A stretch of DNA of 64,000 bases from Bradyrhizobium sp. sGM-13 (GTDB lineage: Bacteria; Pseudomonadota; Alphaproteobacteria; Rhizobiales; Xanthobacteraceae), in NCBI RefSeq assembly GCF_018398875.1, contig NZ_JAGWDK010000004.1, positions 310,001 through 374,000 of the forward strand, read 5' to 3'. Below are positions 1 through 64,000 of the stretch, piece after piece. Under the pieces are notes generated by a model. That model was not told the DNA's origin and did not search any database. It worked only from the letters and a program-made list of their open reading frames with translations. A program made the translations under genes and the position numbers. The first letter of the stretch is position 1. Each line of letters starts with the position of its first letter.

Positions 1-194
1 TCATGCAGCGCATCGCGGTGCCGATGATCGGCGGCATGATCTCCTCGACATTGCTGACGCTGATCGTGATCCCGGCGGTATTCGGTATCGTCAAGGGCTT
101 TGGATTGCCCGGCGATCCCGAAAGCGGCAAGTCAGTCGCGGCGATTGCAAGACCATCGAAGAAAGTCTCACGCGTTGTGGAGCCAGCCGAATGA
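1..194 (+). CDS. C-terminal end of a heavy-metal efflux RND permease (CusA/CzcA type), partial
   Basis: Only the last ~64 codons are in the window; the gene begins upstream of base 1. The segment MIGGMISSTLLTLIVIPAVF is typical of the final transmembrane helix of heavy-metal RND pumps, which export Cu/Ag or Co/Zn/Cd across both membranes with a periplasmic adaptor and an outer-membrane channel. A polar tail of about 35 residues follows. The next gene, a cytochrome c, starts 8 bases after the stop and has its own ribosome site, so the two are probably cotranscribed. The substrate metal cannot be decided from this fragment. Confidence 0.8.
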   Translation, partial: MQRIAVPMIGGMISSTLLTLIVIPAVFGIVKGFGLPGDPESGKSVAAIARPSKKVSRVVEPAE

Positions 195-202
195 GGTGAA
201 CC

Positions 203-958
203 ATGACTTACGCAGCGATCTCCGGCACGATGCCGAGCTTCAGGTTGGCGGCTGCTTCGGCCCTTATGGCTGTTCTCAGCTTCTCTTCTCTTCATGCGCA
301 ACAAGGCAATGCTGCTCGCGGCGAACGTAATTTCAGGGCCTGCGCAGCGTGCCATTCACTGGAGCGCGATCGCAACATGACGGGACCGAGCCTTGCCGAT
401 CTGTGGGGGCGTAAGGCCGGTACGCTGCCAAGCTTCGATCGCTTTTCCGATGCATTGAAATCGTCCGGATTGACGTGGGATGACCGAACGCTCGATCAAT
501 GGCTGACTGATCCGAAGCATTTCGTTCCGGGCAACGAGATGACGTTTGAGGGCATCAAGGAAGGGCCAGCCCGAGCAGACCTCCTGGCATTCCTGAAAGA
601 AGCCACCAAACCCGGTGCAGCGCCGAGCCAAAGTGCGCAACAGGGGCAGAGGGGCGGCATGGGAGGGATGATGGGTGGTATGATGGGCGGCGGCGTCGAT
701 CCAAATCTCAAGAAGCCTGAGCCGGACATTCAGGTTAAAACCATCAGTTATTGCCGCGACACCTATCGTGTCACCACAGCCGACGGCAAAACACGCGCCT
801 TCTGGGAGCGTAACCTCCGCTTCAGGACCGATACCAGTAAGGATGGGCCCGAGAAGGATGCGCCGGCTCTCTTGGGGGCAGGAATGATGGGCGATCGGGC
901 AGCCGTGATCTTTTCGGCGCCGGAGGAAATCATGAAGTTCGTTGAGCGCCGCTGCTAG
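203..958 (+). CDS. Periplasmic c-type cytochrome with a Met/Gly-rich linker
   Basis: A 251-residue exported protein. A signal peptide occupies residues 1-32. One class I cytochrome c domain follows, with the haem motif CAACH at 47-51 and a probable axial Met at 113 (PGNEM). Residues 151-164 are almost only Gly and Met, a composition seen in copper-binding segments. A C-terminal domain of about 80 residues with Cys184 and Cys251 is not recognised. The start at 203 is preceded by GAGGTGAA. It lies 8 bases after the RND pump gene, so a role in periplasmic copper or silver handling, such as electron transfer or metal binding, is likely but inferred. The cytochrome assignment is firm; the metal role is not. 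Confidence 0.85.
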   Translation: MTYAAISGTMPSFRLAAASALMAVLSFSSLHAQQGNAARGERNFRACAACHSLERDRNMTGPSLADLWGRKAGTLPSFDRFSDALKSSGLTWDDRTLDQWLTDPKHFVPGNEMTFEGIKEGPARADLLAFLKEATKPGAAPSQSAQQGQRGGMGGMMGGMMGGGVDPNLKKPEPDIQVKTISYCRDTYRVTTADGKTRAFWERNLRFRTDTSKDGPEKDAPALLGAGMMGDRAAVIFSAPEEIMKFVERRC

Positions 959-1077
959 ACTTCCGAACAGACAGCTGGACGCATCAGGCAGGGATTGGAG
1001 TCGCCTAACAGGAGAGTGCCGCTAGCTTGAGGCTGCCGCCCGTCTGAGTGAGGACAGACACGTTGCACGCCGCATGT

Positions 1078-1707
1078 CTACGCTGGCTGAGCCTTCAATT
1101 CACCAACGGATTGGCGCACCACCACGAATGCGCCTTGAAGCGCAAGTCCGGCCATGCAGGAAGCGACAATCACATCCGGCCAACCGGTACCGGTGCCAAA
1201 CACGCCGAGCGCGGCCAGCAGTACCGCGAGATTGCCCAGAACGTCGTTACGCGTACAAATCCAGGCCGAGCGCATGTTGGCGTCGCCGTTGCGATAGGCC
1301 CATAAGACTCCGAATGACGCAACATTAGCGGCAAGGGCCATGACGCCGACCGCACCCATGGTGAATGCACTCGGCAGCGTCCCCTGTGCGGCGTGCCAGA
1401 TGGCCATGGCAATCACCCACAAGCCGAAAACTCCCATGGTGGCGCCCTTGGCGAGTGCTGCTGATGCGCGATAGCGCAGTGCCATCCCAACCACAAAGAG
1501 GCTGATCGCATAGTTTCCCGCGTCGCCGAGAAAATCGAGCGCATCGGCTTGGAGCGAAGCCGATCCCGCCGCCAAGCCTGCGCCGACCTCGGCGAGGAAC
1601 ATGACGGCATTGATGCCAAGGACCACCCAAAGAACCCGGCGATAAGCCGGATTGCCGCGGTTCCGGTCCAAGTTCAGGGGCGGAGGTGTGCAACAAGCAT
1701 CGGCCAT
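1078..1707 (-). CDS. Compact cation diffusion facilitator-like metal transporter
   Basis: A 209-residue integral membrane protein with about six hydrophobic segments and no C-terminal cytoplasmic domain; CDF proteins are usually near 300 residues. TM2 keeps an Asp pair, D58xxxD62. In TM5 the usual HxxxD metal site reads CTRND, so Cys151 replaces the His and Asp155 remains. The N terminus has adjacent cysteines (DACC). CDF transporters export Zn, Co, Cd or Ni by proton antiport. Facing the RND/cytochrome genes from the opposite strand, it fits a metal-resistance locus. The Cys/Asp site suggests altered metal selectivity, which is an inference. Confidence 0.78.
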   Translation of the reverse strand: MADACCTPPPLNLDRNRGNPAYRRVLWVVLGINAVMFLAEVGAGLAAGSASLQADALDFLGDAGNYAISLFVVGMALRYRASAALAKGATMGVFGLWVIAMAIWHAAQGTLPSAFTMGAVGVMALAANVASFGVLWAYRNGDANMRSAWICTRNDVLGNLAVLLAALGVFGTGTGWPDVIVASCMAGLALQGAFVVVRQSVGELKAQPA

Positions 1708-1901
1708 CCACGGAAAGTAGGACGCAAGTTCGTGTTACACAATTGCGTCACCAGGAAAGCGACGGTCGACCCTGGAGCAGTGCGAGCGTTGCGTTGCATA
1801 TTCATTGGCCAATCACGATCCTAACAAGCTCCGTGAAATCCATCATCGGGGTTACGCGCCGGCCTGATGGGACTCGCGAGCAGAACTGATGGAGACGAGT
1901 T

Positions 1902-2513
1902 ATGGGCTTCTACAACGACGTCATCCTGCCGCGGGTTTGCGATCTTGCGATGCGCAACAAGCAGCTTCGGCCATATCGCGAGCGGGTGATCGGCGCGGCC
2001 GAAGGTCGCGTGCTCGAGATCGGGATCGGTTCGGGCCGGAACTTGCCGTTCTATCGGCCGCCGGTGAGGGAGCTCTTGGCGCTGGAGCCGGCCCCGAAGC
2101 TCGTCGCAATGGCCCGCGATGCTCTGCATCCGGGTACGCCGGTCAACTTCATCGAAGCTTCGGCCGAAGCCATTCCGCTCGATGACCGCAGCGTCGATAC
2201 GGTGGTGACGACCTGGACCTTGTGCAGCATTCCGGATGCCGCCATGGCGCTTACCGAAATGCGTCGCGTGCTTCGCCCTGGCGGCAAGCTTTTGTTCGTG
2301 GAGCACGGCATGGCGCCGGACAAGAATGTGAGGCGATGGCAGGACTGGCTGACGCCGGCCTGGAAATGCATCAGTGGCGGCTGTCACCTCAATCGACCCA
2401 TCAGCACGATGATCGAAGCGGGAGGATTCAGGATTGATCGGGTGGAGACCGGCTATATGCCTGGACCGAAGGCGATGACCTTCATGTACGAAGGCAGCGC
2501 CCGACCGAACTAG
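1902..2513 (+). CDS. Class I SAM-dependent methyltransferase (UbiE/Methyltransf_11 type)
   Basis: A 203-residue soluble protein. Motif I of the SAM fold, VLEIGIGSGRN, is at residues 37-47. The motif II acidic end (LALEPAP) and a motif resembling post I/III (RPGGKLLFVEHG) follow in the expected order. The start is set by GGAG at 1891-1894, 7 bases upstream. Relatives include arsenite and phospholipid methyltransferases as well as uncharacterised enzymes. No cluster of conserved cysteines like that of ArsM is visible, so arsenic methylation is not supported. The substrate is unknown. Its promoter would lie in the 194-base gap shared with the divergent CDF gene. Confidence 0.8.
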   Translation: MGFYNDVILPRVCDLAMRNKQLRPYRERVIGAAEGRVLEIGIGSGRNLPFYRPPVRELLALEPAPKLVAMARDALHPGTPVNFIEASAEAIPLDDRSVDTVVTTWTLCSIPDAAMALTEMRRVLRPGGKLLFVEHGMAPDKNVRRWQDWLTPAWKCISGGCHLNRPISTMIEAGGFRIDRVETGYMPGPKAMTFMYEGSARPN

Positions 2514-2518
2514 CCAGT

Positions 2519-2800
2519 CTATGCCGCGCGTACCTGACCAAGAAACGCGTCGACCTGCTCGCGCAATTGCTGCGACTGCCGCGACAGATTGCCGGCGGGG
2601 GTCTCGACCTGGCTTGCCGCTGCGCCAGTGGCTGCCGCGCCCTCGGTGACACCGCCGACGTTGGCGGACACTTCCTGGGTGCCGGCCGCAGCCTGTTGCA
2701 CATTGCGCGCGATCTCCTGGGTCGCCGCGCCCTGTTGCTCGATCGCAGAGGCGATGGTTGTTGAAATCTCGCTGATTTCGGTCTTGCTGATCGCCTCGAT
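2519..2800 (-). pseudogene. Remnant of a methyl-accepting chemotaxis protein (C-terminal signalling tip)
   Basis: The minus-strand frame ending at 2519 encodes about 94 residues typical of the C-terminal end of an MCP, for example ISTTIASAIEQQGAATQEI and LSRQSQQLREQVDAFLGQVRAA-like heptads. The sensor, HAMP and most of the coiled coil are missing. Upstream of about 2800 the frame continues into unrelated residues. Compared with intact relatives recalled from memory, IEAISKTEISEIS has lost a few residues. Such a piece cannot span the membrane or sense a ligand, so it is treated as a decayed gene left by deletion. It abuts the methyltransferase stop by a few bases. Confidence 0.75.
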
Positions 2801-3044
2801 CGAGACGACCCAGGCGGCTGCTGTTCCCCCAAAGCGGCCAGTTGGTGCGCAGGCAAGCGAAGCGATGCGATGACCCAAAGGTCACCTCTTGGTGGCGGGC
2901 TCCCACTCCAAACTTGTGACGCCTTTCACTATTGCCCCAAAAAAGATCAGATAAGCTTGGTCGGTCCGAGCAACTGCGTCGGGCGTACGTGACCTTTTGA
3001 ATTTTTTCCGATCACATTGACATACTCCTTTGCAGGAGGAACAC

Positions 3045-4367
3045 GTGTCAGATTTTACAGGAAATCATGCCGTGGTTATTGGCGCCGGCATGGCCGGCCT
3101 TACGGCCGCTCAGGCGATCTCCAGGCATTTCAGGAAAGTCACGGTCATAGAGCGGGACATGCTTCCCGCCGAGCCCGCGCCCCGGAGCGGCACGCCGCAG
3201 GCCCAGCATGCCCACATGCTGCTCGCGGGCGGGCTGAGAGCCCTGCAGACTCTGTTTCCGGGCTTCGAGAAGGATCTGGCGGAAGCCGGCGCTGTGAAGA
3301 TCCGCGCCGGGAAGGACCTCCGGTTCGAGCGCCCCGGATTCGATCCATTCCCCGTTCGCGATCTCGGTTTCGATATTTTCAGCATGTCGCGCCCATTGCT
3401 CGAAGCCGTTACTCGACGACGCGTTCAGAAAACCCCGAACATAGGCATTTGCGTACGTTCCCGCGTAACCAGGCTTCTCGCATCGCGTGATGCAACGCGG
3501 ATCGAGGCGGTTTGTTACGACAGTGAAGATGGTCGTGCTGTGACGCTGGAAGCCGACTTGGTAGTTGAAGCTTCCGGCCGCGGCGGCCTGACGCTGCAAC
3601 TGCTCGAAGAGCTTTCTTTGCAGAAGCCCGAAGAAACCGAGATCGGCATTGATCAGGCCTATGCAAGCACCATTGTCGAGCGGCTCGATCACAATGCCGA
3701 CTGGCTGGGCAATATCATTCTGCCGTCTGCACCCGCCAGTAGCCGCGGCGCGTTCCTGTTTCCGATCGAAAAGCAGCGATGGCTGCTTTCCATCGGAGGC
3801 AATCATGGCGACACGCCTCCGGGCGACCGCGCCGGATTTATGGATTTCGTCAGGAGCCTGCGTACCCCGACGATCTATGACGCGGTCAGGGACGCGCGCC
3901 CGCTGACTGATATCGTCCGCTACCAGTTGCCTTGCAGCACGCGGCGACATTTCGAGCGCCTTAAGTCCTTTCCGGCGGGGCTGCTTGCGACGGGCGATGC
4001 CCTCTGCCGCTTCAATCCGGTGTTCGGCCAGGGTATGAGCGTGGCAGCGCAGGAAGCCGTGATCCTGGACCGGTTGTTGACGGAAGATACCCCCATGGAG
4101 CGCCTGCCGCGTGACTTCTTCGCTGCCATCCAGGACACCATCGCGACGCCATGGGGCGTTGCCGTCAACGATTTTGTCTATCCCGCCACGCGTGGCGTGC
4201 GGCCCGCCGATCTCGCGCAGCGCCTGCAATATGGTATGGCTTTGACCAAGCTCGCCGCGCAGGATCCCGAGGTGCACCGGCTGACCGTAGAAGTCTCGCA
4301 GCTCCTCAAGCCGCAGGCTGCGCTGCGTGAGCCAGCGCTCGCAGCGCGCGTGATGTCGCTAATATGA
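3045..4367 (+). CDS. FAD-dependent monooxygenase/oxidoreductase
   Basis: A 440-residue flavoprotein. The start is GTG at 3045, preceded by AGGAGG at 3034-3039 with 5-base spacing; an in-frame TTG further upstream is unlikely. The FAD Rossmann motif is VVIGAGMAGLTAAQ at residues 10-23. A second FAD motif, ATGDALCRFNPVFGQG, is near 315-330. PQAQHAHMLLAGG early in the protein is shared with the FAD monooxygenase/halogenase superfamily. The stop overlaps the next start by ATGA, so it is translationally coupled to an epoxide-hydrolase-like gene. That pairing suggests an epoxidase followed by ring opening. The substrate is unknown, and halogenase or reductase activity is not excluded. Confidence 0.8.
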   Translation: MSDFTGNHAVVIGAGMAGLTAAQAISRHFRKVTVIERDMLPAEPAPRSGTPQAQHAHMLLAGGLRALQTLFPGFEKDLAEAGAVKIRAGKDLRFERPGFDPFPVRDLGFDIFSMSRPLLEAVTRRRVQKTPNIGICVRSRVTRLLASRDATRIEAVCYDSEDGRAVTLEADLVVEASGRGGLTLQLLEELSLQKPEETEIGIDQAYASTIVERLDHNADWLGNIILPSAPASSRGAFLFPIEKQRWLLSIGGNHGDTPPGDRAGFMDFVRSLRTPTIYDAVRDARPLTDIVRYQLPCSTRRHFERLKSFPAGLLATGDALCRFNPVFGQGMSVAAQEAVILDRLLTEDTPMERLPRDFFAAIQDTIATPWGVAVNDFVYPATRGVRPADLAQRLQYGMALTKLAAQDPEVHRLTVEVSQLLKPQAALREPALAARVMSLI

Positions 4368-5341
4368 CGGGCAATGTGGGGACCGTGATGGACTTTGTCA
4401 CCGTGACGAACGGAGCGATCAAGCTCAACGTGGCCGTCAGCGGCTCGGGCCCGCTGATTGTCTGCGTACATGGATTCCCGGAGCTCGGGTACTCCTGGCG
4501 GCACCAGATCGCGCACTTTGCGGCGCGAGGTTTTCGGGTAGCCGCGCTTGACGTGCGCGGCTACGGACGGAGCTCTAAGCCGAGAGAGATCACGGCATAC
4601 ACGCTACGTCATCTCGCCTCGGACGTCGTTGCTGTGATCGAGCATATGGGAGATGGCCCGGCCGTTCTGTTCGGCCACGACTGGGGCGCGCCTATCGTAT
4701 GGCACACGGCGCTGCTTCACCCCGACAAAATCAGGGCGGTAGCTGGTCTGAGCGTGCCGTTCCGTCCGCGCGGACCCGTGCCTTTCATCGAACTTGCGCG
4801 ATCCATCTACAAGGGACGCTTCTTCTACCAGATCTATTTCCAGCAAGAGGGCGTGGCGGAGGCCGAACTGGAGACGGACATCGCCGGTGCCCTGCGCAAG
4901 GTGTATTTTGCACTGTCCGGGGCGGCGCCTCACAACAAGTGGCTCGAGCCGAAGCCGGCGGAGGCACGGCTGCTGGATGGGCTCGTCGATCCGCAGCCCT
5001 TTCCAGGCTGGATGAGTGAGACCGATCTGGCGGTCTATGTCGATGCGTTTCGGGCCGGCGGCTTTCGTAGTCCACTCAACCGATACCGCGCACAGACACT
5101 CGACTTTGCCGAGCTGGTCGAATTGAGCGGACGCAGTATTGCGCAGCCATCGGCCTTCATCGCCGGCGAGCGTGACCCTGTGCGCGCCTTCGTCCCGGGC
5201 GTGGATCTGTATGCCGACCCCGGAGTTGCTTGCTCCGATTTCCGCGGCTCCACCATCATCCCCCGTATCGGACATTGGGTGCAGCAGGAGGCGCCAGAGG
5301 AGACTAACGCGGCGCTCGAGGCGTTCGTGCTGGGGCTGTAA
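4364..5341 (+). CDS. Alpha/beta hydrolase, epoxide hydrolase-like
   Basis: A 325-residue alpha/beta hydrolase. The oxyanion motif HGFPE is at 36-40. The nucleophile elbow GHDWGA at 104-109 has Asp106 as nucleophile, as in epoxide hydrolases and haloalkane dehalogenases rather than serine esterases. A catalytic acid in AGERDP and a His in IPRIGHW complete the triad. Cap-domain tyrosines are plausible (YKGRFFYQIYF), favouring epoxide hydrolase over dehalogenase. The start overlaps the upstream flavoprotein stop by four bases. Together the two could oxidise an alkene to an epoxide and then a diol. Family is confident; the reaction is inferred. Confidence 0.83.
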   Translation: MTGNVGTVMDFVTVTNGAIKLNVAVSGSGPLIVCVHGFPELGYSWRHQIAHFAARGFRVAALDVRGYGRSSKPREITAYTLRHLASDVVAVIEHMGDGPAVLFGHDWGAPIVWHTALLHPDKIRAVAGLSVPFRPRGPVPFIELARSIYKGRFFYQIYFQQEGVAEAELETDIAGALRKVYFALSGAAPHNKWLEPKPAEARLLDGLVDPQPFPGWMSETDLAVYVDAFRAGGFRSPLNRYRAQTLDFAELVELSGRSIAQPSAFIAGERDPVRAFVPGVDLYADPGVACSDFRGSTIIPRIGHWVQQEAPEETNAALEAFVLGL

Positions 5342-5507
5342 CGCGGTCGGCGCACGCTCTACGACTGACGTAGGCAGGGGGATCGTGCGGTGCAACAAGC
5401 AGCAGTAAAATCCATCAGCGCGACTCCGCGCAAAAGCACAACCACGCTGCAGCGGTCTGCTGGCCTTTGCTGCGGTCAGAAAGCAAGATGACAACCTGAG
5501 GCGATGG

Positions 5508-5525
5508 TGGCAGAATGTTGGCAGA
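5508..5525. promoter_or_regulatory. Direct repeat of TGGCAGA, one helical turn apart, upstream of TRAP operon
   Basis: TGGCAGA occurs at 5508-5514 and again at 5519-5525, an 11-base period, about 82 bases before the start of the TRAP binding-protein gene. Such spacing suits a regulator binding one face of the helix. The rest of the 265-base gap (5342-5606) shows only a strong ribosome site, GGGAGGAG, before the gene. The site is a candidate and no regulator is assigned. Confidence 0.3.
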
Positions 5526-5606
5526 CGTGGTTTCAAGCTTGGCGACTAACACGAAACAAAGAAAAGCGATCGCCAAGGTCACGTCGTCCAAGGGAGGAGA
5601 TAGCTC

Positions 5607-6713
5607 ATGAAACGCTTGTTTCTGGGATTAATCGCCGTTGCCCTGATCGCATCGGCGTTTGTCGGATCCACCACTACAGTGATGGCGCAGACAAAGGTGC
5701 TGAAGATGCAGGCCTCATGGCCGGCGTCGCTCACGCTCTATGATAACTTCACCTACTTCGCCGAGCGGGTGAACAAGCTATCGGCCGGCACCTTGAAGAT
5801 CGAAGCGATGCCCGCCGGCCAGGTCGTGCCGGCTTTCGAGGTGCTGGACGCGACCCACAAGAAGGTGCTCGACGGATCGCATGCGTGGGCCGGCTACTGG
5901 ACCGGCAAGAACAAGACCGCAATCCTTTTCACCGGCGGTCCCGGCGGCACGTTCGGCATGGACTTCATGGACGTGATGGGCTGGCTCTATCACGGCGGCG
6001 GCCTCGACCTGTACAACGAGTTCTATCAGAAAGAGCTCAACCTCAACGTGGTCGTGTTCCCGATCCTGCCCGCAGGGCCGCAGGCGTTCGGCTGGTTCAG
6101 CAGGCCGATCCAGACAGTCGAGGACATGAAAGGCATGAAGTGTCGCCAGACCGGAATGGCCGGAGAAGTCTGGCAGGCGCTCGGCTTCACGGTGGTCAAC
6201 ATGCCGGGCGGCGAGATCATTCCCTCCGCTCAGCGCGGCGTGATCGATTGCGCGGAATGGGTCGGCGGCATCGAGGACATGCGGCTCGGCTTCCACAATG
6301 TCTGGAAATACCACTATTCGCCCGGCTTGCATGAGAACGTGACGGTCGGCGAAATCGTGATCAACGGCGACGTGTGGAAGGAGCTCAGCTCTCAGCAGCA
6401 GGAGATCATCAAGTCGGCGGCCAACGAGACCTTCCTCGTCTGGTGGACCAAGTGGCAGCGTCAGAACGCCGATGCGCTGAAGGAGATGCGGGACAAGCAC
6501 GGCGTACACATCCTGCGCACGCCGCCCGAGATCCTGCTGGCCTTCATCAAGAAGTGGGACGAAATCGCGGCGGCCGAGAGCGCCAAGAACCCGTTCTTCA
6601 AGAAGGTGCACGACTCGCAGAAGGCCTATGCCAGCGCTGTGGTGCCGTACAAGCGATCCTATTTCCCGCCATATTCCTTCATGGCGAACTACTACTTCCC
6701 CGACGAGAAATAG
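5607..6713 (+). CDS. dctP: TRAP transporter periplasmic substrate-binding protein (DctP family)
   Basis: A 368-residue exported binding protein with a signal peptide ending near residue 27 (VMAQ). It matches the DctP/TakP group: the ligand-binding region around CRQTGMAGEVWQALG and PGGEIIPSAQRGVIDCAEW carries the conserved Arg and Trp that clamp a carboxylate. It captures an organic acid in the periplasm and delivers it to the DctQM permease for sodium-driven uptake. The AEWVGG-type ending resembles 2-oxo/2-hydroxy acid binders, so such a ligand is possible but unproven. GGGAGGAG precedes the start. A strong hairpin separates it from dctQ, allowing it to be made in excess. A paralogue is at 33501-34622. 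Confidence 0.9.
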   Translation: MKRLFLGLIAVALIASAFVGSTTTVMAQTKVLKMQASWPASLTLYDNFTYFAERVNKLSAGTLKIEAMPAGQVVPAFEVLDATHKKVLDGSHAWAGYWTGKNKTAILFTGGPGGTFGMDFMDVMGWLYHGGGLDLYNEFYQKELNLNVVVFPILPAGPQAFGWFSRPIQTVEDMKGMKCRQTGMAGEVWQALGFTVVNMPGGEIIPSAQRGVIDCAEWVGGIEDMRLGFHNVWKYHYSPGLHENVTVGEIVINGDVWKELSSQQQEIIKSAANETFLVWWTKWQRQNADALKEMRDKHGVHILRTPPEILLAFIKKWDEIAAAESAKNPFFKKVHDSQKAYASAVVPYKRSYFPPYSFMANYYFPDEK

Positions 6714-6723
6714 GGCTTCGTCC

Positions 6724-6748
6724 GAGGGCGGCCGGTTCGGCCGCCCTC
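6724..6748 (+). terminator. Intercistronic hairpin between TRAP binding-protein and permease genes
   Basis: GAGGGCGGCCG and its exact reverse complement CGGCCGCCCTC form an 11-bp stem with a GTT loop, starting 10 bases after the binding-protein stop. There is no following T tract, so it probably acts as partial terminator or 3-prime mRNA stabiliser, giving more binding protein than permease. The second TRAP operon has an equivalent structure at the same place. Confidence 0.65.
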
Positions 6749-6818
6749 CATTCACGCGCAACCGGCCTGCGTCGCGCCGCAGGGTGCGCCGCACGAACGG
6801 TCGGCGGTAGGGGAAGAG

Positions 6819-7382
6819 ATGGCTGAGGCAACTGATAGGCAGTCGCCGGCGCTGCTGGCAGCAATCCGGCTCATCGATGGCTTCACCGACTGGACCGGCA
6901 CGATCATTTCCTGGCTGGCGGTGCCGCTTGTTCTGGCGGTGGCCTACGAGGTTACAGCGCGCTATTTGTTCAACGCGCCGACCATTTGGGCCTACGACGC
7001 AACCTACATGCTCTACGGCACGCTGTTCATGCTCGGCGCCGCTTACGCGTTGCACAAGGGCGCTCACATCCGCACCGACTTCTTCTGGGAGAAGTTCTCC
7101 GTCCGCCGAAAAGGCTGGATCGACACGATCTCCTATATCGTCTTTTTCTTCCCGAGCCTGATCATGCTGCTGCTAATCAGCTGGAACGAATTTCACTACG
7201 CCTGGCAGATCAACGAGATGTCGGACCAGACGCCGTGGCGGCCCGTGCTGTGGCCGTTCAAGTTCGTCGTGCCGCTCGCCTGTTTCTTGCTGCTGATCCA
7301 GGGCGTATCCGAGTTGATCAAGAGCATCTACATGATGCGCACCGGCGTCGAGCTCGAGCACAAGGAGAAGGTCGAGGTATGA
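6819..7382 (+). CDS. dctQ: TRAP transporter small permease (DctQ family)
   Basis: A 187-residue membrane protein with four hydrophobic segments, near residues 24-46, 60-80, 103-123 and 148-168, as expected for DctQ. The motif LFMLGAAYALHKGAHIRTDFFWE is the family signature region. DctQ pairs with DctM in the inner membrane and helps dock the binding protein. The start follows GGGGAAGAG. Its stop overlaps the dctM start by ATGA, which points to coupled translation. Its end, HKEKVEV, is close to that of the paralogue at 32832-33425. Confidence 0.88.
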   Translation: MAEATDRQSPALLAAIRLIDGFTDWTGTIISWLAVPLVLAVAYEVTARYLFNAPTIWAYDATYMLYGTLFMLGAAYALHKGAHIRTDFFWEKFSVRRKGWIDTISYIVFFFPSLIMLLLISWNEFHYAWQINEMSDQTPWRPVLWPFKFVVPLACFLLLIQGVSELIKSIYMMRTGVELEHKEKVEV

Positions 7383-8803
7383 CCGCAGAAGCGCTTATCG
7401 GCCTCATCATGCTTCTGGTCTTGCTTGGAGCGATCTTTATCGGCGTGCCGATCTCGTTCACATTGCTGTTTCTCGCCTTTTCGTTCGGCTACGTCGGCAT
7501 GGGCGAGACAGTCTTCAACCTTGCCTACTTCCAGACCATCGGCCTGATGAAGGAGGAGATCCTGGCCGCCGTGCCGCTGTTCATTTTCATGGGCTTCATC
7601 ACCGAGCAGGCTGGACTCATGGAGCGCCTTTTTACGGCGTTCCGCATGCTGCTTGCGCCGGTGCGCGGCGCACTCTTCCTCGTCGTCATCCTGACCTCGG
7701 CCGTATTCGCGATGGCGACGGGCATCGTCGGTGCAGCCGTCACCGTTCTTGGCATCATGGCCTCGCCGATCATGATGAAGGCGGGTTATGACGCCAAGCT
7801 TTCAGCGGGCACCATCACTGCGGGCGGCACGCTCGGCATTCTCATTCCCCCGTCGGTAATGCTGATCGTGATGGGGCCGGTGCTCGGGGTGTCGGTCGCC
7901 GATCTCTATGCGGCAGCCTTCGGGCCGGGCTTCCTGCTCGCCTGCCTGTACATCGCCTATCTGATGGGCCGCGCCTTCATGAATCCCAAACTCGGGCCGC
8001 CAGTGCCCATGGACGAGCGGATCTACTCGGCGGGATACATTGCGTGCGAGGTGATCATCGGCACGCTGCCCCTGCTCGGGCTCATCACGGCGACGCTCGG
8101 CTCGATCATCGGGGGGCTTGCGACGCCGACGGAGGCTGCCGGCATCGGCAGCGTCGGCGCCCTGATCCTGTCCATCGCATATGGCAGGTTCTCGCTCAGC
8201 GGACTGCAGCGCGCGCTGATCTCGACGATGGCGACGTCGAGCATGGTGCTGCTGCTCGCGGTCACGTCGAATATTTTCGGTGCGGTGTTCGCTCGCCTCG
8301 GCTCGGCGAACTGGATCACAGAGACGATGCTCGGCCTCCAGTTGCCGCCAAGCCTTATGTTGATCGTCGTGCTCGTGCTCATTTTCCTGCTCGGTTGGCC
8401 GTTCGAATGGCCCGCCATCATCCTGGTGTTCCTGCCGATCTTCTATCCCGTCGTGAAGGGCATGGACATCGATCTCATATGGTTCGGAGCTCTGGTTGCG
8501 GTTGTGCTGCAGACCGCCTTTCTGTCGCCGCCGGTCGCCATGTCAGCGTACTATCTCAAGCAGGTGGTCAAGGGCTGGAGTCTCGCGACGATTTACGCCG
8601 GCATGTTCCAGTTCATGATCCTGCAGGTGATCTGCGTTGGGCTAATGATTGCCTTCCCCGGCATTGCGACCTGGTTCCCGCACACGCTGCACGAGGCGTC
8701 GCGCAGTCAGGTGATCCCCGAGGAGTACAAGAAAATCCTGGAGCAGCAGAAGCGGGCCCCGTCCCTGGAAGACGAAGACTGGTCGACACCAAAAAAGAAG
8801 TAG
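7379..8803 (+). CDS. dctM: TRAP transporter large permease (DctM family)
   Basis: A 474-residue protein with about 12 hydrophobic segments. It forms the transport channel of a TRAP system, moving substrate with sodium through an elevator mechanism. Family motifs include GGTLGILIPPSVMLI and FLSPPVAMSAYYLKQV. The frame is open far upstream, but ATG at 7379, overlapping the dctQ stop, is the natural start. A charged C-terminal tail of about 35 residues ends in KKK. It ends 21 bases before the convergent ppx stop. A close paralogue is at 31417-32835. Confidence 0.9.
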   Translation: MTAEALIGLIMLLVLLGAIFIGVPISFTLLFLAFSFGYVGMGETVFNLAYFQTIGLMKEEILAAVPLFIFMGFITEQAGLMERLFTAFRMLLAPVRGALFLVVILTSAVFAMATGIVGAAVTVLGIMASPIMMKAGYDAKLSAGTITAGGTLGILIPPSVMLIVMGPVLGVSVADLYAAAFGPGFLLACLYIAYLMGRAFMNPKLGPPVPMDERIYSAGYIACEVIIGTLPLLGLITATLGSIIGGLATPTEAAGIGSVGALILSIAYGRFSLSGLQRALISTMATSSMVLLLAVTSNIFGAVFARLGSANWITETMLGLQLPPSLMLIVVLVLIFLLGWPFEWPAIILVFLPIFYPVVKGMDIDLIWFGALVAVVLQTAFLSPPVAMSAYYLKQVVKGWSLATIYAGMFQFMILQVICVGLMIAFPGIATWFPHTLHEASRSQVIPEEYKKILEQQKRAPSLEDEDWSTPKKK

Positions 8804-8824
8804 CCGGGTGTTGTTGCGTCCGTC

Positions 8825-10327
8825 TTACTTTCGCACGATCGATCCGGCGCGCCCGACGAGCCGCGCCAGTTGCTTGAACCGGCTGCCGACGCGGTCGGCA
8901 ACGAGGTCGACCATGCGATGCTCGAACACCAGCATCAGCTTGCGGCCCTGGGTGCGGAAATGCGTCGCGGGCAACACGCCGGTGCGCGCCGCCGTTATCA
9001 GGTGCGCGACGCGGAACGCCGCGCCGAGAATGCGCGCACGCTCATCCATCGCCGGCGGCACCAGCCCGCGGACGCGCTCCGGCGGCTCGTTCTCTTCGCT
9101 TAAGCCCGCATAGCGATAGAATACCGACAGCGCGACAAAGGCGCGGCCCTGATGGCTGATCGAGCCGAAATTGCCGTTGGTGATCAGGCTCAGCGTTTCC
9201 TCGCCGCGGTGGTCGGGGTGCACGCGCCATCCGATATCGGAAAGCAGGCAGGCGGCGTGGCGCAGGCGGCGTTCCTCCTCGGTCTCGCGCAGCTTCACGA
9301 CCCGCACCAGCCGATCGGTCCATGCGACCAGTTCCTCGGCGTGGCGTGCGGAGCGCGACAACAGCCCGTTCAGGGTTTGGGCTGCACAGATGAATCCGTC
9401 CTTGGTGCGCTCCTGCGGCGGCAGCATCTCGTAGAGCAGGCCCTCGCGCACCCCGAAGGTCGAGAACACGATCGTCTTCGGCCGGCCGACTCGGATGATG
9501 TATTCGAGCACCAGCGCCGCATAGGTGAGGAGCGGGCGCCGTGCGTCCGCGACGACTTCGATGTCCGCGAGCATGTTGGCGGCCGCCAGCCGGCGCAGGC
9601 GCCGGGCGAAATCGAGCGCGTCGGCGGCGGGTAACGAATAGCCATGCATCACGCGTAGCGGATAGCCGCTTTGGACGATGTGAATACGCGCCAGCGCGCG
9701 CCAGGTGCCGCCGACCGCATAGAAGGTGCGGCCATAGCCAGCCTTGAGCTGGGCGACGCCGGACAAATCATCGCGAACGATGCGCTCGGCGCGCTTCAAG
9801 GATTTCTCCGAGAGATCCTGTAGCGCCAGGCTTCCCAGCGGCAGCGTGACGCCGCTGTGGACCCGGTTTTTCTCCACATCGATCAGTTCGAGCGAGCCGC
9901 CGCCGAGATCGCCGACGATGCCATCGGGATTGTGGATGCCGGAGATGACGCCGAGCGCAGATAGTCTTGCCTCGCGCGGACCGGACAGGATCTGAATCGG
10001 CGCGCCGCAGATGCGCTCTGCCTTGGCAATGAAGTCGGGACCGTTCTTGGCGTCGCGGCAGGCGGCCGTGGCGATGGCGAAGACGCGCTCCACCTGCTGG
10101 ATACGACACAGCGCGCGAAATCGCCGTAGCGCCGTCAGCGCCTTGGTAACAGCATCCTCGGCCAACAGGCCGGTGCTCTGCACCTCGCGGCCGAGCCCAC
10201 ACAGCGCCTTTTCGTTGAAGATGGTGACGAGGCTGCGCGCCATCGTCTCATAGACGACGAGACGAACCGAGTTCGAACCGATGTCGATGACGGCGACGCT
10301 GGAAGCGCGCTTGCGCGGCCGCTTCAC
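8825..10327 (-). CDS. ppx: Exopolyphosphatase / guanosine pentaphosphate phosphatase (Ppx/GppA)
   Basis: A 500-residue member of the ASKHA ATPase-like Ppx/GppA family. The phosphate-binding motif DIGSNSVRLVVYE is near residues 15-27 and GDLGGGSLELI marks the second phosphate loop. A C-terminal HD-like helical region follows. It hydrolyses inorganic polyphosphate from the chain end and may cleave pppGpp. The start is GTG at 10327 with GGGAG eight bases upstream. It lies 12 bases after ppk1 on the same strand, so polyP synthesis and breakdown genes form one operon, possibly controlled by a Pho box upstream of ppk1. Confidence 0.92.
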   Translation of the reverse strand: MKRPRKRASSVAVIDIGSNSVRLVVYETMARSLVTIFNEKALCGLGREVQSTGLLAEDAVTKALTALRRFRALCRIQQVERVFAIATAACRDAKNGPDFIAKAERICGAPIQILSGPREARLSALGVISGIHNPDGIVGDLGGGSLELIDVEKNRVHSGVTLPLGSLALQDLSEKSLKRAERIVRDDLSGVAQLKAGYGRTFYAVGGTWRALARIHIVQSGYPLRVMHGYSLPAADALDFARRLRRLAAANMLADIEVVADARRPLLTYAALVLEYIIRVGRPKTIVFSTFGVREGLLYEMLPPQERTKDGFICAAQTLNGLLSRSARHAEELVAWTDRLVRVVKLRETEEERRLRHAACLLSDIGWRVHPDHRGEETLSLITNGNFGSISHQGRAFVALSVFYRYAGLSEENEPPERVRGLVPPAMDERARILGAAFRVAHLITAARTGVLPATHFRTQGRKLMLVFEHRMVDLVADRVGSRFKQLARLVGRAGSIVRK

Positions 10328-10339
10328 AGCGGCGCTCCC

Positions 10340-12538
10340 TTATGACGATTGCTGACGTTCGGTACGGCGCGTGAGGCGGCGCGGCGAAGATTCCTTGAGA
10401 GACTTTCCACGTCCAGACAGGCTCGGATTCGTCATGAAATAGTTGTGCAGGTTGAACGGCTCTTCGCCTTTCGCGGCCTTCATACGCGTTGAGGATCCAT
10501 CCGGCAATAACTGCCAGCTCTGCTCGGTATCCTTCAGGTTCGCGACCATGATCTGTTCGAGAACCTGCTGATGTACCGTAGGATTTTGCAATGGACAGAG
10601 GACTTCGACGCGGCGGTCGAGGTTCCGCGGCATCATGTCGGCGGACGAGATATACACAGCCGCTTTCGGGCCGGGCAGGCCTTGCCCCATGCCAAAGCAG
10701 TAGATTCGGCCGTGCTCCAGGAAGCGGCCGATGATCGACTTGACCCGGATGTTCTCGGAAAGCCCTGGAATGCCCGGTCGCAGGCAGCAGATGCCGCGTA
10801 CCACCAGTTCGATCGACACGCCGGCCTGTGACGCCTCGTACAGTGCGTCGATGACATCGGGATCGACCAGCGAATTCATCTTCATCCAGATCGCCGCCGG
10901 CTTGCCGTGTCGAGCGTGATTGGACTCGCCTCTGATGTGTTCGATGATGCGCTTGCGTAGCGTCAGCGGCGACACCGCCATCCGCTCGATGTCGCTCGGC
11001 TCCGCATAGCCGGTGATGTAGTTGAACACCCGCGCCGCGTCGCGAGCGATGATCGGGTCCGATGTGAAATAGGAAAGGTCGGTATAGATGCGCGCGGTGA
11101 CCGGATGATAGTTGCCGGTGCCGGTATGCACATAGGTCGTCAGGCTACCGCCCTCGCGCCGCACTACCATCGACAGCTTGGCGTGCGTCTTCAGTTCGAG
11201 AAAGCCGTACACGACCTGCACGCCGGCGCGTTCGAGGTCGCGCGCCCAGCGGATGTTGGCCTCCTCGTCGAACCGCGCTTTCAGCTCGATCAGCGCGGTC
11301 ACCGATTTGCCAGCTTCCGCGGCTTCGGCGAGCGCCCGCACAATCGGAGAATTGCTCGAGGTGCGGTAGAGCGTCTGCTTGATGGCAACGACGTCGGGGT
11401 CGCGGACGGCTTGCTGCAGGAATTGCACGACGACGTCGAAGGATTCGTAAGGATGATGGACGATGAGATCCTTTTGCCGGATCGCCGCGAAGATATCCCC
11501 GGCGTGGTCGCGCACCCGCTCGGGATGGCGCGGCACATAGGGCATGAATTCGAGGTCGGGACGGTCGAGCCGAGTGAGCTGCGACAGCTCGTTCATCGCC
11601 AGCACGCCATCGACCAGAAACACCTCGTCGTCGGCGGCGGAAAGCGCCTGCTGCACGAAGGTGCGCAGCGCTTCCGGCATTTTGTCTTCCATTTCGAGCC
11701 GGATCACCGAACCGCGCCGCCGCCGCTTCAGCGCGGTCTCGAACAGGCGGACCAGATCTTCGGCCTCTTCCTCGATTTCGAGCTCGGAGTCCCTGATAAT
11801 GCGGAAAGCGCCTTGTCCCTTGACGGTGTAGCCGGGGAACAGCCGGCCGATGAACATCCCGGTGGCCTGCTCCAGCGGGATCAGGTGCACCGCGCCATCC
11901 TTGGTCGCCGGCACCCGGATGAAGCGGTCGATCTTGCCGGGCATGCGGATCAGCGCGTTCATCGCCTTGCCGTCGGACGTTCGCAACAATTGCAGCGCGA
12001 TGGTGAAGCCGAGGCTCGGGATGAACGGGAACGGGTGCGCGGGATCGATCGCCAGCGGCGTCAGCAGCGGGAAAATATTGCGGAGGAAGTGATCCTCAAG
12101 CCAGCCGCGCTCCGCCTTGCTGAAGTCGTGACCATCGACGAGCTTAATGCCGGCATCGTACAGGGCGGTGCGCAAATCGCGCCAGATCGCCTGCTGGTCG
12201 GAAGCGAGTTCCGAAACTGTCCTGTTGATGAGAGTGAGCTGCTCGGACGGCGTCAGGCCATCGGGACTGCGTTCGGCAAAGCCTTCACGGACTTGCGCCT
12301 TGATGCCGGCGACGCGAACCATGAAGAACTCATCAAGGTTGTTGGCTGAAATCGACAGGAATCGCACCCGTTCCAGCAACGGGTGGCCCAGATTGACCGA
12401 TTCCTCGAGCACCCGGCGGTTGAAATGCAGCCAGGAGAGTTCCCGATTGATGAATCGCTCCGGGCTCGTGACGATCGTGGGCGGAGCCTCGGTAATCGGC
12501 TCTTTTTCTTTTATTTCAACAGCTTGTACCAATTCCAT
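10340..12538 (-). CDS. ppk1: Polyphosphate kinase 1
   Basis: A 732-residue protein spanning the four Ppk1 domains: N-terminal ([19 protein letters not shown]), head, and two C-terminal phospholipase-D-like domains. The active-site region [17 protein letters not shown] contains the His that becomes phosphorylated, and a second catalytic region surrounds the later RVEVLCP segment. It makes polyphosphate reversibly from ATP. Length is normal for alphaproteobacteria. The ATG at 12538 is followed at once by an acidic leader. ppx follows by 12 bases. A candidate Pho box lies 72-88 bases upstream of the start, fitting phosphate-starvation control. Confidence 0.95.
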
Positions 12539-12609
12539 AAGGCTTTAATCCATCGCGAGCGAGGCAGGCCGACTTTAAGGGAATGCGGCGCACAGCATGT
12601 GATACGCCG

Positions 12610-12626
12610 ATGACGTTTCAATGACA
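12610..12626 (-). promoter_or_regulatory. Candidate Pho box (PhoB site) upstream of ppk1
   Basis: On the minus strand the bases read TGTCATTGAAACGTCAT. The two half-sites TGTCAT and CGTCAT start 11 bases apart, the spacing of the PhoB direct repeat (CTGTCAT-N4-CTGTCAT). The site is 72-88 bases upstream of the ppk1 start. Phosphate control of ppk is established in several proteobacteria, so the location supports the match. No promoter elements were assigned with confidence. Confidence 0.55.
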
Positions 12627-12683
12627 TTGATGTTCCGCGCAGAGCCGGCGTCAAGGCGGCAGGACGCAGCAGGAGCTGCCCGG

Positions 12684-13361
12684 TCAGGAGTTGCGCAAGA
12701 GTTCCGCGGCCAGCGCCCGGGTGACCGGCCGGCTGAGCCGCAGCGCCTCCGTATCCAGGAGCTCAACCGCCTGGCGAGCAGCGGCATAGGAGCGCTCGAT
12801 TCGGGTGGCGAGGTAGCTCACCACCGTTTCGTCGATGCTCAATTGGCGGTCCGCGCAGAATTTGACGATCAGGCCACGAAACAACAGGTCATCCGGCGGC
12901 AATAGCGAGACGAGGGGGGCGGCGCGTAGCCGCGATCGGAGATCGCGCAGCTCGATCTCGAACGCCGCCGGTGGAACGCGTCCCGTGATCAGGACGAAGG
13001 CCCCGTCCTCGCGTGCCAGGTTCAGCAGATGAAACAAGGCGCGTTCGTCGAAGTCGGCCGGCCTCAGATCCTCGACCACCAGTGCCCCGGTGGCGAGTGC
13101 GCCGGGGACGGCAGCAGCGTCAAGCGCGTGCGCCGAGATCGAGCGCGCGCCGGCCTGTTCGGCCCAGATCGTGGCGAGATGGCTCTTGCCGGAGCCCTCC
13201 GGTCCCGCCAGCAGCATGATGCGGTTCGGCCAGTCCGGCCAGCTTTCGATCAGCGCGAGCGCGGCTTCATTGGCCGGCCCCTCGAGGAAATTGTCGCGCG
13301 TCAAGCTCTCCGCATGCGGCAGCGCAAAGGCAAGCTGACGGGGTTGAACGCGAACTACCAC
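12684..13361 (-). CDS. hdaA: DnaA regulatory inactivator homologue (HdaA)
   Basis: A 225-residue DnaA-like AAA+ protein that lacks the DNA-binding domain IV of DnaA. The N-terminal QLAFALP matches the beta-clamp-binding motif QLxLxL of Hda proteins. The P-loop is GPEGSGKSHLA, and VEDLRPADF is a Walker-B-like segment. Together with the sliding clamp it stimulates ATP hydrolysis by DnaA and so prevents over-initiation. The start is GTG at 13361 with GGAG seven bases upstream. It is followed, 145 bases on, by ppk1. In this group it usually lies near purM/purN and ppk, as here. Confidence 0.87.
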   Translation of the reverse strand: MVVRVQPRQLAFALPHAESLTRDNFLEGPANEAALALIESWPDWPNRIMLLAGPEGSGKSHLATIWAEQAGARSISAHALDAAAVPGALATGALVVEDLRPADFDERALFHLLNLAREDGAFVLITGRVPPAAFEIELRDLRSRLRAAPLVSLLPPDDLLFRGLIVKFCADRQLSIDETVVSYLATRIERSYAAARQAVELLDTEALRLSRPVTRALAAELLRNS

Positions 13362-13393
13362 GCAAATCTCCAGGCCGGGATCTTGCAGCTTTC

Positions 13394-13445
13394 ATAGCGC
13401 TTTCAAGCTAAATCGCCACCGGTTCGTGTGAAGAAAATGCGTCGA
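13394..13445 (-). repeat. Dispersed extragenic repeat, copy A (diverged)
   Basis: Read on the minus strand, GACGCATTTTCTTCACACGAACCG is aligned with GACGCGCTTTCGTCGCGTGAACCG at 30680-30735, with about 17 of 24 positions equal. From memory this motif is abundant between genes in Bradyrhizobium and relatives. It lies in the 97-base gap between pgsA and hdaA. No coding potential is seen. Confidence 0.45.
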
Positions 13446-13458
13446 AGTAACGAACAAG

Positions 13459-14001
13459 CTAGCGCGCTTCGATCGTGCTCATGTGCCGCACCCACTCGAC
13501 GAGATAGAGCGAGACTGAAACCAAAGTAAAGACCGTAACAAAACCCATCAGGATCACGTCATAGGGCGCCGGCTTGAAGTTGAAACCGAGCGACGCCAGC
13601 ACCAGCGCCGCGAACGCCACCTGCGCCACCGTGTTGAGCTTCGACACCATCAGGGGCTTCATCGGGATCGGCTTGTCGAACAGCCATGACACGATCACGG
13701 CCGTCACGATCATGATGTCGCGCGACACCACGAGGATGACGAGCCAGCGCGGCACCGCGCCCCAGATGCCGAGTGCCACGAAGATGGAAACCAGAAGTGC
13801 CTTGTCGGCAAGCGGGTCGAGCAGGGCGCCCAGTTCACTCGACATGTTGAAGCGCTTGGCGAGAAAGCCATCGACGGCGTCGCTGACCCCGGCAATGACG
13901 AAAATCGCAAACGCGATCTCCATCTGGCTGGAAACGATCGCCCAGACGATGACCGGCACAAGAATGATGCGCCCCAGCGTAATGATATTTGGAATGCTCA
14001 A
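13459..14001 (-). CDS. pgsA: CDP-alcohol phosphatidyltransferase (phosphatidylglycerophosphate synthase-like)
   Basis: A 180-residue inner-membrane enzyme with about five hydrophobic segments. The signature of the family, DGxxAR(x8)GxxxDxxxD, appears as DGFLAKRFNMSSELGALLDPLAD with Lys in place of the Arg. These enzymes transfer a phosphatidyl group from CDP-diacylglycerol to an alcohol; PgsA uses glycerol-3-phosphate for phosphatidylglycerol and cardiolipin synthesis. The frame opens with TTG at 14001 giving SIPNIITLGR, the usual beginning, so a TTG start is likely. It is divergent from purM. Phosphatidylcholine or phosphatidylinositol-type synthases are less likely by length and N terminus. 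Confidence 0.83.
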   Translation of the reverse strand: MSIPNIITLGRIILVPVIVWAIVSSQMEIAFAIFVIAGVSDAVDGFLAKRFNMSSELGALLDPLADKALLVSIFVALGIWGAVPRWLVILVVSRDIMIVTAVIVSWLFDKPIPMKPLMVSKLNTVAQVAFAALVLASLGFNFKPAPYDVILMGFVTVFTLVSVSLYLVEWVRHMSTIEAR

Positions 14002-14150
14002 CTCGGTCGCTTCCCGGCTCCCGGCCTAAATCCGGCCCCTGGCGGGTACAGCCGGCTCTTATCTACATAGTATGTTCGCCAAGCGCTTGCGAGCCATTGC
14101 AGGATCGCTGAATTCCTCGTAACCAGCCGTCATCATACTGGAATTTGGGC

Positions 14151-15224
14151 ATGAACGACCGCAAAAATGGGCTCACTTACGCGGATTCGGGCGTCGATAT
14201 CGATGCGGGCAACCGCCTGGTCGATCTCATCAAGCCGATGGTGCGCGCCACCGCCCGGGCCGGCGCCGATGCCGAAATCGGCGGTTTTGGCGGCTTGTTC
14301 GACCTCAAGGCGGCGGGTTTCAAGGACCCGGTGCTGGTGGCGGCGACCGACGGGGTCGGCACCAAGGTTAAGATCGCGATCGAGACCGGCCTGCATGGCG
14401 GTATCGGCATCGACCTGGTGGCGATGTCGGTCAATGATCTCGTCGTGCAGGGCGCGGAACCGTTGTTCTTCCTCGACTATTTCGCCTGCGGCAAGTTGGA
14501 CCCCGACGCCGCGGCGGCCATCGTGGCCGGCGTTGCCGAGGGCTGCCGGGAGTCCGGCTGCGCCCTGATCGGCGGCGAGACCGCCGAGATGCCGGGGCTC
14601 TACAAGGACGGCGATTACGACCTCGCAGGCTTTGCGGTCGGGGCTGCCGAACGCGGCGCGCTGTTGCCGAGCGTGGACATTGCCGTAGGCGACGCCGTGA
14701 TCGGATTGGCCTCGTCCGGTGTGCATTCCAACGGCTTTTCGCTGGTCCGCAAGATCGTCGCGCAATCCCGCGTGGCTTTCGATGCGCCGGCGCCGTTCTC
14801 GCCGGTTATGACGCTGGGCGGCGCGCTGCTGACGCCGACGCGGCTCTATGTGAAATCCTGCCTGCGCGCGATTCGCGAAACCGGCGGGATCAAGGGGCTT
14901 GCCCATATCACCGGCGGTGGCTTCACCGACAACATCCCACGTGTGCTGCCAAAGCACCTTGGCGTCGGCATCGATCTGGCGCGGCTGCCGGTGTTACCGG
15001 TGTTCAAGTGGCTGGCGGAGCAGGGTGGCATCGCCGAACTCGAAATGCTGCGCACCTTCAACTGCGGCATCGGCATGGTCGCCATCGTCAAGCCGGATGC
15101 GGTCGAGAAGGTGACGCAGATCCTGACCGAAAGCGGCGAGACCGTCGCCTTGCTCGGCGAAGTGATCCCGGCTGCGAGCGACCATCGCGTGGCCTGCAAC
15201 GGCCATCTCGATCTCGCGCAATGA
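14151..15224 (+). CDS. purM: Phosphoribosylformylglycinamidine cyclo-ligase
   Basis: A 357-residue PurM (AIR synthetase). It closes the imidazole ring of purines from FGAM and ATP. Typical segments are [12 protein letters not shown] at the N terminus, [31 protein letters not shown] and [16 protein letters not shown] at 14151 gives the usual [15 protein letters not shown] beginning. The stop overlaps the purN start by ATGA, so the two consecutive de novo purine genes are coupled. Confidence 0.96.
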
Positions 15225-15874
15225 AGCGTCGGGTCGCCATCCTGATCTCGGGGCGCGGGTCGAACATGGCCGCGCTGATCGATGCGGCGAAGGCTGCGGA
15301 TTTTCCGGCCGAGATCGTCGCCGTCATTTCCAACCGGGCCGATGCGCCGGGGCTCGATAAGGCAGCCGCGAGCGGCATCCCGACACTGGTTGTCGAGAGC
15401 AAGCCGTTCGGCAAGGACCGCGCGCGCTTTGAGGCCGTCCTGCAGCGGGCGCTAGATGAAAAGCAGGTCGAACTGATCTGCCTCGGCGGATTCATGCGGC
15501 TGTTCACCGCCGAATTCGTGCAGCGCTGGTACGGAAAGATGCTCAACATCCATCCCTCGCTGCTGCCATCCTTTCCGGGTCTCGATCCGCACGGGCAGGC
15601 GTTGCGGGCGGGGGTCAAGATCTCGGGCGCGACCGTGCACTTCGTAATTCCCGAAACCGACGCCGGCCCGATCGTGATGCAGGGTGCGGTGACGGTGGCC
15701 GATGACGATACGGCAGAGACGTTGTCGCAGCGCATACTCGGCATCGAGCATCGCATCTACCCCGAGGCGCTGCGTTTGCTTGCGAACGGAAAGCTCCGCC
15801 TCGAAGGCGACATCTGCAAGGTCGCCGACGGGGCCGACCGCGACAGCACCCTGATTTCGCCGCGGACGATCTGA
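15221..15874 (+). CDS. purN: Phosphoribosylglycinamide formyltransferase
   Basis: A 217-residue PurN. It transfers a formyl group from 10-formyltetrahydrofolate to GAR. The N-terminal phosphate-binding segment ISGRGSNM, the catalytic [12 protein letters not shown] (Asn and His) and ETDAGPI (Asp) are all present. The four-base overlap with purM gives tight co-expression. The length is normal. Confidence 0.96.
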
Positions 15875-15940
15875 TATTATCCGCAAGGTGTGCGCGAACG
15901 AGCGCGGCGACCGCACTCCGCTAAATCCATCGAGGTTTCC

Positions 15941-16672
15941 ATGATCACGCTCTATGGCTCCGGGCCCAATTTCGGCCTTCCCGACGCAAGCCCGTTCGTG
16001 ACCAAGGCCGAGACCTTGCTACGGATGTCGAAACTGCCGTTCAGAAAAGCGCCGATGAGCTTTTCGAAGGCGCCCAAAGGCAAAATTCCCTACATCGAGG
16101 ATGACGGCCAATTGCTCGGCGATTCCACGTTGATCCGTTGGCATCTCGAAAAGAAATACGGCATCGATTTCGACCAGGGCCTCAGCGCCGAGCAGCTCGC
16201 CATCTCGTGGGCCTTCGAGAAGATGGCGGAGGACAATCTCTACTGGGCCAGCGTCTACTTCCGCTGGATGATCGAGGACAATTTCCGCAAAGGTCCGGTC
16301 AATTTCTTCAGGGGCGTGCCGGCGCCGGTCCGACCGGTCGTGATTTCGATGGTCCGCCGCCGCCTGCGCAAGACGCTGCACGGCCAGGGAATCGGTCGTC
16401 ACTCCAAAGACGAGATCACCGCGATCGGGATCCGCTCGATCGACGCGATGGCGGCCTATCTCGGCGACAAGCCGTTCTTCATGGGTAGGGAACCTACCGG
16501 CATCGACGCCACGATGTTCGCCTTCGCGGTCAGTGTGATTTGTCCGGTGTTCGAGTCGGATTTGCAGCGGGCGGCCGTAAGCCATGCCAATCTGCGGCGC
16601 TATGTTGGCCGAATGACCGCGCGATTCTATCCGGAACTCAGCGAGATCGCCGGCTGCGAGGCGGCGGCCTGA
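15941..16672 (+). CDS. Glutathione S-transferase family protein (metaxin/FAX-like)
   Basis: A 243-residue two-domain protein. An N-terminal thioredoxin-like fold (ITLYGSGPNFGLPDASPF) lacks a CxxC motif and is followed by PKGKIPYIEDDGQLLGDST, the cis-Pro and glutathione gamma-glutamyl-binding region. The C-terminal helical domain has the GREPTGIDATMFAF segment. This arrangement matches the FAX/metaxin branch of GSTs, whose bacterial roles are mostly unknown. ATG at 15941 follows GAGG; a longer frame upstream lacks a ribosome site. It is 66 bases after purN, possibly in the same transcript. Confidence 0.82.
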   Translation: MITLYGSGPNFGLPDASPFVTKAETLLRMSKLPFRKAPMSFSKAPKGKIPYIEDDGQLLGDSTLIRWHLEKKYGIDFDQGLSAEQLAISWAFEKMAEDNLYWASVYFRWMIEDNFRKGPVNFFRGVPAPVRPVVISMVRRRLRKTLHGQGIGRHSKDEITAIGIRSIDAMAAYLGDKPFFMGREPTGIDATMFAFAVSVICPVFESDLQRAAVSHANLRRYVGRMTARFYPELSEIAGCEAAA

Positions 16673-16690
16673 ATTGCACGGCAGGGCGCA

Positions 16691-16717
16691 AACAAAATCC
16701 CCCGGCGAGGCCGGGGG
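16691..16717 (-). terminator. Rho-independent terminator for cspA
   Basis: CCCCCGGC-gag-GCCGGGGG at 16699-16717 forms an eight-bp GC stem. On the minus strand it is followed by ATTTTG, as expected for a terminator about 20 bases after the cspA stop. It may also serve the plus-strand GST gene that ends at 16672. Confidence 0.7.
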
Positions 16718-16736
16718 CAATTTGCGTGGACGAAGT

Positions 16737-16946
16737 CTACGTGACCTTGAGGTTTTCCGCGGATGTCTTGCCGCGGTTTTCGACAAGGTCGTACTCGATG
16801 TGCTGGTTCTCGTTGAGAGTGGTGAGCCCCGCACGCTCGACGGCCGAGATGTGGACGAACACGTCCTTCTCGCCGACCGCCGGCTTGATGAACCCATACC
16901 CCTTGGTGGGGTTGAACCACTTGACGCTGCCCTTGTGCATCGCCAT
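16737..16946 (-). CDS. cspA: Cold shock protein (CspA family)
   Basis: A 69-residue single cold-shock domain. RNP1 is KGYGFI and RNP2 is VFVHIS; the protein binds single-stranded RNA/DNA and melts mRNA structure. ATG at 16946 (MAMHKGSVKWF) is preceded by GGAGA nine bases away; a longer in-frame extension upstream is not conserved in the family. A TATATCT element about 30 bases upstream of the start on the minus strand may be a -10 box. A good terminator follows. Confidence 0.94.
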   Translation of the reverse strand: MAMHKGSVKWFNPTKGYGFIKPAVGEKDVFVHISAVERAGLTTLNENQHIEYDLVENRGKTSAENLKVT

Positions 16947-17297
16947 CACCTGTCTCCAAGTTTGGTCTAGATATAAAAAAGACGCGGCCACGTTTTCCAC
17001 GTGCCACGCCACAAACGGGCTTCCCGGTAGCTGCTAGATTTCCTGCTCGCGAAACGCACAGTCGAACGGCCTGAATCCGATTGCGCTGAGATTGCAACAC
17101 GAAATTCGGGCGTTCGCAAGGTTCTGGCGCGCTCCGGCAAATCGTCCTGGTGTCGCCGGCTGTGGCAGCCGAACCACAATGGCACGTATTCGGCAGTGCG
17201 CCGATTGACCGTTTGCGCGAACTAGGGGCAAATCGTTACGGTTTATCGGCATTTGCGCATTTTTCGGGCTGCCCTTTCGCCCTCTGGAACGGACTGC

Positions 17298-18437
17298 ATG
17301 CGCGGCTCACGGCGGCCTTCGCGAGCATGGAAAATCGGAACCGGGCACGCCCTTGCATGTCTGGCTGCGCTTGCGTTCGCGCTCTTCACCGCCATGTCCG
17401 CCGCCCACGCGCAATCGCCGACGCCCACGCCCACCCCGACACCCACGCCTTCGCCGACGCCCAGCCCCACCCCGACCGTGATCAATTCGACGGTCTCATC
17501 AAGCGCGACACTGACCAATCTCGGCAGCAATTTCCTGGAACGGCTGGGCAGCCAGTCGAGCAATGGCTTCAACCGCCTGCAGCGGACCAATCCGGGCGGG
17601 GGCGGCGCCTCCGAGAGCATGGAAGCGCCGCGCTACCGGACCTGGTTCGAAGGCTACGGGAACTGGACCAAGAACGGCGCGGTCGGCGATTTCGTCGGCG
17701 ACAGCAGAAAGACCTGGGGCGGTGTGGCCGGCATTGGGGCGCGGGTGATGCCGGGCGTCAATATCGGCTTCTCGGTCGACCAGAGCCGCTCGGCAATCGA
17801 TATTCCGTTGGCGCTGCAATCGGCCACCATCGACCTGACTCAGCTCGGTTTCACGGCCTCCGTCGACAGCGGGCCGTGGACCTGGGCCAGCGCAGTCGTG
17901 CACGGCTTTGGCAACATCAATTCGCGCCGAGACACGGGGCTCGGGATTGCGACTGCCGGATACAATGCGCGGCTCGACGGCGTGTTGAGCGAGATCAGCT
18001 ATTACTGGTCCAAGGACCAGGGCCGCGTCGTGCCCAAGGCCGCGTTCGAATATGTCCGCGCCCGGACTGGATCGCTGCAGGAGATCGGCGGCCTCGATCC
18101 CGTGGCGGCAACGGGCGCCACCGTGGAGCGCGCGCGCCTGCTGATCGGCGCGGAGATCGGCCATTACTGGGTCGTCGACGGCAAGATTTTCGACCTGTCG
18201 GGTTACGGCAAGTTCGTCGACAATGTCGTGCAGAATTTCTCCGACATCACCGTCAGCCAGGGCGTGCAGAGCATTACGTTCCAGGGCATCGGCGAGAGCC
18301 GGTATGGCGCCGACGCCGGCGCCTCGGCCTCGCTGAGCCTGACTAATACCGCACGGCTCTACGTCAACTACGACGCCAAACTCCGCGCCGCGATGCAGTC
18401 GCATCAGGGCACGGTGGGGATTGAGTTGAAGTGGTAG
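17298..18437 (+). CDS. Autotransporter-type outer-membrane beta-barrel protein with Pro/Thr-repeat linker
   Basis: A 379-residue exported protein. A long signal peptide covers residues 1-38 (cleavage after SAAHA). It is followed by a PTPTP repeat of about 22 residues, then a short region and a C-terminal barrel of about 260 residues with alternating aromatic strands. The last residue is Trp (GIELKW), the classic outer-membrane insertion signal. No large passenger is present, so it is either a bare barrel or presents only about 60 residues. ATG at 17298 is chosen over an upstream TTG. The GC-rich repeat DNA at about 17420-17480 is low complexity and may vary in length between strains. Confidence 0.82.
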   Translation: MRGSRRPSRAWKIGTGHALACLAALAFALFTAMSAAHAQSPTPTPTPTPTPSPTPSPTPTVINSTVSSSATLTNLGSNFLERLGSQSSNGFNRLQRTNPGGGGASESMEAPRYRTWFEGYGNWTKNGAVGDFVGDSRKTWGGVAGIGARVMPGVNIGFSVDQSRSAIDIPLALQSATIDLTQLGFTASVDSGPWTWASAVVHGFGNINSRRDTGLGIATAGYNARLDGVLSEISYYWSKDQGRVVPKAAFEYVRARTGSLQEIGGLDPVAATGATVERARLLIGAEIGHYWVVDGKIFDLSGYGKFVDNVVQNFSDITVSQGVQSITFQGIGESRYGADAGASASLSLTNTARLYVNYDAKLRAAMQSHQGTVGIELKW

Positions 18438-18552
18438 CGAACTGTACTAGTTCGGCCCACCGCGCCATGCACGGCCGGCCCGCCACTCTGGCGGCGGCTC
18501 GGATATTTCGGGCTGGCCCAAGTGATGACGATTACGATTGTCACATGTCGGG

Positions 18553-18936
18553 CTATATCGGCTTATCGATCGCCTCGCCGCTCTCGGCCCAGTCCTTGAA
18601 CGCGCCGAGATTGTAGACATTGGGGTACCCCATATCCTTGAGCACCTTGCCGCCAAGCGCGGATCGTCCGCCAGACGCGCAATAGAGGATGACCGTCTTG
18701 TCCTTGGCAAAATTCTTGTCGTGGTAGGGCGTCTCAGGATCGGCGCGGAACTCCAGCATGCCGCGAGAGACATGGATGGCTCCTGCGACCTTGCCGCTCT
18801 TCTCCACTTCCGGCGCGTCACGCACGTCGACGACGAGGGTGTTTCCTTTCGCAATCATTTCCTTGGCCTGCGCGGGCGTGATGCGCGGCACCGCTGCGTT
18901 GGCGGCTTCCATCATCTGTTTGACGCTGGCGACCAT
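18553..18936 (-). CDS. Rhodanese-like sulfurtransferase domain protein
   Basis: A 127-residue single rhodanese domain with the active-site loop CASGGRS, whose Cys carries the persulfide. ADFR-type core segments TLVVDVRDAPEVEKSGK and GAIHVSRGMLEF are present. The first in-frame ATG touches the AGGAG ribosome site, so the second ATG at 18936, six bases from it, is the likely start. It follows the AhpD-like gene by about 50 bases on the same strand, suggesting an operon that faces a divergent AraC regulator. The acceptor is unknown. Confidence 0.87.
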   Translation of the reverse strand: MVASVKQMMEAANAAVPRITPAQAKEMIAKGNTLVVDVRDAPEVEKSGKVAGAIHVSRGMLEFRADPETPYHDKNFAKDKTVILYCASGGRSALGGKVLKDMGYPNVYNLGAFKDWAESGEAIDKPI

Positions 18937-18989
18937 GGTCATCTCCTCTTATGCTCGGTTGAAAGTCCTGGGTTGAAAAAATCTCTTCA

Positions 18990-19574
18990 TCAGATCGCTC
19001 GGCCGACCGTCATCGCCTTGCGAAAATCGGCGTCTGCGTCGATGAAGGTCGGCTCCGGGCCGGCGCCGACCGCATCGAAGAACCGCGCGACGAAACAGCG
19101 GAACGCGGCGCAGAGCGCGATGTCGCAGATCTGGACGTCGGTGAAGCCCACCGCCCGCAGCCGCTCGATGTCTTTCGCCGTCACGCGGGACGCGTCGCTT
19201 GCGATCGTTTCGGCATAGCGCAGCATTTCGACGTCCCGTTCGCTTAGTCGCGCCGAGGCGAAGTTGCGTCGCACGGCCATAACCGCTTCCTTCGAGCCGA
19301 GATCAGCGAGAAGCTGCTTGCCGTACACGTGCGAGCAGTAGGTGGACGGCACCTGCTTTGCGGCGACGAATGTGATCAGCCGCCAGTCGCGCGGACTTAG
19401 CGAGAAGCCGGTGCGGATCTTGTCGGCGAACTCCTGGTAGATCGGCAGAAGATCCGGCCGCGCGGTCCAGCAGCGCATCGCGGACATTACGAAGCCGCTT
19501 TGGGCTTTCTGCGCCGCGTAGAGCTCGGCGATGCGGCCTGTCGCCTCAGTTTCGTCAACCGTCTTGAGAAACAT
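18990..19574 (-). CDS. Carboxymuconolactone decarboxylase/AhpD-like protein
   Basis: A 194-residue all-helical protein of the CMD/AhpD superfamily. FLKTVDETEATGRIAELY at the N terminus is typical of the peroxidase-related branch. The usual redox CxxC motif reads YCSHVYG, with one Cys and a His, so classical AhpD disulfide chemistry is doubtful. GGAG lies seven bases before the ATG. It is divergent from an AraC regulator at 19810 and upstream of a rhodanese gene, suggesting a small stress or detoxification unit. Function is inferred only at family level. Confidence 0.75.
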   Translation of the reverse strand: MFLKTVDETEATGRIAELYAAQKAQSGFVMSAMRCWTARPDLLPIYQEFADKIRTGFSLSPRDWRLITFVAAKQVPSTYCSHVYGKQLLADLGSKEAVMAVRRNFASARLSERDVEMLRYAETIASDASRVTAKDIERLRAVGFTDVQICDIALCAAFRCFVARFFDAVGAGPEPTFIDADADFRKAMTVGRAI

Positions 19575-19809
19575 CCAAATCTCCGTTCGTGAAACAATTT
19601 CCGCGGCCAGTGCCGCATAAAATTCGGCCGGTTCTGCCGCGACGGACCGGCTATGGCCCGATCGACCGCATCGGGCGGGCCGGGAAAGCTCGTTTCAACC
19701 GAACCGGACGGTGAACTAAGGCCGGGCCAGCGTTGACACAATGATCGGGGCGCTCAGATTCTTTGCCGAGACGCTGCGCACCGTTTAGTGATCCAGCCCT
19801 GGAGGCCAA

Positions 19810-20841
19810 ATGGACGTTTTGTCCGAGGTTCTGCGCGTCATCCGTGTGTCGGGCGCCATTCATTTCAATGCCGGGTTTACGCGGCCATGGTCGGTCGTGA
19901 CCTCCCCACCGGACTTGCTGGCTTCGCGGCTGATGCCGGGCGCGGAAGCGATCACGCTGTTTCACCTGGCAATGAACGCCGGCTGCTGGATCACATGCGG
20001 CAAGCTCGAACCGATCCGGATTGAGGCCGGCGACGTTCTGGTGTTTCCACGCGGCGATCAGCACGTCATGACCAGCGACCCGGCGCTTTCTCCCGTCACG
20101 ATTGCCAGCATCTTCCCCAAGGCGTCGGCCGAGCAGATCACCTGGGTGAAGCATGGCGGGGGCGGGGAGGAGACGCGCTTTGTGTGCGGCTACCTGCATT
20201 CCGACCAACGGTTCGGGCCGCTGCTCGATGCGATGCCGGCATTCATTTGCGTCCGCCTGCGCGACGGCAAGGTCATCCTCGACGCATTTTCTGATACTGC
20301 GCGCTATGCGGAGCCGGTCACGCTCGATCAGGAGGCCGGCTGGTGGCAGGCTGCGACCGGTCAGCTCATCGCCGAAGCGATGCGGCCAGGTCCCGGAAAC
20401 CGCGCGATGCTCGCGCGCTTGTCCGAGCTGCTCTTCATGGAGGTCGTGCGCTGGCAGCTGATCCATGTCGCCGAGGGGCGTCGCGGCTGGCTGGCGGGCC
20501 TCAACGATCCCCATGTCGGCCGGGCGCTGACGCTGCTTCACGCTGAGCCGGCGCGACCCTGGACCGTCGAGGAACTGGCAGACTGCGCGGCGATCTCGCG
20601 CGCCGCGCTGGGCAAACGCTTCGTCGAGCTGGTCGGCGAGGCGCCGATGACGTATCTGGCCGGATGGCGGATGCACCTCGCCAGGCGACTGCTTCGCGAT
20701 AGCAGCCTCAGCCTTGCCGAGATCGCTTCCCGTGTCGGCTATGAATCCGAAGCCGCCTTCAATCGTGCCTTCAGCCGCCTCGTCGGCGCGCCTCCCGGCA
20801 CATGGCGGCAGAGCAAGGGGCTGTCGCAGGCCAGTGCATGA
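19810..20841 (+). CDS. AraC-family regulator with N-terminal cupin
   Basis: A 343-residue transcription regulator. Residues 1-190 form an AraC cupin_6 domain, with GDVLVFPRGDQHVM as the cupin signature. The C terminus has two helix-turn-helix units (TVEELADCAAISRAALGKRF and LAEIASRVGYESEAAFNRAF). It is divergent from the AhpD-like/rhodanese genes across a 235-base gap and probably controls them. Regulators of this type often respond to reactive electrophiles or oxidants, but the inducer here is unknown. Confidence 0.88.
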   Translation: MDVLSEVLRVIRVSGAIHFNAGFTRPWSVVTSPPDLLASRLMPGAEAITLFHLAMNAGCWITCGKLEPIRIEAGDVLVFPRGDQHVMTSDPALSPVTIASIFPKASAEQITWVKHGGGGEETRFVCGYLHSDQRFGPLLDAMPAFICVRLRDGKVILDAFSDTARYAEPVTLDQEAGWWQAATGQLIAEAMRPGPGNRAMLARLSELLFMEVVRWQLIHVAEGRRGWLAGLNDPHVGRALTLLHAEPARPWTVEELADCAAISRAALGKRFVELVGEAPMTYLAGWRMHLARRLLRDSSLSLAEIASRVGYESEAAFNRAFSRLVGAPPGTWRQSKGLSQASA

Positions 20842-21010
20842 GGTAGGCGTGCCGCGACTCGATTGAAGGATGGCGCGGTGCGCAGCCGCAGAAGTGCGGT
20901 CTCGGAATCTCGATGCCGATCGTGCCGCCGGTTGACGCTTCGGATCGGGAAGCCGCCCACCTGGCGGCTTACTTGAGCAGCATCCGGCGAACGTTCTCGG
21001 AAGTTGTTAC

Positions 21011-22159
21011 TTACGTCCGATCGACCCGGACGACCCTGCCTTTTTCGATCGCAAGCGCCAGCCTGCCGTGCTTCAGCGCCAGCGCCGCTTCGCCGAATAA
21101 TTCGCGGCGCCAGCCGTGCAGGGCAGCGACGTCGGCGTGGTCGTCGGCGGCGATCTGGTCGAGATCGTCAACGGTCGCGATTACCTTGCTGGCGACGGCG
21201 TGGCGCTCCGACGTCATCCGCAGCAGCACTTTCAGGAGTTCGACGGTCGCGGCGCCATTCGAACCGCCGCGCGGTTTTTCGATCTTCGGCAGCGTGGCGT
21301 GATCGCGGGCGAGGCCGCGCTGCACGGCGGCGATGATGTCGCTGCCCCATTTGGAGCGGTCAAAGCCCTTCGGCAACGAGCGCAGGTTGGCGAGACGCTC
21401 GAGCGAGGTCGGGGCGTGGGTGGCGATGTCGCCGACTGCATCGTCCTTCAGCACGCGTGACCGCGGCACGTCGCGGCTTTGCGCTTCCTGCTCGCGCCAG
21501 GCCGCGACTTCGATCAGCACGGCAAGCTCCTTCGGCTTGCGGACCCTACTCTTGAGCCGCTCCCAGGCGCGCTCGGGGTGGAAATCGTAGGTCCTTGGCG
21601 AGGTCAGGACTTCCATCTCCTCGCTGACCCAGTCGCTGCGGCCGCGCTTCTTCAGGTCGGCATCGAGGGCGGCAAAGACGTCGCGCAAATGAGTGACATC
21701 AGAGATCGCGTAATGCATCTGCTCCGGCGTCAGCGGCCGGCGCGACCAGTCGGTGAAGCGGTGGGTCTTGTCCGGCCGGTGGCCGGTGACGCGCTCGACG
21801 AGCTGGTCATAGGCGATGCTGTCGCCATAGCCCAGCACCATCGCCGCGACCTGCGTGTCGAAGATCGGGTGCGGAATGGTGCCGGACTGGTGCCAGACGA
21901 TTTCGATGTCTTGGCGGGCGGCGTGAAACACCTTCAGCACCGCCTCGTTTCCCATCAGGTCGAAGAACGGCTTGAGGTCGATGCCGGGTGCCAGCGTGTC
22001 GATCACGACGGCCTCGTCCGGGCTCGCCATCTGTACGACGCAGAGCAGGGGGTAATAGGTCGTCTCCCGCAGGAACTCGGTATCGACTGTGATGACCTTG
22101 TGTTGGGCGAGCCGGGAGCAGGCGGCGGCGAGGTCGGAAGTGGTGGTAATCAGATCCAT
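21011..22159 (-). CDS. rnd: Ribonuclease D
   Basis: A 382-residue DEDD-family 3-prime to 5-prime exonuclease that trims tRNA precursors. ExoI is [11 protein letters not shown], ExoII is around HAARQDIE, and ExoIII is YAISDVTHL with the Tyr and Asp. C-terminal HRDC-type helical segments follow. The start is ATG at 22159 ([10 protein letters not shown]); the frame extends upstream but without family similarity. Confidence 0.93.
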
Positions 22160-22410
22160 GAACAATCCATGACGCGTCGGACAGGCGTTCTGCCGAAAAC
22201 GCTGATATGTCAAGGGTGTCGCGGAGGATTTGAGCCCTGCATTTGAGCCTGAGCACGGCTTTTTTGCGTCGATTTGGCGGGCAAACCGGGAACGTCATCG
22301 CGTGGCTCGACCGGGCGACCCAGTATTCCAGAGACGCTGGTGATTAATCGAGAGGCCGCGGCGTGCTGGATACCCGCCTTCGCGGTAAGACGATGCTGCC
22401 TGGAAGTCGA

Positions 22411-22545
22411 TCACTCGTAGCGCACGTGCCGCGGCCGGCGCCGGCCGGACGGGATCGCGAGCACGGCAAGGCAGAGCGCAATCATCGCCATTCCTATGAG
22501 TTCGAAAGCAAACGCGTCCACGGCAATTCTCCCCCAGTAATCCAT
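22411..22545 (-). CDS. Small single-helix membrane protein, uncharacterised
   Basis: A 44-residue reading frame, too short for usual gene cutoffs. It starts MDYWGRIAVDAF, has one hydrophobic helix at about residues 8-32 (LIGMAMIALCLAVLAI) and ends in a basic tail, RRRPRH. The positive-inside rule puts the C terminus in the cytoplasm. Codon use is GC-rich at third positions like its neighbours. No clear ribosome site is seen before the ATG. It lies in the 506-base gap between rnd and selO; otherwise that gap shows no gene. Confidence 0.45.
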   Translation of the reverse strand: MDYWGRIAVDAFAFELIGMAMIALCLAVLAIPSGRRRPRHVRYE

Positions 22546-22665
22546 TAGAATTGTGGGGAGTGCATTGAGCTTTTCTTAATTTATGGAACCGCGGTAGATG
22601 CGCATGCTGCGGATGGTGGACGCGCGCTTAAGGAGTTGGGTTAACGCGGAGGCTTCGTCCTGCGC

Positions 22666-24138
22666 TCACGTCCCACAAAACGTCCGCAGCACGCGTTCGT
22701 CCGGCAATGGCGGATCGGCATAGCCTGCGAACTCAGGTTGATCTTCGTACGGCTTCGACAGCACCGTCAGCAATTCCTCAAATGGCGCGTAGTCGTTGTT
22801 GACGGCGGCCGCGATCACGGCTTCGACGCGGTGGTTGCGCGGAATGAAGGCCGGATTGACCGCGCGCATCGCGGCCTGCCGTTCGCTCGCGGATTGCGGC
22901 TCGTCGGCGATACGCTTTCGCCACCGCGCGGCCCATTCGTCGAAGGCGGTGGGGTCGGTGAACTGATCCCTGACCTTGTCGTCGGCGCCATCGCCGGCGG
23001 CATCGGTGAGGCGTCGGAAGGTGAGGGTGAAGTCGGCGGTGTTCTTCGCCATGGCGTCGAGCAGATCCTGGATCAAGGCTTCGTCGCCGTCGCGTTCGGT
23101 GAACAGGCCGATCTTTTTGCGCAGTCCGGCCTGATAGGCGGCGGTGAATTTGTCGGCGAATTCGCCGAGGATGAACTGCGCCTGTTCGATCGCCTTGTCC
23201 TGGTCGTCGGAGAACAGCCGCAGCAGGCATTCGGCGAGCCGCGTCAGATTCCACAGCGCGATGCGCGGCTGGTTGGCATAGGCGTAGCGGCCCATCTCGT
23301 CGATCGAGGAGAACACCTGTGCGGGGTTGTACTCGTCCATGAAGGCGCAGGGGCCGTAATCGATGGTCTCGCCGGAGATCGAGGTGTTATCAGTGTTCAT
23401 GACGCCGTGGATGAAGCCGACCAGAAGCCAGCGCGCGATGAGATCGGCCTGCCGGGCGACGACGCCTTCGAGCAACGCGTGATAGGGACGCTCGGCCTTC
23501 GCCACCCCCGGATAGTGCCTGGCGATGACGTGGTCGGCGAGCTTGCGCACACCATCGGTGTCGCCGCGCGCGGCGAAGAACTGGAAGGTGCCGACGCGAA
23601 CATGGCTTGCGGCCACGCGCGTGAGCACCGCGCCGGGCAGCATGGTCTCGCGCATCACGTCCTCGCCCGTGACGACTGCGGCGAGCGAACGGGTGGTGGG
23701 AATGCCGAGCGCAAACATCGCCTCGCTAACGATGTATTCGCGCAAGACCGGCCCAAGCGCGGCGCGGCCATCACCCCGGCGCGAGAATGGTGTAGGCCCG
23801 CTGCCCTTGAGCTGGATGTCGCGGCGGCCGCCGTCCTTGTCGATGACCTCGCCGAGCAGGATGGCGCGGCCATCGCCGAGCTGGGGCACGAACTGGCCGA
23901 ACTGGTGGCCGGCATAGGCCATCGCAATCGGATCGGCGCCCTCAGGCACGCGCTTTCCGGCGAGGATTTCCGCACCTTCGGGGGTTTCCAGCACATCGGG
24001 ATCGAGGCCGAGCTGGACGGCCAGCGCCCGGTTCAGCTTGATCAGCCTCGGAGCAGCGACCGGGGTAGGGGCGACGCGGGCGAAAAAGTTCGCCGGCAGC
24101 GCCGAATAAGTGTTCTGGAACGGGAAATGAATGGTCAT
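22666..24138 (-). CDS. selO: Protein adenylyltransferase SelO (YdiU family)
   Basis: A 490-residue pseudokinase-fold enzyme. It transfers AMP to Ser/Thr/Tyr hydroxyls of target proteins, linked to redox stress in E. coli and mitochondria. Typical segments are [37 protein letters not shown] and [24 protein letters not shown]. The protein ends RTFCGT: a Cys three residues from the end sits where vertebrate homologues carry selenocysteine. It is divergent from aspS. Confidence 0.94.
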
Positions 24139-24329
24139 GACCTAAAGATAGGCGCGGGCGGGGAATAGGCAAACGCTCCAAACGCCGGCCTGCCGAAATG
24201 GCCGTTTTTCAGCCGAAAACAGCCCCGCCATTGGTTGCCGCCCCCGGCTGCGTCGGGTAAACCCTCCGCAACTTCGGACCGGCTTTGGCCCCCGATTCTC
24301 AATCTTCGACATCTGTTTTTGGGACTTCC

Positions 24330-26105
24330 ATGCATCGCTACCGGTCACATACATGCGGCGCTCTCCGTGAGAGCGACATCGGGCAGATCGCCCGTCTTTC
24401 CGGCTGGTGCCATCGCATCCGCGACCATGGCGGTGTGCTGTTCATCGATTTGCGCGACCATTACGGCATCACCCAATGCGTCGCCGACCCGGACTCGCCG
24501 GCGTTCAAGGAAGTGGAAAAGTTCCGCTCGGAATGGGTGGTGCGGATCGATGGCAAGGTGCGCCGCCGTCCCGAGGGTACCGACAACCCGGAACTGCCGA
24601 CCGGCAGGGTCGAAGTTTACGTTAGCGAGATCGAGGTGCTGGGACCTGCCGGCGAACTGCCGCTGCCGGTGTTCGGGGAGCAGGAATATCCCGAAGACAT
24701 CAGGCTCAAGTACCGCTTCCTCGACCTTCGTCGCGAGAAGCTGCACCAGAACATCATGACCCGCGGCGCGATCGTCGATTCCATGCGCCGGCGGATGAAG
24801 GAGCAGGGGTTCTTCGAGTTCCAGACCCCGATCCTGACCGCGTCCTCGCCGGAAGGCGCGCGCGACTTTCTGGTGCCGTCGCGGATCCATCCGGGAAAAT
24901 TCTATGCGCTGCCGCAGGCGCCGCAGCAATACAAGCAGCTCCTGATGATGAGCGGCTTCGACCGCTATTTCCAGATCGCGCCGTGTTTCCGCGACGAGGA
25001 CCCGCGCGCTGACCGCCTGCCGGGCGAGTTTTATCAGCTCGACGTCGAGATGAGCTTCGTCACGCAGGAGGACGTGTTTGAGGCGATGGAGCCGGTTGTC
25101 ACCGGCGTGTTCGAGGAGTTTGCCAAGGGCAAGCCGGTGACCAAAGGCTGGCCGCGGATTCCGTTTGCGGAAGCCTTACGCAAATACGGCACCGACAAGC
25201 CGGACCTGCGCAACCCGATTGTGATGCAGGACGTCTCCGAGCACTTCCGCGGCTCCGGCTTCAAGGTATTCGCGCGGATGCTGGAAGACCCGAAGAACCA
25301 GGTCTGGGCGATCCCGGGCGTGGGCGGCGGCTCACGCGCGTTCTGCGACCGGATGAACTCATGGGCGCAGGGTGAAGGCCAGCCCGGCCTCGGCTACATC
25401 ATGTGGCGCGAGGGTGGCGAGGGTGCGGGTCCGCTCGCCAACAATATCGGTGCGGAGCGGACGGCTGCGATCCGTGCCCAGCTCGGCATGAAGGAGGGCG
25501 ATGCGGCCTTCTTCGTCGCGGGCGATCCGGAAAAATTCTGGAAGTTTTCGGGCCTCGCCCGAACCAAGGTGGGTGAGGAATTGAACCTGATCGACAAGGA
25601 TCGGTTCGAGCTCGCCTGGATCGTCGACTTCCCGATGTACGAGTACAACGAGGAAGACAAGAAGGTCGACTTCTCGCATAACCCGTTCTCGATGCCGCAA
25701 GGTGGACTGGACGCGCTCAACGGGCAGGACCCGCTGACCATCAAGGCGTTCCAGTACGACATCACCTGCAACGGCTACGAGATCGCCTCCGGCGGCATCC
25801 GCAACCACAAGCCGGAAGCCATGGTGAAGGCGTTCGAGATCGCGGGCTATGGCGAGAAGGACGTCGTCGAGCGCTTCGGCGGCATGTATCGCGCGTTCCA
25901 GTACGGCGCCCCGCCGCATGGCGGCATGGCGGCCGGCGTCGACCGCATCGTGATGCTGCTGTGCGGCACCACGAACCTGCGCGAAATCTCGCTGTTCCCG
26001 ATGAACCAGCAGGCTGTGGACCTCCTGATGGGTGCGCCGTCGGAGGTCACCATCAAGCAGCTCCGCGAGCTCCACATCCGGCTCAACCTGCCGGACAAGG
26101 GATAA
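24330..26105 (+). CDS. aspS: Aspartate--tRNA(Asp/Asn) ligase
   Basis: A 590-residue class II synthetase of the bacterial type. It has an N-terminal OB anticodon-binding domain ([16 protein letters not shown]), motif 2 ([19 protein letters not shown]), the bacterial GAD insertion, and motif 3 ([13 protein letters not shown]). ATG at 24330 is the usual start ([13 protein letters not shown]). Many alphaproteobacteria use a non-discriminating AspRS with the GatCAB amidotransferase; I cannot tell which type this is. It converges on the AsmA-like gene with a shared hairpin. Confidence 0.95.
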
Positions 26106-26113
26106 TCGGGCAC

Positions 26114-26136
26114 GCGACGGCTCAGAGCGCCGTCGC
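26114..26136. terminator. Hairpin between convergent aspS and AsmA-like genes
   Basis: GCGACGGC at 26114-26121 and GCCGTCGC at 26129-26136 form a perfect 8-bp stem with a seven-base loop. It begins 9 bases after the aspS stop and overlaps the last codons of the opposite gene. No T tract is present on either side. It could end both transcripts, but with modest strength. Confidence 0.5.
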
Positions 26137-28107
26137 TGCCTCCAGCCGAAACTGCGACAAGGCGATGAGCGGATCGGTCTGAAGCAGATGGAATAGCTGC
26201 ATAGCCGGTACCTTGCCGAGCGGCGTAAGCTTGATCGTGAGGGTTGTTCCCGGCGTCTCGATGAAGCGCGCCAGCGAATCCACCATTGCATCTGCATCGG
26301 GATTGCTGGCCGCTGTTTTGGCGCCGGTGTCCCTGACGTCCTGGACAATGGCCTGTCGCGCCGCGTCGCGGCTGATGTTTTGCATCCGGGCATAATGGGC
26401 GACCGCGCGATCAACGGCACCGAGATCGCGCACCGTGAGTTCGATTCCGCCGGCCTCGATTTGCGTCGCCATGGCGGCTGCCTGAAGCGGATTGATCGAG
26501 AAAACCTCGCGCGGCACGTTGGCGAGCGAAATTCTTGCGAACGCTTTCAGCATGCCACCAAGCTCGACCGTTGCCGGCTCCAGCACGAATGAGCGTGATG
26601 CTTCGGTCCACACCGTGCCGAGATCGAGATCGAGCGCCAACTTGTCGAGGCCCGTGGCAATCAGCATTCGCTGGCCGGGATGCGTGGTGTCCAGGGGACC
26701 GGACATCTTCGCGATCAGCCGTGCCTTGCTCGGGATAGGTCCGACGAATTGCCCCCAATCGAGGCTGACGAGGTCGACGTTGAGCGGTCTACCGGTGTTC
26801 TTGTAGGGCGCAGTGAAGCCTTTGAGCTCGGCGCCCTCGAGCAGGGAGATCATACCGAGCGCTAGGTCAGGCGATGGCGGTTGCGCCGGATTCGAGAACT
26901 GCGCGGTCATGCGCAACAAGCCGGCAATATCCACGCTCTTGAGGGCGAAGCGGCTGAGCTTGACGGGGGGACCCTGCGGCGTGCGGCCGTCAAAACCCTC
27001 GACTGCGAATTCGCCCGTCTTTCCGTTCTCCAGACTGAAGCGCATCGACGCGAGCTTGAAGCCGCCCTCCGGCATATCCATCGAAAGACCGCGTATCTCG
27101 GCGTTTCCAATGCGCATGCCCTCGTAGATTTTGGCTGCCCGTTCCATCATTTCGCGCGCCTGCGCCGGCGTGGGCTGGGCCGTGCCGGGCGGTATCGTTG
27201 CCAGCAGCGCAGCCAATTGCAGCCGCGAGGGCCGCGCCCCGATATCGTCGGCCGTCAGTCCCTCGATACGCACCGCCGGACCTTGCCCTGAGGTGATCGT
27301 ATAGGCGCCGGCGCTAATCTGCCGGTAAACGCGATAGTATTGGTCGTCATTGGCGCGCTGCGGATCGAGGATGGCTGCGGCGGCTACCATATCGACGTCC
27401 TGGGCAGCGAGATTGGCCAGCTCTCCGGTCACCTTCTCGGACTTGCCCTTCAGTTGCGTGGTCGCGGTGAATGTCATTCGGTCGAGAGTGACGGCGGCGA
27501 TCTTGCCGGCCTTCATGTTGCGCAGCGTAAGGTTGGAGTAGGCGAATTCTCCCTTCCCCAGCGCCGGGTTTCCGGAGTTCATGGTGCCGGCAACACTGGG
27601 TGCCGTGATCGAGGAGGCGGTGAGTGCACCAAACTGTTCGATAAGCAATCGATACTGGTCTATCGTCGACGAGGACGCCGGTGGCCGCGGCAGACTTGCC
27701 GGACCGGAAAAATCCTTCGCCGCGATCCGCGGCACCCTGTAGGTGACTTGCCAATCTGCCCCTGCCGGCATGCTGGCATTGATTTCGAGGTCGATCGCCT
27801 CGATGGCATCGGCCGAGAAGCGCGTCGCATCCGGCCGACCGACACCGGAGGCATTGATGCTGGCAACCTTCACGCGCACCGGCGGCTGCGATGCCGATTC
27901 AGTCGCAATATCTTCTACCCTGAGCGTGCGGCTCTTCAGGTCGAACGACACCTTGCCGTGGCTGGCCTTGCCACCGCTGGCTCTGATCTGCTCGAACGCG
28001 GCGTCGACCTCGCGCGTGATTCGATGCTGGGTGTAGTACTCGAAGCCGAAGAAGCCGCCCACCACGATCACGACCGCGGCGACCAGACCCAGCAATATCT
28101 TTACCAT
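26122..28107 (-). CDS. Large membrane-anchored periplasmic protein, AsmA/DUF945-like, uncharacterised
   Basis: A 661-residue protein. One N-terminal anchor helix (VKILLGLVAAVVIVVGGFFGF) is followed by a large beta-rich periplasmic region. Repeated segments such as FDLKSRTLRVEDI and MTFTATTQLKGKSEKV resemble repeats of AsmA-like and DUF945-like proteins, which may bridge or transport phospholipids. ATG at 28107 is favoured by GGAG about ten bases upstream; longer starts (ATG 28131, TTG 28164) lack ribosome sites. It is divergent from maeB. I do not recognise a more specific function. Confidence 0.7.
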   Translation of the reverse strand: MVKILLGLVAAVVIVVGGFFGFEYYTQHRITREVDAAFEQIRASGGKASHGKVSFDLKSRTLRVEDIATESASQPPVRVKVASINASGVGRPDATRFSADAIEAIDLEINASMPAGADWQVTYRVPRIAAKDFSGPASLPRPPASSSTIDQYRLLIEQFGALTASSITAPSVAGTMNSGNPALGKGEFAYSNLTLRNMKAGKIAAVTLDRMTFTATTQLKGKSEKVTGELANLAAQDVDMVAAAAILDPQRANDDQYYRVYRQISAGAYTITSGQGPAVRIEGLTADDIGARPSRLQLAALLATIPPGTAQPTPAQAREMMERAAKIYEGMRIGNAEIRGLSMDMPEGGFKLASMRFSLENGKTGEFAVEGFDGRTPQGPPVKLSRFALKSVDIAGLLRMTAQFSNPAQPPSPDLALGMISLLEGAELKGFTAPYKNTGRPLNVDLVSLDWGQFVGPIPSKARLIAKMSGPLDTTHPGQRMLIATGLDKLALDLDLGTVWTEASRSFVLEPATVELGGMLKAFARISLANVPREVFSINPLQAAAMATQIEAGGIELTVRDLGAVDRAVAHYARMQNISRDAARQAIVQDVRDTGAKTAASNPDADAMVDSLARFIETPGTTLTIKLTPLGKVPAMQLFHLLQTDPLIALSQFRLEAATAL

Positions 28108-28358
28108 CAGTTGTGCTCCGGACGCCGACATTGCAGGAGGCAAATTTGCCACATAGTCGGCCAAGGGGACGGGGTAGGGAGACGAATATGCTACCGGATC
28201 TGCCGCGCTTCGTCGATGAGCCTTGACGGCGGCGTTCTCGGATGTTGCATCCGAGTGGTCGCCCGTGCTTCACATCCCCCTCATTTTGCCGGAAAACTGA
28301 CCCTGATCTGGAAGTATCAATAAGACAAGAGTTCGGGACCGGAAACGCGGGAGCCTAC

Positions 28359-30668
<2,310 letters not shown>

Positions 30669-30679
30669 AGCCCGGTTCA

Positions 30680-30735
30680 GATTGAATCAAAATCGGGATT
30701 TAGCCTTTTGTTCTGACGCGCTTTCGTCGCGTGAA
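30680..30735 (+). repeat. Dispersed extragenic repeat, copy B
   Basis: The block contains ATCAAAATCGGGATTTAGCC and GACGCGCTTTCGTCGCGTGAACCG; the latter has an internal inverted repeat ACGCG/CGCGT. A diverged copy in reverse orientation lies at 13394-13445. From memory, close relatives of this sequence occur many times between genes in Bradyrhizobium genomes. The rest of the 289-base gap (30669-30957) holds no gene. Confidence 0.55.
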
Positions 30736-30957
30736 CCGAAGCCTGGTCTGGACCAAGTCCGGCGGTCGGCTTTTGCGCAAAGCCACGATGATCAAGAAAG
30801 CGCCTTGGTTCTGCTTCTATAGGAATGTCTGGTTGAGGGCACGCGCAGGCTCTGCGCGGATGGTTTCGATTTGAGCGTTTGAAAAGCGGAGACGAAACGC
30901 CCATAATCGTTTCGCGCCGCCTGCAACCTTTGCATGCCATTCAGTGAGGCCGATCCC

Positions 30958-31410
30958 ATGCCAGCGTTAGTTACCTTCGGGCGAGTCCTGTTCGCCGTGC
31001 TCTTCATGTATACGGGAGCGACCAAGCTTTTCGCGATACAGCAGACGGCAGACTTCATCGCATCCAAGGTGACGATTCCGGCGCTGCTTGCGCCCTATAC
31101 CTCGCAGCTCGAAACCATGGCGGGCATGCCGATGCCGCAATTGCTGGCGGTCGGCGTCGGCGGTTTCGAAATCCTCGCCGGCCTGATGATCGCGGTCAAT
31201 TTCGGCGCGCGCTTCTTCGCGATCCTTTTGATCTTCTTCGTGCTCGCCACGACCTTCTATTTCCACGATTTCTGGAATCAGCCAGCGCCCGAAAATGCCA
31301 AGACGCTGATCGAGGCTCTGAAGAACCTGTCGATCATCGGCGCCCTGTTCATGATCGCAGGCTACGGCAAGGGTCCGCGGCCGAACGAGCCGGCCTACGG
31401 GGACATCTAA
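30958..31410 (+). CDS. DoxX family membrane protein
   Basis: A 150-residue membrane protein with four hydrophobic helices. GRVLFAVLFMYTGATKLF is the DoxX opening signature, and NFGARFFAILLIFFVLATTFYFHDFW is the conserved third/fourth helix. DoxX proteins have varied links to redox stress and thiosulfate oxidation. ATG at 30958 follows GAGG; an in-frame ATG at 30934 lacks a ribosome site. It converges with the second TRAP operon, ending six bases before that dctM stop. The specific role is unknown. Confidence 0.85.
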   Translation: MPALVTFGRVLFAVLFMYTGATKLFAIQQTADFIASKVTIPALLAPYTSQLETMAGMPMPQLLAVGVGGFEILAGLMIAVNFGARFFAILLIFFVLATTFYFHDFWNQPAPENAKTLIEALKNLSIIGALFMIAGYGKGPRPNEPAYGDI

Positions 31411-31416
31411 CCGCGC

Positions 31417-32835
31417 TCAGAAATTCCGGATCGCAACGCGTGGGCCATCGAGCGCTGCGGCCGCATTCGGCGGCGGCGCGACGTGTTCGATCTGCGCGGT
31501 GCGTGCTGCAATCCTGCGCGCCTGCAACCATTGCGGGAACCACATCGCGATCGCCGGGAAGGCCAGCACCAGGACCACGCAGACGCACTGGATGACCATA
31601 AAGTCGGCCATGCCGCGGTAGATCATTCTCAGGTTCCACTCCTTGACGACCTGCTTGAGATAATAGGCTGACATCGCGACCGGCGGAGACAGGAAGGCGG
31701 TTTGCAGCACGACCGCGACGAGGCAACCGAACCAGACCATGTCGTAGCCCAAGCCCTTGGCCACCGGCGCCAGCATCGGCAGGAAGATGAACACGATGGC
31801 CGGCCATTCGAATGGCCAGCCGAGCAGGAAGATCAGGCCCAGGAGCAGGGACATGGTGCCCCAGGCCGGCAACGGCGAGGCCAGCAAGGCATTGGTCATC
31901 CAGGTTGCCGTCCCGAGCCATGAGAAGACCGAACCGAACACGTTGGAGGCTACCGCGAGGAGGAGCACCATGCTGGTCGTTGCAAGTGTGCCGTAGCAGG
32001 CATCGAGCAACCCGCGCCACGAGAACCGGCCGTAGGCAATGACGAGGACGATTGACCCCAGTGCGCCAAACGCCGCGGCCTCTGCCGCCGTTGTGATTCC
32101 GGCGAGGATGGCGCCGAGGGTCAGGATCGTCAGTACTGTAACCGGCACAAGACCGACCACACACTCCCACAGCACGATCCGCATCGAATCGGGCCGATCC
32201 TCGATCGGCACGGGCGGGCCGAGCTTCGGATTGAAGTGAGAGCGTATCAAGGTGTAGGCGATGAACATGGCGGACAGCAGGAAGCCCGGGCCGAAGGCGG
32301 CCGCATAGAGATCGATAATCGAGATATCCAGCACGGGCGCCATGACGACCAGCATCACCGACGGCGGGATCAGGATGCCAAGCGTGCCACCGGCGGCAAT
32401 TGCGCCGGCCGACATGCGCACGTCATAACCCGCCCGGATCATCATCGGCCCGGCCATGATGCCGAGGAGCGTAACCGTCGCGCCGACGGTTCCGGCGGCG
32501 ATGCCGAACAGCGTCGCTGTGAGGATGACGACCACGTAGAGCGCGCCATTGATCGGTGCAAACAGGTCGCGGAACGCTTTGAACAGTCGCTCCATCAGTC
32601 CGGCCTGATCGCAGATGAACCCCATCAGAATGAACATCGGAACTGCGACGAGTTCGTCCTGCTTCATGAGGCCAATGGTCTGGAGGTAGGCGAGGTTGAA
32701 GACCCGCTCGCCCATCCCGACGTAGCCGAACATCAGCGCCAGGAACAGCAGCGTGAAGCTGATCGGCAGGCCGATGAAGATCGCTCCCAGCATCACAAGG
32801 AGCATGACAAGTCCGAGAAGTTCGAGTCCCGTCAT
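31417..32835 (-). CDS. dctM: TRAP transporter large permease (DctM family), second system
   Basis: A 472-residue multi-spanning permease. GGTLGILIPPSVMLVVMAPVL and FLSPPVAMSAYYLKQVVKEW are shared nearly word for word with the DctM at 7379-8803, so the two systems are paralogues. The ATG at 32835 overlaps the dctQ stop by four bases. The C-terminal tail (EHVAPPPNAAAALDG) differs from the first copy. It is the last gene of a three-gene minus-strand operon. Confidence 0.9.
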   Translation of the reverse strand: MTGLELLGLVMLLVMLGAIFIGLPISFTLLFLALMFGYVGMGERVFNLAYLQTIGLMKQDELVAVPMFILMGFICDQAGLMERLFKAFRDLFAPINGALYVVVILTATLFGIAAGTVGATVTLLGIMAGPMMIRAGYDVRMSAGAIAAGGTLGILIPPSVMLVVMAPVLDISIIDLYAAAFGPGFLLSAMFIAYTLIRSHFNPKLGPPVPIEDRPDSMRIVLWECVVGLVPVTVLTILTLGAILAGITTAAEAAAFGALGSIVLVIAYGRFSWRGLLDACYGTLATTSMVLLLAVASNVFGSVFSWLGTATWMTNALLASPLPAWGTMSLLLGLIFLLGWPFEWPAIVFIFLPMLAPVAKGLGYDMVWFGCLVAVVLQTAFLSPPVAMSAYYLKQVVKEWNLRMIYRGMADFMVIQCVCVVLVLAFPAIAMWFPQWLQARRIAARTAQIEHVAPPPNAAAALDGPRVAIRNF

Positions 32836-33425
32836 ATCTCGATCTTTTCTCTGTGCACGAACTCGCGCCCGAACTGGACCTGGTACCAGCACTTCAGTAC
32901 TTCGGAGATGCCCTGGATCATGAGAAGAAGGGCTGCCAGGGGGATCGTGGCCCGGAACGGCCACATGATCGCGCGCCAAACGCTTTCCTGCGAGCGCTCG
33001 CCGGTGTCATAGGAGTGCAAGGCGTCGTCAATGCTGATCAGCATGAATGTGATCATGGCCGGATAAAAAAATAACAAGTAGGAGATTAGGTCGACGACGC
33101 CCTTCTTTCGCTCCGAGTAATTCTCCCAATAGATGTCGGTGCGAACGTGTGCGCCTTTCAACAGCGCATATGCGGCCCCGAGCATGAAGGCCGAACCATT
33201 TGCCATGAAGCTCGACTCATAAACCCAAACGGTCGGCGCGTTGAATCCGTAGCGCATGACGACCTCGTACGAGATCGTCACCATCAGAAACAGCATCGTT
33301 AGAGCAATGAACCTGCCGGTCACGTCGGTGAAGCGGTCGATCGCCCGTATAATCCCATAAAAGGCGCGCGGGAACTCGCCCCCCGGATTGCCCGGGACCG
33401 AAGCACTGCTGCTGTCCGCCGCCAT
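32832..33425 (-). CDS. dctQ: TRAP transporter small permease (DctQ family), second system
   Basis: A 197-residue membrane protein with four hydrophobic segments. FMLGAAYALLKGAHVRTDIYWENYSERKKG matches the first DctQ. ATG at 33425 has GAGGAG at proper distance; a GTG two codons upstream is too close to it. It is coupled to dctM by ATGA overlap and separated from the binding-protein gene by a hairpin. Confidence 0.87.
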   Translation of the reverse strand: MAADSSSASVPGNPGGEFPRAFYGIIRAIDRFTDVTGRFIALTMLFLMVTISYEVVMRYGFNAPTVWVYESSFMANGSAFMLGAAYALLKGAHVRTDIYWENYSERKKGVVDLISYLLFFYPAMITFMLISIDDALHSYDTGERSQESVWRAIMWPFRATIPLAALLLMIQGISEVLKCWYQVQFGREFVHREKIEI

Positions 33426-33443
33426 GATCACTCCTCTTCATAC

Positions 33444-33477
33444 GGTGCTGGCGTCCGGCGGTACGAACACCAGCACC
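33444..33477 (-). terminator. Intercistronic hairpin in second TRAP operon
   Basis: GGTGCTGG and CCAGCACC form an 8-bp stem, extended inward by five more pairs including one G-U (GTTCG with CGGAC). It lies 24-57 bases after the binding-protein stop, matching the hairpin at 6724-6748 in the first operon. No T tract follows, so partial termination or mRNA protection is likely. Confidence 0.6.
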
Positions 33478-33500
33478 TCCGCTTCATGCGGCAAGAGAGA

Positions 33501-34622
33501 TCACTTCTTGGTCAGGTAGATCTTGCTCTTCCAGTAATACTCGCCGGCGAAATTGTACGGCGGGAACCAGGAGAGCTTGAACGGCACGATCTGTTCGGCA
33601 TAGCTCTTCTGGCTATCGATCACCTTCTTGTAGAAGGGGTTCTTTGCCGCGTGCTCCGCCTGGATCTTCTCCCACTCGTCGAGGAAGTTCTTCAGGATCT
33701 CGTCGGGCGTGCGATGCATCTGAACGCCCGCCTTGATCAGGTCCTGGCAAGCATGCGCCGTCTCGCGATTGAAGGCGAAGTTGCGTTGCGTCGTGGCATA
33801 GACGCTCGCCACCTTGATGATCTCCTGCAGATCAGGTGTGAGCTTCTTCCAGACGTCACCGTTGATCATCAACTGGCCGCCGGTGACCGGCTCGTGCATG
33901 CCCGGCGTGTAGTAGTGCTTGGCCACCTGATGCAGGCCGAGCTTCTTGTCTTCCTCGCAGTTGATCCATTCGGCGCCCTCGATCACGCCGCGCTCCATGG
34001 CGGGCACGATTTCGCCGCCGGGAATGGTGACGACCGACACGCCGAGCCTGCCGTAGGTTTCCGCACCGATGCCGTAGATCCGGTACTTCAGGCCCTTGAG
34101 GTCGCTGAGACTGTTGATCTCCTTCTTGAACCAGCCCATTCCCTGCGGGTAATCGGTCGGGATCGGGAAGCCGACGACGTTGAGCTTGAGGACGTCGCGA
34201 TAGAACTCGTCGAGCAGCTTCATGCCGCCGCCGTCATAGTACCAGGCCCAGTAGTCCGAGCCGTCCATACCGAACAGCGGACCATGCGACATCGGTATCG
34301 TCGCGGTGTTGCGGCCGAGGATGTAGCCGAACGGCCCCATGCCGACATCGAGAACGTTCTTGGAAGTGGCATCGAATACCTCGAACGGCGGCACGATCGC
34401 TCCCGCCGGCAGCGTCTCGATCTTGAGGCGTCCAGCCGTCATTTTTTCGACGGTCTCGGCCCAAAGCTTGAAGATGAGATGGAAGTTCGAGGATGCAGGG
34501 TGGGTCGATTGACCCTTCAGCACTAGCGGCTTTTCGGTGGTTTGGGCCTGAGCCGGCCCGGTCAAAGCAGTGACGAACCCAAGAGTCACCGCTGCAAGCA
34601 TAGTTGAAGCGCGCCTCAACAT
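33501..34622 (-). CDS. dctP: TRAP transporter periplasmic substrate-binding protein (DctP family), second system
   Basis: A 373-residue exported protein with signal peptide ending near AQAQ (residue 27). RIYGIGAETYGRLG and PGGEIVPAMERGVIEGAEW form the ligand pocket, with the conserved Arg for a carboxylate. It resembles the DctP at 5607-6713, but pocket residues differ (IYGIGAET versus QTGMAGEV), so the ligands probably differ. A GGGAGG ribosome site lies nine bases upstream of the ATG, and an A/T-rich stretch near 34640-34670 may contain the promoter. It is the first gene of the operon. Confidence 0.9.
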   Translation of the reverse strand: MLRRASTMLAAVTLGFVTALTGPAQAQTTEKPLVLKGQSTHPASSNFHLIFKLWAETVEKMTAGRLKIETLPAGAIVPPFEVFDATSKNVLDVGMGPFGYILGRNTATIPMSHGPLFGMDGSDYWAWYYDGGGMKLLDEFYRDVLKLNVVGFPIPTDYPQGMGWFKKEINSLSDLKGLKYRIYGIGAETYGRLGVSVVTIPGGEIVPAMERGVIEGAEWINCEEDKKLGLHQVAKHYYTPGMHEPVTGGQLMINGDVWKKLTPDLQEIIKVASVYATTQRNFAFNRETAHACQDLIKAGVQMHRTPDEILKNFLDEWEKIQAEHAAKNPFYKKVIDSQKSYAEQIVPFKLSWFPPYNFAGEYYWKSKIYLTKK

Positions 34623-34754
34623 GTCGTGGTCCTCCCGATGATGACGTATGTTTTTCTTTTTCTTTTGAGGTTGGAACCGCGCCCGCGCGCTGTCAAGCGA
34701 TCTCTGGCCACGGGTTGGCTTACGGCGAGATTGATTGGACGAAAGGATGACGCC

Positions 34755-35312
34755 CTACGCGCCGCGCCGCCACGGCGTGACGGTGACCTCGTGCGCTGCA
34801 TCAAGCATCTGCGGCTTGCCGGCGCGCAGTCCGTGCGCGGCAAGGATTTCCTGCGGCGAACGGGCAGGGACTCCAGGGAAGCAGGGTTCGCCGCCGGGTA
34901 GCCGGACATGCGGCGCTTGCGAGAGCCAGAACACGTCGTAGCGGTCCATGAACATGCCGAACACGCCTGGGCCACCGATTACGGCGACGGTGCCGGTATC
35001 CACGCCTGCATGATGGCAGGCGGCTTCGAACGAAGCGCCCGCGGGATTCCACAGCGTAGCTTTCGGATTGGACGGGTCGGGAGCAATCGCCTCGACCTTG
35101 CGCGTCAGGATGACCCGCTTGCGCCGCGGCGAGTTCGGCTGATCCTCATAGGAACTGCGGCCGTGCAGGATCAGGTCGGCGCGGTCGAGGGCGGCGGTAA
35201 AAAACGCCTTGTCGCCCTCGAACTTCAATTCGTCCGGCATGATGTTGCGGGCATCCGCCAGCATGCCGTCCGCGGAGACGATGACATAGCCTTCGATGCG
35301 CAGCGCCGGCAC
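34755..35312 (-). CDS. Dihydrofolate reductase-like (RibD C-terminal) family protein
   Basis: A 185-residue protein with the DHFR/RibD C-terminal fold. IEGYVIVSADGMLADA matches the opening strand and SxDG motif; ADLILHGRSSYE and VAVIGGPGVFGMFMDRYD match the cofactor-binding GGxx segment. Members reduce pterin- or pyrimidine-type substrates with NADPH, but many have unknown substrates. The start is GTG at 35312 without a clear ribosome site. It follows the polysaccharide deacetylase gene by 19 bases, so may share its transcript. Confidence 0.75.
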   Translation of the reverse strand: MPALRIEGYVIVSADGMLADARNIMPDELKFEGDKAFFTAALDRADLILHGRSSYEDQPNSPRRKRVILTRKVEAIAPDPSNPKATLWNPAGASFEAACHHAGVDTGTVAVIGGPGVFGMFMDRYDVFWLSQAPHVRLPGGEPCFPGVPARSPQEILAAHGLRAGKPQMLDAAHEVTVTPWRRGA

Positions 35313-35331
35313 GGGCCGCGTCGCGCCGCTA

Positions 35332-36270
35332 CTATTCCGAGATCGTCTGGACGACGCTGGAAACCGGGCGCGAGCTCACGGTCGGCAGCTTCAGATCCTT
35401 GACGATGTCCTCGTCATACTGGGCGATGGTCTGTACCGGCGTCTTGGCGCGCATCGCCACCACCTTGTAGCCGCCGGCCTTCAGCTTCTTTAGAAGCTCG
35501 GGCAGGGCTTCCGCGGTGTGCTTCTGGAAGTCGTGCATCAAGATGATGCCTTTGCCGTTCTTCTCGACCTTGCGCATCACGGTGTCGATGATGGTCTGAG
35601 CCTTGCTCGCCTTGAAGTCGAAGGAATCGAGGTCGCAGGAGAAAATCCCGATGTTGCGGTCGCCAAGATAGGTGACCATCTCCGGCGGGTGCTGCAGTGC
35701 GGGGAAGCGGAAGAACGGCGCCGGCGCCTTGCCGCCGAGTGCCCATTTCACGGCGCTGAAGCCTTTCTCGATTTCGTCCTTGCGCTGCTGGTCGTTCAGC
35801 TTCTTGTTGACGAGGGCGGCATGCGACCAGGTGTGCGATCCGATCGAATGGCCGGCCGCCATCACCTGCCTGAGGATTTCGGGATAGTAGGTGGCGTGCT
35901 TGCCGATCGGGAAGAAAATGCCGGTAGTGCATTCCTCCGCGAGCGTCTTCAGGACTGCAGGCGTATTCACCGGCCACGGGCCGTCGTCGAAGGTCAGCAC
36001 CACTTCCTTGTCGCGAAGGAAGTCGAGCTCCTTGAAATGCTCGAAGCCGAAGCCGGGACCGCCGGTCGTGTCGATCTCGACCGTGCGGCCGATGCCAAGC
36101 GCGTTCGGATTGTTGCAAGGCGGACGGGTCGAGACAGGCGCTGGCGGCGGAACTGGTGCCGCTGCTGCCTGAGGCGCGGTCACGCCTTTGGCGGGTGGAA
36201 CCTGCGACCACGCCGCGTTTGATACCAGCAGCGAAACCGCTGCAACGATCACCCCCGCCCCAATACGCAT
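35332..36270 (-). CDS. Secreted polysaccharide deacetylase (NodB homology domain)
   Basis: A 312-residue exported protein with signal peptide to about residue 22 and a Pro/Ala-rich stretch (PPPAPVST). The NodB domain is at about 85-290: motif 1 TFDDGP, metal-binding motif 2 SHTWSH, motif 3 FFRFPALQHPP and a late LMHDF. It removes acetyl (or similar) groups from a polysaccharide such as peptidoglycan or an exopolysaccharide. It is not NodB itself: the length and context differ. The nearby L,D-transpeptidase suggests cell-envelope work. Confidence 0.88.
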   Translation of the reverse strand: MRIGAGVIVAAVSLLVSNAAWSQVPPAKGVTAPQAAAAPVPPPAPVSTRPPCNNPNALGIGRTVEIDTTGGPGFGFEHFKELDFLRDKEVVLTFDDGPWPVNTPAVLKTLAEECTTGIFFPIGKHATYYPEILRQVMAAGHSIGSHTWSHAALVNKKLNDQQRKDEIEKGFSAVKWALGGKAPAPFFRFPALQHPPEMVTYLGDRNIGIFSCDLDSFDFKASKAQTIIDTVMRKVEKNGKGIILMHDFQKHTAEALPELLKKLKAGGYKVVAMRAKTPVQTIAQYDEDIVKDLKLPTVSSRPVSSVVQTISE

Positions 36271-36427
36271 CCTGTTTTCCCCAAATTAGAATCCCGCACC
36301 CGGTCGGTGGCGCTGCCGTCGTCCGGTCTGCCTCCATCCCCCGACGCACAGTAGCCTAGTTGGAGCACGCGCGCCAATGCAACCGTCGCGATCACACGCA
36401 ACGGATTTTGTCCCCGAGGCGGTTAAT

Positions 36428-37000
36428 TCAGGAAGCAGCCAAGGCCCGTGCGACTGCGGTTTTGACCCGTGTATCTACGGGTTCGATGGATTCCGGGAAG
36501 ACGTCGGCGATGTAGCCGTCGCGGCCGATCAGGTATTTGTGGAAGTTCCAGCGTGGAACTTCCTTCAGTCGCGCCTCTGCCGCCCATTTGTAGAACGGAT
36601 GGGCGTTCGGTCCCTTGACGACCGCCTTCGCGGCGATCGGAAACGTGACATGGTGGCTCTGCGCCGTCGCGGTGATTTCGGTCGCGCCGCCCGGCTCCTG
36701 GCCGCCGAAATCATTGGAGGGAACGCCGACGATCATCAGGCCGCGGCTGCCGAACTCGGTCCACAATTCCTGCAGTCCGCCATATTGCGGGGTGAAGCCG
36801 CAGAGCGAAGCGGTGTTGACGATCAGGATCGGCCGGCCGGCAAATTCGGAAAGCCTGATGTCGCCGCCGGCCAATCCCGGAAACGAAAATGCGTAAGCCG
36901 TGATTCGACTCATGCCGGCCTGCGCCAGGGATTGCTTGCTCGAGGCCATGCCTGCGATCGCGACCAGCGCCGCGGTCATCACGCTCCTGCGGTTCATCAT
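36428..37000 (-). CDS. Glutathione peroxidase family protein with Tat-like signal
   Basis: A 190-residue thiol peroxidase. The peroxidatic Cys is in NTASLCGFTPQY, and WNFHKYLIGRDG holds the Trp/Asn tetrad partners. The N terminus MMNRRSVMTAALVAIAG is a probable twin-arginine signal, so it is likely periplasmic. ATG at 37000 (or 36997) follows GAGG; the farther ATG at 37036 has none. It reduces peroxides with a thiol donor, possibly thioredoxin-like rather than glutathione. Confidence 0.87.
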   Translation of the reverse strand: MMNRRSVMTAALVAIAGMASSKQSLAQAGMSRITAYAFSFPGLAGGDIRLSEFAGRPILIVNTASLCGFTPQYGGLQELWTEFGSRGLMIVGVPSNDFGGQEPGGATEITATAQSHHVTFPIAAKAVVKGPNAHPFYKWAAEARLKEVPRWNFHKYLIGRDGYIADVFPESIEPVDTRVKTAVARALAAS

Positions 37001-37072
37001 GAAAAGCCTCGGGCTGCGCTTTAGCGACCGAACCATAGCGCAATGCGCGGGCCTCCGCCCCTCAACAAGCCG

Positions 37073-38602
37073 TTATGGCTGGACCATGCGCAGCGGGACG
37101 ATGAAGTCGGTGCCTTCGCCGGTTTCGCCGCCTGTGTTGATGCCGTGATCGGATACCACGATCGAACTGCCGGTGGTCAGCATCTCGGCGATCCGCGCAA
37201 TCGCCTCGGGAGCGACGGCGATGCGGTCCAGCGCCTCGGCCGGACTGTTCGCCGCCGGCAGCAGTTTTGCCTCGGCAAGCGCTGCGCCGGACATCCTGCC
37301 GCGCCGCGCAGCGGGCTCGGTGCTATCGATCCGCGCAGCGTTGCGGGCCGTGACCGGCAGCGAGACCACCGACCAGCGCAACAGGTTGGGATCGTTCTTG
37401 TCAGCCGCGACGGTGAACACATGGGTGCCAAGCGGCCGGTCGCTCGGCGCAATCGTCACCGGCAAATCGAACAGGGGCTTGAAGCTCTCGCGGACGTACA
37501 GCTTGGAATCCTTGCGGCTGACGAACACCGCGATCAGGCCAGGACGCCTGGGCGGTTCGGCCCTGGGACCTTTGTCCGCACCTGGCAGACGCGCGGTATC
37601 CTTCTTGACCTCAGGCGCAACAACCGACGCAGCCGGAGTATCAGCGATCGCCTTCGTAGGCGCACCGGCTGCCGAGATAGCTGGCTCGGATTTCGACGGG
37701 TCCGCCTTTGCCTCCGCGCTCGATGTATCACCGACAGGCGTTGCGTCGGACATGGTCACGACGGCGCTCGTTGGCCGAGTGCTGCCGGCATCAGCCGTGT
37801 GGGTCCGTTCGCCCAGCGGCGCCGCGTGGCCGACGGTCGATCGGAGTTCGAGGCTTGGCTCCGCATGGCCTGCGTCCGCGCCCTTGTCGCCCTTTACCGC
37901 GGGCGCATCGGTCGTGGGGTCGTCGGCGATGAGCGGCTGCGGGACGACTTTCTGCGCCACCAGCAACGGGTGCGAGAAACTGGCAGGCGTGATCTGGCCG
38001 GGCGTGATGATGACGCGCGCCCCCATCCGGGTCCAGTTCCACATCTTCATGGCAAAAGCGGTTGGCATGCGAATGCAGCCATGCGACGCCGGATAGCCCG
38101 GCAGCATGCCGGCATGCAGCGCAATCCCCGACCAGGTGATGCGCTGCATGTAAGGCATCGGCGCGCCGCTATAGATGTTGGAGCGGTGCATCTTATGCTT
38201 CTGGATGATGCTGAATACGCCCATTGGGGTCGGATGGCCCTTCGTGCCCGTCGACACGGGGCTTTCGGCGAACAACCCATTGGCGTCGTAGACGCGGACC
38301 TTCTGCTGCTCGATCGAGATCGCGATGATCAGCGGCCCCTGCGGTTTGGCGTTGGTTTCCTTGATGGCCGTCTCGGTTTTGGCTGACGGCCGGCGTGTCT
38401 TTGGTTTGCGCGGCTGCATCGGCGGCAAGGGCCGGTAATAGCCCGGATCGGAATCCTGCCAGTAAAACAGGGCTGCGTCGGCTTGGGGAGCGGCGGCGAC
38501 GATGCCGGCCGCGGTCAACATCGCAATCTGCCAAAATCGCTGCTTCGAAAGCGTCGCGCCCGGAGTACTCGCAGTGAAAAACCGATGCCCGCTCACGCGC
38601 AT
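37073..38602 (-). CDS. L,D-transpeptidase with a second, degenerate YkuD-like domain
   Basis: A 509-residue exported protein; signal peptide about 1-43. The first YkuD domain at about 90-200 has the catalytic SHGCIRMP with Cys176 and its partner His in GIALHAGM. It makes 3-3 peptidoglycan crosslinks or links proteins to peptidoglycan. A disordered Ala/Pro/Thr-rich linker covers 205-350. Residues 354-505 repeat the opening strands of the domain (GLIAVFVSRKDSKLYVRE, then RPLGTHVFTV), but the catalytic motif is replaced by SDHGINTGGE without Cys. The start is ATG at 38602 with GAGG; a TTG three codons upstream is less likely. Confidence 0.88.
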   Translation of the reverse strand: MRVSGHRFFTASTPGATLSKQRFWQIAMLTAAGIVAAAPQADAALFYWQDSDPGYYRPLPPMQPRKPKTRRPSAKTETAIKETNAKPQGPLIIAISIEQQKVRVYDANGLFAESPVSTGTKGHPTPMGVFSIIQKHKMHRSNIYSGAPMPYMQRITWSGIALHAGMLPGYPASHGCIRMPTAFAMKMWNWTRMGARVIITPGQITPASFSHPLLVAQKVVPQPLIADDPTTDAPAVKGDKGADAGHAEPSLELRSTVGHAAPLGERTHTADAGSTRPTSAVVTMSDATPVGDTSSAEAKADPSKSEPAISAAGAPTKAIADTPAASVVAPEVKKDTARLPGADKGPRAEPPRRPGLIAVFVSRKDSKLYVRESFKPLFDLPVTIAPSDRPLGTHVFTVAADKNDPNLLRWSVVSLPVTARNAARIDSTEPAARRGRMSGAALAEAKLLPAANSPAEALDRIAVAPEAIARIAEMLTTGSSIVVSDHGINTGGETGEGTDFIVPLRMVQP

Positions 38603-38867
38603 AACCCTCAAATCCAGGTACTCGAATCCACCGTCCTGCCAATCCGTTTGTTGTCGCAGAGGCGAAAAGCGTTCACCAGCGTAGGCCTTCTAATTGCAGC
38701 GCTTTTCGCCCCGATCGTAGCAAAAAAGCCTCACATTCCGTTAAACACTGGCTCGCTCAATCTGACGCCATCCATAAGGCAGCACTGAGGCCTCCAAGTC
38801 CGCTAGCGGCCTTCCTCTGCAACATCCCGGCACTACATAGGCGGCGAGCCCTTCAGCGGAGATATCA

Positions 38868-39416
38868 ATGACATCCAAGGCCATCGTTAAGCGTAACAAG
38901 AAGTGGGAAATTCTGGCCTTGGTGGTATTGGCGCTGACATTGTGGCAGGCGGCACCGGCGTCAGCCGCGGAAGAGCCTGACTTGATCTTTCGCCGTTCGA
39001 CGGTCTTCAAATGGCTTAGCCCCAACGACAAGCTCGCGACCTATGCGGTCGATGACCCCGAGGTCGAGGGGGTGGCCTGTCACTTCACGGTGCCGGAAAA
39101 GGGCGGCTTCAAGGGCTGGCTCGGCCTTGCCGAAGAGGTCTCGGATATCTCGTTGGCGTGCCGTCAGATCGGCCCGGTCAAGTTCAAGCACAGGTTGGAG
39201 CAGGGCGACGATATGTTCCGGCAGCGCCGCTCGCTGTTCTTCAAGAAGATGCAGATCGTTCGCGGCTGCGACGCTAAACGCAATGTGCTGGTCTACATGG
39301 TCTATTCGGACAAATTGATCGAAGGCTCGCCCAAAAACTCCACCTCCTCAGTGCCGATCATGCCCTGGGGTGCCACTGAGGCCGCGGTTCAGAAATGCGG
39401 TGAATTCATCCAGTAA
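38868..39416 (+). CDS. CreA family periplasmic protein
   Basis: A 182-residue exported protein; an N-terminal hydrophobic segment ends near APASAA. The CreA family core is clear: STVFKWLSPNDKLATYAVDDPEVEGVACHFT, GLAEEVSDISLACRQIGPV and FFKKMQIVRGCDAKRNVLVYMVYSDK. Four conserved Cys residues could form disulfides. CreA proteins are widespread and their function is unknown. It is divergent from the L,D-transpeptidase gene across 265 bases. A weak hairpin, GATCCG-AGAT-CGGATC at 39426-39441, follows. Confidence 0.88.
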   Translation: MTSKAIVKRNKKWEILALVVLALTLWQAAPASAAEEPDLIFRRSTVFKWLSPNDKLATYAVDDPEVEGVACHFTVPEKGGFKGWLGLAEEVSDISLACRQIGPVKFKHRLEQGDDMFRQRRSLFFKKMQIVRGCDAKRNVLVYMVYSDKLIEGSPKNSTSSVPIMPWGATEAAVQKCGEFIQ

Positions 39417-39453
39417 GCCCGGCCGGATCCGAGATCGGATCAGGGCATCGAGC

Positions 39454-39747
39454 TTACCGCTTGAGCGGATTGGAATATTGGCGGGCCTCCAGGCCGGGCC
39501 CGACCTTGCGGTCGCGGCAGCCGACCAGATGCACGAATTTCTGCGGCGCCGAGACATTGCCGCGAAATTCGCCGCCTTGTTGCGACATCGCGCCACAAAG
39601 GCTCACAGGATGCTCTGAGGCTTTTCCGTGGCGCTCTGTCTTCAGGGAAGCATTGATCCGCTGTTCAGGGCCGTTACTTCCAGACAAATTTTCACCCACC
39701 GGCTGGCCGGGTTTGCGGGTCGGGGGTGCACTGTTGCCATTGCCCAC
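39454..39747 (-). CDS. Small hypothetical protein
   Basis: A 97-codon frame starting with GTG and preceded by AAAGGA nine bases upstream. The C-terminal 44 codons (from MSQQGGEFRG) show strong third-position GC, like real genes here; the N-terminal half less so. The C-terminal half has FVHLVGCRDRKVGPGLEARQ. There is no signal peptide or membrane segment. I do not recognise the family. It converges with creA. If only the shorter form is real, it would start at 39588. Confidence 0.45.
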   Translation of the reverse strand: MGNGNSAPPTRKPGQPVGENLSGSNGPEQRINASLKTERHGKASEHPVSLCGAMSQQGGEFRGNVSAPQKFVHLVGCRDRKVGPGLEARQYSNPLKR

Positions 39748-40131
39748 GACTGCTGTCCTTTTGTTGAAGAAGGGTCACAACGCACAGGCACGCGGAAGGT
39801 TGCGTGGCATTCGCTGAGTCGGCCGGATCGAAGCTTCGGTTCATCCGATCTGCCAGCGAGCGAGGCGGTTCTCGGTCATTGGACGAGGGCCAAAGTGGCC
39901 GCAATGGCCAGCTTGCGAAGTTCAGCCTGAGCATCTCAAGTACGAGCGGCCCGGCTGAATTCATTGGATTTTTCCCGCTATTGTTTCGTCGGACAGGGCT
40001 GACGAAACAATTCTCCTGCGCGACGAAACCATTTTTCGCTTTTGGCGCAGATGCCTGGAAACAGCCGACAGTTATCAGGTGGCCAACGAGACGGCGGGCA
40101 CCGCCGACCACCGATAACCGGAGACAGTCAG
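39748..40131. other. Gene-poor stretch
   Basis: No frame in these 384 bases shows convincing codon use, ribosome site or family similarity; a 139-codon minus frame covers part of it without such support. Base composition is less GC-rich than in the neighbouring genes, with A/T-rich patches around 39960-40030 that could hold a promoter for the small secreted protein at 40132. Confidence 0.5.
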
Positions 40132-40293
40132 ATGCGGACCATCAGCTTCATCCTCGCCTTGGTCTTCGCCCTGGCTGGTCCCTCGATGGCTGGTTCTTCG
40201 GATCAGGGCCTGCCGGGGATTGGCACCTTCGCCTATAACGGCTCGCCGGTTGCGGCTCCGGCGCCGCTACCGATGGTCGTGGCCGCCAACTGA
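40132..40293 (+). CDS. Small secreted protein, uncharacterised
   Basis: A 53-residue product. Residues 1-20 are a clear signal peptide (MRTISFILALVFALAGPSMA). The mature peptide of about 33 residues is rich in Gly, Pro and Ala, with no Cys. A GGAGA ribosome site lies about 9 bases before the ATG. A longer in-frame start at 40042 has no signal peptide logic. It lies 44 bases before another exported protein gene. Function is unknown. Confidence 0.6.
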   Translation: MRTISFILALVFALAGPSMAGSSDQGLPGIGTFAYNGSPVAAPAPLPMVVAAN

Positions 40294-40337
40294 GCGTAGC
40301 GGATCCTTTGCAACGAGATCGCCGATAAAGGCTCGGT

Positions 40338-40736
40338 ATGTTCGTACGCATCTGTTCTGCTGTTATCTTTGCGTCTCTTCTTCTCAGCGGCGCGGCACAG
40401 GCTCAAGTCCAGTTTCAGCCGCCGCAGACCTCGTTCCGTTCCTTTTTCAAGATGCCCGATCCGCGCGGCGAGTTCGTGCGGCTCTGCGCGCCCCATATGG
40501 TCGGACGCTGGGCGCACCCCGAAACCGTTTGCGGCTGCCTGCACGACTACGCCGCCGCAACCGTGGAAGATGCCGATCTGCGCGAAGCGCTGTTGCGCGG
40601 CATCAGCGAGACCGGGGTGCCGACGATCGAGACCGCGTGGGTGCCGGCGTCGAAGCAATCCCTGATCGGCCCGACCTTCACCAAGATCGCCAAGCCGACG
40701 CTGCAATGCATGTTCGAGCCGGCGACGAACCAGTAG
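40338..40736 (+). CDS. Exported hypothetical protein
   Basis: A 132-residue protein with signal peptide (cleavage after GAAQA, residue 22). The mature region has Cys at CAPHMV, CGCLHDY and QCMFEP, spaced to form disulfides. DPRGEFVRLCAPHMVGRW and TVCGCLHDY are its most distinctive segments. I do not recognise a named family. It sits among other small exported proteins. Confidence 0.65.
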   Translation: MFVRICSAVIFASLLLSGAAQAQVQFQPPQTSFRSFFKMPDPRGEFVRLCAPHMVGRWAHPETVCGCLHDYAAATVEDADLREALLRGISETGVPTIETAWVPASKQSLIGPTFTKIAKPTLQCMFEPATNQ

Positions 40737-40784
40737 GCTGCTAGGTTAGGCTCCGTATCGAGACCGATTGCACAAGGAGCTCTC

Positions 40785-41234
40785 ATGAAACCTCTTTTTG
40801 TCGGCCTGATCGGCCTATTCTCGCTGGCCACATCTCCGGCGTTCGCTGCCGACGCAGCGGTGCAGGAGGCCAATAAGAAGACCGTGCTCGAGTTTTACGA
40901 TGCGGCGCTAAATCGGAAGGATTTTGATGCCGCGGCGAAGTTTTTCGGGCCGCATTATATTCAGCACAATCCGACGGCGCCGGATGGCATCGAGGGCTTC
41001 AAGGCCTTCCTCGGTTTCCTGCGCGAGAAATTTCCGGACTCCCGCAGCGAGATCAAGCGCGCTTTTGCCGATGGCGACTACGTGATCGTCCACGTCCATA
41101 GCGTGCGCGAGAAAGGCACGCGCGGCCGCGCCATCGTCGACATTTTCAGGCTGGAGAACGGCAAGATTGTCGAGCACTGGGATGTCGTGCAGGAAATTCC
41201 CGAGAAGGCCGCCAACAATAACGGCATGTTCTAG
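40785..41234 (+). CDS. SnoaL-like/NTF2-fold secreted protein
   Basis: A 149-residue protein with signal peptide 1-21. The NTF2-like fold is evident: KKTVLEFYDAALNRKDFDAAAKFFGPHYIQHNP at the start and GKIVEHWDVVQEIP at the end, typical of SnoaL-like proteins. The His and Asp in the pocket (QHNP, HWDV) are conserved. SnoaL relatives include polyketide cyclases and many proteins of unknown role; the periplasmic ones here are uncharacterised. AAGGAG precedes the ATG. Confidence 0.83.
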   Translation: MKPLFVGLIGLFSLATSPAFAADAAVQEANKKTVLEFYDAALNRKDFDAAAKFFGPHYIQHNPTAPDGIEGFKAFLGFLREKFPDSRSEIKRAFADGDYVIVHVHSVREKGTRGRAIVDIFRLENGKIVEHWDVVQEIPEKAANNNGMF

Positions 41235-41250
41235 GCCGGCGTGATCGCCG

Positions 41251-41511
41251 CTAGCGCTTTTTGGTCCCCAGCCGCGGAATGCACTTGCGGGTGCGGAGCA
41301 CGCCTGACGTCGTCATTTGCGAGCCCTGGACTTCCTTGATTTGTCCCGTCGGACACGATCCATCATCGACCAGGACGCGCTGGCCGAGCCTGAGGTCGAC
41401 AATGTCTTGCTCGCGCGAGACCGTCTGAGCGAGGGCCGTCGTTGCATAGCCGAGCACGCCTGCGATCAATGCACCGATGACGAGATACGAGACGTTGCGA
41501 TGGCCAGGCAT
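41251..41511 (-). CDS. Small exported protein, DUF6719-like
   Basis: An 86-residue product with an N-terminal hydrophobic segment (VIGALIAGVLGYATTALAQ) that is a signal peptide. The mature part, DLRLGQRVLVDDGSCPTGQIKEV then GVLRTRKCIPR, has two Cys that could form a disulfide. It resembles a small family I remember from Bradyrhizobium as DUF6719; this is recall, not a search. Function is unknown. Confidence 0.65.
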   Translation of the reverse strand: MPGHRNVSYLVIGALIAGVLGYATTALAQTVSREQDIVDLRLGQRVLVDDGSCPTGQIKEVQGSQMTTSGVLRTRKCIPRLGTKKR

Positions 41512-41599
41512 TGGGCATTTCCGTTCGTGAAGTTGATTTTGAGCATCGAGCTTAGTGACGCGGCCGCGATTCTGATAGGGTGCCGGCCGGCGAGAGCGG

Positions 41600-43105
41600 T
41601 CACGTCACGGCCTTCAGCCGTTTGACCTTGGCAGTTCCAGCGTTGTTCGGCTTGCCATTTGCCTGCAAGGCGGCCAGCGATGACGTCGCGAGTCGCTCGG
41701 CCGACGCGATCAGTTGTGGCAGCTTGTGGCCGGCAAAGCCGAGGACAAAGCCTGGAAGCGGGCGTGTGCGGAAATAAGTTTCCGCCAGCAGCCAACCTGC
41801 GACGCCGGCCTCCGCCTTGGCCTGCGCGGCGATACGCGGATCGACGGATGGATCGAACTGCGCAACCAGATGCAGGCCCTGCGAGGGCATCGGGACCGAG
41901 AGTTTTCCCTGCGATGCCGCCGAGAGGGTCGAAGCCAGAACGTCTCGCGCTTCGCGATAGATCCCGCGCACCCGGCGAAGGTTGGCCGCGAACGCGCCGG
42001 AATTCAGCATGTCTGCGACGGCGCCTTCGAGCAGCGTGCCGGGAAAACGGTCGAGCGCGGCACGGGCTGTCGTCACCGGCCCGACGAGCCGCTCGGGCAG
42101 AGCGCAGTAGCCGATGCGCAATCCGGGGAACAATGTCTTTGCAAACGTGCCCATGTAGATGACGCGCGAGAGATGATCGATGCCGGCGAGCGACAGCAAC
42201 GGCGCGCCGTCGTATCGAAATTCGCTGTCGTAGTCGTCTTCGATCACGAAGGCGCCGGCATCCCTTGCCCAGTCGAGCAGTTCGAGCCGCCGCGCCATCG
42301 ACATCTGCACGCCGAGCGGAAACTGATGCGACGGTGTCACATAGGCCGCGCCAGCCGAAGGAGCGAGGGCCCGGCCCCTGGCCGCGATCAGGCCCGAAGC
42401 GTCGACCGGCACCGAGATGGGCCGCAGGCCGCAATGCTCGATCGCCCTTCGTGCGGCGGGATAGCCGGGGTCTTCGCACCAGATCTGATCGCCGGATTTC
42501 AGGATCGCGCCCAGCACGATCCGTAAGCTATGCTGCGTTCCCGACGTCAGCATGATCTGGTCGGGATCGCAGCGCAGCCCACGCGCCGACAACAAATGAT
42601 CGGCGATCGCGGCGCGGAGTTCGCGGCTGCCCCTGGGGTCGCCGTACTGGAGGTGCTCGGTGCCGAACGCGCGCATGCGCCGGCCGGCCAACGACCTGAA
42701 GCGCTGCAGCGCCCTTTCGTCGATGTGCGTGCAGCCGAGCGCCAGCGGGCCTTGTTGCGGCGGCTCGATCGCGATCTTCGTCCTGCGAGCGTCATGGACG
42801 CGGGCGGGAATGCGCGTTGCGACGAAAGTGCCGGAACCGACGGTGGCTACCGCAAAACCGTCCGCGATCAGGCGCTCATAGGCTGACGTGACGGCGTTGC
42901 GGCGGAAGCCGGTCTGCTTCGCAAGCGTGCGCGACGGCGGCAGCGGCTCGCCGGGCTTTGCAATTCCGCCCGTGATGGCGTGGCACAGCGCCTGATAGAG
43001 CCGGTGCGGGGCTGAGGCGCCCGGCGTCACGTGGGGGCCGGAGAGATCGAGCGCGAGTTCGGCCTTGCGTCGCGCCGGCGCGGAATTGGTCGGAATTTTT
43101 CGCAT
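41600..43105 (-). CDS. MocR/GabR-type PLP-binding transcription regulator (PdxR-like)
   Basis: A 501-residue fusion. The N-terminal GntR winged helix (LYQALCHAITGGIAKPGEPLPPSRTLAKQTG) is joined to a fold-type I aminotransferase domain; the PLP lysine is in YMGTFAKTLFPGLR. MocR regulators bind PLP and control vitamin B6 or amino-compound genes. The start is ATG at 43105; the upstream frame has only a TTG. It is divergent from a PNPOx-like gene 75 bases away, and a pair of 21-bp-spaced direct repeats lies between. This arrangement fits a PdxR-type circuit that senses PLP. Confidence 0.88.
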   Translation of the reverse strand: MRKIPTNSAPARRKAELALDLSGPHVTPGASAPHRLYQALCHAITGGIAKPGEPLPPSRTLAKQTGFRRNAVTSAYERLIADGFAVATVGSGTFVATRIPARVHDARRTKIAIEPPQQGPLALGCTHIDERALQRFRSLAGRRMRAFGTEHLQYGDPRGSRELRAAIADHLLSARGLRCDPDQIMLTSGTQHSLRIVLGAILKSGDQIWCEDPGYPAARRAIEHCGLRPISVPVDASGLIAARGRALAPSAGAAYVTPSHQFPLGVQMSMARRLELLDWARDAGAFVIEDDYDSEFRYDGAPLLSLAGIDHLSRVIYMGTFAKTLFPGLRIGYCALPERLVGPVTTARAALDRFPGTLLEGAVADMLNSGAFAANLRRVRGIYREARDVLASTLSAASQGKLSVPMPSQGLHLVAQFDPSVDPRIAAQAKAEAGVAGWLLAETYFRTRPLPGFVLGFAGHKLPQLIASAERLATSSLAALQANGKPNNAGTAKVKRLKAVT

Positions 43106-43107
43106 CG

Positions 43108-43135
43108 AATTGGCACTATCGCAGACCAAATTGGC
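43108..43135. promoter_or_regulatory. Direct repeat operator candidate for the MocR regulator
   Basis: AATTGGC occurs at 43108-43114 and 43129-43135, exactly 21 bases (two helical turns) apart, inside the 75-base gap between the divergent MocR and PNPOx genes. A further AATTGG is at 43084-43089 inside the regulator gene. GabR/MocR proteins are known to bind direct repeats in such divergent promoters, so the assignment is plausible. Confidence 0.55.
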
Positions 43136-43180
43136 CGGTACAACTCTCAACGACCGCTCACCGATCCAACAGGAGCTGCC

Positions 43181-43906
43181 GTGACCGAAGCCGTGACTGC
43201 CGACGTGTATCCGTTATCGCCGCGCAACCAGGTGAAGCGCCGTCATGATCGCGGCTTCTACGATCACGCCACCGTGCACGGCCTGCTCGACGCCTCGATG
43301 CTGTGCCACGTCTCCTACGTGATCGACGGCCAGCCCTATTGCACGCCGACATTCTTCTGGCGGGAAGGGAGCAGGCTGTACTGGCATGGCAGCAGCGCCA
43401 GCCGGATGCTGCGCAACCAGTCCGAGGGCGAGAGGGTCTGTCTTACCGTTGCCCATCTCGACAGCCTGGTGCTGGCCCGCTGCGGCTTCAACCATTCGGC
43501 GGATTACCGCGCCGTGATGGCTTTCGGCACCGCCTATCTCGTCACCGATGCGGTGGAGAAGGAGCGCGCGCTCGTCGCCATGGTCGACCGCTTCTTTCCC
43601 GATCGGACCGCGACGTTAAGGCAAAGCACGGCGCAGGAGATTAAGGCGACGTCGGTGATCGCGATGGAAATCGAGCAGGCCTCCGCCAAGATCAGGTCGA
43701 AGGGTGTCGCTGACGACGATGAGGATTATGAACTGCCTGTTTATGCCGAGCGTATTCCGGTGCGGACGGTGCTGGGCCGGCCGGAACCCTGTCCGCGGCT
43801 TCTCGACGGCGTCGAGCGGCCGGCCTCGCTGAGCGGCTATTCCGAAGGCCGCCTGCTCGAAGATGCATTGCGGGATGCGCATTTTGCGCATTACGCCGGC
43901 GGCTGA
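43181..43906 (+). CDS. Pyridoxamine 5-phosphate oxidase-related protein (FMN-binding split barrel)
   Basis: A 241-residue protein. The start is GTG at 43181 with AGGAG six bases upstream. The split-barrel core runs from about residue 12 (QVKRRHDRGFYDHATVHGLLDA) to 165, with GQPYCTPTFFWREGSRLYWHGSSASRML as the FMN-binding segment, like PNPOx-related flavoproteins. A C-terminal 60-residue extension includes an acidic patch (DDDEDYELPV). Divergence from a MocR regulator suggests B6- or nitrogen-compound-related control. It may bind FMN or F420-like cofactors; the reaction is unknown. Confidence 0.84.
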   Translation: MTEAVTADVYPLSPRNQVKRRHDRGFYDHATVHGLLDASMLCHVSYVIDGQPYCTPTFFWREGSRLYWHGSSASRMLRNQSEGERVCLTVAHLDSLVLARCGFNHSADYRAVMAFGTAYLVTDAVEKERALVAMVDRFFPDRTATLRQSTAQEIKATSVIAMEIEQASAKIRSKGVADDDEDYELPVYAERIPVRTVLGRPEPCPRLLDGVERPASLSGYSEGRLLEDALRDAHFAHYAGG

Positions 43907-43964
43907 GATCAGGGTAGGGTGCGCACTCCCGCCTTCCTGGAATTCCCTTCACTGGAGCTGCCGC

Positions 43965-45242
43965 ATGACGACCGATACGCAACAAAGAATCCTCGATGCC
44001 GTCGACGCCGGCTTTGATGCCCAACTGGCGACGACCAAGGATTTCGTTGCGATCCCCTCGACCCGCGGCGCCGAAGGACCGTGCCAGGACATGATCGGCG
44101 ATCTCCTGCGCCAGCGCGGCTACGAGGTCGACGATTGGCATATCGACGTCGAGGATTTGAAGGATCTGCGCGGCTTCGGCCCGATCGAGCATGATTTTTC
44201 CAAGGCGCGCACGGTGGTCGGCACGTACCGTCCCGCGAACATTTCAGGCAAATCGCTGATCCTGCAGGGCCATTGCGACGTGGTGCCGGCAGGTCCCCTC
44301 GACATGTGGGAGACGCCGCCGTTCTCGCCCGCCATCAAGGACGGCAAGATGTACGGCCGCGGCGCCTGCGACATGAAATCCGGTACCATCGGCGCACTCT
44401 ATGCGCTGGATGCAATCAAGGCCGCCGGGCTAAGGCCAACGGCGCGCATCCATTTTCAATCCGTGATCGAGGAGGAGTCGACCGGCGTCGGCGCGCTCTC
44501 GACCTTGCAGCGCGGTTATCGCGCGGACGCCTGCTTCATCCCGGAGCCGACCGGCGAGACCATGGTTCGCTCGCAGGTCGGCGTGATCTGGTTTCGCCTG
44601 AAGGTGCGCGGCTTCCCGGTGCATGTGTTCGAGGCCGGCGCCGGCGCCAACGCGATCATGGCAGCGTATCATCTGATCCACGCGCTGCAGAAGCTCGAGG
44701 CCGATTGGAACGAGCGCGCCAAGGCGGACCGCCATTTCAAGGCGGTCGCGCATCCGCTCAACTTCAACCCCGGCATCATCAAGGGCGGCGACTGGGCCTC
44801 CAGCGTACCGGCCTGGTGCGACGTCGATTGCCGCATCGCGGTCCTGCCGGGCTGGTCGATCGCCGAATGCCAGAAGGAGATTTTGGCCTGCGTGTCGGCG
44901 GCGGCGCGCGATCACCGATTCCTCTCCAACAACCCGCCGCAGGTCGAATGGTCGGGCTTTTTGTCGGAGGGTTATGAACTGACGAACTCGGCCGAGCCGG
45001 AAGCGGCCTTCGCAAAAGCGTTCGACGCCGTCTATGGCGGCGCGGTGCCGGATCGCGCGTTCACCGCGCTGACCGATACCCGATTTTACGGGTTGAATTA
45101 CAACATCCCGAGCCTCTGCTTCGGCGCGAAGGGCGCCGCGATGCACGGCTTCAACGAATATGTCGAGCTGGACTCGTTGCGGAAATCGACCAAAGCCACC
45201 GCGCTGTTCATTGCGGAATGGTGCGGGGTGGAGAAGATGTAG
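43965..45242 (+). CDS. M20 family metallopeptidase/deacylase (ArgE/DapE-like)
   Basis: A 425-residue zinc hydrolase. LILQGHCDVVP supplies the first His/Asp pair, GRGACDMKSG the bridging Asp, and QSVIEEEST the catalytic Glu pair. A dimerisation lid domain (GDWASSVPAWCDVDCRIAVLPG) lies in the middle. Members hydrolyse N-acyl amino acids or peptides, including acetylornithine. No arginine genes are nearby, so the substrate is open. ATG at 43965 follows GGAG; it begins 58 bases after the PNPOx-like gene and may be cotranscribed. Confidence 0.86.
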   Translation: MTTDTQQRILDAVDAGFDAQLATTKDFVAIPSTRGAEGPCQDMIGDLLRQRGYEVDDWHIDVEDLKDLRGFGPIEHDFSKARTVVGTYRPANISGKSLILQGHCDVVPAGPLDMWETPPFSPAIKDGKMYGRGACDMKSGTIGALYALDAIKAAGLRPTARIHFQSVIEEESTGVGALSTLQRGYRADACFIPEPTGETMVRSQVGVIWFRLKVRGFPVHVFEAGAGANAIMAAYHLIHALQKLEADWNERAKADRHFKAVAHPLNFNPGIIKGGDWASSVPAWCDVDCRIAVLPGWSIAECQKEILACVSAAARDHRFLSNNPPQVEWSGFLSEGYELTNSAEPEAAFAKAFDAVYGGAVPDRAFTALTDTRFYGLNYNIPSLCFGAKGAAMHGFNEYVELDSLRKSTKATALFIAEWCGVEKM

Positions 45243-45261
45243 GCGCGCGCTGCGAAAGCTA

Positions 45262-45377
45262 CGTCGTCCCTGCGAACGGACCAATACGCCGCGGCTTATC
45301 AGTGGCGCGAGATGGTCGTGACCTTCTGCTCCAATTGGCGCCGGTGGTTATGGGTCCCTGCGTTCGCAGGGACGACG
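45262..45377. repeat. 116-bp element with perfect 16-bp terminal inverted repeats
   Basis: CGTCGTCCCTGCGAAC at 45262-45277 is repeated as its exact reverse complement GTTCGCAGGGACGACG at 45362-45377. It fills almost all of the gap between two convergent genes, ending 1 base before the stop of the second. It encodes no protein and resembles non-autonomous mobile or palindromic repeat elements that I recall as frequent in Bradyrhizobium. No target-site duplication is obvious. Confidence 0.7.
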
Positions 45378-45378
45378 G

Positions 45379-46200
45379 TTAGATTGTCGATTCCGGCCAC
45401 AACGCCTTTACGATCGCATCCAGCCCATCCGTCAGCGCCGCCGGCCCCGGTTGCAGGATGATTGTCGACTTGATTTCGACAATGCGGTTGTTGCGCACGG
45501 CCGGGATATAACTCCAGCCCGAACGCTGCCGGATGCGGTCGGGCACCACCTTCTTGCCGCACCAGGACGCGAGGATCACGTCGGGCGCCGTGTCACGCAC
45601 CGTATCCGACGAAATGATCCGGTTCTTGGCGGCCTGCTGAAACCGCAGCTTCGGCAGCGCGTCCTCGCCGCCGGCGATCTCGATCAGTTCGGAAACCCAG
45701 CCGATGCCGGAGATCAGCGGATCGTCCCATTCCTCGAAATACACCTTCGGCTTGGGCGAGGCGCGGGGCGTTGCTGCGATCCGCGCGAGGCGCTCTTCAA
45801 AGCCACGCGCGAGTTGATCGGCGCGCTCCGCCGCACCAACCATAGCGCCCACCGTGCGGATCATCGCGAGGATGCCCGCGATGTCGCGCTGGTTGAAGAC
45901 ATGGACGGCGACGCCCGCGCGCACTAGGTCGGCAACGATGTTTGCTTGCAGATCGGAAAAGGCGAGCACGAGGTCGGGCTCAAGCGCCAGAATCTTTGGA
46001 ATGTCCGCCGATATGAAGGCCGAGACCCGCGGCTTCTCGCGGCGGACCTGCGGCGGCCGCACCGCATAGCCGGAGACACCGACGATGCGGTCCTGCTCGC
46101 CGAGCAGATACAGCGTCTCCACGGTCTCTTCGGTTAAGCAGACAACTCGGCGGGGCGGGAACTGGCGCATGCCGACGGTATGCCGAATTTCGCGCGCCAT
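45379..46200 (-). CDS. Cobalamin/Fe-siderophore-type ABC substrate-binding protein without signal peptide (BtuF-like)
   Basis: About 270 residues of the helical-backbone periplasmic binding fold (TroA/BtuF group). RRVVCLTEETVETLYLLGEQDRIVGVSGY opens the first lobe, and ILALEPDLVLAFSDLQANIVADL and PDVILASWCGKK are typical. Yet no signal peptide or lipobox precedes it from any start, so it is probably cytoplasmic. The true start is uncertain: ATGs at 46254, 46200 and 46170 lack good ribosome sites. No ABC permease or ATPase genes are near. It is divergent from the PaaI-type thioesterase. Function is unclear. Confidence 0.75.
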   Translation of the reverse strand: MAREIRHTVGMRQFPPRRVVCLTEETVETLYLLGEQDRIVGVSGYAVRPPQVRREKPRVSAFISADIPKILALEPDLVLAFSDLQANIVADLVRAGVAVHVFNQRDIAGILAMIRTVGAMVGAAERADQLARGFEERLARIAATPRASPKPKVYFEEWDDPLISGIGWVSELIEIAGGEDALPKLRFQQAAKNRIISSDTVRDTAPDVILASWCGKKVVPDRIRQRSGWSYIPAVRNNRIVEIKSTIILQPGPAALTDGLDAIVKALWPESTI

Positions 46201-46294
46201 GTCACGGCAGCCATTACCTCGGAGGTCATTGCCTGATTTACTGGCAGCCTCCATTCTGTTCAGGAAATCACTTCAAAGAAAAGCCGGAGGACGA

Positions 46295-46693
46295 ATGACG
46301 CCGCTCGAAAAGATCCAGTCGATGAAGATGCCGTTTGCGGAACTGAAGGGGGTAACCTTCACGGAAGCCGGAATGGATCGGGTGGTCGCCAGGATGCTGG
46401 TGCGGCCGGACCTCTGCACGCTGCGGAATACGATTCACGGCGGCGCGATCATGGCCCTTGCGGATTCAGTCGGCGCTGCCGCGACCGTCATCAATCTGCC
46501 CGAGGATGCCAAGGGCACCACCACGATCGAGAGCAAGACCAATTTTATCGGCGGTGCCAAGGAAGGGTCTACGGTGATTGCGACTGCCACACCGGTGCAT
46601 CGGGGGCGCCGCACCCAAGTCTGGCAGACGCGGCTGGAGACCGAGGACGGCAAGCTGGTCGCGGTCGTGACGCAGACCCAGATGGTGCTGTAG
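46295..46693 (+). CDS. PaaI-type hotdog-fold thioesterase
   Basis: A 132-residue single hotdog domain. The signature HGGAIMALADSVGAAA (residues about 49-64) carries the active-site region, and ESKTNFIGGAKEGS and QVWQTRLETEDGKLVAVVTQTQ follow. It hydrolyses an acyl- or aryl-CoA thioester. CGGAGG lies just before the ATG. It ends three bases before the convergent aldoxime dehydratase stop. Substrate not determined. Confidence 0.87.
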   Translation: MTPLEKIQSMKMPFAELKGVTFTEAGMDRVVARMLVRPDLCTLRNTIHGGAIMALADSVGAAATVINLPEDAKGTTTIESKTNFIGGAKEGSTVIATATPVHRGRRTQVWQTRLETEDGKLVAVVTQTQMVL

Positions 46694-46695
46694 CC

Positions 46696-47745
46696 TCAGG
46701 CCATCTCCACCTTCTGCACGGCGTTCAGCATTCCGGTTTGCGGGTGACAATCCACATATTCGAAGAGCTGTTCGTCGGCGCGGGCGACGGTGACCTCGTG
46801 GTACAGCCGCAGTTTTGCGGCCGGTCCCAGAGTCGACAGGTACTTCATGGCAGCGCCGAAAATCCTGACATGGGTCGGATGCGATTCAGCCCAGCGCTCC
46901 AGCGCCGATAGGCTTTTCCACCAGCTCATGCCGTAGGACTTTTCGGCTCTCGCGCCGTCAGGGCCGATGGCGGTCATGTAGCGGTTGGCGTAGCAGCCGA
47001 TCGAACGTCCCTGGTCGCGGAGGAAGTCCATGCCTTCGCGCAGCACCGGCTCGACATCGCCGAGGTACATCTTGCGCTCCGCGGCTTCGGTATCGCCCCA
47101 ATCCTGGCCCGAGCGGATCAGGCAGACATTGTCGTGTGGGATGATCCGGATACGCGCGCCCTCGCGAATGGCTCGCGCGGAACCTGAGGGCGCCATCTCG
47201 CTGGTTTGGGACAACGGGATGCGATCGCGCATGCCACCCCAATAGGCGTGCTCCAACACTTCGCCGCTCATGCCGTCGGCGAGAACGGCCATGCCTTCCG
47301 GCCTTCCGAGCGAAGAGAACAGCGTCTCATAGCCCTCCACGGATGGATAAAGCGCCTCGATGAAAGTACCGCACCCGTTATTGGTGCGTTGCTCGCCAGT
47401 CCAGCGCTCGCGCACGGCGGGAAACCAGCGATCGAATTTTTGCCGGTCATCCCAATAGGCCACCGTGACGACGTTGGTGAAGCCGGCCTCGTCGATATAG
47501 CTCGCGCTGTCCCAATGGGACGGGCCATCGGCGGCCGCGAAATCCGAAGCGAGCCGCACCAATGCCTGCTCCGCGGCGGCCGGGAGCGCGCCGCGGGATT
47601 GGATACCGAAATAGGCCATCACCACCCGCGTCACGCTTGGCTTGTGCCGCGCCACGAAGGACGGGTAGGGCGGCGCGTAATCGTCACCGACGCGGCGGTG
47701 ACGCGTTCGCGCGGTTTGCAGATGCGCAGGGATTGCGGATTCCAT
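46696..47745 (-). CDS. oxd: Aldoxime dehydratase (haem enzyme)
   Basis: A 349-residue protein matching phenylacetaldoxime/aliphatic aldoxime dehydratases. These cytoplasmic haem b enzymes dehydrate R-CH=NOH to a nitrile. Residues known to act in the Rhodococcus enzyme have counterparts: proximal haem His292 (SHPTHVRIF), distal catalytic His316 (RLYHEV), and likely Arg173 and Ser212. The gene follows a nitrilase by 32 bases on the same strand, and an AraC regulator precedes both. So aldoximes, including plant-derived ones, would be turned into nitriles and then acids plus ammonia. Confidence 0.92.
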   Translation of the reverse strand: MESAIPAHLQTARTRHRRVGDDYAPPYPSFVARHKPSVTRVVMAYFGIQSRGALPAAAEQALVRLASDFAAADGPSHWDSASYIDEAGFTNVVTVAYWDDRQKFDRWFPAVRERWTGEQRTNNGCGTFIEALYPSVEGYETLFSSLGRPEGMAVLADGMSGEVLEHAYWGGMRDRIPLSQTSEMAPSGSARAIREGARIRIIPHDNVCLIRSGQDWGDTEAAERKMYLGDVEPVLREGMDFLRDQGRSIGCYANRYMTAIGPDGARAEKSYGMSWWKSLSALERWAESHPTHVRIFGAAMKYLSTLGPAAKLRLYHEVTVARADEQLFEYVDCHPQTGMLNAVQKVEMA

Positions 47746-47777
47746 GGGCCTGCTCCTTCTCGAAAAAATGAAGTGCG

Positions 47778-48791
47778 TCAGGCCTGCAGCCTGATTTCGC
47801 TCATGACCTCGGCATCGACAGGAAGCGAGAAATGCTCGACGCGGTTGGCGCGCGTGGGGTTGAGCAGCAGCCGCGTGACGTCGGGCCGCGAATAATGCCC
47901 GGCCGGATCGGCGGCGTTCTTCGCTACCCCGATCATGCCGAGGTCGATGTCGGCATACAAAATTCCTTCCTGGTCAGGCGGAAGTTTCTCGGCCAGCGAA
48001 CTGCCGTCCGGCCCGTAGATCACGGCGTGGCCGCCGCCGGCATGCAGGAAGGCATGCTTTTCAGGAGTGTCGCAGAGTTCGTCGATCATGGCCTGCGAAA
48101 CGACAGCGCAGGGGCCGAGGAAAAAGCACGAGCCTTCGACCGCATAGACCTCGCTGGCGGCGTTGTTGACCTCATGGCCGAGCGCATGCGCGAACGGATC
48201 GTACAGCGAAAAGCTCGGCCAGGCGCCGACATGGACCTGTTCGTTCTGGGCGTACATCGCGTATTTCGACAGCGGCTGCAGATGCTCCCAGCAGCACAAT
48301 GCACCGAGCCGTCCGACGTCGGCTCGATCGTGAACGGCGAGATCGCTACCGTCGCCTTCACCGAACACGGTGCGTTCGGCATGGGTCGGACGCAGCTTTC
48401 GACGCTTGGCAATGGTCTCGCCGTCAGGGCCGATCAGCCATTGCGCGATATAGAGACTTCCGCCGTTGCGTTCGGATAGTCCGAGCACCGCGGTCAGTTT
48501 GGCGCGCTTCACGGCTAGGCGGATCTTTTCCGCCTGCGGGCTGTCGAAGGCGAGCGAGTTGTCGAAGTAGCGCTGCACAAAGCCGCGGCCGATCGCCCAG
48601 GCCGGCGCGCCGAGCCAGATCTGCCATGGGTACCCGGGAATAAAGGTTTCGGGAAACGCGATCAGCTTGGCGCCTTGCGCGGCAGCCTCTTCGATCAGCG
48701 CGATGGTCTTGTCCACGGTTGCGTCGAGATCGAGAAAAACCGGCGCCGCCTGAACCACCGCCACCTTGTATTTCTGATGAACCAGACCCAT
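47778..48791 (-). CDS. nit: Nitrilase (aliphatic/arylacetonitrilase type)
   Basis: A 337-residue carbon-nitrogen hydrolase. The catalytic triad is Glu48 (AFPETF), Lys132 (KRRKLRPTH) and Cys167 (LGALCCWEH); the CWEH motif marks true nitrilases rather than amidases. It hydrolyses a nitrile directly to acid and ammonia. The ATG at 48791 has GGAGG eight bases upstream, though the frame is open further. The aldoxime dehydratase gene follows by 32 bases. Together with it this makes the two-step aldoxime to nitrile to acid pathway known from soil bacteria. Confidence 0.93.
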   Translation of the reverse strand: MGLVHQKYKVAVVQAAPVFLDLDATVDKTIALIEEAAAQGAKLIAFPETFIPGYPWQIWLGAPAWAIGRGFVQRYFDNSLAFDSPQAEKIRLAVKRAKLTAVLGLSERNGGSLYIAQWLIGPDGETIAKRRKLRPTHAERTVFGEGDGSDLAVHDRADVGRLGALCCWEHLQPLSKYAMYAQNEQVHVGAWPSFSLYDPFAHALGHEVNNAASEVYAVEGSCFFLGPCAVVSQAMIDELCDTPEKHAFLHAGGGHAVIYGPDGSSLAEKLPPDQEGILYADIDLGMIGVAKNAADPAGHYSRPDVTRLLLNPTRANRVEHFSLPVDAEVMSEIRLQA

Positions 48792-48964
48792 CGCATCGTC
48801 CTCCCGCATCGACAACTGACATTCGCTGATGCCAAGCCTACAGCCGTGGTCGCGCGCACCGCTTGTCCGCGGCGGAACGAAAACTTGTCTTAACCGGCAG
48901 GAGGACAGCGCTAAGCGGCGTCCGATGGGTGGGCGCAACGGGAAGGAGAGGTGAGGAAAAGACG

Positions 48965-49966
48965 TTACTTGCCCTGCTGCTCGCGCCATTCGCGCGGCGA
49001 GATGCCGAAGCGCTGCTTGAAGATGCGGCTGAAATGGGCGAGGTCGTTGAAGCCCCAGGCGAAGGCGATCTCGCCGATGTGCCGGGCCTGGTAGGCGGGA
49101 TCGGCAAGATCTCGCTTGCAGCGCTCCAGCCGTTGCGCCTGCACATAGCTGCGGAACGAGGACTGTTCGGCGGCCATCAGATCGCTGGCGTAACGCGGCG
49201 AGATTCCGACTGCGGCTGCAGCGCGCGGCAGCGACAGTTCGGGATCGGAAAGATGCGTCAGGATATGGTTCTTGAGGCGATAGAGCAGCGCCGACCGGTG
49301 GGCCGACTGCTCCGGCATACGGCCATGCAGCCGGTCGGCAAGCGTCATCGCCAGCAGGTCGAGCGCCTGGTCGAGTAGGCGCGTTGCGGCGGCAGGATCA
49401 ACCAGCTCGATCGTCTTGCTCACATTGCGCGCGAAATCATATGTCAGCCGTTCGAGCGGACGATCGCCTGCAAACGTCGTCGCGGTCAGACTATCGAACG
49501 AGCCGACGCGCTGTTGCAGCAGTTTGCGGGGCATCTGGAAAATGGTCTGCGAAAAGCTGTCGTCGAACCGCAGCTCGTAGGGGCGGGTGGTGTCGTAAAT
49601 GACGAATTGTCCGGCGGAGACGACAGCCTCGCGGCCATCCTGGAACACGCCGTTCACGCCGTTGTTGCCCAGCGCCATCAGCACGAAATCTTCGCTGGCG
49701 CGGGATATTCGCGACGGCGTGCGGAATACCCGCTGTGCCGTGGAATCGACCTCCGTGAGCGCGACCGGTCCGATTCTGGATTGCGACACCGAGCCCCAAA
49801 ACGCGCCGCGCAGGTCCGATTTGCAGTCGAGCCCAACGAAGGTGTCGCACACGATGTCCTGCCACACCGCAAGCCGGCGCTCCGGAAGGCAAGATCTGGT
49901 GTCGAGCATGACAGCCACAATGGGTCTCCGCGAACCATCCGGGTGCGTTGCCGGGGCTTGGCGCAT
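48965..49966 (-). CDS. AraC-family regulator of the aldoxime/nitrile genes
   Basis: A 333-residue protein with an N-terminal AraC_binding_2-type domain (residues about 20-200; FVLMALGNNGVNGVFQDGREAVVSAGQFVIYDTTRPYEL region) and a C-terminal AraC HTH pair (LPRAAAAVGISPRYASDLM and IGEIAFAWGFNDLAHFSRIFKQRFG). This architecture is that of NitR/OxdR-like regulators. It precedes the nitrilase by 173 bases on the same strand and probably controls it. The start at 49966 is ATG; an ATG at 49909 is an alternative. A CtrA-type site lies 47-61 bases upstream. Confidence 0.87.
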   Translation of the reverse strand: MRQAPATHPDGSRRPIVAVMLDTRSCLPERRLAVWQDIVCDTFVGLDCKSDLRGAFWGSVSQSRIGPVALTEVDSTAQRVFRTPSRISRASEDFVLMALGNNGVNGVFQDGREAVVSAGQFVIYDTTRPYELRFDDSFSQTIFQMPRKLLQQRVGSFDSLTATTFAGDRPLERLTYDFARNVSKTIELVDPAAATRLLDQALDLLAMTLADRLHGRMPEQSAHRSALLYRLKNHILTHLSDPELSLPRAAAAVGISPRYASDLMAAEQSSFRSYVQAQRLERCKRDLADPAYQARHIGEIAFAWGFNDLAHFSRIFKQRFGISPREWREQQGK

Positions 49967-50012
49967 CCAAAATAAGCAAGCCCCATGCCCACTTTGCGCC
50001 GGGCGACGAACC

Positions 50013-50027
50013 TTAACAATTGGTTAA
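50013..50027. promoter_or_regulatory. CtrA-type box TTAA-N7-TTAA
   Basis: TTAACAATTGGTTAA is a perfect match to the CtrA consensus TTAA-N7-TTAA. It lies in the 211-base gap between the AraC regulator (start 49966, minus) and the GNAT gene (start 50178, plus), so either or both could be controlled in a cell-cycle-linked way. The motif is short and can occur by chance, but the flanking DNA here is GC-rich. Confidence 0.45.
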
Positions 50028-50177
50028 TGGCGGGTTGCCTAAATCACTGCAAACATTGCTGTTATTTAAGTCAGTACACGGCGCAATCCGGTCTTGAATT
50101 CGATGCTGCGCCGCACAATATGGGTAGTCTAGGGATTCGACGCCTCCTCGAGGGTTTTCTCAGAGGAGTTTTGGACT

Positions 50178-50810
50178 ATGTACCTCACCGTTATTGCGGC
50201 TGCGCTTGCCGATAGCAGCGTGCGCACGCTGAGCCAGCAGGAAGAACTGCCGCTATTGCGCGATCACCTGCTGCGGCTCGACCGCACCAGCCGCCGCGAT
50301 CGTTTCCATGGCTTCATGGATGACAGCTTCATTGAGCGCTACGCCGAGAAATGCGCCAATGACGGCACGACGATCATCGCCTTCTTTGAAAACGCCGTGG
50401 TTCGCGGAGCGGCGGAGCTGCATCCGCCGGACCAGTCACCGGATTCGCTTCCCGAGATCGCTTTCAGCGTCGAAACGTCCGTGCGGCGTCGCGGCGTCGG
50501 CAGCATCCTGTTCCGCAAGCTGATCAAGGAAGCACGCGCCAAGGGCTATAAAAGCCTGCGGATCACTACCGGCGCGCAGAACGAGGCGATGCGCGCGCTC
50601 GCCAGCAAGTTCGGCGCGCAGCTTGTATTCCGCCACGGCGAATCCACCGGCACGATCGATCTGACGAAGTATGATCAGGCCGAACTTGCGACGTCCTGGA
50701 TCGAGAGCGTGCTGAAGACGATGCGTGCGGTGGTAGCTTTTAACCGCGCTTATCGGCGAATGCTGCTTCGTATGGCCGGGACCGCCCCGTCCGAGTGGGG
50801 GGCGTCTTAA
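50178..50810 (+). CDS. GNAT family N-acetyltransferase
   Basis: A 210-residue acetyltransferase. The acetyl-CoA-binding motif A is VRRRGVGSILFRKLIKEARAKGY, with the R/QxxGxG/A pyrophosphate loop as RRRGVG. FRVEIAFSVE-type beta strands precede it (LPEIAFSVETSV). It moves an acetyl group to an amine on an unknown acceptor. Residues 20-50 contain a helix rich in Arg (LLRLDRTSRRDRFHGF). A clear terminator-like hairpin follows. Confidence 0.85.
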   Translation: MYLTVIAAALADSSVRTLSQQEELPLLRDHLLRLDRTSRRDRFHGFMDDSFIERYAEKCANDGTTIIAFFENAVVRGAAELHPPDQSPDSLPEIAFSVETSVRRRGVGSILFRKLIKEARAKGYKSLRITTGAQNEAMRALASKFGAQLVFRHGESTGTIDLTKYDQAELATSWIESVLKTMRAVVAFNRAYRRMLLRMAGTAPSEWGAS

Positions 50811-50834
50811 GGCGATCCGTACGTTCAATCTCGA

Positions 50835-50860
50835 GAATTGCCCAAAGCCTTGGGCAATTC
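50835..50860. terminator. Hairpin after the GNAT gene
   Basis: GAATTGCCCAA and its exact complement TTGGGCAATTC form an 11-bp stem with loop AGCC, 25 bases after the stop. No T tract follows on the plus strand. It lies between convergent genes (GNAT and the 50890-51192 gene), so it may end both transcripts. Confidence 0.6.
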
Positions 50861-50889
50861 TCCGCGCAATTCAGATAATCGCCGGCTTG

Positions 50890-51192
50890 TCAGGTGCCGG
50901 TACGCTTGTCATTGCCAAAACGCCTGACGACGCGGCGCTCGACCACGACCGAACGCTGTGCGCCTTGCTCGCCTGTGATGACGCGGGTGGCCGATCGTGC
51001 CAGCGCACGGCCGGTCTTCTTCACTTCAGCCAGCACTTCCTCATAAGGCAGGCCCATCAGCGCGGCGGCGATTTCCGCCTGCTGCTGCTGATCGTCGGTG
51101 ATCCCGACCGCGGCGAAGATTGCCTCCTCTAGCGTCGGCGGATCCCGCCGAACACGTCGTGTGCCGTATTTCGTGTTCCAGTCTTCGCTCAT
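50890..51192 (-). CDS. Conserved hypothetical protein
   Basis: A 100-residue soluble protein. It starts SEDWNTKYGTRRVRRDPPTLEEAIFAAVGITDDQQQQAEIAAALM, is helical and highly charged, and ends in basic residues (VVVERRVVRRFGNDKR). No signal or membrane segment is visible. I recall similar proteins only in Bradyrhizobium relatives. Function is unknown; a nucleic-acid or protein interaction is possible given the basic tail. Confidence 0.7.
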   Translation of the reverse strand: MSEDWNTKYGTRRVRRDPPTLEEAIFAAVGITDDQQQQAEIAAALMGLPYEEVLAEVKKTGRALARSATRVITGEQGAQRSVVVERRVVRRFGNDKRTGT

Positions 51193-51333
51193 AGGCGCCT
51201 CGCATTTGATTGCGGAGATACCTAGGTGCCCTAATGCTGCATTGCAATATCAATTTCGCTCGGCAATACAGCCATGCGTCTAAAATCTTTCAAGTCCGGT
51301 AGCGCGTACGGTTCGGTGTCACCGTGCTTGCCA

Positions 51334-52020
51334 TCATGGCGAGGGATTGCCGGCGACAGCCAGATCCAGCGGCTGTTGCGGCCAGCGCTTCAGGGCGGCA
51401 TGGCCGGCATCAGTCAGCACGTAGATGCCGCGCTCGGCGCGATCGAACCAGCCATAAACATTATGCAAGAGGATTTTTCCGGCATCGGGAATCTCCGCCC
51501 GCAGATCCCTGACGCGCCGCGGCCCGCCTGACAGCGCGGAGGCACAGGCCAGCGCCTGCTGACGGTAGGCCGTCATGATCGGCGCACGCGTCGATCCGCC
51601 CATGACGGGATCGCCCTTGCGCTTCTGGTGCTCCGCGATCAGCCGCGAGCGCTTTTTGGGATCGCGGCGGGGCGCTGATGTCGGTGGCTTGACGAGCACT
51701 TCCACATCGCCGGTATTGGTGACAGCGAGCATGCCGAAGCCAAGCCGGCGGCAGAGGTTGCGATACCGCGCGTCGCTTTCGCGGCCCTTGCCGCGGGCGG
51801 ATAATTTAGCCGCAAGCCAGACCTCGTCGGCAGCGCCGGCGCGATCGACCGCCTGCAGGATCAGTTCCAGGTTGAAGGAAAGCTTGAGTTCGCCGATCAC
51901 CACGATCGGCGGATCGTCGCCACTCAGCGCCACGAGATCGCAGCCGCCGACCTCGCCTTTGACGGTGAAGCCGAGCTTTTCGAGGAAGCGTTTGACGGGA
52001 AGATAAAGTGCGGTTTCCAA
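51334..52020 (-). CDS. DUF2161 protein, PD-(D/E)XK nuclease-like
   Basis: A 228-residue protein. The N-terminal part, PVKRFLEKLGFTVKGEVGGCDLVAL then VVIGELKLSFN, carries the split E-x-D..ExK motif of PD-(D/E)XK nucleases: Glu24, Asp28 and GELK. A C-terminal winged-helix-like domain (LRAEIPDAGKILLHNVYGWFDRAERGIYVLT) follows. The start is probably TTG at 52020 with GGAG seven bases upstream. DUF2161 is annotated as a putative phosphodiesterase; DNA binding is plausible but the role is unknown. Confidence 0.75.
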   Translation of the reverse strand: METALYLPVKRFLEKLGFTVKGEVGGCDLVALSGDDPPIVVIGELKLSFNLELILQAVDRAGAADEVWLAAKLSARGKGRESDARYRNLCRRLGFGMLAVTNTGDVEVLVKPPTSAPRRDPKKRSRLIAEHQKRKGDPVMGGSTRAPIMTAYRQQALACASALSGGPRRVRDLRAEIPDAGKILLHNVYGWFDRAERGIYVLTDAGHAALKRWPQQPLDLAVAGNPSP

Positions 52021-52214
52021 GGCAGGCTCCGGCGGCGCTGGCTGCCGCGACTCAACACGCCGAGCCTAGCCCAATTCCGGCAAAGCGTTTGATCGGATAG
52101 CCCCGGAGCGGCTATTGTCGGAGCGGGGACAAGGCCAGCGGCAGTTTGAGGGAACCTGCGAATCGACCGTTCGCGGGCCACAGGCATTTGTCGCTCCCAC
52201 AGCGAGTAGGCGCG

Positions 52215-52924
52215 TTGCAAGGGCTATACAAATTCCGCTTCACCACGGCCCGCGGCACGGGCAGCGGCGTGATGTTTGCGACATCGGGCGGCAGACTATA
52301 CGGCGGCGATTCCGGCTCTTCCTTTGTCGGCCACTTCACCGAAACCGATGGCATCGTCTCTTGCGAGGTTACGATGTCGCGCCACTATCACGATCCCAAA
52401 TACGTTCCGATGTTCGAAGTTGAACATGCCGTGATGAATTTCAGGGCGCGCCCCGCGGCGAGGAGTTTCATTTTAACGGCGGCAGCGCGGCCTTGCCCGG
52501 CATCCATTTCACGACGGTTCTGAGCCCTATCGATGATACCGATGCGCCGCCGCCTGGTACGGTCGGCCCTGAGGGGATCGGCAACGGGCTCTATTCGATC
52601 CACATTCGTATGCTCGACGGAATCGATGCCGGCAACACCGGTGTCATGATGCTGCAAGACGGCCGCATCAGGGGCGGCGACGCGTTCTTCGACTATGTCG
52701 GGGCGTACACGGCGGCGAACGGCAGATGGAAGGGCGAACTCATCAACCGCGAGCATACCCCGGCCATGGGCGAACGGCCGGTGTTCGGCGGCCATGAAGT
52801 CGGCATCGGCTTTTCCGGCACGTATGACCGCGACAGTGCGGAAGGTGATGCCACCGCGCTCGTCGGCAAGCGCAGCATCCGATTCAAGGCGGTGCTGCGA
52901 AAGCTTGTGGAAGTGGAGGGCTAA
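52215..52924 (+). pseudogene. Tandem-GrlR family protein, copy 1, frameshifted
   Basis: Joined across a frameshift the product would match the paralogues at 58001 and 60244 for its whole length. The first frame gives GLYKFRF... to about base 52454 (VMNFRARP), the second continues GEEFHFNGGS... to the stop at 52924. The paralogue alignment needs one missing base near 52455-52457, inside a GC-rich run. The C-terminal half has the family core GLYSIHIRMLDG, DGRIRGGDAFFDYVG, HTPAMGERPVFGGHE. Start is a TTG at about 52215 in line with LQGLYKF. It could be a decayed gene, a recent mutation or a sequencing error. Confidence 0.7.
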
Positions 52925-53601
52925 ACCCTCCCGTTCACCGGCAGCAGCGCGCCGGTGACGGCGCTTGCGGCGTCGCTGGCGAGGAACAGGATCACGTCGG
53001 CCAGTTCCTTCGGCGTCACCCATTTGGTGAAATCCGCGTTCGGCATGCTGGCGCGATTGGCCGCGGTGTCGATGATCGACGGCAGCACGGCATTGACCGT
53101 GATCTTGCCCTTGAGCTCGGCGGCGAGCGCCTCGGTGAGGCGGTGCACGCCGGCTTTAGAGGCGGCGTAGGCGCCCATGCCACTGTCTGCCTGCAGCGCG
53201 CCCCTCGCGCCGATATTGACGATGCGGCCCGCGCCCGATGCGGCGAGATGCGGGATCGCCGCGCGCGAGGCGTTGAGCGCGGTCATGACGTTGAGCGCAT
53301 ACATCCGTTGCCAGGTCTTGGGATCACCCTCCGCCACCGTCTCGAAGGCAAAGCCGCCGGCGATGTTGATCAGCGCGTCGAGCTTGCCGAAATGCGCGGC
53401 CGCGGCGTTGATGGCCTTTTTGGCTACCGCGGCATCGGTGAGGTCGACGCCGCCGAGTTCGAACAGGTCGGCCGTGGCCGGGACTTGCGTCGGGGCATGG
53501 TCGACGCTCGCAATTCTTGCGCCCAGCGCCAGCGCTTCGTCCACGACCACCCGGCCGAGCGCACCCAGCGCGCCCGTCACGACAATGACTTTTCCGTCCA
53601 T
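52921..53601 (-). CDS. SDR family NAD(P)-dependent oxidoreductase
   Basis: A 226-residue classical short-chain dehydrogenase. The cofactor motif is TGALGALG (residues 8-15), NxxG-type INIAGG follows, and the catalytic YAASK holds Tyr and Lys, with Ser/Asn partners in NIGARGAL. The start is ATG at 53601 with GGAGG seven bases upstream; an in-frame upstream extension is not needed. The stop overlaps the stop of GrlR-like copy 1 (convergent). Substrate unknown. Confidence 0.87.
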   Translation of the reverse strand: MDGKVIVVTGALGALGRVVVDEALALGARIASVDHAPTQVPATADLFELGGVDLTDAAVAKKAINAAAAHFGKLDALINIAGGFAFETVAEGDPKTWQRMYALNVMTALNASRAAIPHLAASGAGRIVNIGARGALQADSGMGAYAASKAGVHRLTEALAAELKGKITVNAVLPSIIDTAANRASMPNADFTKWVTPKELADVILFLASDAASAVTGALLPVNGRV

Positions 53602-53842
53602 GAAGGGCCTCCGCATGCGGATGAGGGAGCGCACCTTAACAGGAGATTTTCAATCCCAATGCGGCGAATTTCTGCATGAGCGTCAGTCTCGCCGGCCCAA
53701 ATTGTCGCGGCCCGCGCTGGCTGGCGGTAGCGAGCTACATAGGGGCAGAGCCAAATCGATAAAATTTGCCGGAGTTCTGTAAGCCGTTTGCAGAATCCAT
53801 TCGGTACAACAGGACTCCAACAAAAAGGCAGGGGGATTTGTC

Positions 53843-54043
53843 ATGGGTTTGCCGGATCATGGTTTACCGCTTGTTCAGCTTAAGGAGCAACGGCGCGACC
53901 TGGTTGTAGCGCTGCAGAATCGCAGCGGTCCGGTCTCGAGCTGGGAATTGATGCAGATCGCAGCGATCCAGCAGGCGATCTCGGCGTTCGAGGACGTCAT
54001 CGCCGACCTCGACGCCGAACTGGAAATGGAAGCGGCGGCCTGA
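53843..54043 (+). CDS. Small helical protein, uncharacterised
   Basis: A 66-residue soluble protein: PLVQLKEQRRDLVVALQNR and WELMQIAAIQQAISAFEDVIADLDAELEME form two amphipathic helices that may dimerise. GGGGGA lies before the ATG at proper distance. There is no signal peptide. The family is not recognised. It stands alone downstream of a 241-base gap (53602-53842) with no other visible gene. Confidence 0.6.
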   Translation: MGLPDHGLPLVQLKEQRRDLVVALQNRSGPVSSWELMQIAAIQQAISAFEDVIADLDAELEMEAAA

Positions 54044-54112
54044 GCCGATAGCGCGCGCAGCTTTTTGGCCACGGTCTGCTTTACGACTTGCGCGTGGCGG
54101 ATAAGATAGCGC

Positions 54113-54793
54113 ATGCGCTACGCTCTCGCATTTCCACTCGCTCTCGTCGCATTGCAGTCGGTGGTCGCCGCACATGCGCAAGGCTGCGTCGCCGATCGGC
54201 ACGGCGGCCTTGTATGCGGCGAAGGGAAAGCTGCGATGCGCGTCTTCGCCGGCACCACCTCGCCCTCGAAGGACTACGCGTTCGCCTGGCGAACCGCGCA
54301 AGGCCTGCCGTCCGGCCAGGATACTCCCAACGACGTCGAAAACGTCCTGATCCGTGTCACCGATGGCGCGGTGCTGGCCACACTGGGCGGTACCCATTGG
54401 GAGACGGGTGAAATGCGGGCGAACCGCTACGAACTGATTGCGGCCTGGTCGCCGGACAGCCGGGCCGTCGTCGAGGTGGCGAACAGTCGTTGGGAGAGTG
54501 ATTCCTTTGCCTATTACCTGATAGACGGTGCAGCGGCGACCAAGCTCGATCTGCGTGCGCTGGTCGAGCCTGTCATGACGGCCAGGCTGCCGCCGCGAAA
54601 TCGCCAGGGTAATTTCTTTCGCGTGCATGAGGACCTGCCGGTGACACTCGATGCGCGCGGCCGCGTGCGCTTTACCGCGATGCTCTATGTGCCCAAGGGC
54701 GAAACCAGCAACGACTACAAGGTGCAGGTCAACGTCAGGGCGAGAGGCGGCAAGCTGTCCGCGCAGGTCGTGTCGATGCAGCGGGTGAGGTGA
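54113..54793 (+). CDS. Exported hypothetical protein
   Basis: A 226-residue protein with signal peptide 1-22 (ALAFPLALVALQSVVAAHAQ). The mature region has Cys25 and Cys35 near its start, a beta-rich middle (DYAFAWRTAQ, VLIRVTDGAVLATLGG) and EVANSRWESDSFAYYLIDG. There is no recognised domain. It is divergently oriented with respect to nothing upstream and converges on the tyrosine phosphatase gene. The function is unknown; beta-propeller-like repeats are possible. Confidence 0.62.
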   Translation: MRYALAFPLALVALQSVVAAHAQGCVADRHGGLVCGEGKAAMRVFAGTTSPSKDYAFAWRTAQGLPSGQDTPNDVENVLIRVTDGAVLATLGGTHWETGEMRANRYELIAAWSPDSRAVVEVANSRWESDSFAYYLIDGAAATKLDLRALVEPVMTARLPPRNRQGNFFRVHEDLPVTLDARGRVRFTAMLYVPKGETSNDYKVQVNVRARGGKLSAQVVSMQRVR

Positions 54794-54805
54794 AGGCGGA
54801 TTAGA

Positions 54806-55555
54806 TCAGCGCTGCAGATAGCGCGCTTCGAGGTGGGCGCGTTCGGCTTTGCCGAGACCAAGACCATCGCGGAGATAGCTTTCGAGATCGCCATAGTCGG
54901 CGTCGATGGCCTCGAAGGCGGCGGCGAGGAACGATGCCTGCACCGAGCCTAGCACCTGGCTGACGTTCTCGGGCAGGTCGCTGCTGTGATTGGGGTCCCT
55001 GCGGTAGAAGCGGTTGGTCAGCAGATAGTCTTCCGAGATGATGTCCTCGGAAACACCGAGCGTATGCAGGATCAGCGCGCACGCAAAGCCGGTGCGGTCC
55101 TTGCCGGCGGTGCAATGGATCACCAGCGGCGCGCGGTCTTCCAACAGATGGGCAAAGAGCGCGCGGAAATGCTGCGTGTTGTTCTGTACGTAGCTGCGGT
55201 AGGAATCGCGCATCACCTCGACGGCGTGGTCCGTAGACAGCGGCGAACCGGCGGCTGCGATCGCGCGCAGCGCCGCGACCACCGTCGGCTCGACCGGCAG
55301 CGAATGAACAGTGATTTCCGGCATGCCGCACAGGGCGACGGCGCGCTCCTCGGTGCCGCGAAAATCGAACGCGCTGCGGACGCCCAGCTCCCGCAGGACG
55401 GAGACATCGCCTTCGGTGAGGTGGCCAAGATGGTTGGAACGAAAAATCTGCCGCCAGCGTACGGTCCGGCCGTCGCTTGTGGGGTAGCCGCCGAGATCGC
55501 GAAAATTGCTGGCGCCGGCAAGATTGAGATGGCGGGCAGGGGAATCTGACATCAT
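54806..55555 (-). CDS. Tyrosine-protein phosphatase (bacterial DSP/SidP-like)
   Basis: A 249-residue phosphatase of the Y_phosphatase3 type. The P-loop HCTAGKDRTG (CxxxxxR) holds the catalytic Cys and Arg. NFRDLGGYPTSDGRTVRWRQIFRS is the typical N-terminal signature, and GVRSAFDFRGTEER follows. It hydrolyses phosphotyrosine or phosphoinositides. The ATG pair at 55555/55552 gives the likely start; an upstream extension is unsupported. It is divergent from the MliC-like gene, 83 bases away. Confidence 0.88.
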   Translation of the reverse strand: MMSDSPARHLNLAGASNFRDLGGYPTSDGRTVRWRQIFRSNHLGHLTEGDVSVLRELGVRSAFDFRGTEERAVALCGMPEITVHSLPVEPTVVAALRAIAAAGSPLSTDHAVEVMRDSYRSYVQNNTQHFRALFAHLLEDRAPLVIHCTAGKDRTGFACALILHTLGVSEDIISEDYLLTNRFYRRDPNHSSDLPENVSQVLGSVQASFLAAAFEAIDADYGDLESYLRDGLGLGKAERAHLEARYLQR

Positions 55556-55638
55556 GCAGCAAGGGTTCGGACGGAGAACAAGGGACGGGTTTCGTTCGGC
55601 CCCGTCTCGTCTATACTGAACTCGCAAGAGGGCGAAGC

Positions 55639-55956
55639 ATGAATCGGCGGAACATCACGATTTTTGGCGCGGCGCTAGGCTTCGCCGCGGTTGCAACCAT
55701 GCCGTCACAGGCATCGGCGCAGTCCAGCTTCCAGAATTATCGTTGCGCCGACGGCTCGCAGTTCACGGTTGGATTTTTTCAATACGACAAGCGTGCCCAT
55801 CTACAACTTGACGGCAAGGCGGTGACGCTGCCCAAGCGTTGGACCCTGTCAGGGTCGCGTTACCAGGGGAAGGGCGTGACCTTACGGATCACCAAAGCTG
55901 GCATCACCACCCTCAAGCACGCCAGGCGGCGGACCACGACGTGCCAGCAGACATGA
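55639..55956 (+). CDS. MliC/PliC-like exported protein (lysozyme inhibitor fold)
   Basis: A 105-residue exported protein; signal peptide about 1-28 (MNRRNITIFGAALG, a possible Tat motif). The mature domain, YRCADGSQFTVGFF then LDGKAVTLPKRWTLSGSRYQGKGVTLRITKAG, matches the MliC beta-barrel: the opening C and the closing Cys (TTTCQQ) form its disulfide. MliC proteins inhibit c-type lysozymes in the periplasm, useful against host defences. The inhibitory loop is not verified. A good terminator follows. Confidence 0.72.
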   Translation: MNRRNITIFGAALGFAAVATMPSQASAQSSFQNYRCADGSQFTVGFFQYDKRAHLQLDGKAVTLPKRWTLSGSRYQGKGVTLRITKAGITTLKHARRRTTTCQQT

Positions 55957-55992
55957 AAAAGGGCCGAAACGATTTCGTTCCGACCCTTTTCT
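55956..55992 (+). terminator. Rho-independent terminator after MliC-like gene
   Basis: AAAAGGGCCGAAACG then ATTT then CGTTCCGACCCTTTT forms a long stem with two imperfect pairs, followed by CTAGTT. It starts at the stop codon of the MliC-like gene. The A-rich left arm and T-rich right arm make it able to end transcription in both directions; on the minus strand it would serve the DUF2735 gene. Confidence 0.7.
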
Positions 55993-56049
55993 AGTTCTCC
56001 GTCCGCGCCTCGTTTGTCCGGCGCGTCCCTGCCAAACACCTCCCGGGCA

Positions 56050-56250
56050 TCAGTGATCCCGCTCGCTCTTGGCATCCTCGATCGCCGCGGCGTGGTACCA
56101 GCTATCGCAGCAGTCCGCGAGGTTGACCGGTTGGGCCGCAAACTCGGTCACGGCTTTGGTCTCGCCATAGCGACGTCCCCCGAGAGCCGCCCGGCCCCCG
56201 GCTGGGAATTGGTAGATCGTGGCTGACCCGTGATTCAAACTCGGATTCAT
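56050..56250 (-). CDS. DUF2735 protein divergent from glnII
   Basis: A 66-residue soluble protein. SATIYQFPAGGRAALGGRRYGE is the DUF2735 signature. Two adjacent Cys and a Trp (DCCDSWYHAAAIEDAK) follow. AAGGAG precedes the ATG. In rhizobia this family recurrently lies next to glnII, as here, so a role in glutamine synthetase II control or nitrogen stress is suspected; nothing direct is known to me. A shared regulatory region of 569 bases lies between the two. Confidence 0.72.
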   Translation of the reverse strand: MNPSLNHGSATIYQFPAGGRAALGGRRYGETKAVTEFAAQPVNLADCCDSWYHAAAIEDAKSERDH

Positions 56251-56680
56251 CGTTGCAGTCTCCTTCTCTCGACGCGCGAGCCTCCATGGTGCGCCCGACT
56301 CGTTCTCTAGTGGTTACGTAAGGCGATATTGTCGGTGCCCCGGGCGGGTGCAAGTGACCAAGAGAGCGGCAGGTTTTGTTTATTTCGTAGGCAGTTTTGG
56401 CGGTGCATTCTGCGAGGCAGCGTTTGCGTGACCAACGCGCGGCCGTGCGGGATGGTTGCTCGGGTGAGTTGGCGTCTGACGCGGGGACCTCAAAAGGATG
56501 CCGCACCTTTAAGCGCGTAGCGGCAATGAAGGGAAAATGCCGGAAAAATAGGCTGGATTCAGTTCGCAACCCTGCCGCCAGACCACCTGATTTGCGGGCC
56601 GGCCGCGCTCCTATGTCGCAGCTTCTATTTCGGGCCGCCGCCGGCGCGAGCTGTGGATGGCCAATGCCGCACTGCAGCGA
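56251..56680. other. Long regulatory gap between DUF2735 and glnII
   Basis: No convincing gene lies in these bases. A plus frame over 56657-57124 is a shadow of glnII. A partly symmetric segment at 56336-56352 (TGCACC and GGTGCC-like arms in the minus direction) could be an NtrC enhancer but matches weakly. The downstream 16 bases carry the sigma-54 promoter described separately. Confidence 0.4.
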
Positions 56681-56697
56681 TTGGCACGCTACATGCT
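56681..56697 (+). promoter_or_regulatory. Sigma-54 (RpoN) promoter of glnII
   Basis: TTGGCACG-CTAC-ATGCT matches the consensus TGGCACG-N4-TTGCW: the invariant GG (56683-56684) and GC (56695-56696) are correctly spaced. Transcription would start near 56708, about 112 bases before the glnII ATG. RpoN/NtrC control of glnII is established in Bradyrhizobium and Rhizobium. Only the box itself is seen here; the enhancer is uncertain. Confidence 0.82.
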
Positions 56698-56819
56698 TAG
56701 AAGGGAGTGGCCTGACGTGGCCGGGTACACGTATGCGGAGACCTCCGGGGGCTGGGCGTCAAAATCCAGAATTCAAGGTTTCGGTTTTCCGCATTTCATA
56801 GCAACTCAAGAGAGGCTCA

Positions 56820-57857
56820 ATGACCAAGTACAAGCTCGAGTATATTTGGCTCGACGGCTATACGCCGACGCCGAATCTGCGCGGCAAAACGCAGATCAAG
56901 GAATTCGACAAGTTTCCGGCGCTCGAACAGCTTCCGCTGTGGGGCTTCGACGGCTCGTCCACCATGCAGGCCGAAGGCCACAGCTCCGATTGCGTGCTGA
57001 AGCCGGTCGCCGTCTATCCGGATGCTGCGCGGGAAAACGGCGCGCTGGTGATGTGCGAAGTCATGATGCCCGATGGCAAGACCCCGCACTCCTCGAACAA
57101 GCGCGCAACCATCCTGGACGATGAAGGCGCCTGGTTTGGTTTCGAGCAGGAATATTTCTTCTACAAGGACGGCCGTCCGCTCGGCTTCCCCTCGGACGGT
57201 TATCCGGGTCCGCAGGGCCCATATTACACCGGCGTTGGCTACAAGAACGTTGGCGATGTCGCCCGCAAGATCGTGGAGGAGCATCTCAACCTCTGCCTCG
57301 CCGCCGGCATCAACCACGAAGGCATCAACGCCGAAGTGGCGAAGGGCCAGTGGGAATTCCAGATCTTCGGCAAGGGCTCCAAGACCGCTGCCGACCAGAT
57401 GTGGATGGCTCGCTACCTGATGCTGCGCCTGACCGAGAGCTACGGCATCGACATCGAATTCCACTGCAAGCCGCTCGGCGATACCGACTGGAACGGCTCG
57501 GGCATGCACGCCAACTTCTCGACCAAGTACATGCGCGAAGTCGGTGGCAAGGAATACTTCGAGAAGCTGATGGCTGCCTTTGAGAAGAATCTCATGGACC
57601 ACATTGCCGTCTACGGGCCGGACAACGACAAGCGCCTGACCGGCAAGCACGAGACCGCGCCCTGGAACAAGTTCAGCTACGGTGTGGCTGACCGCGGCGC
57701 CTCGATCCGCGTTCCGCACTCCTTCGTCAACAATGGCTACAAGGGCTATCTGGAAGACCGCCGCCCGAACTCGCAGGGCGACCCCTACCAGATCGCGTCC
57801 CAGATCCTGAAGACGATCGCGGAAGTGCCGACCGGAGCCAAGGCGGCCGCGGCCTAA
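56820..57857 (+). CDS. glnII: Glutamine synthetase II (eukaryotic type)
   Basis: A 345-residue GSII; shorter than GSI (about 470) and without the adenylylation Tyr loop, so not controlled by GlnE. KYKLEYIWLDGYTPTPNLRGKT opens the beta-grasp domain; WGFDGSSTMQAEGHSSD, FGFEQEYFF and GINAEVAKGQWEFQIF hold the ammonium, glutamate and metal sites. It makes glutamine from glutamate and ammonia with ATP. A sigma-54 promoter lies upstream and a strong terminator follows. It has the divergent DUF2735 gene as partner and GrlR-like genes downstream. Confidence 0.96.
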   Translation: MTKYKLEYIWLDGYTPTPNLRGKTQIKEFDKFPALEQLPLWGFDGSSTMQAEGHSSDCVLKPVAVYPDAARENGALVMCEVMMPDGKTPHSSNKRATILDDEGAWFGFEQEYFFYKDGRPLGFPSDGYPGPQGPYYTGVGYKNVGDVARKIVEEHLNLCLAAGINHEGINAEVAKGQWEFQIFGKGSKTAADQMWMARYLMLRLTESYGIDIEFHCKPLGDTDWNGSGMHANFSTKYMREVGGKEYFEKLMAAFEKNLMDHIAVYGPDNDKRLTGKHETAPWNKFSYGVADRGASIRVPHSFVNNGYKGYLEDRRPNSQGDPYQIASQILKTIAEVPTGAKAAAA

Positions 57858-57899
57858 GAGACTTAACGATACAATTCGGGCTTTACGCGTTGCAAAGCT

Positions 57900-57938
57900 G
57901 ATCCGCCAAGGCACCGCCTTGGCGGATCATTGCGTTTT
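57900..57938 (+). terminator. Terminator of glnII
   Basis: GATCCGCCAAGGC and its perfect complement GCCTTGGCGGATC form a 13-bp stem with loop ACC. It is followed by ATTGCGTTTTG, a weak T run. It lies 42 bases after the glnII stop and before the GrlR-like copy 2, separating the two. Confidence 0.82.
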
Positions 57939-58000
57939 GATGACACCGAGCCTCGAAAGGTTGATTTAAATACGTCCGTTCAAGGCCGTTTCCCTGCGTT

Positions 58001-58750
58001 ATGAACCGCGCTAGACAATTAGCCGGGTTTGCCGGGGTGACGGCATTGTTTGAGGGATTTTACAAAGTCAGGTTTCAGCTTGGCGCGGCGGTCGGCCGCA
58101 GCGTGATGTATGCGCGCGGCGGCAAGATGCTGGGCGGCAATTCGGCCTTTGCCCATATCGGCAGTTACGAAAAACGGGACGATGGCGTCGACATCGTGAT
58201 CCAGACTGTGCGCCACAACCCGGACCCGAATTACCGCGCGATGGCCGGCACCGACGATGCCACCTTGCTGGCGAAGGGCAGGGCAGACGGCAATCTGTAC
58301 CGCTTCGAAGGAGGCCTGAAGGAGTTGCCCGGCGTGGCGTTCCAGTCGGTAATGACGCCGATCGAGCAGGAGGCCATCCCGATCGCCGGCAGCGTCGGCG
58401 TGGGCGGTATCGTCAACGGCCTCTATTCCATCCACGTTCGCCTGCTCGACGGCGTCGAGGGCGGCCTGACCGGCGTGATGCTGCTCAATGATGGGCGCAT
58501 CCTCGGCGGCGACGCATCCTTCTACTATCTCGGCACGTACACCTCGGAGAACGGCCGCTGGAAAGGCCAGATTCTCAACCAGGAGCACACGCCCGCCATG
58601 GGCGAGAACCCCATTTTCGGCGGCCATGAAGTCGGCATCGGCTTTTCCGGCTCCTGCGACGAGCAAGGCGCGCTCTTGGAGGCGACCGCGCTCGCCGGCA
58701 AGCGCAGCCTTCGCATGACCGCGGTGCTCAAGCTGATGCGCCGGGTATAG
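58001..58750 (+). CDS. Tandem-GrlR family protein, copy 2
   Basis: A 249-residue soluble protein with two copies of one domain: residues 18-120 (GFYKVRFQLG..GRSVMYARGGKMLGGNSAF) and 139-247 (GLYSIHVRLLDG..GVMLLNDGRILGGDASFYYLGTY). The layout G-L/F-Y-S/K, then G-V-M/S-x4-G-K/R-x-L-GGD/N matches the single-domain GrlR regulator of enteropathogenic E. coli, a beta-barrel that binds the activator GrlA. The C-terminal copy carries NQEHTPAMGENPIFGGHEVGIGFSG, the most conserved stretch among the three paralogues. There is no signal peptide or DNA-binding motif. It starts 62 bases after the glnII terminator and is followed, 6 bases on, by a ModA-like gene. Function unknown. Confidence 0.72.
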   Translation: MNRARQLAGFAGVTALFEGFYKVRFQLGAAVGRSVMYARGGKMLGGNSAFAHIGSYEKRDDGVDIVIQTVRHNPDPNYRAMAGTDDATLLAKGRADGNLYRFEGGLKELPGVAFQSVMTPIEQEAIPIAGSVGVGGIVNGLYSIHVRLLDGVEGGLTGVMLLNDGRILGGDASFYYLGTYTSENGRWKGQILNQEHTPAMGENPIFGGHEVGIGFSGSCDEQGALLEATALAGKRSLRMTAVLKLMRRV

Positions 58751-58756
58751 CAGCCG

Positions 58757-59443
58757 ATGGTTGATACCATCCGCATGCTTTCGACGCTGGCGTTGAAGGG
58801 CGCCGTGCAAGGCCTGGCCGGCCAGTATCAGGCGGCCGGCGGCGCACGCATCGACGCCGATTTCGCGCCCACGCTGGCGCTGTTGGACCGGCTGCGCGCG
58901 GGCGAGGCCGCGGACGTCGTCATCCTGACCCGCGAGGGGCTGGACGAAGTCGTGCGCGAGGGGCGGGTGGTCCCGGAGACTTGCGTGGACCTGGCTCGCT
59001 CCTTCGTCGGCATCGCCGTGAAAGCCGGGGCGGCCCATCCCGATATCGCGACCGAGGCGGCGCTGCGCGCTGCGTTACTCGGCGCGCGCTCGGTGGCCTA
59101 TTCGCGGCTCGGCGCCAGCGGTATTCTGTTTGCAAGACTGATCGAGCAACTCGGCATTGCCGCCGACATCAATGCGAGGGCGCAGATCATCCCGCAGGGT
59201 TTTACCGCTGAGAAGCTGGTGACCGGCGAGGCCGATCTCGCCGTCCAGCAGATCAGCGAGTTGAAGCAGGTCGGCGGCATCGAGGTGGTTGGAGCCATCC
59301 CACGCGACTTGCAAACGCCCGCGGTGTTTTCCGGTGGGCGTATGGTAGCGAGCGACAAGCCGGATGAAGCGGACAGGCTGCTGCGATTTCTTGCGTCGCC
59401 TGCGGTCGCACCTGCTTTGCGCGAGAGCGGGCTAGAGCCCTGA
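58757..59443 (+). CDS. ModA-like substrate-binding domain protein without signal peptide
   Basis: A 228-residue type II periplasmic-binding fold (ModA/SBP_bac_11). LSTLALKGAVQGLAGQYQAAGG, ADVVILTREGLDEV and QISELKQVGGIEVVGAIP follow the ModA order. It has no signal peptide or lipobox, so it probably works in the cytoplasm. It lies six bases after GrlR-like copy 2, so they likely form an operon. A ligand-sensing partner for the GrlR-like protein is an inference. No modB/modC genes are near, which argues against molybdate uptake. Confidence 0.75.
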   Translation: MVDTIRMLSTLALKGAVQGLAGQYQAAGGARIDADFAPTLALLDRLRAGEAADVVILTREGLDEVVREGRVVPETCVDLARSFVGIAVKAGAAHPDIATEAALRAALLGARSVAYSRLGASGILFARLIEQLGIAADINARAQIIPQGFTAEKLVTGEADLAVQQISELKQVGGIEVVGAIPRDLQTPAVFSGGRMVASDKPDEADRLLRFLASPAVAPALRESGLEP

Positions 59444-59446
59444 ATT

Positions 59447-59890
59447 TCAATCCCGGATCAAGACGACACCGGCGATCAACAGCACTGCGCCTGCGAGCCG
59501 CGCGGCGCTCACGGGATGCGGCGTCAGCCCGAACGCGCCGAAATGGTCGAGCGTCACTGCAGCGAGCACCTGGCCGGCAATGACCAGCGCAAACAGCGTC
59601 GCTGCGCCGAGCGACGGCAACAACAGGATCGCCAGCAGGATGAAGGCAGCGCCGAATACGCCGCCGGACCACGCATACCACGGCACATCGACCATTGTTT
59701 TCCAGGACGGCACGCGTTCGCCTAGCGCGATCACCGCGACGATCATGGTGATGAGGCCGCCCGCATAGCTGATCAGCCCCGCCCAGGCCGGCGAGCCCAG
59801 CGCGGTGCGCAGACTGCCATTGAGCACCTGCTGGGTCGCGACGCTGACGCCAGCGCCGAGCGCAAGGAGATAGAGGAAGAAATGTTGCAC
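59447..59890 (-). CDS. YdcZ/DUF606-type DMT family membrane protein
   Basis: A 147-residue protein with five hydrophobic helices. LLALGAGVSVATQQVLNGSLRTALGSPAWAG is the DUF606 opening, and GVFGAAFILLAILLLPSLGAATLFALVIAGQV the core. It belongs to the small half-size drug/metabolite transporter branch; the substrate is unknown. The start is GTG at 59890 with GGGGG six bases upstream. It ends close to the ModA-like gene stop, tail to tail. Confidence 0.85.
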   Translation of the reverse strand: MQHFFLYLLALGAGVSVATQQVLNGSLRTALGSPAWAGLISYAGGLITMIVAVIALGERVPSWKTMVDVPWYAWSGGVFGAAFILLAILLLPSLGAATLFALVIAGQVLAAVTLDHFGAFGLTPHPVSAARLAGAVLLIAGVVLIRD

Positions 59891-60027
59891 GTGATCCCCC
59901 GTTCATTCCACGCCGGCCGAACGATTCCGGCACTGCAAGCTCAGACAACGCGAATAGCCGGAGCGGAACAAGGGGACCCGTGGCGTCATTATTGCGGACG
60001 GGGGCTCGCAACAAAGCGGTGCTGGCC

Positions 60028-60177
60028 ATGATCCGAAAATTGCAATCGGGCGAATACCGGCTCTATTCCCGCAAAATCAATCCGAAAACCGGGAAGCGCC
60101 GTAACCTCGGAACCTTCAAATCGCGTGCGGCGGCGGAAAAGCACGAGCGCGCCGTGCAGTATTTCAAGCGGCATTGA
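60028..60177 (+). CDS. Small Arm/AP2-like DNA-binding-domain protein
   Basis: A 49-residue basic protein (MIRKLQSGEYRLYSRKINPK..), with TGKRRNLGTFKSRAAAEKHERAVQYFK. The three-strand-plus-helix pattern SGEYRLY..GKRRNLGTFKSRAAAEKHE resembles the N-terminal arm DNA-binding domain of tyrosine recombinases, but no recombinase follows. A GTG start at 59980 with AAGGGGA would add 16 residues; ATG at 60028 fits the family that I recall. Nucleic-acid binding is inferred. It lies 66 bases before GrlR-like copy 3. Confidence 0.7.
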   Translation: MIRKLQSGEYRLYSRKINPKTGKRRNLGTFKSRAAAEKHERAVQYFKRH

Positions 60178-60243
60178 AACTGCGATAAAACGCACTGGTT
60201 CCATCGCGGCGGCGGTGCTAAGCCCGCCCGGACGATTCCGATA

Positions 60244-60963
60244 GTGCAGGACATTTCGTTGCTGAACGGGCTCTACAAGGTCGAGTACGGCGTGAACGAC
60301 GCGTTCGGCCGCAGCATCATGTGCATGCACAATGGCAAGCTGTTGGGCGGCAATTCCGCCTTTGCCCATCTCGGCACCTACCAGGAGACGGGTCGGGAAA
60401 TTATCGGCGAGGTTATCACCCAGCGCCATAATGACGACCCTCACTACAAGCCTTTGATGGATACCGATGTCGCCGCCATCAGCGTGCGCGGCAGGCTGCA
60501 GGGCAACAGGATTCGTTTTGAAGGAAGCGCCGCGCCGCGGCCCGGCGCCTTGTTCTGGGCCGAGTTGACGCGGCTCGACGACGAGGCACTGCCGCCGGTC
60601 GGCACCGTCGGGCCGGGCGGCATAATCAATGGGCTCTATTCCCTCCAGCTCCGCGCGCTCGACGGTATCGAGGCCGGTCTGTCCGGCGTCATGCTGCTGC
60701 TGGACGGCCGCATCCTCGGCGGCGACGCTTTCTTCTATTACCTCGGGTCCTATGCTTCGGCCGACGGCCGCTGGAAGGGCGAGATCCTGAACCAGGAGCA
60801 TACGCCGGCGAAGGGCGAAAACCCTGTGTTCGGCGGCCATGAGGTGGGCATCGGCTTTACCGGCACCTGCGACGAAGCCGGCGCTGAACTCGAAGCCATT
60901 GCGCTCGCGGGAAAGCGCAGCTTACGGCTGGCCGCGACGCTGAAGCTGATGCGGCCGGTCTAG
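60244..60963 (+). CDS. Tandem-GrlR family protein, copy 3
   Basis: A 239-residue protein with two GrlR-like domains, residues 8-110 (NGLYKVEYGVNDAFGRSIMC..GKLLGGNSAFAHLG) and 129-237 (GLYSLQLRALDGIEAGLSGVML..DGRILGGDAFFYYLG). It is more like copy 2 than copy 1. NQEHTPAKGENPVFGGHEVGIGFTGTCDE is almost identical to copy 2. The start is GTG at 60244; no ATG precedes it, and the ribosome site is weak. Its stop overlaps the stop of the convergent 60960-61160 gene. The small arm-domain protein lies upstream. Function unknown. Confidence 0.72.
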   Translation: MQDISLLNGLYKVEYGVNDAFGRSIMCMHNGKLLGGNSAFAHLGTYQETGREIIGEVITQRHNDDPHYKPLMDTDVAAISVRGRLQGNRIRFEGSAAPRPGALFWAELTRLDDEALPPVGTVGPGGIINGLYSLQLRALDGIEAGLSGVMLLLDGRILGGDAFFYYLGSYASADGRWKGEILNQEHTPAKGENPVFGGHEVGIGFTGTCDEAGAELEAIALAGKRSLRLAATLKLMRPV

Positions 60964-61160
60964 CGTCGTTTGCGCCGCGCCAAAAACCAGCCGGTGAGGG
61001 CCACGGGCGCGCCAACCGCGATCCAGGAAAAATAACGGCCGGCGCCTTCCGAAAGCAGCGCCGTCAACAATCCAGCGACCGACAGCACCCCGATCAGCAG
61101 TGGACCGCCATACACGGTCCACCAACCGCCACTGGAGCGCAACTTGCGTGCGTCGGTCAT
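60960..61160 (-). CDS. Small membrane protein coupled to PepSY gene
   Basis: A 66-residue protein with two hydrophobic helices (VYGGPLLIGVLSVAGLLTALL and YFSWIAVGAPVALTGWFLA) and a basic end (RRKRR). ATG at 61160 overlaps the PepSY gene stop by four bases, so it belongs to the TonB receptor - PepSY operon. Small helical proteins with PepSY partners are common in iron-uptake loci; function is unknown. Confidence 0.7.
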   Translation of the reverse strand: MTDARKLRSSGGWWTVYGGPLLIGVLSVAGLLTALLSEGAGRYFSWIAVGAPVALTGWFLARRKRR

Positions 61161-62290
61161 CGCGACGGCTGCAACGCAGGCTGTCCCGCGATCGCGTGGC
61201 TGCGGTGCTTGCGGCGTTTGATGACCCACAGATAGAGCCCACTGACGATGACGACGATCGTCATGATGTCGAGCAGGGCCCAGATGATCTTCAGCGGCAT
61301 GCCGCCATAATCACCGAAGTGCAGCGGTTGCGACACGAGCAGCGCCTTGAGATAGACCGGAAGATCGCGCGCGTCGGAAACTTCGCCGGTTTCGCCATCC
61401 AGCAGCACCGGCTTCAACAGCCGCGACGTCAGCGGCGTGTCGCCGCGCATGAACACCGCGAAATGATGCGAGCTCGTGAACGGGGTGCCGGGGAAGGCAA
61501 CGAAGGAGACGTTCATGTCCGGCGCGGCCTTACGCGCATTCTCAAGCGCTACATCAAGCGAGGCGAGATGGACCGGCGGCGGCTTGCCGGCATAGGGTTT
61601 GACCATGTCAGTGAGCTCGTCGGCCTTCCACTGGCTCAGCATCACTTCCGCAAGCGTATTGATGACGCCGGTAGCGCCGACCACCAGCGCCCACGCGATG
61701 GTCACCGCGCCCAGAAGATTGTGCCAATCGAACCAGGCAATGCGGCGCGACTTGTCCCTGAGGGTGCCGAAACTCAGGCGCCGCGTAAACGGCCAGTACA
61801 GCACCACGCCGGAGACGATGGCGACAAGAAATAGGAATCCCATGGCGCCGAGGAACAGCTTGCCAGGCTGGCCGGCAAACATATCGACGTGGAGTTTCAG
61901 GAAGATCAGCATCGGGCCACCGCCGACCGAGCCGAGCGGCTTGGCGGTGTGTGCATCATAGGCCCTGAGCGTCGCGGCATCCGGATCGCCGTCGACCTTG
62001 TTGTTGGTGAAGGCGATCACGTTGTTCGGTTCGTCCTTGTCCCACAAGATATATTGCAGGACGCGACCAGGATCGTTCGTAAGCGCCGTGCGGGCGATCT
62101 CGTCGATGCTCCGTTTCACCGCGCCCGGCTGTGCGATCTCGGGCTTTGGATCGTAGCCGAGCAGCTCATCGATCTCGTGATGGAAGATGAGCGGCAGGCC
62201 GGTGATGCACAGCAGCAGCAGGAACAGCGTCGATATCAGGCTGCTCCAGGTGTGGACCACCGACCAGATGTGAACGGTTCTGGCTTTCAG
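61157..62290 (-). CDS. PepSY-domain membrane protein of an iron-uptake locus
   Basis: About 377 residues with four hydrophobic segments, PepSY-associated TM type. VHTWSSLISTLFLLLLCITGLPLIFHHEID is the typical first helix, and WFDWHNLLGAVTIAW, SQPLHFGDYGGMPLKIIWALLDI are family landmarks with many His for haem or iron. Such proteins accompany TonB receptors, perhaps reducing ferric complexes. Family members begin KARTVxIWSxVHTW; the only codon giving this is CTG at 62290, with GGAGG five bases before it. The nearest standard start is GTG at 62260. Confidence 0.85.
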   Translation of the reverse strand: MKARTVHIWSVVHTWSSLISTLFLLLLCITGLPLIFHHEIDELLGYDPKPEIAQPGAVKRSIDEIARTALTNDPGRVLQYILWDKDEPNNVIAFTNNKVDGDPDAATLRAYDAHTAKPLGSVGGGPMLIFLKLHVDMFAGQPGKLFLGAMGFLFLVAIVSGVVLYWPFTRRLSFGTLRDKSRRIAWFDWHNLLGAVTIAWALVVGATGVINTLAEVMLSQWKADELTDMVKPYAGKPPPVHLASLDVALENARKAAPDMNVSFVAFPGTPFTSSHHFAVFMRGDTPLTSRLLKPVLLDGETGEVSDARDLPVYLKALLVSQPLHFGDYGGMPLKIIWALLDIMTIVVIVSGLYLWVIKRRKHRSHAIAGQPALQPSR

Positions 62291-62318
62291 GGCTGCCTCC
62301 GTTCCGATCGCAGTCGCT

Positions 62319-64000
62319 TTACCATTTGTAGGCGAGGCTCGCCGTTACGCGGCGGCGGTCACCATAGAAGCAGGACGTATCGGACGCGCAACTTGCGACG
62401 TAAGTTTTGTCCGCGATGTTGATGACGTTCAACGCCGCGCGCCAGTTTTGCCATTCGTAGTGGATCGCCGCGTCACCAAGCACGACCGAGGGAACCACCA
62501 GCGTGTTCGCGCTGTTGGCGAAGGACTTGCCGACGTAGCGCACGCCGCCACCAAAGCCAAAGCCTCGCAGCGGCCCCTCCTGGAACGTGTAGTCAGCCCA
62601 GAGGGATCCTGTCTGCTGTGGCGTGTTGGTCGGTGTCAGGCCGAGTAGGGCCGGATCTGCGTCCTTGCTGATAAAAAGGTCGTAGGTGGTGAACGCGCCA
62701 ACCATCTTCAGGCCAGGTGCGAGATTGGCTACGGCCTCCAGCTCGAGACCGCGCGAGGTGACCTCACCGGTCTGATTCTGAAGAACCGGCGTGATGCCCG
62801 GGACTGTCGTCGGCACGTTTTTCCGCTTCAGGTCGAACACGGCAATGCTGAAATGGCCGTCGAAGCCGTCAGGCTGAAACTTCAATCCGATCTCCGCCTG
62901 CTCGCCGGTTTCCGGCAGGAACAGTTGGTTCGACGCGTTGAGGCCGATGATCGGGTTATAGCTTGTCGCGTAGGCAACATAGGGCGCGAGCCCGTTGGCG
63001 AAATTATAGATCAGGCCGGCACGGCCACTGAACTTGCTGTCCTCGCGGTTGGTCAGCGTGGCGCCGGTCGGACGATCGCCCTGGCTGGTCGAGACCCAGT
63101 CATTGCGGCCGCTCAACACCAGCGTGAAGCCGCCGAACTTGATCTGGTCCTGAATATAGGTGCCGAGTTGATTCTGGGTCAGGAGGAAATTGCGGAAGGG
63201 GTTGCCCGTGAACGGAATGTCGCCGACGCCATATACGGGATTGAAGATGTTGATCGGAGGCACGCCGCCGCCGAAGAGCTGATAGTCGTCGATCCGATAG
63301 GCTTTCAGATCGAGGCCGAATAGCATCGTGTGCTGCACGGGGCCGGTATCGAAGCGATACTCCAACTGGTTGTCCAGATTGCCCTGGTTGGCGGTGTTCT
63401 TTGCGTACCAATTGTAGCGGCCAATGTCGCCGGTGGAGGGGTCGTTGTTAACATAGTTGTTGCCGACAAAACCGCGATAGGTGATGTCGACATGCGCGTA
63501 TCGGGCGTTCTGCCGGAACGTGACACTGTCGGAGAGGTTGCGCTCGAACTGATAGCCGATCATCTCCTGTTCGCGCTTGAACGTATCGACGCTGGGATCG
63601 CCGACGAATAGCTTTGTCGGAATACGTCCAAAGGGTGCATCGACCACCGTACCGACATAAGGCAAGAAGTTAATGCCGCGCGTATCCGTCTTCGACGCTG
63701 AAGCCAGCACGGTGAACGTCGTATCTGCATCCGGCTTATAGGTGACGGACGGCGCGATGAAGTAATTATTGTCGGGCGTGAAATCGACTTGCGTGCCGCC
63801 GTTCTGGACCTGGCCGACCACACGATAGAATAGTTTTCCGTTCTCCGGTTGCGTCGCGACCGGGCCGCCGAAATCGAAAGATAGATAGGCATTGCCGAAA
63901 TTGTTGACGCCGGTCTCGAGATAGCGGATCGGCTCCACCGGGGGCGTCTTGCTGACCGCGTTGACGATGCCGCTCGGGCTGGAGCCGCCGTAGAGCACGG
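62319..64000 (-). CDS. TonB-dependent siderophore receptor, partial
   Basis: At least 560 residues; the 5-prime end lies beyond the window. LYGGSSPSGIVNAVSKTP at the right edge is the end of the plug domain. The rest is a 22-strand barrel with SDFRDRYAY-like strands and ends RRVTASLAYKW, with the C-terminal aromatic residue required for outer-membrane assembly. It resembles FhuA/FoxA-like receptors for ferric hydroxamates or similar. The gene ends 28 bases before the PepSY protein, its likely operon partner. Confidence 0.92.
   Translation of the reverse strand, partial: VLYGGSSPSGIVNAVSKTPPVEPIRYLETGVNNFGNAYLSFDFGGPVATQPENGKLFYRVVGQVQNGGTQVDFTPDNNYFIAPSVTYKPDADTTFTVLASASKTDTRGINFLPYVGTVVDAPFGRIPTKLFVGDPSVDTFKREQEMIGYQFERNLSDSVTFRQNARYAHVDITYRGFVGNNYVNNDPSTGDIGRYNWYAKNTANQGNLDNQLEYRFDTGPVQHTMLFGLDLKAYRIDDYQLFGGGVPPINIFNPVYGVGDIPFTGNPFRNFLLTQNQLGTYIQDQIKFGGFTLVLSGRNDWVSTSQGDRPTGATLTNREDSKFSGRAGLIYNFANGLAPYVAYATSYNPIIGLNASNQLFLPETGEQAEIGLKFQPDGFDGHFSIAVFDLKRKNVPTTVPGITPVLQNQTGEVTSRGLELEAVANLAPGLKMVGAFTTYDLFISKDADPALLGLTPTNTPQQTGSLWADYTFQEGPLRGFGFGGGVRYVGKSFANSANTLVVPSVVLGDAAIHYEWQNWRAALNVINIADKTYVASCASDTSCFYGDRRRVTASLAYKW

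Follow-up and report, generated by a model that had tools for sequence, protein, structure and literature searches.

Tandem GrlR-like proteins conserved in Bradyrhizobium are probably outside type III secretion control

Bradyrhizobium is a genus of soil and root-nodule bacteria. The window analysed here, a stretch of 64,000 nucleotides from Bradyrhizobium sp. sGM-13, carries three genes of a family in which each copy is composed of two mutually homologous domains of ~110 residues. Remote kinship of the family to GrlR and a GrlR-like fold are well supported; a GrlR function is not supported, and the genes are probably outside type III secretion control. In gut pathogens GrlR is commonly regarded as a specialised virulence regulator, and the GrlR encoded in the locus of enterocyte effacement of E. 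coli is that of PDB entries 2OVS, 3E3C and 4KT5. The features of the locus are as follows.

51334..52020, minus strand: DUF2161 protein, PD-(D/E)XK-like, next to copy 1 on its upstream side
52215..52924, plus strand: copy 1, tandem GrlR-like gene that carries a frameshift in the present assembly
52921..53634, minus strand: SDR-family dehydrogenase, convergent with copy 1 and overlapping its end
56682..56697, plus strand: RpoN-type (-24/-12) promoter-like site of glnII
56820..57857, plus strand: glnII, glutamine synthetase II, immediately preceding copy 2 wherever the latter occurs among the examined Bradyrhizobium loci
57899..57929, plus strand: terminator-like hairpin 3' of glnII, 14-bp stem
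58001..58750, plus strand: copy 2, intact tandem GrlR-like gene, ORF of 249 aa
58757..59443, plus strand: protein with SBP_bac_11 solute-binding-protein fold, starting 6 bp past copy 2
60244..60963, plus strand: copy 3, intact tandem GrlR-like gene, ORF of 239 aa

The first-pass annotation had described three tandem-GrlR paralogues at the coordinates listed for copies 1, 2 and 3. Copies 2 and 3 are open there and contain the conserved blocks that it quoted, whereas copy 1 is frameshifted and does not form one frame. The N- and C-domains span 58046-58372 and 58400-58747 in copy 2, the true start of which may be nearer 58046, and 60259-60585 and 60613-60960 in copy 3. In copy 1 the N-domain is open to about 52443 and frame 1 reaches a stop at codon 103; the C-terminal half resumes in another frame (52493-52924), with the C-domain at 52568-52921. 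Comparison with six relatives revealed a one-base deletion within about 52440-52450, either real or an assembly error. Of 12 close relatives fetched, 10 have the copy 1 orthologue as an intact tandem ORF; tblastn did not find it in the remaining two (L049 and L053). Copies 2 and 3 are 59% identical, and the E values of copy 3 against copy 2 (3.1e-91) and against the C-terminal half of copy 1 (4.9e-57) indicate homology well beyond chance.

The kinship to GrlR was evaluated with sequence profiles. Matches to the Pfam GrlR profile PF16518, proposed in the first-pass annotation as a check, reached at best 16.9, 14.0 and 15.1 bits, below the gathering cut-off of 26.8 bits; copy 2 gave no match to this profile, none of five places in the sGM-13 genome scored above the cut-off, and family members had no above-cut-off match in Pfam and NCBIfam. 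Broad family profiles searched against the PDB (177,635 sequences) ranked GrlR first with E values of 0.0055 and 0.0014, the next different protein following at 1.0 and 1.7, with the match spanning the first ~50 positions only. Since the PF16518 matches are below cut-off, the kinship rests on the broad PDB profiles and the fold. With a narrower family profile the E value for GrlR was 1.2, no better than for acid phosphatases, and a PDB search with the copy 2 sequence alone returned two chance-level matches (E 0.82 and 1) and did not find GrlR. The N-terminal half is similar to that of GrlR and shares a G-Y...GGD...G motif. The acidic EDED motif of GrlR aligns to e-a-d-g of the family profile and is not conserved; at the aligned position, judged by alignment only, the window domains read SADG, SENG, AANG, ETGR, KRDD and ETDG.

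The AlphaFold model of copy 3 (pLDDT 84.6, pTM 0.83) contains two eight-stranded domains, as expected from the earlier proposal of two eight-stranded barrels. The C-domain of copy 2 was also modelled as an eight-stranded barrel, with only the best of five models confident (84.7, the others 59 to 72). Both models show strands and lack a membrane helix. With VIA-align the copy 3 N-domain matched GrlR with a Z of 12.4 over 105-107 residues, the top score among the natural proteins listed. Eight-stranded barrels are common; designed ones reached or exceeded the score of GrlR, and Cap15, amine dehydrogenase, OprF, avidin and OmpA-type barrels scored near it. Because of these near scores, GrlR could not be picked out on fold likeness alone. 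With the copy 2 C-domain alone, the top three Foldseek matches were all GrlR (E 7.5e-5 to 1.3e-4, TM 0.67-0.70), the next match having an E of 0.012; with whole copy 3, a Bacteroides protein ranked first and GrlR second. GrlR is singled out by the Foldseek result for the copy 2 C-domain and by the profile searches. The outcome that the first-pass annotation had named as refuting did not occur: copy 3 is modelled with two eight-stranded domains, and GrlR is the best natural match for copy 3 by VIA-align and for the copy 2 C-domain by Foldseek. The predicted GrlR-like fold, as first proposed, is supported.

The cyclic-dinucleotide receptor barrel of Cap15 (PDB 7N34) is similar with Z scores of 11.4 and 11.1, a likeness of fold only, but the family models lack a membrane helix and PADLOC gave no defence-system match up to E 0.1 for five proteins. 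A PHROGs search returned nothing for the two window proteins. Avidin-like and lipocalin-like barrels have eight strands and an internal pocket; their fold likeness to the family comes with lower scores than that of GrlR, and they are absent from the sequence-profile matches. Single-domain GrlR-like proteins of alphaproteobacteria, such as Phyllobacterium WP_228019995.1 with the NCBI name 'GrlR family regulatory protein', have the same core motif and are homologous to each tandem half, differing in having one domain only; to our knowledge no partner is known for them.

The family was found in 146 of 146 Bradyrhizobium genomes, in support of its presence throughout the sampled genus; the tandem architecture first described is also supported. 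A genome-wide count in sGM-13 added three loci to those of the window, two on contig C5 and one, carrying an internal TAG, on C60. Two single-domain members of the same genome, the neighbours of which were inspected, have no common partner gene. Relatives in the plasmid collection were few (1, 0 and 3 records). From 120 domain rows found, two short pieces having been skipped at collection, a domain tree of 83 rows and 113 columns was built that left out the frameshifted N-piece of copy 1, a truncated row (L055), L076 and, for seven Bradyrhizobium loci, the two-domain rows. In this tree, in which some long branches meet according to a warning from the tool, the tandem form seems to have arisen once and is shared with other genera. 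The three copies are old, conserved paralogues that nearly all sampled Bradyrhizobium carry. Purifying selection acts on all three groups, with median dN/dS of 0.200 for copy 1 (six relatives, excluding the broken copy of the window), 0.109 for copy 2 and 0.075 for copy 3, compared with 0.062 for glnII (15 pairs each). Of the 16 strands in copy 3, 12 vary less on the more hydrophobic of their two alternate faces, the remainder comprising two opposite cases and two ties; some of these differences are small.

The gene with the SBP_bac_11 fold is probably co-transcribed with copy 2, and a signal peptide was not apparent by eye in its product. It is retained without copy 2 in three loci (L115, L165 and L171), and in 3 of 59 copy 2 loci no such gene was found to follow copy 2, indicating that the two are not obligate partners. 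The SDR-family dehydrogenase also neighbours family genes in several other genera.

The position of copy 2 suggests an accessory of glnII in nitrogen metabolism, such as a modulator of glutamine synthetase II, since glnII immediately precedes copy 2 in all 20 fetched regions and does so for all 59 copy 2 genes among 80 named loci. Within the window, the RpoN-type site of glnII alone matches the consensus with one mismatch. A terminator-like hairpin lies between glnII and copy 2 in 80 of 80 rows, varying in sequence with the stem retained in relatives (the usual glnII hairpin is present in L163 too), and operon coupling of the two genes was down-weighted for this reason. The hairpin, the lack of copy 2 in 4 of the 63 named loci that show glnII, and the absence of glnII from all 14 regions fetched from other genera make such a role improbable. 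The same regions, together with the age of the paralogue set and the apparent single origin of the tandem form in the tree, speak against the view in the first-pass annotation of a local expansion around glnII. Less probable still, and very unlikely, is a true GrlR function in which the proteins repress rhizobial type III secretion by binding a secretion activator. The predicted fold would suit it, as would the secretion genes elsewhere in the genome: the earlier statement that none are visible holds for the surveyed part of the window (48.9-64 kb), and two YscJ genes above cut-off lie elsewhere in the genome. A study of Sinorhizobium fredii also describes a gene named grlR that was repressed 4.9-fold under mannitol while several secretion genes rose (PMC9952627). 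Against this, the family is present in all 146 genomes and the secretion marker YscJ above cut-off in 74, with 72 having none above it (G033 and G076 have truncated YscJ-like matches additional to the 74). Further, the neighbours examined showed no secretion genes, conservation of the EDED stretch is lacking, and a CaiF/GrlA homologue was found in 0 of 41 genomes, 25 of the genus and sGM-13 included, with a positive E. coli control. By location and co-occurrence the family does not follow type III secretion. Since the known partner of GrlR was not found, the family probably has a different job.

The best explanation, advanced tentatively, is that the proteins are cytosolic ligand-binding regulatory adaptors, each a one-chain pseudo-dimer of two GrlR-like barrels. 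GrlR is described as a dimer of beta-barrel subunits (PMC9979310) and as a cytosolic lipocalin with lipid in its cavity which, as a dimer, acts on one GrlA (PMC4933562). GrlR has a single domain of about 115-123 aa, unlike the two domains per chain of the family, and by analogy the fused pair would be a ready-made counterpart of the homodimer. Each barrel would form a small calycin-like pocket for a hydrophobic or other small ligand; the pair would dock on a protein partner other than GrlA, the activity of which would shift with ligand state. Copy 2 may act with the adjacent solute-binding-fold protein. The lipocalin-like barrel and the lipid binding described for GrlR are also consistent with a structural or carrier protein that does not regulate, for example in lipid or heme carriage or stress protection, as are the additional paralogues with differing neighbours elsewhere in the genome. 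The strongly conserved loop motifs QEHTPA and FGG-E-GIGF seem beyond the needs of a bare barrel, and this alternative is considered doubtful. It is likewise unlikely that the proteins are small enzymes or isomerases with an active site in the barrel mouth, although 30 polar or aromatic-polar residues, including N-Q-E-H-T of the C-domain, are invariant over 32 rows and the fold is able to catalyse, the designed retro-aldolase 8ah9 being among the best fold matches. Apart from glycines, only one tyrosine and one histidine are common to the 21 rows of the wider set of N-, C- and single-domain sequences, the histidine varies in a broader 16-row set, and the best natural match of the copy 2 C-domain is a regulator.

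Literature searches found nothing on GrlR-like, GrlR-domain, GrlR-family or GrlR-homolog proteins or on PF16518; the only match for GrlR with Bradyrhizobium concerned S. fredii, and the tentatively assigned locus tags blr4170-4172 gave no match. On a bolder and rather speculative reading of the adaptor model, the family might be a genus-wide, apparently unstudied class of intracellular sensor, a two-pocket one-chain pseudo-dimer detached from type III secretion and GrlA, with copy 2 and its cytosolic solute-binding-fold neighbour forming a two-protein ligand-sensing unit by glnII. A conserved multi-copy relative is present in every one of the 146 Bradyrhizobium genomes, and in 72 of these the secretion marker does not exceed the cut-off, which suggests a wider barrel family of which GrlR is one specialised member. 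This also cautions against taking the label 'GrlR' in rhizobia to mean 'negative regulator of type III secretion'.

Translation of the open reading frames revealed intact genes for copies 2 and 3, encoding proteins of 249 and 239 residues with 59% identity, whereas copy 1 is frameshifted. The first-pass annotation of three paralogues encoding tandem GrlR-like proteins, in which two homologous domains of ~110 residues (N- and C-domain) are joined in one chain, therefore stood for copies 2 and 3 and required amendment for copy 1. The genes and their neighbors are as follows.

52215-52924, forward strand: copy 1, tandem GrlR-like, frameshifted
52921-53634, reverse strand: SDR dehydrogenase
56820-57857, forward strand: glnII, glutamine synthetase II
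57899-57929: hairpin between glnII and copy 2
58001-58750, forward strand: copy 2, tandem GrlR-like
58757-59443, forward strand: solute-binding-protein fold (SBP_bac_11), 6 bp after copy 2, signal peptide not apparent by eye
60244-60963, forward strand: copy 3, tandem GrlR-like
61157-63998: PepSY-TM protein (by Pfam) and adjoining TonB-dependent-receptor-like ORF (label by eye)

Frame 1 of copy 1 is closed by a stop at codon 103, the C-terminal half lies in a different frame, and alignment with six relatives placed a 1-base deficit in the window within about 52440-52450. Of 12 close relatives fetched, 10 carry the copy 1 orthologue as an uninterrupted tandem ORF, and tblastn detected no orthologue in the remaining two; the frameshift may be genuine or an error of the draft assembly (574 contigs). 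Median dN/dS was 0.075 to 0.200 (15 pairs per copy group), indicating purifying selection in all three groups. The start codons of copies 2 (58001-58046) and 3 (60244-60259) are uncertain; since the residues preceding the (L/V)(F/L)xGxYK motif vary, translation may begin at a TTG or GTG just ahead of it.

The relationship to GrlR, the single-domain regulator of E. coli, was evaluated with sequence profiles and predicted structures. Against the Pfam GrlR family PF16518 (cut-off 26.8 bits) copy 3 scored 16.9 bits and the N- and C-halves of copy 1 scored 15.1 and 14.0, copy 2 gave no match, and copy 2 as a single query did not recover GrlR from the PDB. The narrower first family profile, A3, found GrlR in the PDB at an E value of only 1.2, level with acid phosphatases. 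With broad profiles two GrlR sequences ranked first in the PDB, with E values of 0.0055 and 0.0064 (A5, 21 domains; next 1.0) and 0.0014 and 0.0017 (the broader A6, 16 rows; next 1.7).

The AlphaFold2 model of copy 3 (32 sequences; pLDDT 84.6, pTM 0.83) consisted of two eight-stranded domains, as anticipated in the first-pass annotation, with weak parts at the N-terminus and in residues 187-199, the loop following QEH. Foldseek matched this model to a Bacteroides protein (E 5.1e-5) and then to GrlR 2OVS (E 3.5e-4, probability 1.00). VIA-align gave GrlR a Z of 12.4 over 105-107 residues (rmsd 2.6-2.9); designed barrels scored equally or slightly higher (up to 13.3) and the Cap15 barrel lower, at 11.4. 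For the C-domain of copy 2 alone (28 rows) the top model had a pLDDT of 84.7, the other four reaching only 59 to 72; the three top Foldseek matches were all GrlR (E 7.5e-5 to 1.3e-4, TM 0.67-0.70; next E 0.012), and VIA-align gave a Z of 12.2 to 4KT5_B, against a maximum of 11.8 for the other natural barrels. Of the 16 strands of copy 3, 12 vary less on the more hydrophobic of their alternate faces, with the opposite trend in 32-36 and 130-138 and a tie in 156-160 and 164-173. By alignment, the family does not conserve GrlR's acidic stretch. Overall, remote homology of the tandem proteins to GrlR is well supported, short of demonstrated strict membership in PF16518.

Two single-domain members, L179 and L063, matched phage family phrog_2483 of unassigned function with E values of 5.8e-4 and 0.05, a hint that phages may carry GrlR-like proteins. 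Rhizobial genes have been given GrlR labels before: one Phyllobacterium single-domain relative is named 'GrlR family regulatory protein' in its NCBI record, and Sinorhizobium fredii has a gene called grlR (PMC9952627). Among open-licence full texts, judged from listings, none dealing with the tandem family of Bradyrhizobium was found.

A family match (E ≤ 0.001) was present in 146 of 146 genus genomes, whereas the type III secretion marker YscJ exceeded its cut-off in 74. Among the other 72, two (G033 and G076) contained YscJ-like matches that were truncated, and not all assemblies are complete. The genome of the window has two YscJ genes over cut-off (C8:207886-208440 and C37:15874-16437), far from the GrlR-like copies. 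In E. coli GrlR has GrlA as partner; a search for GrlA/CaiF (PF07180) in 25 genus and 16 order genomes gave 0 of 41, the E. coli control being positive.

The best match was about 1e-76 or better, the level expected from a full-length tandem protein, in all genus genomes except eight, as read from the listed matches (G014, G032, G040, G047, G064, G131, G136, G145). The family is sparser outside Bradyrhizobium: matches occurred in 47 of 149 genomes (14 of 47 genera, the own genus included) at the level of the bacterial family, 18 of 297 at order level and 10 of 349 at phylum level. Broader profiles gave 12 of 199 (order), 7 of 289 (class) and 8 of 249 (phylum). These samples overlap, and each counts the genome of the window. 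A genome-wide count for this 8.3 Mb genome located six family loci, the three in the window and three outside it (C5 twice, C60 once). The C60 locus (14805-15146) is a single-domain member with an internal TAG, as in relative G102 (C112:76080-76421). The named loci nearest to the copy 3 C-domain are from Bradyrhizobium murdochi, B. retamae and B. sp. LMTR 3.

In Bradyrhizobium the order glnII, copy 2, solute-binding gene was found in 20 of 20 fetched regions, selected for holding a copy 3-type gene. Copy 2 was found in 59 of 80 named loci, always on the same strand and within 600 bp of the end of glnII. The solute-binding gene, encoding a probable cytosolic binding protein, was next in 56 of these 59. 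Among the named loci glnII was seen in 63, four of which lacked copy 2 (L115, L149, L165, L171), three retaining the solute-binding gene. A hairpin begins 37-57 nt past the glnII stop in all 80 rows compared (the window, the 20 regions and 59 loci, L163 among them, several being one species fetched twice), with a stem of 11-16 bp and at most one mismatch that is kept across Bradyrhizobium though both sides change sequence; the window stem is 14, the longest in 100 mononucleotide shuffles of that stretch being 8. This conserved element looks like a terminator, or else a processing element, and glnII and copy 2 are thus probably separate transcripts. An RpoN-type site at glnII has one mismatch to the consensus and is the sole such match in the window, where matches with ≤2 mismatches were not above chance (23 observed, 30.4 expected); PMC13207237 lists a glnII site in strain DOA9 that closely resembles it.

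The PepSY-TM/receptor-like pair is kept after copy 3 in the 12 close relatives (L042-L053). Shortened versions of a sequence like the copy 3 C-domain lie 3' of copy 3 in L055 (13207-13509), L056 (12318-12551), L154 (6975-7289) and L166 (7957-8223), perhaps decaying duplicates.

A tree built from 83 domains placed all 30 N-domains in one group (99/96) and all 31 C-domains in another (100/98), with single-domain proteins outside both, a topology that fits a single origin of the tandem form, the copies being paralogues of a tandem ancestor, with copy 1 branching from copies 2 and 3 together. Other genera of the bacterial family also have tandem proteins, for which inter-genus transfer is a possible source. 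In several of these genera (L194, L195, L198, L199) single-domain and tandem members cluster with some of the GNAT, h50890 and SDR genes, and neither glnII nor the solute-binding gene was found within the limited flanks of 14 regions from other genera (L194-L207). Since, in addition, a single-domain member occupies the copy 1 position in Bradyrhizobium L055, L056, L059, L209 and L210, the cluster probably predates its link to glnII, and the local expansion around glnII previously suggested is not favored.

The distribution of the family, the GrlA/CaiF result, the selection and the strand-face pattern, considered with the lipid cavity and dimer reported for GrlR (PMC4933562, PMC9979310), suggest that the tandem proteins are likeliest to be ligand-binding, partner-docking adaptors. 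The two predicted barrels, fused in one chain, would act as a pseudo-dimer, holding a ligand in a pocket and offering a docking surface to a protein partner.
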